This document shows positions 1-33,275 of a stretch of 33,275 nt of DNA, one piece after another; position 1 is the first letter of the stretch, and the number at the start of each line of letters is the position of its first letter. Source of the DNA: Candidatus Aegiribacteria sp. (GTDB lineage Bacteria; Fermentibacterota; Fermentibacteria; Fermentibacterales; JCC-6). The position numbers and the translations under genes were made by a program. The DNA lies in NCBI GenBank assembly GCA_030613065.1, contig JAUWMQ010000016.1:1-33275 (forward strand). The letters run 5' to 3'. The notes below the pieces were generated by a model. It was given only the letters and a program-made list of their open reading frames with translations. It was not told where the DNA came from and did no database searches.

Positions 1-904
1 CATCCTCGCCGATATTGGCGCTGCAGGCAAATCCGAGTCCTCCTACAAGCCCGGCGAACCCATCGGATACGATATCACCGAACATGTTGCCGGAGACAAT
101 CACTCCGTAATCCTCCGGATTCTTAGTGAGCCACATCATCTGAGCGTCAATGTTCGTCTCCCACAGGTCAATCTCAGGGTACTTCTTCGAGATTTTCTTT
201 CCCTCTTCCCTCATCATACCGCTTGTCTCACGGATGACATTGGCTTTCTCACAGATCGTAACGCTCTTGTAACCGAATTTATCCGCGTACTCAAATGCAG
301 CGGTCAATATTCTTCTGCAGGCGTTTCTGGAGAAAATCCTGGTGGAGACGGCGAGATCCTCCCCTGGAACATCGGCGAAGTTCTTCCGGAATTTCGGATG
401 GCTCATAAGGGCATCGTAAACACTGCCCGGAGGGTTGGTCCATTCCACCCCTCCGTAGAGTCCTTCAGTATTCTGCCTGAATATCACCACATCCACCGGG
501 GGTTCTTCTATCGTATCTCCGGGTCCTCTACGTATGAAGTTGAGGGGATTGCCTTTGAAGGCTTTACAGGGTCTCATGCAAATATCGAGGTTGAAATGCT
601 GCCGCATAGCAACAATAGGGCTGTAATAAACGAGCCCCCTGTCCCTTAGTGATGGGTCAAGTTCGGCAAGAGTCTTGTCCTTGGGTTTTGAGGTAATGGC
701 TCCAAAAAGTGCGATCTTATGTTTTTCAAGCAGGTCTATCGTCCTGTCAGGGAGTGGATTTCCCTCTTTCTTCCAGAATTCCCATCCAATGTCCGCGTGA
801 ACGTAGTCGGCCTCGAATCCCGCAGCCTCCAGAACTCTCAGAGCTTCATCAAGTACTGCGCCTCCAATACCATCTCCTGGCATTGTCACAACAGTCCTTT
901 TCAT
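1..904 (-). CDS. Isocitrate/isopropylmalate dehydrogenase family protein (3' end cut by window edge)
   Basis: This is an NAD(P)-dependent beta-decarboxylating dehydrogenase that oxidises isocitrate, 3-isopropylmalate or a related 2-hydroxy acid. About 301 codons are visible, starting MKRTVVTMPGDGIGG, and the C-terminal part lies beyond the left edge. Family marks are the N-terminal PGDGIG turn, FRQNTEGLYGG (the NTE loop near the substrate), a DAQMMW segment where the family has the metal-binding aspartate, and NMFGDIVSDGFAGLVGGLG (the GDI-SD metal and cofactor region). The ATG is preceded by GGGAG at about 6 bases. The downstream tricorn-peptidase gene on the same strand begins far upstream of this one, so this gene is probably transcribed separately from the 905-1001 gap. 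The NTEGLYGG loop does not settle which substrate is used. Family membership is secure, substrate is not. Confidence 0.9.
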   Translation of the reverse strand, partial: MKRTVVTMPGDGIGGAVLDEALRVLEAAGFEADYVHADIGWEFWKKEGNPLPDRTIDLLEKHKIALFGAITSKPKDKTLAELDPSLRDRGLVYYSPIVAMRQHFNLDICMRPCKAFKGNPLNFIRRGPGDTIEEPPVDVVIFRQNTEGLYGGVEWTNPPGSVYDALMSHPKFRKNFADVPGEDLAVSTRIFSRNACRRILTAAFEYADKFGYKSVTICEKANVIRETSGMMREEGKKISKKYPEIDLWETNIDAQMMWLTKNPEDYGVIVSGNMFGDIVSDGFAGLVGGLGFACSANIGED

Positions 905-956
905 CCGCTACTCCCTTCGGTTAATATTTTCTTCACGAACAATCAGCCCGGCAAAG

Positions 957-974
957 ATACTTATTGACTAATTC
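957..974 (-). promoter_or_regulatory. Upstream motif shared with the partner-switching operon promoter
   Basis: The plus-strand text ATACTTATTGACTAATTC matches 17 of 18 bases at 30482-30499, where it overlaps the -35 region of a good promoter. Both copies lie upstream of minus-strand genes and in the same orientation. Here it sits about 55-70 bases upstream of the dehydrogenase start codon. It may be a shared promoter element or operator; two copies are too few to decide. Confidence 0.35.
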
Positions 975-1001
975 GGAGAAAACCCCCGTGACGCATCGTG
1001 C

Positions 1002-4000
1002 TTATATGAGATCCATTATCGCCGCAGCGGCGGCTTCCAGCTGTCTGTCGATACTCTGCCCTGCATCGGCGGGAAGTTCGGGAACATGAATATCGGGCTC
1101 AACACCACTGTTCTCAAGGTTCTCTCCAGTAAGTGTATACCAGCCTGTTCCAGGCACCCTGAAACCGGTTCCATCTACAAGTGTCACATCGGAAGTTCCG
1201 ATCACCGCTCCATAGGTAGTCTCGCCTACTATCGGGCCAAGGCCGAGCTGTTTCCATCCTTCGGGGAATATCTCAGCGTCGGAGAAACACCTTTCGTTTA
1301 TGAGCAGTACAAGGGGCTTCTGCCAGACTCCAAGGGGGGCAAAGGAAATGTTCCCATACCTGTCCGATGAAAACATGTATATCGGACGCCCGAGTTCGCG
1401 AATTATATCATCGTGGGTATTGCCGCCTCTGTTGTTGCGTATATCAATAATCATACCGTCACTTCCAAGACCCTCCGCAAAGAGGTCGACCAGGAAATTC
1501 TCCACGCTCCTGTTGCTCATGGAAGGTATGTGAAGGTACCCTACCCTTCCGCTCGTAAGCCTGGCAACTTCCCTCCTGTTCCTTTCAATCCATTCATCAT
1601 AAACGAGGCTCCGGATAGCCCAGATGGAAACTGGCTCAATGTCTACATCTATAAGATCACCTGAACGATTGACTCTTAATCTTGTTATACGGTCCCTTCT
1701 CTGTAGAAGTGCCCTGTACAGGTTATCCTCAGGCCCGACATTCATGCCGTGAACTGAAATGATGATGTCACCGGGATAAAGGCGCGAATTTTCAAGGTCC
1801 GCAGGGGAATAGGGAATAACGCTGTCCACAAGAATCCCAGGCCCCACCCAGCTGCCATCAGGTATGATACCTATCGAACCAGAAGCGGGAGTGGAATCAA
1901 AATTCCAGGGACCGTAAATTCCAAGATGCGAAGCGGACAGTTCTCCGAGCATTCTCCTGACAACATCGTTGAAATCTTCATTGATAACGCTGGATACCGC
2001 TCTTTCCCGGTACATAGTACGCATGGAATCCCAGTCCACTTCATGCATGTCAGGATCATAGAAATTATCTCGCAGCAGTCTCCATGCCTCATCGAACTTC
2101 TGGGCCTGTATCTCCGCTATGGAACGCCATACGGGCATGTACCATCCGAGTGTACCGCTTATTCCAGAAGCGGGTGCTGCAATCCGTATGGAACCGCTGA
2201 GGGATATGTAATATATTTCACCATCGTTGTTTACAAAGATTTCCTCCGGATACTCTCCTGTGTAGGTTACCCTCTGAAGGGATTCACCCTTCCAGTCAAC
2301 AGTCCAGAGGTCCATTCTGCCCTTGTCATCCCATCCGGGAAAGGCGATGATTCTGCCATCAGGAGAAGCTCCGTAGAAATCGTAGTAACCTTCCACAGTG
2401 CAGAGTGTTTCAGTTCTACGCTGCAGGCCGTCCCATTCAATATCAACCTTTTCCAGGGGCTGATCCAGAAGTTCCTCGCGTTCATCATTATCGCTGTCCC
2501 ATGCAATTCTTGAAAACCAGACCTGTTTAATTGAGTAATCACCGTCATCTGTCCTGCTTGCATACAAAATCCTATGGCCGTCATCCGGCCAGAAGGGCTG
2601 GAAATCGTCGTTAGGATGCCTGCTTATATTGCGTGGTTCTCCACCATCTGAAGGTACAATAAAGATATCTTCCCTGTCTGCCAGGACAGGTACACTGAAA
2701 GCAAGCCATCTGCTGTCGGGGGACCAGGAATGGTGAATTATGTCAGGAGTTTCACAGACTCTGATATCGTGCCCTGTTACTACATTGAACACATGGAGCC
2801 TGGAATCCCGATCCAGATATGATACCCGTTCTTCATCAGGCGCCCATTCTGGTTTACATGCCACATCGGAACTGGTGGAAAGCATATCGATTTGCGGAAA
2901 GGTGGAATTCGCCAGCAGGGAATCCTGATGCTCTGCAAAACTTCGAGCCAGTTGAACTTTACCATCGTGTTCAAGGCTGAACACCAGGGTCCTGCCATCA
3001 GGACTCCAGACAGGATCTCTGGCTCTCCATGCACCGGAGTAGATCTGCACTATGTTTTCTATGCTGCCATCCTCAATAGTTCCAACGAAAATGTCGCCAG
3101 TTCCCACAACAGCGATCTGTGTACCTGAAGAGTCTATATCGAAACAGTCGGTTACAAAACCAACCGATTCTCCATACTCAAGGGGAAACGGGAAATCCGA
3201 TCCCGGGATCAGCGGAATTTCGGATATGGACCAGTCGGGAACGTTCAGGCAGTAAAGCCCTCCGTTGAATTCAAATGCAATGGTTCTGCCTGTAGAGTTA
3301 ATTTCAGGAAATGTTATGTCTCCATCGGTAAGGAATGTTCTCTGCAGTGGCTCTCCCTCTGGCTGCATGCTCCATATAGCAGCATGCCCGTCCGAATCCT
3401 CTCTTACAAACAGTATCTCATCAATGAGCGGTGAATACATCGGCCACCGTGAATCGAGTTCCGAATCATCCAGCAGTTCCCAGTCGGTCCCGGTACCTGT
3501 CCAGATCTTTCTTGAGGCGGAACCGCTGTAATGCTTACGCCACCAATTCGTGAACCCTCTCTCTATTGCCATACCGACCGGAAGCTGGCAGATATTCTCA
3601 GTTTCAACCCTGGCAACAGGATATGGAGTTCCACCTGTCACAGGCACTGAATAAACCCATGAGTTTCCTCCCTCTCTTGAGGACTGGAAATAGACGCTGC
3701 CGGAAGCAGCGCTCCAGCCGAGTACCCTGTCCAGACCAGCATGATAGGTCAGGCGGGTTGAAATACCGCCTGAAGCGTCCATGATATAAACATCTCCACC
3801 AGCAGTCCTGCTGCTGGTGAATGCAATAAAGCGGCCATCGGGAGAACAACAGGGTGATGTCTCCGTACTTTCTCCGGGCACGAGGCATCTCATGATACCT
3901 CCCGACATGGGAACCTCCCAGATATCTCCTCTGAAACAGAATACCACTGTTGTGCCGTCAGGAGATGGACAGGGTTCCCTGATATCGGACATTCCTATAG

Positions 4001-4040
4001 AAATCAAACCGATAACCAGCATTCTGATAAGAACTGTCAT
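1002..4040 (-). CDS. Tricorn-type S41 peptidase with beta-propeller and PDZ domains
   Basis: This is a large serine peptidase of the tricorn family, which trims oligopeptides. The N-terminus (MTVLIRMLVIGLISIGMS) is a short hydrophobic export signal, so the bacterial protein probably works outside the cytoplasm. Residues about 20-640 are rich in PD40/WD40-like propeller repeats (SPDGTTVVF, SPDGRFIAF, SPDGRTLVFSL, SPDSRWLAF). A helical core domain follows from about 643, a PDZ domain at about 725-800, and the S41 catalytic domain to the end. Visible candidates for the active site are the SH pair at about 704-705 (ASHLG), RNNRGG at about 868, the serine in CFSDAEIFPEG at about 920, and the ENSGVEPD segment near 976. 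The length of 1012 residues is close to archaeal tricorn at about 1070. Its start overlaps the upstream methyltransferase stop (ATGA), suggesting coupled translation. Confidence 0.92.
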   Translation of the reverse strand: MTVLIRMLVIGLISIGMSDIREPCPSPDGTTVVFCFRGDIWEVPMSGGIMRCLVPGESTETSPCCSPDGRFIAFTSSRTAGGDVYIMDASGGISTRLTYHAGLDRVLGWSAASGSVYFQSSREGGNSWVYSVPVTGGTPYPVARVETENICQLPVGMAIERGFTNWWRKHYSGSASRKIWTGTGTDWELLDDSELDSRWPMYSPLIDEILFVREDSDGHAAIWSMQPEGEPLQRTFLTDGDITFPEINSTGRTIAFEFNGGLYCLNVPDWSISEIPLIPGSDFPFPLEYGESVGFVTDCFDIDSSGTQIAVVGTGDIFVGTIEDGSIENIVQIYSGAWRARDPVWSPDGRTLVFSLEHDGKVQLARSFAEHQDSLLANSTFPQIDMLSTSSDVACKPEWAPDEERVSYLDRDSRLHVFNVVTGHDIRVCETPDIIHHSWSPDSRWLAFSVPVLADREDIFIVPSDGGEPRNISRHPNDDFQPFWPDDGHRILYASRTDDGDYSIKQVWFSRIAWDSDNDEREELLDQPLEKVDIEWDGLQRRTETLCTVEGYYDFYGASPDGRIIAFPGWDDKGRMDLWTVDWKGESLQRVTYTGEYPEEIFVNNDGEIYYISLSGSIRIAAPASGISGTLGWYMPVWRSIAEIQAQKFDEAWRLLRDNFYDPDMHEVDWDSMRTMYRERAVSSVINEDFNDVVRRMLGELSASHLGIYGPWNFDSTPASGSIGIIPDGSWVGPGILVDSVIPYSPADLENSRLYPGDIIISVHGMNVGPEDNLYRALLQRRDRITRLRVNRSGDLIDVDIEPVSIWAIRSLVYDEWIERNRREVARLTSGRVGYLHIPSMSNRSVENFLVDLFAEGLGSDGMIIDIRNNRGGNTHDDIIRELGRPIYMFSSDRYGNISFAPLGVWQKPLVLLINERCFSDAEIFPEGWKQLGLGPIVGETTYGAVIGTSDVTLVDGTGFRVPGTGWYTLTGENLENSGVEPDIHVPELPADAGQSIDRQLEAAAAAIMDLI

Positions 4041-4795
4041 TTTTCTCTCCTCTCGGCAAGTAGAAGAAGTCTTGGCGAATAATCCACATCCCAGGGTGAA
4101 AGGTCATAATCACCCCAGATAGTAACAATTCTCATGCCCTCGTTCCTGATATCATTAAGGAGTTCTCCCGCCGATATGAGAGCCAGCTCAAGACAGATAT
4201 CAACCCTGCCGTCTGCTACGGCAGAACCTGAGTACTCCATATCGAAAACAATCAGACCTCGTGAACGGTCATGGCTTACAGATTCTATCAATTTCAGTGA
4301 AGTACCATTCCGGCTGTAATCGTACCTCTCTTTTCTTGTCTCTTCCAGGCGAGTATGGAATCCAGGACATGCTTCAGCAATGAATTTCCCTCCAGGTTTC
4401 AACACTTCAGCTATTTCCCTGAAGGCCAGCTTTCTTTCATTTCTGTCAAGAATGCAGTGGATACCGTTGTATGGGAACAGAACAAGGTCAAGGGATGAAT
4501 TTCTCAAGGGCAGTTGCTGCGCAATACCCCTGATGCGGGAAATGCCCCTCTGTGTCAGCCTGGTCCACGAACCCAGCATCGAAGCGGAAGGTTCAAGAGC
4601 AATAACCAGTGAACCGTCAGGGAGAAGTTCTGTCAGCCTCCCGTCACCTGCGCCGAGTTCCAGACATTTCCCGGCATACTTCTTTCGAAAGTCCTGGTAG
4701 AACCGGATCTCTTTCATGTCCGGTGGATAGATGTCCCTCTCTTCCATTGAGAAAAGAGGACCGTACCCTTCCCAGAGAAGCACTTCCGATTTCAA
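4037..4795 (-). CDS. Class I SAM-dependent methyltransferase
   Basis: This 252-residue protein has the Rossmann-type SAM fold. Motif I is CLELGAGDGRLTELL at about residue 38, followed by an acidic strand end (ALEPSASML). The post-motif region LDLVLFPYNGIHCILD and the LKPGGKFIAEA strand are typical of methyltransferase type 11 or 25 proteins. No substrate-specific domain is visible, so the methylated target is unknown. It overlaps the genes on both sides by 4 bases (ATGA), so it is co-translated with the DUF523 protein upstream and the tricorn-like peptidase downstream. There is no obvious functional link between the three. The family call is secure and the function open. Confidence 0.85.
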   Translation of the reverse strand: MKSEVLLWEGYGPLFSMEERDIYPPDMKEIRFYQDFRKKYAGKCLELGAGDGRLTELLPDGSLVIALEPSASMLGSWTRLTQRGISRIRGIAQQLPLRNSSLDLVLFPYNGIHCILDRNERKLAFREIAEVLKPGGKFIAEACPGFHTRLEETRKERYDYSRNGTSLKLIESVSHDRSRGLIVFDMEYSGSAVADGRVDICLELALISAGELLNDIRNEGMRIVTIWGDYDLSPWDVDYSPRLLLLAERREK

Positions 4796-5214
4796 TCTAC
4801 CGCCTCCACCCTGAAACCTGATCTTATGAGAGCTGCTGCTGTAACTCCCGGCATGTTTGCCCCGCAGCTGACGCCGCAGGAAGGACTTTTTTCCTTCAGA
4901 TATATTAACTTCGGGCTCAGTGCTGCGGCGTACCTGACAGAAAGCTCAGCGCCCCTGATGAATTCTGCAGTCACATCTCCATGAATATCCCTGAGAATTA
5001 CCCTTCCTGTTCCTTCAAGAAGAGTAAAGCCATCACCCTCCGATAGAACAGCCGGTTCTCTCGGCGTTGTCAGACCACCAAGTATTTCCGGGCAGAAGGG
5101 CACGCATTTACCTTCGCAGAGCATTTTAACGAACCTGTCAACAGGTTTTGATCTGCCGTCGTACCTGCAGGGAATACCGCACAGGCAGGCACTTACAAGG
5201 TTGGTACTGTTCAT
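4792..5214 (-). CDS. DUF523 family cysteine-rich protein
   Basis: This 140-residue protein matches the DUF523 (YbbK-like) family, whose role is not established. Family marks are the N-terminal LVSACLCGIPCRYDGRSKP, the CEGKCVPFCPEILGGLTTPR segment, and SPSCGVSCGANMPGVTAA near the C-terminus. The several cysteines suggest metal or iron-sulfur binding, which is an inference. The C-terminal region is a shortened form of the usual SPSCG...GDGVTAALL stretch. The ATG has an AAGGA box about 8 bases upstream. It is the first gene of a tightly overlapping three-gene set. Confidence 0.85.
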   Translation of the reverse strand: MNSTNLVSACLCGIPCRYDGRSKPVDRFVKMLCEGKCVPFCPEILGGLTTPREPAVLSEGDGFTLLEGTGRVILRDIHGDVTAEFIRGAELSVRYAAALSPKLIYLKEKSPSCGVSCGANMPGVTAAALIRSGFRVEAVD

Positions 5215-5471
5215 GTGAATTATCCTTCATCAATTATTAAATTACAAAAATACCTGATGAGCTGTTCAAAACGCACATCTGTGGTCTGTATTAAATATAT
5301 CAATTTTTCAGGAATCGGCAGGATTTCTCGAAGTGCTTATCATTATAGGCTGATGAAGCAGAAAGAAGAAGAGTGTGATAACAGGTATTTCTTGGATATC
5401 TGACAGGTGCAAGGAATTGTGACCATAAATGGCTGTTGCCTTATCTGAGGTTCAGGAAGGGTTTTTGACCG
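5215..5471. other. AT-rich intergenic region upstream of the DUF523 gene
   Basis: This stretch lies between the end of the M23 peptidase gene and the DUF523 start. I see no convincing gene. It should hold the promoter of the DUF523 set and the end of the sigma/M23 transcript. No clear stem-loop with a T-tract was found for the latter. Confidence 0.5.
5342..5370 (-). promoter_or_regulatory. Possible promoter of the DUF523-methyltransferase-tricorn set
   Basis: On the minus strand a perfect TATAAT lies at 5342-5347, with a poor -35 candidate (TTCTTC, 5365-5370) at 17 bases. Transcription would begin about 120 bases before the DUF523 start codon. The -10 is good but the -35 is weak, so this is tentative. 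Confidence 0.3.
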
Positions 5472-6380
5472 TCAGAAAATTGCTGAAGCCGATCCCTCCC
5501 TGAGTATGTAATCCTCCGGATCGACCTGTACGCCGTAAATGAGTACCTCGTAATGTAGATGGGGAGCCACAGATCTACCCGTTGTGCCCACCCTGGCTAT
5601 CAGGCCTCCCCTGGTAACTTCCTGCCCTATTACAGTGCAGGCCGAAGAACAATGGGCATACCTTGTAGAAATTCTATCCGAGTGTCTGACAACGATATTC
5701 AAGCCCCATCCCCCAGTCCAGCCAACAAAGGCAATCACACCATCAGCGGGGGCATATATTGGTGTTCCGGAAACGCAGGCGAGATCGATTCCCTTATGCA
5801 ACCGGACGGCCCCGGTGAACGGATCTATCCGGGGACCGAAACTGCTGACAAAAATACCGTCAACAGGCCAGATTGAGGGAATCCTTGCCAGTTCAGTATC
5901 CTTCTCCATTAAATAACGGGCAAGGGAATCGTAAGCCATCAGTTCCGCATAAGCCAGCCTCTCCAGCAGCATGGTCTCCATTTCAAGATCATCTATGTAC
6001 CTGAACATATTATCTCCTGGAGGTTCGTTCATCGGGGCAGTCTGCGGAATAAGATCAGAAAAATCCAGGTTCAGTCCAGCGCCTGCAACAAGAATCTGTT
6101 TCTCTCTGGTTGTGATCTCTTCAAGCTGTAAGCGCAGGTTCATGACACGTTCCGACAGCTGAAACAGCTCTCCGCGGAGAAGGGTCTGTTCTGAATACCG
6201 GCTATCACTGAACTGTGTGCTCTCGTTTATTCTGCCTATATGAAAGAAGAGAGCGGCTATCCCGGTGAGGAACAATGCTGATATGAGGATTATCAGCCTT
6301 AACCGACCTGCAGTAAGTTCAAACTTCCTGCCGGTCTTGCTGGATCTCTGGGGCAGCCAGTGGATGGTTCCTATTGGCAT
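5472..6380 (-). CDS. Membrane-anchored M23 (LytM-type) metallopeptidase
   Basis: This 302-residue cell-wall peptidase or peptidase-like activator has one transmembrane segment at about 28-48 (LRLIILISALFLTGIAALFF). A coiled-coil region follows at about 60-95, with further helices to about 165. The LytM domain covers about 170-292. Its zinc ligands are present: H195 and D199 in LHKGID, and H274 and H276 in PHLHYE, with a further histidine in RYAHCS near 243. An intact set suggests an active peptidoglycan endopeptidase rather than a degenerate EnvC-like activator. The topology (short cytoplasmic N-terminus, coiled coil, periplasmic LytM) is common in this family. It follows the sigma factor gene by 16 bases and is probably co-transcribed. 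The start codon lacks a well-placed ribosome site, but an in-frame stop lies shortly upstream. Confidence 0.9.
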   Translation of the reverse strand: MPIGTIHWLPQRSSKTGRKFELTAGRLRLIILISALFLTGIAALFFHIGRINESTQFSDSRYSEQTLLRGELFQLSERVMNLRLQLEEITTREKQILVAGAGLNLDFSDLIPQTAPMNEPPGDNMFRYIDDLEMETMLLERLAYAELMAYDSLARYLMEKDTELARIPSIWPVDGIFVSSFGPRIDPFTGAVRLHKGIDLACVSGTPIYAPADGVIAFVGWTGGWGLNIVVRHSDRISTRYAHCSSACTVIGQEVTRGGLIARVGTTGRSVAPHLHYEVLIYGVQVDPEDYILREGSASAIF

Positions 6381-6396
6381 AGAAGAATGCGTTCTC

Positions 6397-7239
6397 CTAT
6401 TTCAGGTAAAGCAGCAGGTTCTTGCTGTCTGTTTTATCGTTGAGTTTGGAAATAGCCCTGTTCTTCAGCTGGCGTACTCTCTCTCGGCTTATACCCATTG
6501 TCCTTCCTATCTCAGCGAGTGTATGCCTTCTATCTGTGTTTATTCCGAAGAACAGCTGGATTATCGTTCTTTCGCGCTGATCGAGAATGTCCAGCATACC
6601 CGAAACACTTCTCTTCATTGCAGTTTGTACTACAGCTTCATCGGGTGGTACATCATCGTCATCGGAGATCATCTCCTGGAAAGTTTTATCACTGCCTTCG
6701 TAAACAGGGCTGTCAAGTGAAAGATGCGTACTGTGGATAGACATCATTCCTTCCACATCTCCTCTGGATACATCCAGTTCATCGGCAATCTCATTTGTAG
6801 ATGGATTTCTGCCTAGAGAATGACCAAGTTCCCTTGCTGCACGACCCATTTTATAAAGTTCTCCGACACGGTTCAACGGAAGACGGACAATTCTTGACTG
6901 CTCCGCCAACGCTTGAAGAATCGCCTGCCTTATCCACCATACCGCATATGTTATGAAACGACATCCTTTGCTCTCGTCGAATCCCTTTGCAGCTCTTATA
7001 AGCCCCACATTTCCCTCATTTATAAGGTCTTCCAGCGCAACACCCTGATTTGCGTACTGCTTCGCAATGCTGACTACGAACCTGAGATTAGCCTCTGTAA
7101 GTTCGTTCAAGGCTTCCTGCTCGCCCGCACGGATGCGTTTGGCAAGTGAAGCCTCTTCGGCAGAGGAGAGCGTCTCCTTACTCCCGATTTCCCTGAGATA
7201 GAGTTCAAGCGATCTTCCTTCTGTGCGCTTTGTCGCCAA
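6397..7239 (-). CDS. rpoD: RNA polymerase sigma factor, sigma-70 family (RpoD/SigA-like), TTG start
   Basis: This 280-residue sigma factor has all the conserved regions of a group 1 or 2 sigma. Region 1.2 is LELYLREIG at about 11-19. Region 2 contains NLRFVVSIAKQY, DLINEGNVGLIRAAKGFD and RFITYAVWWIRQAI (-10 recognition and core binding). Region 3 follows with LPLNRVGELYKM. Region 4.2 ends the protein with the -35 helix-turn-helix TLAEIGRTMGISRERVRQLK. It lacks the long region 1.1, like the short primary sigma factors of Bacteroidetes and Chlorobi. It may be the housekeeping sigma, but a second copy elsewhere cannot be excluded. The start is TTG: a stop lies just upstream in frame, and an AAGG box sits about 11 bases before it. 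The intergenic region upstream holds an array of TTGACA half-sites. Confidence 0.92.
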   Translation of the reverse strand: MATKRTEGRSLELYLREIGSKETLSSAEEASLAKRIRAGEQEALNELTEANLRFVVSIAKQYANQGVALEDLINEGNVGLIRAAKGFDESKGCRFITYAVWWIRQAILQALAEQSRIVRLPLNRVGELYKMGRAARELGHSLGRNPSTNEIADELDVSRGDVEGMMSIHSTHLSLDSPVYEGSDKTFQEMISDDDDVPPDEAVVQTAMKRSVSGMLDILDQRERTIIQLFFGINTDRRHTLAEIGRTMGISRERVRQLKNRAISKLNDKTDSKNLLLYLK

Positions 7240-7340
7240 ATCAGCCGCCTTTCACGTGCAATACACACTTCCAAGTGTTATAATTCAAAAATAGTTATAA
7301 GGTTCCTGTCTCGATTAAATTAATGCGTAGATGCCTAAGA

Positions 7341-7388
7341 TGTCAAGGGGTTGATAAATGTCAAGCCCCTGGGTTGACAAATGTCAAG
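7341..7388. repeat. Direct repeat of a TTGAYA-AA-TGTCAA dyad (operator-like array)
   Basis: Two 18-base copies, GGGTTGATAAATGTCAAG (7348-7365) and GGGTTGACAAATGTCAAG (7371-7388), differ by one base and are 23 bases apart. Each contains the dyad TTGA(C/T)A-AA-TGTCAA. A third TGTCAAG half-site stands at 7341. Further half-sites lie at 7433, 7477 and 7507. The intervening TGTCAAGCCC/GGGTTGACA can also fold as a hairpin. The symmetry and spacing are those of an operator for a dimeric regulator. Confidence 0.6.
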
Positions 7389-7402
7389 TCCTGAGATTGT
7401 AT
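7374..7402 (+). promoter_or_regulatory. Possible promoter of the plus-strand sugar gene set
   Basis: A consensus -35 (TTGACA, 7374-7379) is followed after 17 bases by TTGTAT (7397-7402), a poor -10 with 3 of 6 matches. The -35 lies inside the second dyad repeat, so a bound regulator would block it. The leader to the ATG would be about 120 bases. Another TTGACA at 7507 is too close to the start codon to serve. Confidence 0.3.
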
Positions 7403-7532
7403 ATCATTGATATTTAATCTTCTACAACACTGTGTCAACTGGATTCAATGAAAATCCGGCACTGTTGTGAAGTGTCTGTCAAGTGTAAGTCAAGTCCTCA
7501 GTGGAATTGACACTTTAAGGGAACGGTGGATT

Positions 7533-8477
7533 ATGGACTGGGACAGCTTTCCAAGAGAGAAGACTGACTGTATTCTTTGCGGGTCCAGCTCCTCCAGTTT
7601 ACTCAGCATTCAGAAAACATGGCCGGTTGTGCGATGTAATGAATGCGGTCTGGTGTATCTATCCGAAAGACCGGCAGAGAAGGCACTTACCGATATATAC
7701 AGCACTGCATATTATGAAGATGGGGATGTTGGATATAAGAGTTACCTGCGAACATTTGATAAATACCATAGCACATTCATGAAGATATTCAACAGACGTC
7801 ACAGAGACCTTCTTCATCATGCCAGGGGGAAGCGGCTTCTTGAGATCGGCTGCGCTTATGGTTTCCTTCTGGATTATCTTGACCAGAGAGGATGGGAAGT
7901 GCAAGGTGTTGAGATAAGCCCTCTCTCATCGGAATACGCCAGGAATGAACTGGGACTTGACGTGCAGACAGGGAGTGTTGAGTCAGCTGACCTCGAGGAA
8001 CACTCTTTTGATGTAATCCTGCTTCTGGACGTGGTTGAGCATCTTCACAGGCCCTGCGATGTACTCAGACGGATTCGGGAACTCCTCTCTCCCGAAGGCA
8101 TACTGGTGGTTCAATGCCCGTGGGAACTGTACCACTGGGAGGAGGTCTTTGAGGCCATTTTGAGAGGTATGAAGCCCGGCACTATCGAACCAGATTCCGT
8201 TCCAGCCCACCTCTACTTCTTTCAACCCCGGACTATTGATGCGGTTCTTAGAAAAGGCGGATTCAAGATCCGTTCCAGGCAATCAGGTAATTACGGTTCA
8301 ATAAGAAGGCTTGTTAGGCCACCCGAGATAAACAGTGGAAATCCGATTGAGCGTTTTGGACGGTTCGTATACTTCCGTTTTGGCTTGCAGCGTTTTCTTT
8401 ACCTGGCAGCCAGGCTGGTTCATCTCGGAAATGGCATGATAAGGTACGCCATACCTGACGAAGATGGACAGCAATGA
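7533..8477 (+). CDS. Class I SAM methyltransferase with N-terminal zinc-binding motif
   Basis: This 314-residue protein begins with a treble-clef-like CxxC pair (DCILCGSS at about 12-15 and VRCNECGLVYLS at about 35-38). That arrangement is frequent in methyltransferases next to sugar and polysaccharide genes. The methyltransferase domain follows: motif I is LLEIGCAYGFLLDYL, then VEISPLSSEYAR, FDVILLLDVVEHLHRP, and LSPEGILVVQCPW. I place the start at ATG 7533, preceded by GGTGG, rather than at a GTG at 7467. The protein conservation begins only there, and the upstream stretch belongs to the repeat array. It overlaps the next gene by 4 bases. A role in methylating a nucleotide sugar or surface glycan is inferred from its partners. 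Confidence 0.85.
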   Translation: MDWDSFPREKTDCILCGSSSSSLLSIQKTWPVVRCNECGLVYLSERPAEKALTDIYSTAYYEDGDVGYKSYLRTFDKYHSTFMKIFNRRHRDLLHHARGKRLLEIGCAYGFLLDYLDQRGWEVQGVEISPLSSEYARNELGLDVQTGSVESADLEEHSFDVILLLDVVEHLHRPCDVLRRIRELLSPEGILVVQCPWELYHWEEVFEAILRGMKPGTIEPDSVPAHLYFFQPRTIDAVLRKGGFKIRSRQSGNYGSIRRLVRPPEINSGNPIERFGRFVYFRFGLQRFLYLAARLVHLGNGMIRYAIPDEDGQQ

Positions 8478-9439
8478 AAGCCATGTTGCTTTGCGCAGGT
8501 TTCGGAACCAGGCTGAAACCTCTTACGGATTCGCTTCCGAAACCACTTGTGAAAATCGCAGGTTTTACACTTATTCATGACACCCTGCTTCACCTGTTTC
8601 GGCAGGGTGTCGATACAGCTGTAGTAAACGGCTCATGGATGGCTGACAAGATTGAGGATTATCTGGGAAACGCTGATCTGCCATTGAATCTTATATTCCA
8701 GAGGGAAGAAGAACCGCTTGGAACAGCTGGAGGGGTCAGGAAAGCCCTTCCATTCCTGGGTGAGGAATTCCTGGTTGTGTATGGTGACAATCTTACAAGG
8801 CAGCCTGTATCTCCTCTTATGGAACTTCACCGCAGGCTGGATTCAGAGGTGACCATTGCCCTCTCTCCGACCGGCGAACCATCAACCAAGGGTATAGTAC
8901 TTACTGATCCGGACGGAAGGGTTAGATGTTTTCGTGAGAAACCGCCCGATGAGATCGCTGAATCAAACCTTGCCAACTCCGGATTATACATCTGCAGAAA
9001 ATCAGCTGTTGAACATCTGCATGAAGGAGAATTCTCTGATTTCGGGATGAACGTATTCCCCATGCTCCTGAGCGAAAAAAGGGTTCTGGCTGCTGATACT
9101 CCCGGAGGGTACACAAGCGATATCGGAACAGGAAAAAGCTACCTGTTGGCCTGTCACGAAATTCTTTCCGGCAGAGTGATCCCGTATGAAGATAGCGATA
9201 ACATCAAGAACGGCATATTGATAGAAAATGATCAATCCTACGATGAAATTGAACTCAAAGGTACATTCTGGGCGGAGAAAGGAGCCCTGATCTCAGAAGG
9301 TTGCTCTCTTGAAAATTGTGTTGTACTATCCGGTGCGGTCATCGATCGGAACTGTACGTTAAAGAATTGTCTTGTAATGCCTGGAACAGCAGTACCAGAA
9401 TGTACTATCGCTGATGATAAATACCTGAAAGTGTTCTGA
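8474..9439 (+). CDS. Sugar-phosphate nucleotidyltransferase with C-terminal beta-helix
   Basis: This 321-residue enzyme transfers a nucleotide to a sugar 1-phosphate. The N-terminal Rossmann domain has the signature LLCAGFGTRLKPLTDSLPKPLVKIAG (the G-GTR and PKP lysine), EEPLGTAGGVRKALPFLG, and the metal-binding VVYGDNL. Substrate-side aspartates are in YTSDIGT. Residues from about 240 form a short left-handed beta-helix (ALISEGCSLENCVVLSG, VIDRNCTLKNCLV). The family covers mannose-1-phosphate and heptose-1-phosphate guanylyltransferases and similar enzymes. The following GmhA-like isomerase makes a heptose-type substrate attractive, but no kinase or phosphatase of the heptose pathway is present here. 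Its ATG overlaps the stop of the methyltransferase (ATGA). Confidence 0.88.
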   Translation: MKAMLLCAGFGTRLKPLTDSLPKPLVKIAGFTLIHDTLLHLFRQGVDTAVVNGSWMADKIEDYLGNADLPLNLIFQREEEPLGTAGGVRKALPFLGEEFLVVYGDNLTRQPVSPLMELHRRLDSEVTIALSPTGEPSTKGIVLTDPDGRVRCFREKPPDEIAESNLANSGLYICRKSAVEHLHEGEFSDFGMNVFPMLLSEKRVLAADTPGGYTSDIGTGKSYLLACHEILSGRVIPYEDSDNIKNGILIENDQSYDEIELKGTFWAEKGALISEGCSLENCVVLSGAVIDRNCTLKNCLVMPGTAVPECTIADDKYLKVF

Positions 9440-9450
9440 TTGGAGAACTC

Positions 9451-10017
9451 ATGCAGAAAGAAATAAGCGCATATTTTAATCAGATAAGCGCTCTGGTGCT
9501 GAAAATTCCAACGAAGGATATAGAAGAACTGGTCATGATCATATTTGAAGCCTACAAAAAGGGCAGAAGAATTTTTATTTTCGGTAACGGAGGAGGATCT
9601 GCCACTTCCAGCCATTTCGTCTGCGACCTTGCAAAGGGCACCGCAACCCCCGGGAAACCCAGACTGAAGGCAGTCAGTCTTTCTGATAATGTACCCCTTA
9701 TAACTGCATGGGCGAACGATACAGATTATACAAATACCTTCGGTGAACAGCTGAGAAATCTTGCTGAGGAAGGAGACATAGTTATCGGCCTTTCCGGAAG
9801 CGGAATGAGCCCAAATGTCATAAATGCTTTCAGGGTTGCCAACAAAATCGGCGCGATTTCAGTACTGCTTTCAGGCTACAACGGAGGTGAAGCCGTAGAT
9901 GTGGCGAATAGATCCATTATAGTCCCAAGCGAGGATATGCAGCATATAGAGGATATTCATCTTATGCTCTGCCATGTAGTGTTCAGGATGGTCCGCAGCA
10001 GGATAAGGGAACAATGA
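9451..10017 (+). CDS. SIS-domain phosphosugar isomerase, GmhA-like
   Basis: This 188-residue SIS-domain protein resembles sedoheptulose-7-phosphate isomerase, the first step to ADP- or GDP-heptose. Marks are the phosphate-binding IFIFGNGGGSATSSHF at about 36-50, WANDTDYTNTFGEQL, the SGSGMSPNVINA loop, and EDIHLMLCH near the C-terminus, which supplies the histidine. Aligned from memory with E. coli GmhA, the catalytic Glu65 position is Asp (HFVCDL). This is typical of a broader GmhA-like subfamily, so substrate assignment is provisional. It starts 11 bases after the nucleotidyltransferase and closes the plus-strand set. Its end faces the zinc-ribbon gene on the other strand with only 5 bases between them. 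Confidence 0.85.
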   Translation: MQKEISAYFNQISALVLKIPTKDIEELVMIIFEAYKKGRRIFIFGNGGGSATSSHFVCDLAKGTATPGKPRLKAVSLSDNVPLITAWANDTDYTNTFGEQLRNLAEEGDIVIGLSGSGMSPNVINAFRVANKIGAISVLLSGYNGGEAVDVANRSIIVPSEDMQHIEDIHLMLCHVVFRMVRSRIREQ

Positions 10018-10022
10018 TCGTA

Positions 10023-10045
10023 TCAGGAGTAGTCCTGACTCCTGA
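10023..10045. terminator. Stem-loop between convergent genes, possible terminator
   Basis: TCAGGAGT (10023-10030) pairs perfectly with ACTCCTGA (10038-10045) around a 7-base loop, right after the stop of the plus-strand isomerase gene. A short TTTT follows at 10050-10053 on the plus strand. The stem lies within the last codons of the opposing zinc-ribbon gene. It may stop plus-strand transcription, but the T-tract is poor. Confidence 0.35.
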
Positions 10046-10445
10046 AGATCTTTTCTCCATCGGCCAGATATTGATTCAAAGCATCACTGAAGATATCAGG
10101 ATCTTTATCACTTTCTTCTGGAAATCTGCTTTTCCACAGATCCCAGGATTTCTGAATTTCCTGGCTCATTACCTCCGGAAGATTTCCATCTGTTCTGGCT
10201 TCATCTATTAATTCACGATTATAGATAAGAATATCACTTGCCAGTACCCTCGCGAATCTTGCAGCCCTCTGCTCTTCACTGTCTTCATCGATGGGAATGT
10301 CTCCCATCGCGGCTGTTACATTCTTAGGAGGGTTTATTATGAAAATCTCAGAACACTTCCTGCATCGAAAGCGTTTTGGTGAATCTCCGATTTTATTTTC
10401 GGGAATATTATACTTACTATCACAATTAGGACAGTTAACAATCAT
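10023..10445 (-). CDS. Zinc-ribbon (MJ0042-type) domain protein
   Basis: This 140-residue protein begins with an MJ0042-family zinc finger: C5 and C8 (NCPNCDSKY), then C28 and C31 (RCRKCSEIF). An acidic linker follows, and then a helical domain with ARFARVLASDILIYNRELIDEAR. That helical part recurs in many bacterial zinc-ribbon proteins of unknown function. It has no predicted membrane segment. The ATG has a strong AGGAGG box 8 bases upstream and overlaps the aminotransferase stop (ATGA). It is the last gene of the pil-rsmD-coaD operon. A nucleic-acid or protein-binding role is only suggested by the zinc ribbon. Confidence 0.8.
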   Translation of the reverse strand: MIVNCPNCDSKYNIPENKIGDSPKRFRCRKCSEIFIINPPKNVTAAMGDIPIDEDSEEQRAARFARVLASDILIYNRELIDEARTDGNLPEVMSQEIQKSWDLWKSRFPEESDKDPDIFSDALNQYLADGEKIFRSQDYS

Positions 10446-11596
10446 GTATTGTACCTCCTGCGCAGGAATCCTTTAAATCTGGTCACACCTTCACGAATAT
10501 CATCGTCGGACGCTGCAAAAGACAACCTGATGTACCCCTCAGCTCCAAATGCAGAACCGGGTATTACCGCCAGTCCTTCTTCTTCCAGAAGTTCGCTGCA
10601 GAATCTCGCAGTGTCATTTTCCGCATCCAACCGGGGAAATACATAAAATGCACCTTCAGGTCTATCAAATTCTATGTTATCTACGTCCGATAGTAACGAA
10701 CATATCAGGTCTCTTCTTTTTCTGAAGGACGAGTACATTTCACTTTTTTCTTTATCAGCCTTACCTTCAACGGCTGCCAGTGCTGCCCACTGTGATATGG
10801 AACATGGATTTGATGTGGAATGTGCCTGAAGAATGCCCGATAGTTTTGACCATTCATAGTTTGCAAGTGCGTAGCCTATCCGCCATCCAGTCATGGCATA
10901 AGTTTTCGATACACCTGACACAACAGCCGTTCTCTCACTAAGTTCCTGCCTGTAATCAAGAATGTGCGGCACTCCACCTTCAACGTAAACAAGATCTTCA
11001 TAAATATCATCCGAGATAACCCACATTTCGGTATCAGCAACAGCATCTGCGATGTCTTTCATCTCGACTTCGGACGGGACGTACCCTGATGGGTTGGAGG
11101 GGTAGTTAATGAGCAGACCAACTGCTCCGTTGTCTGCTGCTATAAGTATTTCTTCAGCGTTAATCCCCTTTTCCGGTATAACAGGTATTCCCCCTGAAGC
11201 CTTGACCATTTCAGGATAACTGACCCAGTATGGCCTGGGAAGTAGCACCATGTCTCCTGGATTGACTGCCGATCTGATGAGATTTGCCAGGTTATGCTTC
11301 GCGCCGCAGCTTACAACAACGTTTTCAGGTGTGTATGAAATATTCCTTCTAATTGAATATCTTTCTGCTACAGCTTCTTTCAGCTCAGTTATACCGGTAC
11401 TTGCAGTGTATCCGGTTTTCCCCTCCTTTATAGCCCTGATCCCGGCTTCAGCGATTGGATCCGGTGTTGGAAAATCAGGCTCACCTGCAGTCAGTGATAC
11501 AATATCCCTTCCCGATTTTTTCAGTTCCTTTGCTTTCGCGCTCAACTGAAGCGTCGCAGAAGGTGATAATGACACTATAGTTCTGGAATATTTCAT
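10442..11596 (-). CDS. Pyridoxal-phosphate aminotransferase, class I (aspartate aminotransferase type)
   Basis: This 384-residue fold-type I enzyme transfers amino groups between aspartate or a similar amino acid and 2-oxoglutarate. Visible marks are LTAGEPDFPTPDPI near the N-terminus, the NYPSNPSG loop around the cofactor asparagine, the ISDDIYEDLVY aspartate that contacts the pyridine nitrogen, and VSGVSKTYAMTGWRIGYA, whose lysine binds PLP. The C-terminal domain has the arginine segment YIRLSFAAS that grips the substrate carboxylate. The pattern fits the Ib (AspB/AspC-like) group, so aspartate is the likeliest substrate, though aromatic or other amino acids are possible. It overlaps coaD by 4 bases at its start and the zinc-ribbon gene by 4 at its end. 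Confidence 0.93.
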   Translation of the reverse strand: MKYSRTIVSLSPSATLQLSAKAKELKKSGRDIVSLTAGEPDFPTPDPIAEAGIRAIKEGKTGYTASTGITELKEAVAERYSIRRNISYTPENVVVSCGAKHNLANLIRSAVNPGDMVLLPRPYWVSYPEMVKASGGIPVIPEKGINAEEILIAADNGAVGLLINYPSNPSGYVPSEVEMKDIADAVADTEMWVISDDIYEDLVYVEGGVPHILDYRQELSERTAVVSGVSKTYAMTGWRIGYALANYEWSKLSGILQAHSTSNPCSISQWAALAAVEGKADKEKSEMYSSFRKRRDLICSLLSDVDNIEFDRPEGAFYVFPRLDAENDTARFCSELLEEEGLAVIPGSAFGAEGYIRLSFAASDDDIREGVTRFKGFLRRRYNT

Positions 11597-12105
11597 GATT
11601 CATCCATTTCCGGTATCAACCGCGCAGGTCCATAATGTTCCTCAAGCGCCTTCCTTACACAGGATGTAACCAGCCTTGAAAGGTCTCCTCCATACACTGC
11701 TATCTCTTTAACAAGTGCAGAAGAGAGATACATATTGTCCTCCGAGGGCATAAGATAAAGCCCTGTTATCTCCGGTGCCAGTTTTCTGTTCATCAGCTGC
11801 ATCTGAAACTCGTACTCAAAATCAGAGTTAGCCCGGAGTCCTCTGACGAAAGTATGATAATTCTTCCTCTTCATATATTCAACCAGCAGAGAATCGAATG
11901 AAGATACCTCTATTCCATTCAGACCTGTCTCTATAAGAGATTCCCTGAGGAGTTTAACCCTGTTTTCAACAGAAAAGCAGAGGGATTTGGAAGACCGCGT
12001 CACAACTGCGACTTCTATTTTATTAAATATGTTCGATGCTCTTCTGATTATATCAAGGTGTCCGAGCGTTACAGGATCAAATGTACCAGGATAGATAATT
12101 CTCAT
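11593..12105 (-). CDS. coaD: Phosphopantetheine adenylyltransferase
   Basis: CoaD joins ATP and 4'-phosphopantetheine to make dephospho-CoA, the fourth step of coenzyme A synthesis, in the cytoplasm. The 170-residue protein begins MRIIYPGTFDPVTLGHLDII, containing the T-x-GH nucleotidyl-transfer motif. It also has the family segments TFVRGLRANSDFEYEFQMQLMNR and YLSSALVKEIA (the usual ISSTxVRE position, here SSALVKE). I chose ATG 12105 over an open-frame extension of 20 codons. It has GAAGGA six bases upstream, overlaps the rsmD stop (ATGA), and matches the conserved family start. The rsmD-coaD pairing is a widely conserved arrangement. Confidence 0.96.
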   Translation of the reverse strand: MRIIYPGTFDPVTLGHLDIIRRASNIFNKIEVAVVTRSSKSLCFSVENRVKLLRESLIETGLNGIEVSSFDSLLVEYMKRKNYHTFVRGLRANSDFEYEFQMQLMNRKLAPEITGLYLMPSEDNMYLSSALVKEIAVYGGDLSRLVTSCVRKALEEHYGPARLIPEMDES

Positions 12106-12638
12106 CGTGCTTCCTTCATTAATTTCCAGCATAGGACGCTGTCCCCATACTTTCTCTTCACCCAATCATCCTTCATGCTGCTTTCTTTTCCGCACTCCAC
12201 GAAAACCGCTCCATGCGACGACAGGATACCGCTCCATTCCAGGCAGTCTGCCCATTCGTAGAGTTTGCTGTACCTGTACGGTGGATCGAAGTATACAATA
12301 TCAGGTACGGAATCTGTTGTAGTAATATAATCTCTAAAATCAGCGGTAATGACTTCTGCATCATCAAGAGAATTGTGTTCTCTGAGAAAGGTCCTGATAA
12401 GGAATGTAGAACGGGGATTTTTGTCAACGAATACACAATAGGATGCCCCCCAGCTCATAGCTTCAAGACCCACTGCTCCAGTTCCGGCGCATAGATCCCA
12501 TACAACAGCAGAATCGACAAGATTTCTTCCGGCAATATCAAGGAAGGCACCCCTTAGAAGTGAAGAAGTTGGTCTGCACAGTTTAGGCGAAGGGCGGAGA
12601 ATGTGACCCTTCCATTTTCCCCGCCCAAGCCTGATCAC
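12102..12638 (-). CDS. rsmD: 16S rRNA (guanine-966-N2) methyltransferase
   Basis: RsmD methylates G966 of 16S rRNA in the assembled small subunit. The 178-residue protein shows the family start RLGRGKWKGHILRPSP, then RPTSSLLRGAFLDI (RPTxxxxREA-like). The SAM motif is VWDLCAGTGAVGLEAMSWGA, followed by VDKNP and the catalytic DPPY (IVYFDPPYRYSKLY). The start is GTG at 12638 with AGGG upstream. It lies 12 bases after pilQ and overlaps coaD, so this housekeeping pair appears to ride on the pilus operon transcript. Confidence 0.94.
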   Translation of the reverse strand: MIRLGRGKWKGHILRPSPKLCRPTSSLLRGAFLDIAGRNLVDSAVVWDLCAGTGAVGLEAMSWGASYCVFVDKNPRSTFLIRTFLREHNSLDDAEVITADFRDYITTTDSVPDIVYFDPPYRYSKLYEWADCLEWSGILSSHGAVFVECGKESSMKDDWVKRKYGDSVLCWKLMKEAR

Positions 12639-12650
12639 ACTGGCCCTGTT

Positions 12651-14396
12651 TTAGTAAGGCCTGATAATGTGTGGAGTAACAAATATTACAAGCTCTGTAC
12701 TTTCTTCCCGTTCGGAATTGTAGGAGAAAAGCAGATCTCCGAGCAGCGGAATACTTCCCAGTATCGGGATGGATCTTCTGACGGTTGTAGACTTGCTTCT
12801 CATTATTCCACCGATAACCGCTGTGGCACCATCGTCTATCATCAGGACTGTATTGGCGCTCTGTGTCAGAATTATGGGTAGCGTGCTGGTTGCCTCTCCG
12901 GCAAGCTCGCTTACGACCGGATTAAGCTCAAGAGTTACGTTGTTGTCAGCATTTATATGAGGTGTTACGGTCAGCTCAATTCCAATCTGATACATCTCTA
13001 TATAGGTGTTTCCAGCCGCATCTTGAAGGGTCAGGGGTATCAGCTTACCGGATAGTACTGAACCGGTCATGTTGTCGATTATCGCTATCCTCGGCTCCGA
13101 AAGTATATGCGCGTGATTCTGGGATTCAAGCATAGTAATAACTGCGTTCACATCGAACATATTGGTAATGGTACTGAATGAGAGAGAGGCGCTCGGGTCT
13201 TCTACAGCTAGACCGCTGCTCATACCTGCGTGTACCAGATCGTTTGACCTTCCAAGATTCCCGAGGGACCAGTCAATACCCATTTCGCTCGCATAGCTGG
13301 CATCTATTTCCACCAGTTTCGCCTCTATCATTACCTGTGCTGTCGGACTGTCCAGGATAGGTAGAAGTCTGCCAACTTCCTCGAGTTTGTATGGTATATC
13401 CGTGACGATAAGAGAGTTTGTCCTGTCATCAACAGATATCTGGCCTCTCTCGGAAAGAGCGGTAATGAGAGCACTGTTCAGGCTCTGCGCAGTAGCGTAT
13501 CTGATTACGTATATTTGAGTCTGGAGTTCCTGAAGGTTCTCTCTGTCATGACGAGTTGACGCCATCTGATTTATTTCTGTATAGAACTCATCCCTTGGTA
13601 TTACTCTCAGGACATTACCCTGCATACTGGCAGCCAGCCCCTGAGAGTTTAGAATCGCTGTGAGTGCATCCTTCCAGCCAACATTCTGCAAACGGGCTGT
13701 AACCGAGGAAGTGTAATTCTCAGGAAGCATGATATTCATTCCGCTTACATCTGAGATAGCTCTCATAACAGTTCTAATGTTTGCATCAACAACATCAATG
13801 GTTATACTTCTACCGCCGGAGCCCGACCATTCCACCGGGAAGCCATCTTCTATTTGTCGAGGGGTCTCACTAATACGGATACCCCTTGTTGAAGTTGCGG
13901 TGGACTGTCCGGAAAGAGAAGAGTAATCCGGTGATGAAAGTGGCTGCACATCTGCACCATTTACAACAGATACAACATATTCAGAATTGGCTGACCATGC
14001 GGCAAAGGGTATGCCTGTCGGATCTGTCTGCATTTCAAGAACGAGTTGATTCCCATCAAGAGATGCAGTGTAGTTGAGAAGCTCTCCGTTGACATCGATT
14101 ATTATTCTGACGATGCCGTCAGGTGGAGCTTTGTACTGACTCGTTCGTATGGATAGAACACCTCCCCTGTTAACAGCAAAATCCATCGACGGCAGCGAGT
14201 GCACTGCATCGCCGATGTCAAGAACGATCCTCATAGGATCGGTCAGGAGAAACCTTTCGTACGAAATAGCATCATCAGCAGCTATAGTGACCAGGGTCAC
14301 GTCACCGCTGGGTACTACCGAGATATCGGTAATCCTGTAAGCCGCAGCTGGCAAAACCAGCAACAGCAGGAGACTACATACGGTTAATAGACGCAT
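12651..14396 (-). CDS. pilQ: Type IV pilus secretin PilQ
   Basis: PilQ forms the outer-membrane channel for type IV pili. The 581-residue protein has a signal peptide (LLTVCSLLLLLVLPAAAY). One AMIN domain lies at about 20-130 (YRITDISVVPSGDV...) and likely binds peptidoglycan. A linker follows, then an STN-type domain at about 195-275 (DVVDANIRTVMRAISDVSGMN), a secretin N-domain at about 295-365 (YVIRYATAQSLNSALITAL), and the secretin barrel to the end. The VPVLGDIPLLG-type signature appears as RSIPILGSIPLLGDLLF, and the chain ends ELVIFVTPHIIRPY. A single AMIN domain makes it shorter than proteobacterial PilQ. Its ATG overlaps the PilP-type gene stop as TGATG. The presence of a secretin implies an outer membrane. 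Confidence 0.95.
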   Translation of the reverse strand: MRLLTVCSLLLLLVLPAAAYRITDISVVPSGDVTLVTIAADDAISYERFLLTDPMRIVLDIGDAVHSLPSMDFAVNRGGVLSIRTSQYKAPPDGIVRIIIDVNGELLNYTASLDGNQLVLEMQTDPTGIPFAAWSANSEYVVSVVNGADVQPLSSPDYSSLSGQSTATSTRGIRISETPRQIEDGFPVEWSGSGGRSITIDVVDANIRTVMRAISDVSGMNIMLPENYTSSVTARLQNVGWKDALTAILNSQGLAASMQGNVLRVIPRDEFYTEINQMASTRHDRENLQELQTQIYVIRYATAQSLNSALITALSERGQISVDDRTNSLIVTDIPYKLEEVGRLLPILDSPTAQVMIEAKLVEIDASYASEMGIDWSLGNLGRSNDLVHAGMSSGLAVEDPSASLSFSTITNMFDVNAVITMLESQNHAHILSEPRIAIIDNMTGSVLSGKLIPLTLQDAAGNTYIEMYQIGIELTVTPHINADNNVTLELNPVVSELAGEATSTLPIILTQSANTVLMIDDGATAVIGGIMRSKSTTVRRSIPILGSIPLLGDLLFSYNSEREESTELVIFVTPHIIRPY

Positions 14397-15808
14397 CAGA
14401 GACCACCTTCTTCATGTAAACGCAGAGAGTAAATGGTTGGGATCGTGGTCTCCCCTCCACCTCTTGCGCTATAATCAACAATAACATCCTGAATTACAAT
14501 GACTTCATTACTAGTTATCTCGGCAACGTGGGAATTGTTGGCAAGGATAGTTCCTTCATAGAGGATGTAGGGTACACCTATTGCGTCTTCTACCATAGCC
14601 TGATCACCACCAACAGGATCAAGTGTTATTCCGACAAGCCTGAATTCCTCTACCGATATGATCTCAAGATTCCTCCTGGCATCCCTTCCTTCGGTTGAAA
14701 ACTCGGTGAACGGGTCGGGTCTGATCGAAACAGATTCATATATCCTGAAGGTTCCTCCGCCTGCCTGTATTATATCCTCTATGGACTCTGAAGAACCCTG
14801 CATCCCGTGCGTGTTCTGCCCTGCCATGGAACAGGATACACGCTGAGTATCGTAGTAGGGGAGACTGGTTTCAACTGAGCCCATGCCGGTGTAGACCGTT
14901 ATTCCAAGGTCATCAATTGCCCAAACAGGTTCCCGGAAATCTCTCATTGCGAATAATCTTGCTGGCTCGAACGACGGCGCTTCAGCGATAATCTCTCCTG
15001 GAGACATGACTGTTGAAATACCGTTCTCTGCCAGCACAAGGCCTCCATCATACAGACGGCCATCCGAATGATAATTCCATTCGCCCTGCGAGGTTCTTAC
15101 ATAAATGGTGTCCTGGAAGCCGATGAACAGAATGTTGTCGGACGATGCCAATATTTCTCCATCGGGGGAATCCTCGAACTGCCACAGGGCAACCGAGGGA
15201 TCGAACAGCGCAAGACCTCCACCCTCAAGACTGAATATCCAGTCCGGCCCTATTCGTTGAAGGTCACCCCGGGGATTCAATTGTTCAGAAGCGGAATATA
15301 CCGTGAAACCATCTTCCTCCCTGATCGCCAGATCTCCATCCGTGCCCAGAATTGCTATATCAGTGTTACTGATCTTCAGCTCCATCGGGTAGAAACCCTC
15401 CGGGAGTGATTCTGAAAGAGCCTCTCCGGTGTTATAGTTGAATACAACGTATTCACTTTCGGTAACGAATGCGGGAATCTCGCCTACCAAGTCGAAATCA
15501 AGAACAGTGCTGACATCCTCCAGGCAGTAGGCCTTCCATTTTCCATCAATTCTGCTGAACCTGAGGAGCGTGCCCCCTTCAAAAAGCAGCCATGCATTAT
15601 CTTCCCCTGCTTCGGCCATTATGGGAGGAGCCTGCGAAAGGGTCATCTCTATCCAGCCGTAAACGTCGGAACTGGATACCACAGTTATGGATACTACTGG
15701 ATGATCAACAGTTGCGGTTGCGTCATCCGTACTCTCACCACAGCCGGAAACCAGGAATACTGCTGCTGCTGCCAGAAGGGCTGTATAAGTTAATTTTGAG
15801 ATACTCAT
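14396..15808 (-). CDS. pilP: PilP-type lipoprotein with a large extra N-terminal domain
   Basis: This 470-residue protein sits exactly where pilP belongs, between pilO and pilQ. It has a lipobox (FLVSGC, lipidated Cys near 23). Residues about 40-330 form a run of short strand-rich units (NAWLLFEGGTLLRFS, EYVVFNYNTGEAL, DWIFSLEGGGLALFD) that looks like a beta-propeller. The last roughly 110 residues match PilP: IRPDPFTEF (the DPF motif), EEFRLVGITLDP, YILYEGTILANNSHVAEITSNEVIVI, and IYSLRL at the end. Typical PilP is about 175 residues, so this is a fusion or greatly enlarged form. PilP links the PilN/PilO inner-membrane complex to the PilQ secretin. The propeller call rests only on pattern. 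An AGGGG box precedes the ATG. Confidence 0.75.
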   Translation of the reverse strand: MSISKLTYTALLAAAAVFLVSGCGESTDDATATVDHPVVSITVVSSSDVYGWIEMTLSQAPPIMAEAGEDNAWLLFEGGTLLRFSRIDGKWKAYCLEDVSTVLDFDLVGEIPAFVTESEYVVFNYNTGEALSESLPEGFYPMELKISNTDIAILGTDGDLAIREEDGFTVYSASEQLNPRGDLQRIGPDWIFSLEGGGLALFDPSVALWQFEDSPDGEILASSDNILFIGFQDTIYVRTSQGEWNYHSDGRLYDGGLVLAENGISTVMSPGEIIAEAPSFEPARLFAMRDFREPVWAIDDLGITVYTGMGSVETSLPYYDTQRVSCSMAGQNTHGMQGSSESIEDIIQAGGGTFRIYESVSIRPDPFTEFSTEGRDARRNLEIISVEEFRLVGITLDPVGGDQAMVEDAIGVPYILYEGTILANNSHVAEITSNEVIVIQDVIVDYSARGGGETTIPTIYSLRLHEEGGL

Positions 15809-15825
15809 TCTCTTATGCCCCTTCC

Positions 15826-16383
15826 CTATGGCTGCACGAAGGCTGTAATCGTGAAATTAGCCTCCATATTGTCGTAGCTTCCGTCGGAAGCCTTCTTCTG
15901 TATAACAGTCAGATCTGTAACCGCAGTTATCATCATCTGCTGAGTCAACTGATCAAGGAAAACACCAAGTCTATGGAAACGTCCTGTGAGTTGCATCTGC
16001 CATCCATAAACAAGGAAATCACCCTGAGTAGCGGGGGGTAGCGGAGTGAGAGAATAAATCTGCAAACCGCTGTTCTCTGCATTTTCCGTCAGTATATCCA
16101 ATATTTCATCCTGATCGTAACTTCTTGGAAGATACCTATCAAGTTCCGCAAGCTGTTGAGTAAGGAGGTTAATCTCCTGTTCGGTTATTGCCATATCCGA
16201 CGCGGTTCCCGACTGGAGTGAACTGAGCTCAGCCCTTTTCATATCCAGATTCTGTTCGGCCTGCTCGATCCTCCCCTTGATTTCCGAAGAAATCTCCCTT
16301 GGATAAAGATATATCAGTGCTACAACGAGAAGAATACCGACTATTAAGATATAGAATCTGGGGTCTCTGAGATAGGCATTCAT
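15826..16383 (-). CDS. pilO: Type IV pilus alignment protein PilO
   Basis: PilO pairs with PilN in the inner-membrane alignment complex of type IV pili. The 185-residue protein has a short cytoplasmic start (MNAYLRDPRFY), one transmembrane segment at about 12-28 (ILIVGILLVVALIYLY), and a periplasmic coiled coil (IKGRIEQAEQNLDMKRAELSS). A ferredoxin-like domain follows with LDRYLPRSYDQDEILDILTENAENSGL and MQLTGRFHRLGVFLDQL, the PilO-type core. I place the start at ATG 16383, which has AGGGGG six bases upstream, instead of an open-frame extension of 27 codons that lacks any family similarity. It lies 17 bases before the PilP-type gene and 55 bases after the small lipoprotein. Confidence 0.9.
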   Translation of the reverse strand: MNAYLRDPRFYILIVGILLVVALIYLYPREISSEIKGRIEQAEQNLDMKRAELSSLQSGTASDMAITEQEINLLTQQLAELDRYLPRSYDQDEILDILTENAENSGLQIYSLTPLPPATQGDFLVYGWQMQLTGRFHRLGVFLDQLTQQMMITAVTDLTVIQKKASDGSYDNMEANFTITAFVQP

Positions 16384-16438
16384 ACCAAACCCCCTTTGTA
16401 TTCTGTCTGCTTCAATGGTAACGAGTATTCCATCTTCA

Positions 16439-16858
16439 TTACCTGCTGCCGGATTTCGACCCAAACATGGTCAGGTTGATGTCATACATCGTCAGTGTAT
16501 CACCGCCGAAGACTGTGAAGTCACCACCGTAGTTGAATCGATCTCCCATTTTGTCAATGGCGTAAAGTCCGAAGGTAACACTTCCAGAAGAACCGCCTGG
16601 CGTAGTGCTGCCCTCTCCAATCTCCGGATAGAACTGAATCTCAATCCAGAACCTGCCGCCGGCATCTGTCTCGGTTAAATACGTTTCCTGAGTATCTATA
16701 GTTTCTAAACTTATGCCTTCGGCTCCGGTGTTCTCCGTGGGATCAGTATAGATGAACCCTGTTACGTAAACCCGCGTTTTGTCCATCCCTACTGGATTAC
16801 ATCCTGTAACTGCGAGTAAAACCAGCAAACCTAATACTGAAATTGCAATTATTCTCAT
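16439..16858 (-). CDS. Small predicted lipoprotein inside the pil operon
   Basis: This 139-residue protein has a clear lipoprotein signal (VLGLLVLLAVTGC, lipidated Cys at 20). The mature part looks beta-rich: TRVYVTGFIYTDPTENTGAEGISLETIDT followed by TDAGGRFWIEIQF. That pattern resembles carboxypeptidase-regulatory or Ig-like domains (a turn with a modifiable loop, then TDxxGxF). I do not recognise a named family. It starts by overlapping the PilM-PilN stop (ATGA) and precedes pilO, a place where most pil operons have no gene. A pilus-assembly role is suggested by position only. Confidence 0.75.
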   Translation of the reverse strand: MRIIAISVLGLLVLLAVTGCNPVGMDKTRVYVTGFIYTDPTENTGAEGISLETIDTQETYLTETDAGGRFWIEIQFYPEIGEGSTTPGGSSGSVTFGLYAIDKMGDRFNYGGDFTVFGGDTLTMYDINLTMFGSKSGSR

Positions 16859-18672
16859 GATTCCTCCCCTGTATCTTCAAGACCATCCCCGGTGTTTCCG
16901 GATTCTTCAACAACTTCCACCATTTCACTGGAAGCACCAGCAAACTCACCCACCAGCGATGCCAGCGCAAAGGGATTCACTCCAATGATCATATCAAAAT
17001 TGTATCTTCTGCTTCCAGTTCTGCTTGCCTCTGAAGCAAGTGTATAAGTTTGTCCGTAATCATCAAGAGTGAACAACGCGGTCCTTCCATCTGGCATGAT
17101 TTCCACTATATCACGCTGAAATTCAATTATGTCACCCCAGGTTTTAGCAACACCGGAAATGAACAATTCCGATGGGCCAACGATAAGACTGGTAAGATAA
17201 ATACCCTTTTCCGTCCTGGTACCCGGAGTGATTGCTTCTGTATAGATTGCTCTGCAGAGATACTCGATAACGTAAACTGAATATTTCTGACTCAGTGAAA
17301 GATCAAGGATCTGCTGCCGCTTCCTCGCAACAGCTGCAGTCAACCTGTTGGCTTCAGCCTGCTGATTCATCTGAATACCCAGCTGTGCAATCTGTTCCTG
17401 GACCTGCTGGATTTCTGCGCTCAATTCAACCTCGTGTTCTTGAAGATCCTTATAGTCCATGTATGCGATCACTCCGCCTGCAATAAGTGCGATATACGGA
17501 ATAATGCACAGGATTGTAAGGAGGGCTGTTGATTTGACTTCTACCGGCGCACCTGCTGGTTTACGTTTCTTGCCTTCTGGCTCCTCAAGTATATTGATGT
17601 CAACCATGCATGGTTCATAACCTCTAAGCGCAAGGCCGGTACATACAGCTAGCACAGCACCTATTGAATCCAGTTCACTGTCGTTAATAACATCTTCAGG
17701 TATGGTGATATTTCTGAAAGGCTGAAAATGCTCTACAGGAAGACCATGCTGTTCACTCAGGATTGTACCCAGACCAGGCATAAGAGAGCATCCCCCGCTT
17801 ATGTACATTTTATCTATTCTGGCATTTTCACCAGATGCCTGATAGGTAATGAACGATCTTCTTATACTCGTTGAAAGCTCTTCAATAACCCTGCCAATGG
17901 CAGTATGGACTTCATCAGATGATATACCGTCCGGGACGTTGCCCTTGAGCACGCCCAGCGCAACTTCATACTCAAGTCCCAGGCTTCTCTGAAGGGCTTC
18001 AACGAACCTGGTGCCGCCAATGGAAAGATCACGGTTGAAGCTTGGAAGGCCATTTCTGACAACGATCATGTTCGTAACTTCTGCACCTATGTTCAGTATT
18101 GTTACGCATTCATCACCGCCGGGTCTGTACGCATGTTGATAAGCTCTCTGAAGCGAGAACTGTTCGAGCTCGATTATGGAAGGCTTGAAGCCTGCTCCCT
18201 GCAGAATTCCCCGGTGAAGGTCGACGACTTCCTTCTTGGCTGCAACCAGAAGGACTTCCATCTGTCCAGGAGAGATTTCAGGATTGATAATCTTGAAATC
18301 AAGGCTGACCTCGTCTATCCTGAATGGAATATGCTGCTCGGCTTCCCACTGGATAGCCTGACGGGCATCCTGCTCCGACATTTTCTCCATTGGGATCCTT
18401 CGAACTATTACGCTTCTTCCTGACACAGCACTATGGATATTCTTGCAACTTGATTTTACACCCGCCTGTCGGACTACATCATGAACCGTATCAATCAAGT
18501 GTTCGCGATTGACAACTTCCCCGTCCACTATAGTGCCAGGAGATAACTCCTGTATAGCATAACTGGATAGTGTCAGAGCTTTACTTGACCCTGTCAGCTG
18601 AACTACTTTGATTGAATGGCTGCCGATATCAAGACCAACAGTTCCTCCGCCTGATCTTCCGAAGATGAACAT
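16855..18672 (-). CDS. pilM: PilM-PilN fusion protein of the type IV pilus alignment complex
   Basis: The 605-residue chain joins two normally separate proteins. Residues about 9-350 are PilM, a cytoplasmic actin-like ATPase: GLDIGSHSIKVVQL (phosphate 1), ILNIGAEVTNMIVVRNG (phosphate 2), and ISGGCSLMPGL (adenosine). At about 358 comes DINILEEPEGKKRK, equivalent to the INLLP peptide at the N-terminus of PilN that docks into PilM. A transmembrane segment follows at about 382-405 (LLTILCIIPYIALIAGGVIAY), then a coiled coil to about 450 and the PilN periplasmic domain. The acidic tail is low-complexity. I place the start at ATG 18672 with AGGAAAG upstream, because PilM conservation begins there and not at an open-frame start 25 codons earlier. 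It heads the long operon. The frame is continuous, so no stop separates the halves. Confidence 0.9.
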   Translation of the reverse strand: MFIFGRSGGGTVGLDIGSHSIKVVQLTGSSKALTLSSYAIQELSPGTIVDGEVVNREHLIDTVHDVVRQAGVKSSCKNIHSAVSGRSVIVRRIPMEKMSEQDARQAIQWEAEQHIPFRIDEVSLDFKIINPEISPGQMEVLLVAAKKEVVDLHRGILQGAGFKPSIIELEQFSLQRAYQHAYRPGGDECVTILNIGAEVTNMIVVRNGLPSFNRDLSIGGTRFVEALQRSLGLEYEVALGVLKGNVPDGISSDEVHTAIGRVIEELSTSIRRSFITYQASGENARIDKMYISGGCSLMPGLGTILSEQHGLPVEHFQPFRNITIPEDVINDSELDSIGAVLAVCTGLALRGYEPCMVDINILEEPEGKKRKPAGAPVEVKSTALLTILCIIPYIALIAGGVIAYMDYKDLQEHEVELSAEIQQVQEQIAQLGIQMNQQAEANRLTAAVARKRQQILDLSLSQKYSVYVIEYLCRAIYTEAITPGTRTEKGIYLTSLIVGPSELFISGVAKTWGDIIEFQRDIVEIMPDGRTALFTLDDYGQTYTLASEASRTGSRRYNFDMIIGVNPFALASLVGEFAGASSEMVEVVEESGNTGDGLEDTGEES

Positions 18673-18881
18673 TATCTTCCTTTCCTCAGGTAGCCGCTCG
18701 CCTGCATTAGATATTTCCTCACCACATCGGTGATAATAACAGAACAATAATAATATGTTTTAACATTCTCCATCATACAATCCCTAACTACGCCTTCCTG
18801 GTCTTCATTTATAGAACCTTACAATGTTTCAAACCCTGCGTCAATACCCTAATTTCATAACTATGGAATTTCATACTTCAC

Positions 18882-18910
18882 TTGACTCCGGATGTCAAAG
18901 AGAATATCTT
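18882..18910 (+). promoter_or_regulatory. Candidate promoter of the ribbon-helix-helix gene, with dyad
   Basis: TTGACT (18882-18887) and TATCTT (18905-18910) are spaced by 17 bases, just before a GGAGG ribosome site at 18918. The leader would be very short. The -35 forms half of a dyad, TTGAC-N7-GTCAA (18882-18898), which resembles the half-sites at 7341-7388. Binding there would block this promoter. Confidence 0.4.
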
Positions 18911-18927
18911 CACCCCCGGAGGTTGAT

Positions 18928-19227
18928 ATGAAAGCTGATACAAAGAAATCATCGGGTCTAATATCAAAGATTTCTGATATACAGAATCATTGTAGCCCAA
19001 GCGTACGACTGACCGTTCCCGTGAGACCCGACCAGGAAGAGCTGTTGACAAGAATCGTTCGAACCATAACACAGAATAGAGACAGGCAGCACCGGTCGCA
19101 GAGGATAACAAAAGCAACCATTATCCGAGCGTATATTGATGCTCTATCAATACTTCCGCTGGATATGGATAATATTACAGATGAGAAAATCCTGCTAAAT
19201 AGAGTTCTCGAACTGCTGGAGGAATAA
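18928..19227 (+). CDS. Small putative ribbon-helix-helix DNA-binding protein
   Basis: This 99-residue basic protein is divergent from the pil operon. I do not recognise a named family. The middle reads SVRLTVPVRPDQEELLTRIVRTI, then a basic loop (NRDRQHRSQR), then ITKATIIRAYIDALSIL. A short strand followed by two helices, with T-x-x-x-I-R in the second, is like a CopG/Arc-type fold. The tail ILLNRVLELLEE could be a further helix. The ATG at 18928 has a perfect GGAGG five bases before it, better than an in-frame ATG at 18892. Its position suggests a regulator of itself or of the pilus genes. This is inferred, as no operator has been shown. Confidence 0.55.
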   Translation: MKADTKKSSGLISKISDIQNHCSPSVRLTVPVRPDQEELLTRIVRTITQNRDRQHRSQRITKATIIRAYIDALSILPLDMDNITDEKILLNRVLELLEE

Positions 19228-19541
19228 TTGGTTTCCCCTTTGTAATCTCTTTCTACTTCACAATGTACTTCACGATTAATTCAAGCACTTTTCTGCCCTC
19301 TGATATTTCAGAAAATTCACCCTTGTATAATATCGAAATTCAAAAAGATATCAGTGCTATATAGAATGTAACTGTACTTCAGTGAGAATTGAGCCTTAGG
19401 ATATAAATTCTCTCCATTGCCCTGATTCACCCTCAGAAAGCTCCGAGGATGAAGATCAGTATTCCTTTCGGCTGACCATATTCAGACACATTGCAATGAA
19501 ATACCGGTTGCGTATTACACTCGGTGGTTCTGCTGTCTCTG
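19228..19541. other. Intergenic region with no recognisable gene
   Basis: This 314-base AT-rich stretch lies downstream of the RHH-like gene and of cysS (convergent). I see no open frame with a ribosome site and no RNA gene. The inverted pair GAGAATT (19384-19390) and AATTCTC (19406-19412) encloses a smaller CCT-T-AGG. It could fold, but it has no T-tract and is not called a terminator. Confidence 0.6.
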
Positions 19542-20978
19542 TTATTTACTGGTGATTTCGCTTTTCCCACCGGGCAGGTCTCTGGCTGAATACCCGATCT
19601 CTTCCAGTCTGTCACGCATCCGGTCAGCAGCTTCGAACAGTCTATTCTCTCTCAGAGCCTCTCTGACCTCAACCAGGACATCACACAATTCTCTCGTGTC
19701 CGCTGCTGAAGAATCGCAGCTGGTCAGATCAAGGCCGAAAATTTCGCCGGCAAGTTCATCCAGAATGACGGCAAGGGCAACTTTGTCCGCGAGGGAATCA
19801 TCACTGTCAAGGAGAGCGTTACCGGCCCGGATAAGCTCAAAAATGGAAGCCAGCGCGCCCGGGGTGTTAAGATCATCGTTCATGGATTCAAGGAATGCTG
19901 CCTTTACTGTCTCGATAAGAGCAGCGGTTCCCGTGGAGGGTTGTTCTACGGTGGTTTCGATTGGCTGGTGGCCAAGCCGTTTTCGGAAAATTGTCAGTCT
20001 TTCAAGAGCGCTCTTCGCTGAACCAAGCCCCATATCGGAGAAATCAAGCGGACTCCGGTAATGGCTTCTCAGAATATAGAGTCTGACAACCATTGGATGA
20101 AATTTCTCGAATATATCTTTCAGAAGAGTGAAATTCCCGAGACTCTTACCCATCTTCTGGCCATCCACGGTAACCATGTTATTATGAAGCCAGTACCGTA
20201 CGAATTGCTTCCCGTTCGCTCCTTCGCTCTGAGCTATTTCAGATTCGTGGTGTGGAAATATGTTTTCCAGCCCGCCCCCGTGAATGTCCAGCGTCTCGCC
20301 TATGTACCTCATTGACATGGCCGAGCATTCCAGATGCCAGCCGGGGTATCCCCAGCCCCAGGGAGAATTCCATTTCAGCATATGATCGTCACCTGCTTTT
20401 TTCCAGAGGGCAAAATCTTTAGGATCCTTTTTCGCTGAGTCGATGGAAACCCTAGCTCCGGGCAGAAGCTCATCAAGTTTCCTGCCCGACAGTTTACCGT
20501 ACCCGGGGAAACTGGATACCGAATAGTAAACGTAACCATCTACTTCGTAAGCATGACCACTCTCGATGAGTACCTTTATCAGTTCTATCTGCTCGGGAAT
20601 ATGGCCGGATGCCCTTGGAGAAACATCGGGCCGCAGAATACCAAGTGCATCCATATCGTCAAAGTAGGATCTTGTATACTTTTCGGCTATCTGCATGGGT
20701 TCCAGTTTCTCAAGCCGCGCCTGCTTCTCTATTTTGTCCTCGCCCGAGTCGGCATCATCGGTCAGATGGCCCACATCCGTGATATTCTGGATGTACAGGA
20801 CACTGTACCCCAGGTAACGGAGGTAGCGTATCAGAACATCGAAAGAAACATAGCTTTTGGCATGCCCCAGATGACTGTGACTATAAACCGTAGGCCCACA
20901 TACATACACTCCCACATAAGGCTTCGAAAGAGGTTCAAACTCCTCCTTCTGACGGGTTAAACTGTTATAGAGTTTCAT
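19542..20978 (-). CDS. cysS: Cysteinyl-tRNA synthetase
   Basis: CysRS charges tRNA-Cys with cysteine in the cytoplasm. The 478-residue enzyme has VYVCGPTVYSHSHLGHAKSY, with the HIGH-class motif and the first zinc cysteine. WHLECSAMSMRYIGETLDIHGGG and FPHHESEIAQSE supply the remaining zinc ligands. The KMSKS loop is KMGKSLGNF. The helical anticodon-binding domain ends with the usual RDRLEEIGYSARDLPGG. I use ATG 20978, with AAGGA seven bases away, instead of a GTG one codon upstream. It follows trpS by about 35 bases. Confidence 0.97.
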   Translation of the reverse strand: MKLYNSLTRQKEEFEPLSKPYVGVYVCGPTVYSHSHLGHAKSYVSFDVLIRYLRYLGYSVLYIQNITDVGHLTDDADSGEDKIEKQARLEKLEPMQIAEKYTRSYFDDMDALGILRPDVSPRASGHIPEQIELIKVLIESGHAYEVDGYVYYSVSSFPGYGKLSGRKLDELLPGARVSIDSAKKDPKDFALWKKAGDDHMLKWNSPWGWGYPGWHLECSAMSMRYIGETLDIHGGGLENIFPHHESEIAQSEGANGKQFVRYWLHNNMVTVDGQKMGKSLGNFTLLKDIFEKFHPMVVRLYILRSHYRSPLDFSDMGLGSAKSALERLTIFRKRLGHQPIETTVEQPSTGTAALIETVKAAFLESMNDDLNTPGALASIFELIRAGNALLDSDDSLADKVALAVILDELAGEIFGLDLTSCDSSAADTRELCDVLVEVREALRENRLFEAADRMRDRLEEIGYSARDLPGGKSEITSK

Positions 20979-20992
20979 CACAGGTTCCTTCG

Positions 20993-21038
20993 GTCAAAAT
21001 AATCCATGTGCATTCAGTCAAAATAATCCGTGTGCATT
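20993..21038. repeat. Tandem duplication at the trpS 3' end
   Basis: A 22-base unit (20993-21014 and 21017-21038) occurs twice with a 24-base period and one mismatch. One copy encodes the last residues of TrpS (MHTDYFD). The other copy lies after the TGA stop and before the cysS ribosome site. The period equals eight codons, as expected from slippage or a small tandem duplication. Confidence 0.85.
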
Positions 21039-22021
21039 GCTTCCCGGACAAGCTGCATTGTCCTGCTTCCTTCAAAACATGCAGCTTCAGTGCCTTTCTT
21101 CAGTATTTCATCGACACGGCCGGGTTTATCGAATTGAATTCTACGTTCCCGGACAGGCTCCAGAATATTCTCGATAACCTGCAGCATCCTCGTCTTGCAC
21201 GCAACGCAACCGATAGTTCCCTTCCGGCACCGCTCTTCAATGTCCGGCAACTCGCCTCTGTTAAATGCCCGGTGATACGAGAATATCGTGCATATTTGGG
21301 GATGTCCGGGATCATCCTTGTGGATCCTGGCCGGGTCAGTAACTGCGGACATCAGTTTCTTTCTGACCTCCTCCGTGCTGTCGTGGAGATAGATGCAGTT
21401 ACCGAGGGATTTAGACATCTTGGCCTGACCGTCCAACCCTACCAGCCTTGCCGTCTCACTCTTCAAACCCTCAGGCTCGGGGAAGACTTTGCCGTAAAGC
21501 TCATTGAACCGTCTGGCTGTAAAACGTGATACCTCCACCACCGGAAGCTGATCCTCGCCAACCGGCACAAGATCAGCTCTGCAGAAAAGAATATCCGCAG
21601 CCTGGCTCACCGGATATCCAAGAAATCCGTAGGTCATGTTCTCTTCAAAACCATACTGGCCGGCTTCCGTTTTGATGGTAGGATTGTGCCTGAGTCGATT
21701 AACGGTAATGAACATTGAGAAGAATACTGTAAGCTCAGCTATCTGTGGTACCATGCTCTGAATGAAGATGTTCACAATATCCGGATCAAGACCTGCAGAA
21801 AGATTATCGAGCGTAACCTGTCTCACATCCACAGGAAGGTGTTCGGGATGATCAAAATTTGTGGACAGCGTCTGTACATCTGCTACGATTATGAATGTCT
21901 CGTACTCTTTCTGGAGCGCAACTCTGTTCTGCAACGATCCGACGTAGTGTCCAAGATGAAGGGGACCTGTAGGCCTGTCTCCAGTTAAAATGCGCTTTCT
22001 TCCCGTGGTTTCAGCGTTCAT
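21014..22021 (-). CDS. trpS: Tryptophanyl-tRNA synthetase
   Basis: TrpRS charges tRNA-Trp. The 335-residue enzyme has the family start ILTGDRPTGPLHLGHYVGSL with the HIGH-type motif. It also has FIIVADVQTL, GYPVSQAADILFCRADLVPVGEDQ and KMSKSLGN. The C-terminal region carries GTIGCVACKTRM, and the chain ends REAMHTDYFD. I start at ATG 22021, one base after the stop of the AmgK-like gene, because conservation begins there; a GTG six codons upstream is less likely. The last codons are repeated in the spacer before cysS. Confidence 0.96.
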   Translation of the reverse strand: MNAETTGRKRILTGDRPTGPLHLGHYVGSLQNRVALQKEYETFIIVADVQTLSTNFDHPEHLPVDVRQVTLDNLSAGLDPDIVNIFIQSMVPQIAELTVFFSMFITVNRLRHNPTIKTEAGQYGFEENMTYGFLGYPVSQAADILFCRADLVPVGEDQLPVVEVSRFTARRFNELYGKVFPEPEGLKSETARLVGLDGQAKMSKSLGNCIYLHDSTEEVRKKLMSAVTDPARIHKDDPGHPQICTIFSYHRAFNRGELPDIEERCRKGTIGCVACKTRMLQVIENILEPVRERRIQFDKPGRVDEILKKGTEAACFEGSRTMQLVREAMHTDYFD

Positions 22022-22022
22022 A

Positions 22023-23024
22023 TCACTTTTCCCGTACACCGGGAATATTGGAGTATCTGAAATCTCTCAGATCTATCTCACCGGAGTACTCATCCAGAAT
22101 TTTGTAAGTTCTCTTAACAAGATCATCAAGCTGTGGGCAGATTCTGGAATAATCCGCGAGATACCTGAAAGTTCTGGGCAGGTATCCCAGATATTTTGTA
22201 TCACCCGTTTTCCTGTACTGGAGAGCGAACGTACCTATGGCTTTCAAACTTCGCTGACATGCTGTTCTCGCAATCTGAAACATGTTCATATGGCCCTTAG
22301 CCATAACGAATTTTTTGGCTCTGTCCTCCCATGAATATCCGGGATCTCTGTAACTGTCTCGTATAAGGCTTACCACATCGTATGCAGGGGGACCGAACCG
22401 GGCATCCTGCCAGTCAAGCATGGTCAACCGATTATTATGAACCATAAGATTCGCACTATGAAAGTCTCTCTGAACAAAGACTGTTGACTCGGAGATCATG
22501 CCGCAGAGCTCTCGCATATCCTTCTGAAGCGCGAGAAGTTCTACCATTGGAACTTCAAGAAGTCGGAAAAACAATGTTTCCAGAGTATTCTCAAGCTCTG
22601 CCATGAAGAATGCTGGAGTGAAGCTTCTTCTGCCAGCAATAGAATCTGAACAGGCCGTACTGTTAAGTTTTCTCTGCATGGATATGATCATGTTAATTGC
22701 TTCATCGAGATACTTCAAGTACTGGTCATCATCCAGATCAAGCAATCTGAGGCTGCCCAGATCCTCTTGTATAACCCATCCCATTTTGGTGTTGCATTCC
22801 CTGATTGAAGGAACACTGAATCCGTGATCGGAAAGAAGTTCATGAATATCCAGCCATGGCCATATGGGTATCTTCCCGCTGTCCATCAGTATAAGAGTTT
22901 CCCCGTCTGCGAACAGGCGCCAGAAAAGCCTTCCAGACACATCACCGTGCAGCCTCTTAACAGTTACGCTGTTATCGGTTCTGGTCCTGAGCCAGGTAGC
23001 AAGTTCCAGAGACATGGTTATCAT
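22023..23024 (-). CDS. amgK: AmgK-like sugar kinase (aminoglycoside phosphotransferase fold)
   Basis: This 333-residue protein resembles AmgK, the anomeric N-acetylmuramate/N-acetylglucosamine 1-kinase of peptidoglycan recycling. Marks are LHGDVSGRLFWRLFADGETLILMD (nucleotide loop and strand), VIQEDLGSLRLLD, the catalytic QRDFHSANLMVHNNRLTMLDWQDARFGPPAYDVVSL, and IRDSYRD. The catalytic Asp is present, but the usual preceding His (HRD) is Gln. The metal-binding D of DWQDA is present. It is followed by trpS and preceded by a nucleotidyltransferase with a 4-base overlap, as in the AmgK-MurU pair. The recycling role is inferred from that pairing. A generic sugar kinase is the alternative. Confidence 0.8.
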   Translation of the reverse strand: MITMSLELATWLRTRTDNSVTVKRLHGDVSGRLFWRLFADGETLILMDSGKIPIWPWLDIHELLSDHGFSVPSIRECNTKMGWVIQEDLGSLRLLDLDDDQYLKYLDEAINMIISMQRKLNSTACSDSIAGRRSFTPAFFMAELENTLETLFFRLLEVPMVELLALQKDMRELCGMISESTVFVQRDFHSANLMVHNNRLTMLDWQDARFGPPAYDVVSLIRDSYRDPGYSWEDRAKKFVMAKGHMNMFQIARTACQRSLKAIGTFALQYRKTGDTKYLGYLPRTFRYLADYSRICPQLDDLVKRTYKILDEYSGEIDLRDFRYSNIPGVREK

Positions 23025-23908
23025 ACGAATTCACCGTCCTGACTGCTGCAGAACCAGGGCAGTATGGATTTCTCAAGTGTACCGGTTTCGAGGGATGAAC
23101 CATCAAGCATGACACTGTCCCGAAGGAAGGTACCGCTTCCCAGAATGCAACCCTTACCGATATTCCATAATCCACTGAGAGAAACATCGCTGGAAATGCA
23201 TGCTGTGGGATGTATATAAGAACCTCCGGATAGAATATTCCTGCGAAGCATATCTATTCTGCCCATGTCCAGCCATCTGCCATCCCCCATGCAGGCAGTG
23301 AGTGTGCCGCTGTCTGCCGATATACTGGAAGCAAGTTCGGAGAACATGCCTCCCGAAGCCTGTATCCTGGCGGCGGTAGCTGGAACCGTGGGTTCCATCA
23401 GGCTTACCCCCCAGTAATGCGTCATTTGTTCGCCGCTGCATCCAAATATCATATCTTCATCTATCAATAAGGGAGAATAATTGCCATCGGGCGGGAAGTT
23501 TCCTGTAAGAGCCGTCCAGGTTGATCCTGTTTTCCTGTGATGTTCAAGCAGCCCGAGTGCATTAAAATCCTCTATTATCATATCCGTGTTTACTATCATC
23601 CAGGTCCCGGTATCCATTAGATCCGCATGTCTGGCCAGGGTTGCTGAGGCACCCAGAGGTCTTTCCTCAAAATATACTTCACACATTTCTTCCTGCCAGA
23701 TCACTGTAATCTCGTTCAACAGTGCTTCAGGACATCTTGAAGCGTTTATTCTGATTCTCCGGGGACATACAGAATGTATCTGTCGTGCAAGCATTCCCAG
23801 AACCGATGTATCTCCGAATGGCAGCAGAGCTTTCGGACGGATAAGAGTAAGGGGTTCATCCCTCCTGCCGTAACCGGCTGCAAGGAAAAGAACCCCCGCA
23901 ATCTCCAT
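23021..23908 (-). CDS. murU: MurU-like sugar-phosphate nucleotidyltransferase
   Basis: This 295-residue enzyme has a nucleotidyltransferase Rossmann core with a divergent signature FLAAGYGRRDEPLTLIRPKALLPFG (normally G-GTR..P). Further marks are EERPLGASATLARHADLM, VNTDMIIEDF (metal Asp), and RWLDMGRIDML. A beta-helix tail follows from about 245 (GGSYIHPTACISSDVSLSGLWNIGKGCILGSGTF). MurU adds UMP to N-acetylmuramate 1-phosphate. The neighbouring AmgK-like kinase, with a 4-base overlap, supports that role; a mannose-1-phosphate guanylyltransferase is the main alternative. The start has AGG about six bases upstream. Confidence 0.78.
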   Translation of the reverse strand: MEIAGVLFLAAGYGRRDEPLTLIRPKALLPFGDTSVLGMLARQIHSVCPRRIRINASRCPEALLNEITVIWQEEMCEVYFEERPLGASATLARHADLMDTGTWMIVNTDMIIEDFNALGLLEHHRKTGSTWTALTGNFPPDGNYSPLLIDEDMIFGCSGEQMTHYWGVSLMEPTVPATAARIQASGGMFSELASSISADSGTLTACMGDGRWLDMGRIDMLRRNILSGGSYIHPTACISSDVSLSGLWNIGKGCILGSGTFLRDSVMLDGSSLETGTLEKSILPWFCSSQDGEFV

Positions 23909-23919
23909 GTGGGACCTGT

Positions 23920-24120
23920 TTATCCGTAAATCTTTTCTCTGTTGCAGTCACACAGTTTGATCCTGCGTCTCTGTGGACGCCAGTGACCGGTGTCATTGTA
24001 TCTGGCGGCATAAAGAACAACAGATACTTTTTCCTTGCCGCAAACCGGGCAATCATCCTTATGAAGTGTTCTGGCTTCGTGAGCCAGTTTTGCTGCAAAA
24101 GTTCTTTCTTTCTTAGGCAT
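23920..24120 (-). CDS. Small zinc-ribbon-like protein
   Basis: The 66-residue basic protein starts MPKKERTFAAKLAHEARTLHK. It carries DCPVCGKEKVSVVLYAARY and then RRRIKLCDCNREKIYG, four cysteines in two CxxC/CxC pairs that could bind zinc. I do not recognise its family. Its start overlaps the end of the GH57-type gene by 8 bases, with a GGAGAGG box nine bases upstream. This makes the ATG at 24120 better than one at 24129, which would touch the ribosome site. An RNA- or ribosome-related role is only a guess from its basic composition. Confidence 0.7.
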   Translation of the reverse strand: MPKKERTFAAKLAHEARTLHKDDCPVCGKEKVSVVLYAARYNDTGHWRPQRRRIKLCDCNREKIYG

Positions 24121-25258
24121 TCGTAGCATCCTCTCCGGTTATCACCGGGATACTGCAGGCGGATGTCATGATCCTGTCCATCATTTCACGATCACCGTTT
24201 TCTGTATAAATCGCCTGAGCTGTTTCCAGAATTATAAGTAAACCACGGCGAACCTGCACAGCATTGAATCTGCCTGCAGATGCCCACCAAAACGGACACG
24301 AGTATAACATTTTATTAGCCAGAGAGGCAACCCTGTCCGTTTTACAGTCTCTGGCAGAATCACTGACATCGCGAAGCAGTTTTCTCAATTGAACATGGAT
24401 CAGGTTATCAGGATCATCCCATAGAGGCCACGGATTCCCGGCATCGAGATCGGCAGGAGTTGTTGACCAGCTGCCCGGGGGAACGACTGCAGGGACAGAT
24501 GGAAAATTCTCAAGCAGATCCGCCGGAGTTATCATCATGGCATCCTTCCTGTTCTGAAAGGATTCTAGGAAAGGCGCGAGAAATTTCTCGATAGTTCCCT
24601 TCCTATGATGCCCATAGGTTTCACCATCCATTGCGATGAGGATATAGGCATCTTCATCCCCTGTCCAGCTGTGCATGCCAGCAATTATCTCCTCAGCCGT
24701 TCCGGAACCGTCCACTCCGTGAAAAGATATCCTGTTACTCCAGAAATTACTTCTAAGCAGTACGGCAACGCCGTCAACTTCGGGAATCGTGTTAAAGGGA
24801 ACGTTTCTGCCAGTCCATGCCCATGGAATATCGTCGGTTACTGTCCAGGTATAGCCCATGCTGCCAAAGATCGATGGCAGTAAAGGTGAGTAAGCCATTT
24901 CAGGAGGAAAAACACCCGAAGGATCGTAGTTTCCCCCAAAAATCAGACGGTTGCCTTCCCTGTTAATTTTCAGCTGCTTTCTTATATCATCCTCGCTTAT
25001 CAGAGGAAATATGGGGTGGTAAGCTCCCGAGTCTGTGAATTCAAGATTCGCAGCCGCAGCAAAATGACCAAGGGATTCCGATCCCAGTTTTTTCAACTGC
25101 TCTGTCAGGGAATAATTCATGTTCACCGCAACTCTGGCTCCCGATCTGGCCAGCAAACCGGCAAGTGGTGTATAACATTCTGTATCTATTTTCTCCACTA
25201 GAGCAATATCCTGAGTTGGAGGCTGATACATATGCAACAGCAAACTTACGTACTTCAT
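24113..25258 (-). CDS. Glycoside hydrolase family 57-type protein
   Basis: This 381-residue protein has the conserved stretches of GH57 and its relatives. The N-terminal LLLHMYQP corresponds to region 1 (HxHQP-like). GAYHPIFPLI at about 79 is the region 2 type. GVFPPEMAYSPLL at about 115 carries E120, the likely nucleophile. ILIAMDGETYGHH at about 207 carries D211, the likely acid. GH57 enzymes act on alpha-glucans, so a role in starch or glycogen breakdown or branching is possible. Many bacterial GH57-type proteins are uncharacterised, so the substrate is open. No signal peptide is visible, which points to the cytoplasm. It overlaps the SAM hydrolase gene by 4 bases. Confidence 0.85.
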   Translation of the reverse strand: MKYVSLLLHMYQPPTQDIALVEKIDTECYTPLAGLLARSGARVAVNMNYSLTEQLKKLGSESLGHFAAAANLEFTDSGAYHPIFPLISEDDIRKQLKINREGNRLIFGGNYDPSGVFPPEMAYSPLLPSIFGSMGYTWTVTDDIPWAWTGRNVPFNTIPEVDGVAVLLRSNFWSNRISFHGVDGSGTAEEIIAGMHSWTGDEDAYILIAMDGETYGHHRKGTIEKFLAPFLESFQNRKDAMMITPADLLENFPSVPAVVPPGSWSTTPADLDAGNPWPLWDDPDNLIHVQLRKLLRDVSDSARDCKTDRVASLANKMLYSCPFWWASAGRFNAVQVRRGLLIILETAQAIYTENGDREMMDRIMTSACSIPVITGEDATNA

Positions 25259-26028
25259 AGTCCCTTATTCCGTTCCTTATTGATAAGCAGAATTCTGTCA
25301 CCGGTGCGAAGCCCGAGAAGATCAGATGCACTCCCGCCACTGACAGCAATTTCCATTAAGTCCTGGCTGCCCTGAATAAATAGAACACCAGGATTATCTC
25401 CGTAGGTTTTAACCTCTGTAACAATTTCAACCTCCCCACCGGGGAGCTGCAGTAAGGCGGGATGATATGCGCTGGATACGGGTAACCAGAGAACAATATT
25501 ACCAAATTTATCTACATGGGCAACCGATACTTTCAGTCCGCCGGCCTCCCGTATCGGCTTCTCAATTACGGATGGAACGAGACTCTCTTTCTCAATCGGT
25601 TCCAGTGAATCCACCCACCCGGGGTCGATTATGAGTCTGGCTGCAGCCGGGGCGAAAACATCCCTTCCGTGGAATGTGCTGCTGAATCCAGCCTGCGGAT
25701 CAGGAAGTTTCCAGGCTTTGCCTATGGGCAGAAGTCCGAAAAGACCATTATCAGGCCCTGAATAGAAAACTCCAGTAACTTCGCAGATCACTCCTCTACG
25801 GGCAGTTCCCACTCCGGGATCGATCACTGCAACCACTACCGAACCCGCAGAGACATATTTATGGAAAACGGAGAGATGGAAAGCGCCTTCACTTACTGAT
25901 CCCGGCTTAACATTATGCGTCAGATCTACAATTGCTGTACCTTCAGAGCAGAGTGACAGTATCACCGCCTTCATCTGAGCGACATAGGTGTCAGATATTC
26001 CGAAATCTGAAAGCAGAAATACACTCAT
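25255..26028 (-). CDS. SAM hydroxide adenosyltransferase (SAM hydrolase, DUF62 family)
   Basis: Members of this family split S-adenosylmethionine to adenosine and methionine using water, and are related to fluorinases and chlorinases. The 257-residue protein shows LLSDFGISDTYVAQMKAVIL, VVAVIDPGVGTARRG, FYSGPDNGLFGLL, FHGRDVFAPAAA (the His, Arg and Asp of the hydrolase group), and a C-terminal domain with VDKFGNIVLWL. The hydrolase set being present argues against a halogenase, which is an inference. It overlaps both neighbouring genes by 4 bases. Confidence 0.9.
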   Translation of the reverse strand: MSVFLLSDFGISDTYVAQMKAVILSLCSEGTAIVDLTHNVKPGSVSEGAFHLSVFHKYVSAGSVVVAVIDPGVGTARRGVICEVTGVFYSGPDNGLFGLLPIGKAWKLPDPQAGFSSTFHGRDVFAPAAARLIIDPGWVDSLEPIEKESLVPSVIEKPIREAGGLKVSVAHVDKFGNIVLWLPVSSAYHPALLQLPGGEVEIVTEVKTYGDNPGVLFIQGSQDLMEIAVSGGSASDLLGLRTGDRILLINKERNKGL

Positions 26029-29000
26029 CTATATTTAAGAACCACAAGGGTCTGATCATCACCCTGCGGCGAACCCTTTGAATATGAGTTAACAGCATCC
26101 AGTATCCCGCTGGATATCTGGTGCGCGGAAAGGTCACGGTTTTTCAGGATAACCTTGTATAGTCTCTCTGTCCCGAATTCAAAGCCTGACGAATCCATTG
26201 CCTCTGTCATCCCATCTGTGTAGAGAACAAGCACATCTCCCGATTCAAGTTCCACTGTTCCGTGCTCATATATTGCCTCGGTTGAAAGCCCCAGAATAAG
26301 CCCACCTATGTCAAGCCAGTGGGGTTCCCCCTCCCTCTTTACAAGAATCGGAGGGTTATGCCCTGCGTTAACGTAAGTAAGGTTGCCCGAATCAAGGTCA
26401 AGCACGCCGTAGAAGAGACCGGTCAATATAGGATCTCCCTCGCCCAGAATAGAGGATTCGTTAACCTTCTGAATGATCGCGCTGATGGAATATATACTCT
26501 GCACGTAGGCTTCCAGATTGCCCTTAAGCCCCGCCATTGTAAGTGCCGCAGGGATACCTTTCCCGGCAACATCGGCCACCGCCAGTCCAAGGTTACGGTC
26601 AGGCAGGTTGAAAAAATCGTAGTAATCGCCCCCTACTTCACGGGCAGGCCTGTAGAAAATCTCTATATCGTAACCCTCAGGATTGGGAGGGCTATCCGGA
26701 AGGAGATCAAGCTGTATCTTCCGCGCCATGTTCAGTTCTTCCGATATGGCATGTCCGGCAGAGAACCTGTTAAGAAAAATATCAGGTATCCTGTTCCTGA
26801 TAATATCCGAGGTCAGCAGCTCCGGAGTTTCGGTAACCAGTCTTATCACTTCCATTCGTACTTTTCTATCAGGATCGGAGAATAATTCTGCAAGTTTAAC
26901 ATATATATCTGATATTGAATAGAGTTCAGGGTGCTTTCTGAGACCGCTTAATGCCTCCAGCCTCACATCTGACGCAGAATCATCAAAAGCGCTGATTATT
27001 ACTGGAAGTAGCTTTCCGGTAGATATGGAAACGTTGTCGAGCAGACCGGAAAGAGCATTGAGACGTACATAGGGATCTTCATCCTCAAACAGCTCCTTCA
27101 GAGTCGGATCAAGATATTCAGATTCATCATTTTCAAATTCTCCAAGCGCCATGGAGACAGCAGCCCTTACAGCCCGTTTCTCGTCATGTACCAGCGTACT
27201 GAGTGCATCGAACGTTTCGTTTGTTCTTACTCCAAGGTTCCGGATCGCTTTCACCAGCGATTTTCGAACGTCTGAAGAGGAATCCAGTCTGAATTCAGCT
27301 ATGAAATCGGAAACAGAATCACCGAGGTCACCCCTATTCCAGAGTATAAAGAATGGGAGAGCGGCTCTTTCCTTGAATTCACCGGTCTTAAGAATACCTG
27401 CAATCAGGTCAACAGATGCTTCAATAAGATCTGTCCTGCCAAGGCAGATGAGCTGGCTGAGAGCCTCCCTTCCTCCATAGTGATCCGATACCAGCACCTC
27501 AATCAGAAGGTCTCTTCTTATTCCTGTGTCCATGATAGTGTAGTATCGCAGCACCATGCTTGCGAATTCCCTGCTCAAGGCGATTCGTTCGTGGATAAGT
27601 TTCCAGAGGTTCTCCTTTTCCTCATGATCCAGGGAGAAATAGTTCATCAGCATGCAGCGCGAGACCGGAAGAATGTCCTCCTCTGCGAGATCGGTCCTGA
27701 TGGATTTTCTAACATCATCGCTGAAGAACCTGAGTCTGGCACCGATCCTCCATGCAAGCCTTCCCTTACCTCCTGGAGGCAGTCTGTCCATCAGGACCCA
27801 GAGCAGGTCGTTGAATTCGTGGTTGAACTCCTCAAGCTTCCTGTCCAGAAGCCCCACTATCAGGTTAGTCATCAATTCGGAGTTACCCTCTTCCATAACC
27901 TCGTTCAGCACATCGAATTCCCTGGGTTCAAGCGCGGGGAACTTGCTGCCTATGTACAGCATCAGACCTCGGCGGACTTCGAAAGATTGATCCTCAAGAA
28001 AATCACTGTAAATCTCTCCGCATTTCTCAGACATTCCCCACATGGTCAGACCCTGAATGAACCCTCCCCTGACTCTTGATTCAGAGTCAGTCACCGCCTC
28101 ATGCACAAGATCCTTAAACACAGGCAACGCAAGTACCCATTGCCGCCCGAGAGTTCCGGCAACCGCCATTCTAACTTCTGCATCACCTTTCGACATCATG
28201 ATCCTGTACATGCTTACAATCGACTCATCCGAATGGTCAGCAGAGCTTAAAAGCATATTAAGAACGTCAACAAGAACCACTCCGGACCTTTCGGAGGCGA
28301 TATGAAGAAGAAGTTTTGCCTTTACTTCATCGGAGAGGCTCTTATAGAAGCCGGCAAGGAAGTACCCGGCCCGTCTTACTCCGGGTTCCTCACTCCCGAT
28401 CAGCGTATCAGCAAACGCCCTGATAACCGGAGCATCCTTTTCAAGCAGCTCACGGATACCTCTGTCGATAGCCCACATCCTGACGTAATCACTGACAGTG
28501 ATATAAACTTCGCCGCTTCCGTAAATTCTTCTGAATGGATCAGCACCCCTGGCTGCTAGAGATCTGCTGTAGAGTTCTTCCAGTTCTTCATTGGATGGGA
28601 ATCTCTTATTCTCCTGTACAATGAGCCTGTCAAGAAATCTGAAGAGAACTCGTTTAAACACCGCCTCAGCAACAACAGGGTCGAAGGCAGCCAGAAGAAG
28701 TAGTTCAGCTTTCTCGAGGGCGGAAAGCCTGCGGAACCACCTTAGAGCCTCCCTGCCCTGTTCCAGTCTCCATTTCCGGTCTTTTGAGGGTTCCGGGAGT
28801 CTGACATGGGCGTCATTGTATGAATCGAAAATTTGGGCGATCTCCGTAGAGGATGTTGCAAGTATCAGTCTGTGCCTTGATTCTGTAGCTCTTGTCATAA
28901 GTGCAATAACCGTTGACCATAGCCGGGAGGGATACACATCCACCATTCTCCTGAGAGTATCAAGATCAAGGAAGACAGCGCAATCCTCCGGACCCGTAAG

Positions 29001-29639
29001 AAGCTGCACAACTTCCCTGGAGTTCAGATCTCGCGCAATTATCTCGATAGGGTTCATATTTTCCTGCGAGGCTTCCACCAGCAGTTTTCTCGCAATGGTG
29101 GTTTTTCCAGCTCCCAGGGATCCGCTGAGGCAGACGAATCCACGCCTTGCAAAAACTTCCCTGGCCTTCTCAAGTGAATCCAGATCAACGGAAAGCAGAT
29201 CAATATCACCATAGGATTGAAGCAGCCTGCTGCCTTCAGGATAGGGAAAGAATTCCCGGTTCAGGCTTCTTAGCCAGTCCTGAACCTGGTTACGCAGGAG
29301 TTCCCTGCCTTCGTTGGCCGATGAGAACGTCCAGCAGAGAGCTTTTCCCACAAGATACTGAACCGCATTATCATCCTCCGGTTCCTTCATAAAGCATATC
29401 CCGGCGATCGGGACAGCGTGCCGGAAGCAATTGTAGTAAATGTTTCTGAGTTCGGGAGAAAGAGGTCCGTTGATTATAAGCAGGAGAGCATCTGGAGTTG
29501 GAGTATCCGATCGGGAAATCAGAAGTTCATCAGCCCAGCGGGGAGGTATAAGAATATCAGCGTCTGTTTTTAGAATATCCCGGATGCCCCCGGGCAGTTC
29601 CCTGCTTTCAAATACTACCGAAAGAGTGAAGCTGTTCAC
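26025..29639 (-). CDS. STAND-like NTPase, HEAT-repeat and PP2C phosphatase fusion
   Basis: This 1204-residue protein has four parts. Residues 1-130 form an alpha/beta region of unknown kind. A P-loop NTPase follows, with Walker A GSLGAGKT at 173-180, Walker B AVFLDLD at 221-227, and a sensor-like RLILATSS near 260. Its layout resembles the nSTAND3 group. From about 400 to 960 are HEAT-like helical repeats (DPYVRLNALSGLL, ASDVRLEALSGL, DRKVRMEVIRLV). From about 970 is a SpoIIE/RsbU-type PP2C domain with all its metal sites: REVGGDYYDF, VADVAGKG, LYTDGMTEA and GDDQT. RsbU-type enzymes dephosphorylate a STAS protein. The STAS and RsbW-like genes lie just upstream, so this is probably the module's switch. 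The GTG start lacks a clear ribosome site. NTPase subgroup and trigger are inferred. Confidence 0.88.
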   Translation of the reverse strand: MNSFTLSVVFESRELPGGIRDILKTDADILIPPRWADELLISRSDTPTPDALLLIINGPLSPELRNIYYNCFRHAVPIAGICFMKEPEDDNAVQYLVGKALCWTFSSANEGRELLRNQVQDWLRSLNREFFPYPEGSRLLQSYGDIDLLSVDLDSLEKAREVFARRGFVCLSGSLGAGKTTIARKLLVEASQENMNPIEIIARDLNSREVVQLLTGPEDCAVFLDLDTLRRMVDVYPSRLWSTVIALMTRATESRHRLILATSSTEIAQIFDSYNDAHVRLPEPSKDRKWRLEQGREALRWFRRLSALEKAELLLLAAFDPVVAEAVFKRVLFRFLDRLIVQENKRFPSNEELEELYSRSLAARGADPFRRIYGSGEVYITVSDYVRMWAIDRGIRELLEKDAPVIRAFADTLIGSEEPGVRRAGYFLAGFYKSLSDEVKAKLLLHIASERSGVVLVDVLNMLLSSADHSDESIVSMYRIMMSKGDAEVRMAVAGTLGRQWVLALPVFKDLVHEAVTDSESRVRGGFIQGLTMWGMSEKCGEIYSDFLEDQSFEVRRGLMLYIGSKFPALEPREFDVLNEVMEEGNSELMTNLIVGLLDRKLEEFNHEFNDLLWVLMDRLPPGGKGRLAWRIGARLRFFSDDVRKSIRTDLAEEDILPVSRCMLMNYFSLDHEEKENLWKLIHERIALSREFASMVLRYYTIMDTGIRRDLLIEVLVSDHYGGREALSQLICLGRTDLIEASVDLIAGILKTGEFKERAALPFFILWNRGDLGDSVSDFIAEFRLDSSSDVRKSLVKAIRNLGVRTNETFDALSTLVHDEKRAVRAAVSMALGEFENDESEYLDPTLKELFEDEDPYVRLNALSGLLDNVSISTGKLLPVIISAFDDSASDVRLEALSGLRKHPELYSISDIYVKLAELFSDPDRKVRMEVIRLVTETPELLTSDIIRNRIPDIFLNRFSAGHAISEELNMARKIQLDLLPDSPPNPEGYDIEIFYRPAREVGGDYYDFFNLPDRNLGLAVADVAGKGIPAALTMAGLKGNLEAYVQSIYSISAIIQKVNESSILGEGDPILTGLFYGVLDLDSGNLTYVNAGHNPPILVKREGEPHWLDIGGLILGLSTEAIYEHGTVELESGDVLVLYTDGMTEAMDSSGFEFGTERLYKVILKNRDLSAHQISSGILDAVNSYSKGSPQGDDQTLVVLKYR

Positions 29640-29655
29640 GGAATGAGAACCACTT

Positions 29656-30075
29656 TCAGGTCAGAGGCCAGATAAGAGTGACCCTCGTTTTTCCTTCCGG
29701 GGTAAGACCGAATTCAACCCATTTGGCTAGATTACGGGCGATAAGGACTCCTCTGCCCCTTGTTAAAAGGAGCTCTTTCCCCTCTCCCGGATTGAAACCG
29801 AGGGCTTTCTCTGGTTCCCAGGACCCTTCGTCATCTATCAGAAAACGTATTCTGTTAGGAAGAATGCTGAAACTGATAGTAACATGCTTTTCAGGGTTAC
29901 TCTTGTTTCCGTGCTCAATCGCGTTCTTCGTAAGTTCGACAACTGCAATCGACAGTAACGACAGATCATCTTCCTCGACTTCTGCAGATCTTCCAATAGC
30001 TTCAACGATCAGCTGAAGAGTTTCGAGTACGGAAGAGTCACTTGGCAGGCGTATTTCTATAGGTTGCACAATCAT
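29656..30075 (-). CDS. RsbW-like anti-sigma factor kinase
   Basis: This 139-residue protein is an HATPase_c kinase of the RsbW/SpoIIAB type. It has the N box VELTKNAIEHGNKSN at about 46-60, the G1 box IDDEGSW near 80, and GRGVLIARNLAK near 107. These proteins hold a sigma factor or another target inactive and phosphorylate their STAS antagonist. No sigma gene of the matching kind is next to it, so the target is unknown. The ATG overlaps the STAS gene by 4 bases, and the NTPase-phosphatase gene follows after 16 bases. Confidence 0.9.
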   Translation of the reverse strand: MIVQPIEIRLPSDSSVLETLQLIVEAIGRSAEVEEDDLSLLSIAVVELTKNAIEHGNKSNPEKHVTISFSILPNRIRFLIDDEGSWEPEKALGFNPGEGKELLLTRGRGVLIARNLAKWVEFGLTPEGKTRVTLIWPLT

Positions 30076-30413
30076 TCTCCGAAACTATTCAACGCTTTCT
30101 GTTCATCAGTATATGTCTCAAAGATCGTAATCAACTTCGTAATAATGAACAATTCATGGATTTTCTTCGTGGCATTGAGAATCCTCAGAGCTCCACCGGC
30201 TCTCGACAGAGTGGTATGACCGGATACAATTACTCCAAGGCCGGAACTATCCATCCAGTTTACCTTTCCGAGGTCAAGAAGTACTTTCAATCTATCCTGC
30301 TCAACGGCTTTCTTGAATACATCCTTAACTTCAATAAGTTCGGGACCACCGATGATTTTGCCGGACAGACTAATAACAAGAACATCGTCCTTCATTTCCT
30401 GCTTGATATTCAA
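30072..30413 (-). CDS. STAS-domain anti-sigma factor antagonist (RsbV-like), TTG start
   Basis: This 113-residue STAS protein has the family phosphorylation segment NWMDSSGLGVIVSGH, with Ser56 or Ser57 the likely site. It also has VLVISLSGKIIGGPE and LRILNATKKIHELFIITKL. In the unphosphorylated form such proteins bind a RsbW-type kinase and free its target. The start is TTG at 30413, with GGGAGG six bases upstream. An open-frame TTG 15 codons earlier lacks such a site and precedes the conserved domain. It is the first gene after a good promoter, and heads the operon running through to cysS. Confidence 0.9.
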   Translation of the reverse strand: MNIKQEMKDDVLVISLSGKIIGGPELIEVKDVFKKAVEQDRLKVLLDLGKVNWMDSSGLGVIVSGHTTLSRAGGALRILNATKKIHELFIITKLITIFETYTDEQKALNSFGE

Positions 30414-30467
30414 TTTTTTCCTCCCGATAATTGTAAGTTTTTCAGAAACAAAAACCAATTCAGGTTT

Positions 30468-30495
30468 AATATAGTCCTAAAATACTTATTGACAA
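30468..30495 (-). promoter_or_regulatory. Promoter of the partner-switching operon
   Basis: On the minus strand TTGTCA (30490-30495) and TATATT (30468-30473) are separated by 16 bases. Each matches the consensus at 5 of 6 positions. Transcription would begin near 30461 with a leader of about 48 bases to the TTG start. The -35 overlaps the motif shared with 957-974. Confidence 0.6.
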
Positions 30496-30510
30496 ATTCC
30501 CTGCCTGTAT

Positions 30511-31521
30511 TCATGAGCAGGCAACATAATTCTCCCACTCGACAAATCCCAGTCTGTCAAGAAATTCCATAATGGATTTCCTCGCTCCGGGCAGCCTGGA
30601 TGCTATTACTACGGGTATGTCAGATCCTCCTGATAATGCACCAGGACCCATCACAGGTCTTCCTCTAAGCAGCACCCCGCCTCTGTTCTCAGAGGGGTCA
30701 ATAAAAGCCTCAATATGAAAACCATTATTCTGCAGACATTTTCCCAGTCTTCTCGCCGTCTGGCCGCTACCCGCCATGTAAACGGTTTTTCCCGACATGC
30801 ACGGCACATGTTCAAGGTACTTCGCCTTCAGCATATAGAAACTTGTGAGTGAGTAGGCACTGCTGGTTCTGGAAAGCCTGTCTGCATGATCCCTCCACCT
30901 GAGCAGAACCTCAGGTACACGGCTGAATCTGTAACCCCTGCTCCAGAGCCTCAGCCATAAATCGTAGTCCTCCGGCAGTTCTCTTTCAGTGTAGCCGCCT
31001 TCATCAAGAATATTCTGCCTGTGGAAAAAGGCACTGGGATGAGGTACAGGGCTTTCAATAAACAGGTTCTTCTCTATCTCTTCAGGTTCTGTCAGAGAGT
31101 TCAGCCAGTGTTCATAAAGCTTGTAACCACGGGTAATATATTCCCGGGGAAAACTCCGGACCTGGCAGGATACCACTGTCATGGGGCCCATGGATTCAGC
31201 AAGTCTGTGCTGTTTCTCTATTCTATGCGGCAGCGAGATATCGTCTGCATCCATCCGTGCAATCCATTTGCCGATGCATCTTTCCAGTCCTGTGTTCAGT
31301 GCGTCTACCAGTCCTGTACCGGTGGAATTGATAAGCTTGAACCTGGAATCCTTAGAACACCAGTCTTCCGCAATCAGGACAGACGAATCATCCGAGTTGT
31401 CATTTATCAGTACTGCTTCAATATCCCGGAAGGTCTGTCCCGCAATTGATACAAGCGCTTCATTGAAGTACTGCTCAGCGTTCCGGAATGGCAGCAGTAC
31501 CGATACAGCAGGGCTGATCAA
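30511..31521 (-). CDS. GT2 glycosyltransferase with a C-terminal Rossmann-like extension
   Basis: This 336-residue protein starts with a GT-A fold of family 2: VSVLLPFRNAEQYFNEAL, LINDNSDDSS, and IARMDADDISLPHRIEKQ (the DxD). ELPEDYDLWLRLWSRG is the ED motif near the acceptor. After about residue 240 comes a small alpha/beta domain (TVYMAGSGQTARRLGKCLQNNGFHIEAFID and DIPVVIAS) that resembles the nucleotide-binding part of sugar-modifying enzymes. The start is TTG at 31521, overlapping the TlpA-like stop by 4 bases, with no clear ribosome site. Translational coupling is likely. The sugar and acceptor are unknown. Confidence 0.85.
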   Translation of the reverse strand: MISPAVSVLLPFRNAEQYFNEALVSIAGQTFRDIEAVLINDNSDDSSVLIAEDWCSKDSRFKLINSTGTGLVDALNTGLERCIGKWIARMDADDISLPHRIEKQHRLAESMGPMTVVSCQVRSFPREYITRGYKLYEHWLNSLTEPEEIEKNLFIESPVPHPSAFFHRQNILDEGGYTERELPEDYDLWLRLWSRGYRFSRVPEVLLRWRDHADRLSRTSSAYSLTSFYMLKAKYLEHVPCMSGKTVYMAGSGQTARRLGKCLQNNGFHIEAFIDPSENRGGVLLRGRPVMGPGALSGGSDIPVVIASRLPGARKSIMEFLDRLGFVEWENYVACS

Positions 31522-32336
31522 TTCGTCAGGTTCAGAAGAGCCTGATGCAGTTCTTCAGGAGTTCTGACAAGCTGGCCGCATGCGTCACCTGCGCACGGCT
31601 GAGCGTAAGGATATCCGGGATTCGGAAGGTAAAGCTCTTCCATTGAAAGGATGTCTGCCGGTATGGAGGGATCGTAGAAATCCACTCCCTCCTCTCCCGC
31701 CAGATCAACAGCCACAGCCATAAGCATCTCTGTCAGGCTATCCGCTCCGAAGCCGACAACATTTATATGAAGTACCTGTTCTACAGACTCATGCCCTGAA
31801 GCGATGTCAGGAAGTGAACCTTCCGCAACTGCATTCCTGAAAAAACTCTCATCTCTGGTGCCTGCCGCTCTGATGATCTCATTCCCTCTTGAGTCGAATA
31901 CAACAGTGACAGGCAGTACATCCGAAAGATCCCAGTCATCCTTCAGCCTGGTTGCGTCGTTTTCATTGAGCCAGATCACAGGCATAGAGAGATTAACCTC
32001 CTCCCGGAATTGGAGCAGGATCTCAAGTTCCAGGTCGCCAAGGTCAACCGCAACAGCTGCGATACTGCCATCCATTGACCTGAATACCTCATCAATATGC
32101 GGCAGCTCTCCAACACATGGTGTACACCAGGTGGCCCAGAAATTCACGATAATCGGTTTCCCGACATTCTCAGAAAGAAAGCTGTCCAGAGCTTCTCTAC
32201 CTGTCATAAGCGGGCCCTGTACAACTTGACAGTCGTCCATAGCGGTATGGCTGCTGCTGTACCTGATAACAGGGAACAGAAAGATCAGAACTATGGGAAT
32301 CCAGAGGAAATCAGTAAGCTTTCTGTACGCAACCAT
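31518..32336 (-). CDS. TlpA-type membrane-anchored thioredoxin with a C-terminal extension
   Basis: This 272-residue protein has an N-terminal anchor (LWIPIVLIFLFPVIRY). A thioredoxin-like domain covers about 40-165 with the active site FWATWCTPCVGELP (CxxC at 71-74) and LPVTVVFDSRG, the cis-proline region. A further roughly 100 residues follow, not found in ordinary TlpA, carrying a second cysteine pair (PCAGDAC, C248 and C253). TlpA proteins reduce disulfides outside the cytoplasm. The neighbour on the upstream side is an iron-sulfur membrane protein, so electrons may come from there. The start overlaps that gene by one base. Confidence 0.85.
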   Translation of the reverse strand: MVAYRKLTDFLWIPIVLIFLFPVIRYSSSHTAMDDCQVVQGPLMTGREALDSFLSENVGKPIIVNFWATWCTPCVGELPHIDEVFRSMDGSIAAVAVDLGDLELEILLQFREEVNLSMPVIWLNENDATRLKDDWDLSDVLPVTVVFDSRGNEIIRAAGTRDESFFRNAVAEGSLPDIASGHESVEQVLHINVVGFGADSLTEMLMAVAVDLAGEEGVDFYDPSIPADILSMEELYLPNPGYPYAQPCAGDACGQLVRTPEELHQALLNLTN

Positions 32337-33214
32337 CAGCTCCTGGCCTGCTTCCTCAGGTCATGGTGTATTGCATCAACAGGGCAGACATCGATACATC
32401 TGCCGCACCTTATGCATTCTGCTGAGTTCGGTTCCTTGTAGATAGCCAGATCCACAGGGCACACAGATCTGCACCTGTCACATCTGATACACGAAGGATC
32501 AACCCTCATCCTGAAGATCGACGCCTTGCCTGCCAGCCCCCAGAAAGCGCCCAGCGGACATAGAACACGACAGAAAGGAAGTTTTGATGTAATTGACCAC
32601 AGAAGGACAAGAGCGAGCAGGACAATTTTCCATGTGAAGAGAAAACCCGTCTGAAAGGTTTCACCGGAATCATGGAGCACAAGAGGTATTCCCGCTGTAA
32701 GGGTCCCTGATGGACAGATTGCCTTGCAGAACCAGGGGTCACCGCCTGCACCAGGTACAGTTCTGAGAGTAAGAGGAAGAATAAAGACAAAAATAAAAAG
32801 GACCGCATACTTGGCATCCCGCCATTTAGCTGGAATCCTGAATTTCGGCGATGGAATCTTATAGAGAAGTCCTTGAAGAAGGCCGAAAGGACATATCCAG
32901 CCGCAGGCGAATCGGCCGGCTATGAAACCGAAAGTAAGCAGGAAGCCAATAACGCCGAGAAGTATGATTGAGTCCGGCCTTCCGGTCGCGATGCCTCCCA
33001 GGAATCCCTCCGATGACAATATATTCTGAACCGTTCCCACCGGGCATGCGAGAACACTTGAGGGGCACGAATAACAGTGCAGGCCTGGTATGCAGAACAT
33101 CTTGGATTTACCGGTAAAAATCGCCCCTTGAATCAACCCCTGAAAGTAAAGATTCGTAAGAATAAGTGCTGAGAACTGAACCAGGCGCCGGGCTTTTTCC
33201 CTGATCACCAGCAC
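32336..33214 (-). CDS. NapH-like 4Fe-4S membrane protein
   Basis: This 292-residue protein belongs to the NapH/YccM-like group of membrane iron-sulfur proteins. It has several hydrophobic segments (for example SIILLGVIGFLLTFGFIAG and YAVLFIFVFILPLTL). Cysteine motifs in the membrane part are RFACGWICPFGLLQG, WFCKAICPSG and PFCRVLCPLGAFWGL. At the C-terminus are two 4Fe-4S motifs, CIRCDRCRSVCPVD and CIRCGRCIDVCPVD. Another group (CIPGLHCYSCPSSVLACP) lies near the N-terminus. Such proteins pass electrons across or along the membrane. The GTG start is preceded by AGG at five bases. It precedes the TlpA-like gene with a one-base overlap. Confidence 0.9.
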   Translation of the reverse strand: MLVIREKARRLVQFSALILTNLYFQGLIQGAIFTGKSKMFCIPGLHCYSCPSSVLACPVGTVQNILSSEGFLGGIATGRPDSIILLGVIGFLLTFGFIAGRFACGWICPFGLLQGLLYKIPSPKFRIPAKWRDAKYAVLFIFVFILPLTLRTVPGAGGDPWFCKAICPSGTLTAGIPLVLHDSGETFQTGFLFTWKIVLLALVLLWSITSKLPFCRVLCPLGAFWGLAGKASIFRMRVDPSCIRCDRCRSVCPVDLAIYKEPNSAECIRCGRCIDVCPVDAIHHDLRKQARS

Positions 33215-33215
33215 A

Positions 33216-33275
33216 CTAACCTATGCCTATGCATTCAAGGCAGATATTTGCAGCCTTCTGCCATATCACTGCAGG
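33216..33275 (-). CDS. C-terminal end of a CxxC peptide (CD1871A-like), 5' end cut by window edge
   Basis: The last 19 codons before a TAG stop read AVIWQKAANICLECIGIG. This matches what I recall of small CD1871A-family proteins, which end QKAxNICLECIGIG with a CxxC and often sit beside iron-sulfur NapH-like genes. Its stop lies one base before the NapH-like start. The rest of the gene is beyond the right edge. The family name is from memory and rests on a short peptide. Confidence 0.6.
   Translation of the reverse strand, partial: PAVIWQKAANICLECIGIG

Follow-up and report, generated by a model that had tools for sequence, protein, structure and literature searches.

The partner-switching locus

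The window (the whole stretch of 33 275 nucleotides that was analysed) comes from a host lineage near Candidatus Aegiribacteria, in the FCB group.

Three ORFs on the minus strand, all present where an earlier note on this DNA had placed them, encode a STAS antagonist, an RsbW-like kinase and a protein of 1204 residues (Table 1). Profile matches and conserved motifs supported the earlier assignment of these genes, through the PP2C domain of the large protein, to a partner-switching trio. The antagonist matched STAS (7.4e-13, Pfam) and ant_ant_sig (63.0 bits against a cut-off of 53.45, NCBIfam), and its phospho-site motif DSSGLG, with a serine predicted to be phosphorylatable, was found in 29/29 sequences. 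The N and G boxes of the kinase (E47, N51, D82, G84 and RGRG at 106–109) were also kept in 29/29. One boundary was revised: the STAS ORF had been extended to 30458, but the start is probably the TTG at 30413 rather than that at 30458, as indicated by the GGGAGG just before it and by the starts of relatives. GGAGG followed by TTG, GTG or ATG was seen by eye at the matching place in every one of the 31 listed loci, which comprise 29 different ones.

The consensus promoter scan of the region gave three sites, against 1.7 expected by chance. For the promoter-like site upstream of the STAS gene, the full motif (spacer 15–16) was present in 10 of 14 same-genus loci and the -10 hexamer in 14 of 14; the promoter alignment was made with 11 chosen loci.

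Table 1. Features of the locus, with positions in the window
Feature	Position	Strand	Basis
Promoter-like site TTGTCA-16-TATATT, upstream of STAS gene	30468..30495	-	Consensus scan and conservation
STAS antagonist, RsbV/SpoIIAA type, 113 aa, probable true extent	30072..30413	-	Pfam, NCBIfam, start-site comparison
RsbW-type switch kinase, HATPase_c_2	29656..30075	-	Pfam 1.5e-19; 4-base overlap with STAS gene
N-domain/nSTAND3 NTPase/HEAT/PP2C protein, 1204 aa	26025..29639	-	Pfam and residue conservation
N-terminal domain, residues 1–150, likely alpha/beta by eye	29190..29639	-	Nothing convincing from Pfam or PDB sequence searches
nSTAND3-type P-loop NTPase, residues 151–285	28785..29189	-	Pfam and conserved motifs
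Walker A GSLGAGKT, residues 173–180	29100..29123	-	Invariant residues
Walker B AVFLDLD, residues 221–227	28959..28979	-	Invariant residues
NTPase-to-PP2C region, residues 431–955	26775..28349	-	HEAT profile mainly 781–939; remainder HEAT by inference
Short linker helix (by motif) and SpoIIE/RsbU-type PP2C, residues 964–1204	26028..26750	-	Pfam and aspartates

Domain architecture of the large protein

The large protein had been proposed to join a P-loop NTPase, HEAT repeats and an intact RsbU-type PP2C domain in one chain, and each part was recovered with Pfam. The NTPase matched the P-loop family nSTAND3 at residues 153–278 (1e-10, 42.0 bits against a cut-off of 27.2), with both Walker motifs exactly where they had been noted; this upheld the P-loop assignment, against the possibility raised in the earlier note that the region is not a P-loop domain. 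HEAT_2 (4.4e-20) and SpoIIE (residues 1013–1203, 4e-42) accounted for the other two parts. Both nSTAND3 and HEAT_2 were found in all 12 large proteins scanned, the window's included (E up to 5). Residues G173, G178, K179, T180, D225 and D227 were invariant in 28/28 full-length copies, as were D1005, D1023, D1142, D1194 and D1195, the metal-binding residues of the PP2C.

The usual, although not universal, order in STAND proteins is an N-terminal effector with C-terminal repeats. The chain described here departs from it, with the PP2C C-terminal of the HEAT region. In the nSTAND3 defence protein reported in PMC12931631, as far as the text retrieved describes it, the effector is N-terminal, the repeats are C-terminal and Walker A is essential. 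Here the HEAT region lies between NTPase and PP2C, unlike in that protein, so that the coupling must depart from the textbook arrangement, a point against the mechanism preferred below.

The N-terminal domain gave five Pfam families at E up to 10, each in only 1 of 12 members and none convincing, and the best E in a PDB sequence search was 0.68. A likeness to TIR/DUF4062-type alpha/beta domains is conceivable. Structure prediction of residues 1–460, with the window's protein and one 86 %-identical relative (L035) only, gave a mean pLDDT of 33.2, too low for a usable model.

Conservation across the phylum

The genome-neighbourhood comparison that had been suggested covered 42 genomes of the phylum: 35 carried the trio genes side by side, and three others had fragments of the large gene at contig ends. 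None of the three genes was found in the remaining four (G014, G018, G021 and G040). In G014 (98 % complete) they were jointly absent, and the flanks were unchanged around a cleanly empty site. No loss is claimed for G018 and G021, which are incomplete (61 and 66 %), or for G040, where the contig stops ~160 bases short of the site. The earlier note had named as contrary evidence that homologues commonly lack the NTPase while the trio remains; in the 42 genomes no large protein without the NTPase was observed next to a STAS–RsbW pair, the three partial copies ending at contig ends. In the loci sampled, from eight genera and two families, the trio occupied the same site with a few differences among neighbours.

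The scan of named genomes was dominated by Walker A patterns (at least 594 stretches), so that the absence of other named relatives there means little; among the matches listed, L035 was a real relative and L036 matched residues 167–236 only.

Conservation was uneven along the large protein. Among 27 loci, the 14 farthest from the window's protein showed identities to it of 46–64 % in the NTPase, 35–38 % in the NTPase-to-PP2C (HEAT) region and 25–37 % in the N-terminal domain. These figures bear on whether the N-terminal domain could be the true effector, with the PP2C merely resetting the switch, as might be suggested by Avs5, in which the effector is reported at the N end (PMC12931631). In distant genera the N-terminal domain and HEAT region were the least conserved parts while PP2C and NTPase were the best conserved, and the N-terminal domain lacks a family match, so this reading is considered very unlikely. 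It keeps some room because in close relatives the N-terminal domain was better conserved than the HEAT region.

The same comparisons were informative about a role in defence, in which a phage product would be sensed, as by an Avs protein, and the partner switch would be the response. Such a role would fit the occurrence of nSTAND3 in Avs5 (PMC12931631) and a match to one HEAT-ARM model in PADLOC (1.5e-09, 33.9 bits, residues 786–939). However, only HEAT-ARM matched the trio in the defence library (E up to 0.001), with no match to the Avs NTPase model, and no plasmid match was found to residues 1–960. The region between NTPase and PP2C was 74–83 % identical in the eight closest loci, where the whole chain was 79–86 % identical, and the trio held the same site in loci sampled across the phylum. 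This fixed synteny argues against phage defence, which is judged highly improbable.

Comparison with known systems

RsbU-type phosphatases normally take simpler sensors. Twenty foreign SpoIIE ORFs carried GAF, HAMP, PAS, PDZ and similar domains, or no other recognised domain. Phosphatases linked to GAF, HAMP or PAS share the PP2C type of the trio protein, but their sensor part is unrelated to its own. No P-loop/HEAT/PP2C fusion was found in the foreign genomes sampled, where the best match (L090) had 45 % identity over the PP2C. Among the matches listed from open-licence PMC text, none described STAND/nSTAND3 or HEAT joined to SpoIIE or RsbU; one listed paper, PMC4634765, contains both SpoIIE and NACHT, and the main text of PMC12088040 uses none of the words HEAT, NACHT, AAA and STAND. 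The suggestion that the architecture is undescribed thus held for the genomes sampled and the papers listed.

The Bacillus subtilis RsbU/RsbP–RsbV–RsbW system resembles the trio in its DSSG-bearing STAS antagonist, HATPase_c_2 kinase and SpoIIE-type PP2C after a short helix. Its input is the N-terminal domain of RsbU or a PAS domain, in contrast to the nSTAND3 NTPase and HEAT region found here. The Chlamydia RsbU–RsbV–RsbW and HsbR/CrsR–RpoS systems are also partner switches, with the primary sigma or RpoS as reported target, but they use other sensors (HsbR is a response regulator), and the target of the present trio is only putative. Avs5 and other nSTAND3 STAND/NLR-like proteins resemble the large protein in combining repeats with an nSTAND3 NTPase that has a Walker A motif. 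In Avs5, as described in the text retrieved, the effector is an N-terminal Sir2, whereas here it would be the PP2C, which follows the repeats at the C-terminal end. The present protein also differs from Avs5 in belonging to a set of partner-switch genes whose place on the chromosome is stable.

Proposed mechanism

The preferred reading, given a probability of roughly 0.55, is a partner-switching module in which a STAND-like sensor serves as the activating phosphatase through self-association driven by ligand binding and nucleotide state. It is based on the parts, the intact active-site residues, the gene layout, the co-conservation, the one joint absence and the trio's own promoter-like site, conserved within the genus. 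At rest, RsbW would phosphorylate the conserved STAS serine and remain bound to its target. A ligand or partner protein would then bind the HEAT arc, the N-terminal domain or both, the nucleotide state of the NTPase would change and the chain would self-associate, so that two PP2C domains pair by way of the short helix that precedes each of them. The PP2C would remove the phosphate from STAS, STAS would capture RsbW and the target would be freed. Dimerisation is reported to activate SpoIIE (PMC5468089), and RsbU through its linker (PMC12143880). That the NTPase drives PP2C dimerisation here is what we infer; the gating of the phosphatase by ATP or a ligand, as proposed in the earlier note, is likewise putative, as are the ligand and the target themselves.

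Alternatively, the NTPase may be a cellular energy sensor, with the level of ATP or ADP alone setting the phosphatase and the HEAT region only positioning phosphorylated STAS near the active site. The B. subtilis partner switch answers energy limitation through RsbQ–RsbP (PMC3183031), and the stable gene order around the trio resembles that of a housekeeping regulator. However, a region that did no more than position a 113-aa substrate would hardly need ~500 residues, and the faster divergence of this region than of the NTPase fits a binding surface, although it would also fit any repeat. The energy-sensor explanation is therefore regarded as unlikely.

Nucleotide and ligand are believed to bring about the assembly of STAND domains, and STAND receptors have mostly been studied in immunity. 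If self-association of a STAND-like sensor does operate the switch, the module would unite STAND receptors with partner switching, two toolkits that were not found together in the searches made here, and a STAND and HEAT input before a phosphatase may be a new way of turning on partner switches. Given this presumed assembly, it would also allow the proposal that a linker-dimerising module, whichever it is, runs RsbU-type phosphatases (PMC12143880) to be tested directly.

Sigma factors and candidate outputs

The earlier note was correct that no sigma gene adjoins the trio; a primary-type sigma is encoded elsewhere in the window (6397–7239). The genome contained eight sigma-70 region 2 matches. 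The two non-ECF sigmas were both below the cut-off of the SigB/F/G model, and the other six were ECF-like or partial, as judged by length and by eye. Unlike in B. subtilis, therefore, no SigB-type sigma adjoined the trio and none of SigB or SigF type was recognised in this one genome (93 % complete), for whose uncultured lineage the module, if real, would seemingly be the main partner switch. The target of RsbW may accordingly be a sigma, either the primary one or a second, RpoD-like one, or else a partner of another kind.

RsbW–sigma pairs are the commonest known arrangement. An RsbW can bind a primary sigma (PMC4552016), and an HsbR-type regulator controls RpoS (PMC6482189), as reported in the portions of these papers retrieved. 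A match to a non-primary RpoD-like sigma was present in all 38 genomes with the large protein, whole or in part (tallied by hand, with long and short forms counted as one gene from an unrooted tree and one shared neighbour seen by eye), and was absent from G014, G018 and G021. The co-occurrence is weak because G018 and G021 are incomplete and because G040 keeps this sigma, while the trio was not found there (the contig ends); it provides a lead to the RpoD-like second sigma as target. It is possible, though short of probable, that the output is no sigma at all and that an enzyme, for example a cyclase or one acting on glycans, is under the control of STAS or RsbW. In addition to the sigma results, a non-sigma output has a precedent in SiaC–SiaD (PMC8457831, as retrieved), and GT2 and GH57 genes are among the neighbours. 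However, the flanking genes persist in the same order in G014 without the trio, which indicates that they do not depend on it. The second RpoD-like or the primary sigma is slightly favoured as the target.

A fuller version of the preferred reading, which we consider doubtful, is an NLR-like receptor in which a HEAT-bound protein would prompt nucleotide-driven assembly and PP2C dimerisation, and STAS and RsbW would throttle the primary or the RpoD-like second sigma. Its role would be transcriptional housekeeping, not immunity, and it would be ancestral to the phylum. Four further SpoIIE-type PP2C matches were found in the genome, and these phosphatases could act on the same STAS protein, which weighs against the preferred reading.

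Layout of the trio and its predicted products

The three minus-strand genes described in the earlier note, for a STAS antagonist, an RsbW-type kinase and a 1204-residue protein, were present as claimed. Pfam assigned the antagonist to STAS and the kinase to HATPase_c_2. In the 1204-residue protein it identified nSTAND3 at residues 153-278 (1e-10, 42.0 bits against a cut-off of 27.2), the HEAT_2 and HEAT families, and SpoIIE at residues 1013-1203 (4e-42); the proposed NTPase region thus matches a P-loop family by profile search. The RsbW gene overlaps that for STAS by 4 bases and lies 16 bases from the large gene, which is followed, with a 4-base overlap, by a SAM hydroxide adenosyltransferase gene. 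STAS probably starts at TTG 30413, because GGGAGG stands upstream and a matching start is conserved among loci; by eye, all 31 loci listed, two being repeats, have GGAGG followed by TTG, GTG or ATG at the matching position. A putative promoter site (TTGTCA-16-TATATT) lies upstream. Of 14 same-genus loci, 10 have the full motif (spacer 15-16) and all have the -10 hexamer, the alignment of the site comprising 11 loci picked for having the motif or nearly so; in other genera the motif was not seen, G025 excepted.

Location of the features discussed (window unless stated otherwise)
Feature	Location	Strand	Description
Large gene	26025-29639	minus	1204-residue protein
RsbW gene	29656-30075	minus	HATPase_c_2
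STAS gene	30072-30413 (probable)	minus	antagonist
Promoter site	30495-30468		putative
Window sigma factor	6397-7239	minus	Pfam regions 1.2, 2, 3 and 4; adjoins M23-type peptidase gene
Unassigned ORF	14396-15808	minus	470 aa
APH-type kinase	22023-23908	minus	with adjoining nucleotidyltransferase
L039, host genome	G000:C32, 1018-2337	minus	long RpoD-like sigma factor
L005, host genome	G000:C126, 47-1045	minus	SpoIIE phosphatase; rubrerythrin-like N-terminal match, 19.4 bits, below cut-off
L046, host genome	G000:C94, 1471-2781 and 1138-1467	minus	second mini-switch
L121, G014	GT2 match to 8861; SAM_HAT match from 9017		locus with flanks in order
L128, G016	G016:C5, ~147600-149150		HATPase_c_2 and PP2C in one 1039-aa frame, adjoining STAS protein
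G003 locus	G003:C69, ~700-2000		HATPase_c_2 and PP2C adjacent, in frames of 714 and 572 aa

Conservation within the phylum

The host genome (2.8 Mb, 159 contigs, 93 % complete) has one named close relative, L035, which is Candidatus Aegiribacteria of the FCB group. We take Fermentibacterota to be the GTDB phylum name of this lineage; NCBI taxonomy does not place the genus there. The neighbourhood comparison proposed earlier showed the trio to be conserved, with STAS, RsbW and the large gene (or its start) adjacent in 35 of 42 phylum genomes by a hand tally from coordinates. This count includes G008, where adjacency rests on a contig holding residues 1-117 only of the large protein. In G026 the large gene is spread over several frames. 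Three genomes (G002, G006 and G031) contained a piece of the large gene ending at a contig end, and none of the three genes was found in four (G014, G018, G021 and G040).

The gene order GT2-STAS-RsbW-large gene-SAM_HAT-GH57 was shared by most loci with sufficient flank; a GT2 match adjoining the trio was not seen in L014, L015 and L024, nor a SAM_HAT match in L006, and the L025 flank showed no GH57 match. Two trio-bearing loci resembled the window further out, with 4Fe-4S and thioredoxin-like genes upstream and sugar-nucleotidyl, APH-type, Tyr/Trp-type and Cys-tRNA synthetase genes downstream. From this synteny we infer vertical inheritance of the trio. None of the three genes was found anywhere in the G014 genome (98 % complete), where both flanks are in order, which shows that the neighbours are independent of the trio. 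The strongest argument for the three genes acting as one unit is this joint absence, seen in a single genome.

Active-site residues were compared in the window and 29 further loci (L006-L034). Among the 28 with a nearly full-length large protein (L018 and L021, interrupted by contig ends, were dropped), Walker A G173, G178, K179 and T180, Walker B D225 and D227, and the PP2C motifs GGD, DV.GKG, TDG and DD were invariant. RsbW E47, N51, D82, G84 and RGRG and STAS DSSGLG were invariant in 29 of 29, a count that leaves out L010, which is without upstream DNA. All three proteins therefore look enzymatically competent.

Rarity of the architecture

A profile of residues 1-430 matched in 36 of 42 phylum genomes and, with six candidates scored per genome, in 30 of 248 others (best E 4.7e-6), where the matches listed cover Walker A and little else. 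The whole protein matched in 45 of 80 other genomes, with at most eight or so candidates scored in each, and none of the matches listed starts before residue 909, all of them lying on or near PP2C. Twenty ORFs, picked from among the closest or longest in 26 foreign PP2C loci, were scanned by Pfam at E up to 1e-5 (L100 over 837 of its 1218 aa). Their SpoIIE domains were accompanied by GAF, HAMP, CHASE/PAS, PDZ, response regulator/GGDEF/Hpt, propeller, FHA, Cache or HATPase_c_2, or stood alone, and no P-loop or HEAT family was detected. Residues 1-960 had no plasmid match, and a literature search found no description of such an nSTAND3/HEAT/SpoIIE architecture. Over this sample of known genomes, sequence comparison shows the trio to be a real, conserved and apparently undescribed input variant of partner switching. 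That it is instead a phage-defence system is very improbable, given that its site is constant in the loci sampled, that identity over the stretch linking NTPase to PP2C amounts to 74-83 % in the eight closest loci, and that only a HEAT model of a defence library matched.

Proposed mechanism

Passages of PMC12143880 name PAS, response-receiver, GAF and HAMP domains as inputs and describe activation of RsbU via a coiled coil formed by the linker; SpoIIE, in a passage of PMC5468089, is activated by dimerisation, which shifts switch helices. The partner-switching protein studied here has a conserved EELxxARxIQxxLLP at the PP2C start, shortly after the HEAT region, which suggests that a module joining two chains would suffice for activation. 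Walker A residues are reported as essential to an nSTAND3 defence protein (excerpt of PMC12931631), and in eukaryotic STAND receptors signal binding to the repeats leads to NTP-dependent assembly (excerpt of PMC7159879). We infer that the NTPase is coupled to PP2C by analogy: signal binding and nucleotide state would drive STAND-type assembly and so PP2C dimerisation. This mechanism is plausible; the domain order, however, differs from that of usual STAND proteins.

Candidate outputs and other switch components

Eight sigma-70 region 2 matches were identified in the host genome. One, in the window, is of primary type (best models RpoS and RpoD, below their cut-offs); L039 has an N-terminal extension of ~190 residues; the remaining six are ECF-like or partial, as judged by length and eye. 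The window and L039 factors scored 122.0 and 110.7 bits, respectively, against a SigB/F/G cut-off of 234.35. Excerpted accounts offer precedents for a primary sigma factor as RsbW target (PMC4552016; still a model in later work, PMC11619594), for RpoS as partner-switch target (PMC6482189) and for a non-sigma enzyme as output (PMC8457831). Non-primary sigma factors related to L039 were present in 39 of 42 phylum genomes and missing in G014, G018 and G021.

The window RsbW is the sole stand-alone protein among four HATPase_c_2 matches in the genome, as is the window STAS among two PF01740 matches. Three other SpoIIE phosphatases were scanned, two (L002 and L003) with GAF and one (L005) with a weak rubrerythrin-like part, perhaps an iron or oxygen input; several inputs may therefore feed one switch. 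The chain at L046 joins an XRE-type HTH, a divergent SpoIIE-like PP2C (20.7 bits, below the cut-off of 25) and HATPase_c_2; the ORF that follows encodes a small STAS_2-like protein (25.1 bits against a cut-off of 29.2) missed by PF01740.

Other features of the window

The 470-aa ORF, which lies in a type IV pilus cluster between its secretin and PilO genes, had no Pfam match. The APH-type kinase and nucleotidyltransferase genes stand in the same order in four loci compared, in an arrangement resembling that of a sugar anomeric kinase with a uridylyltransferase.
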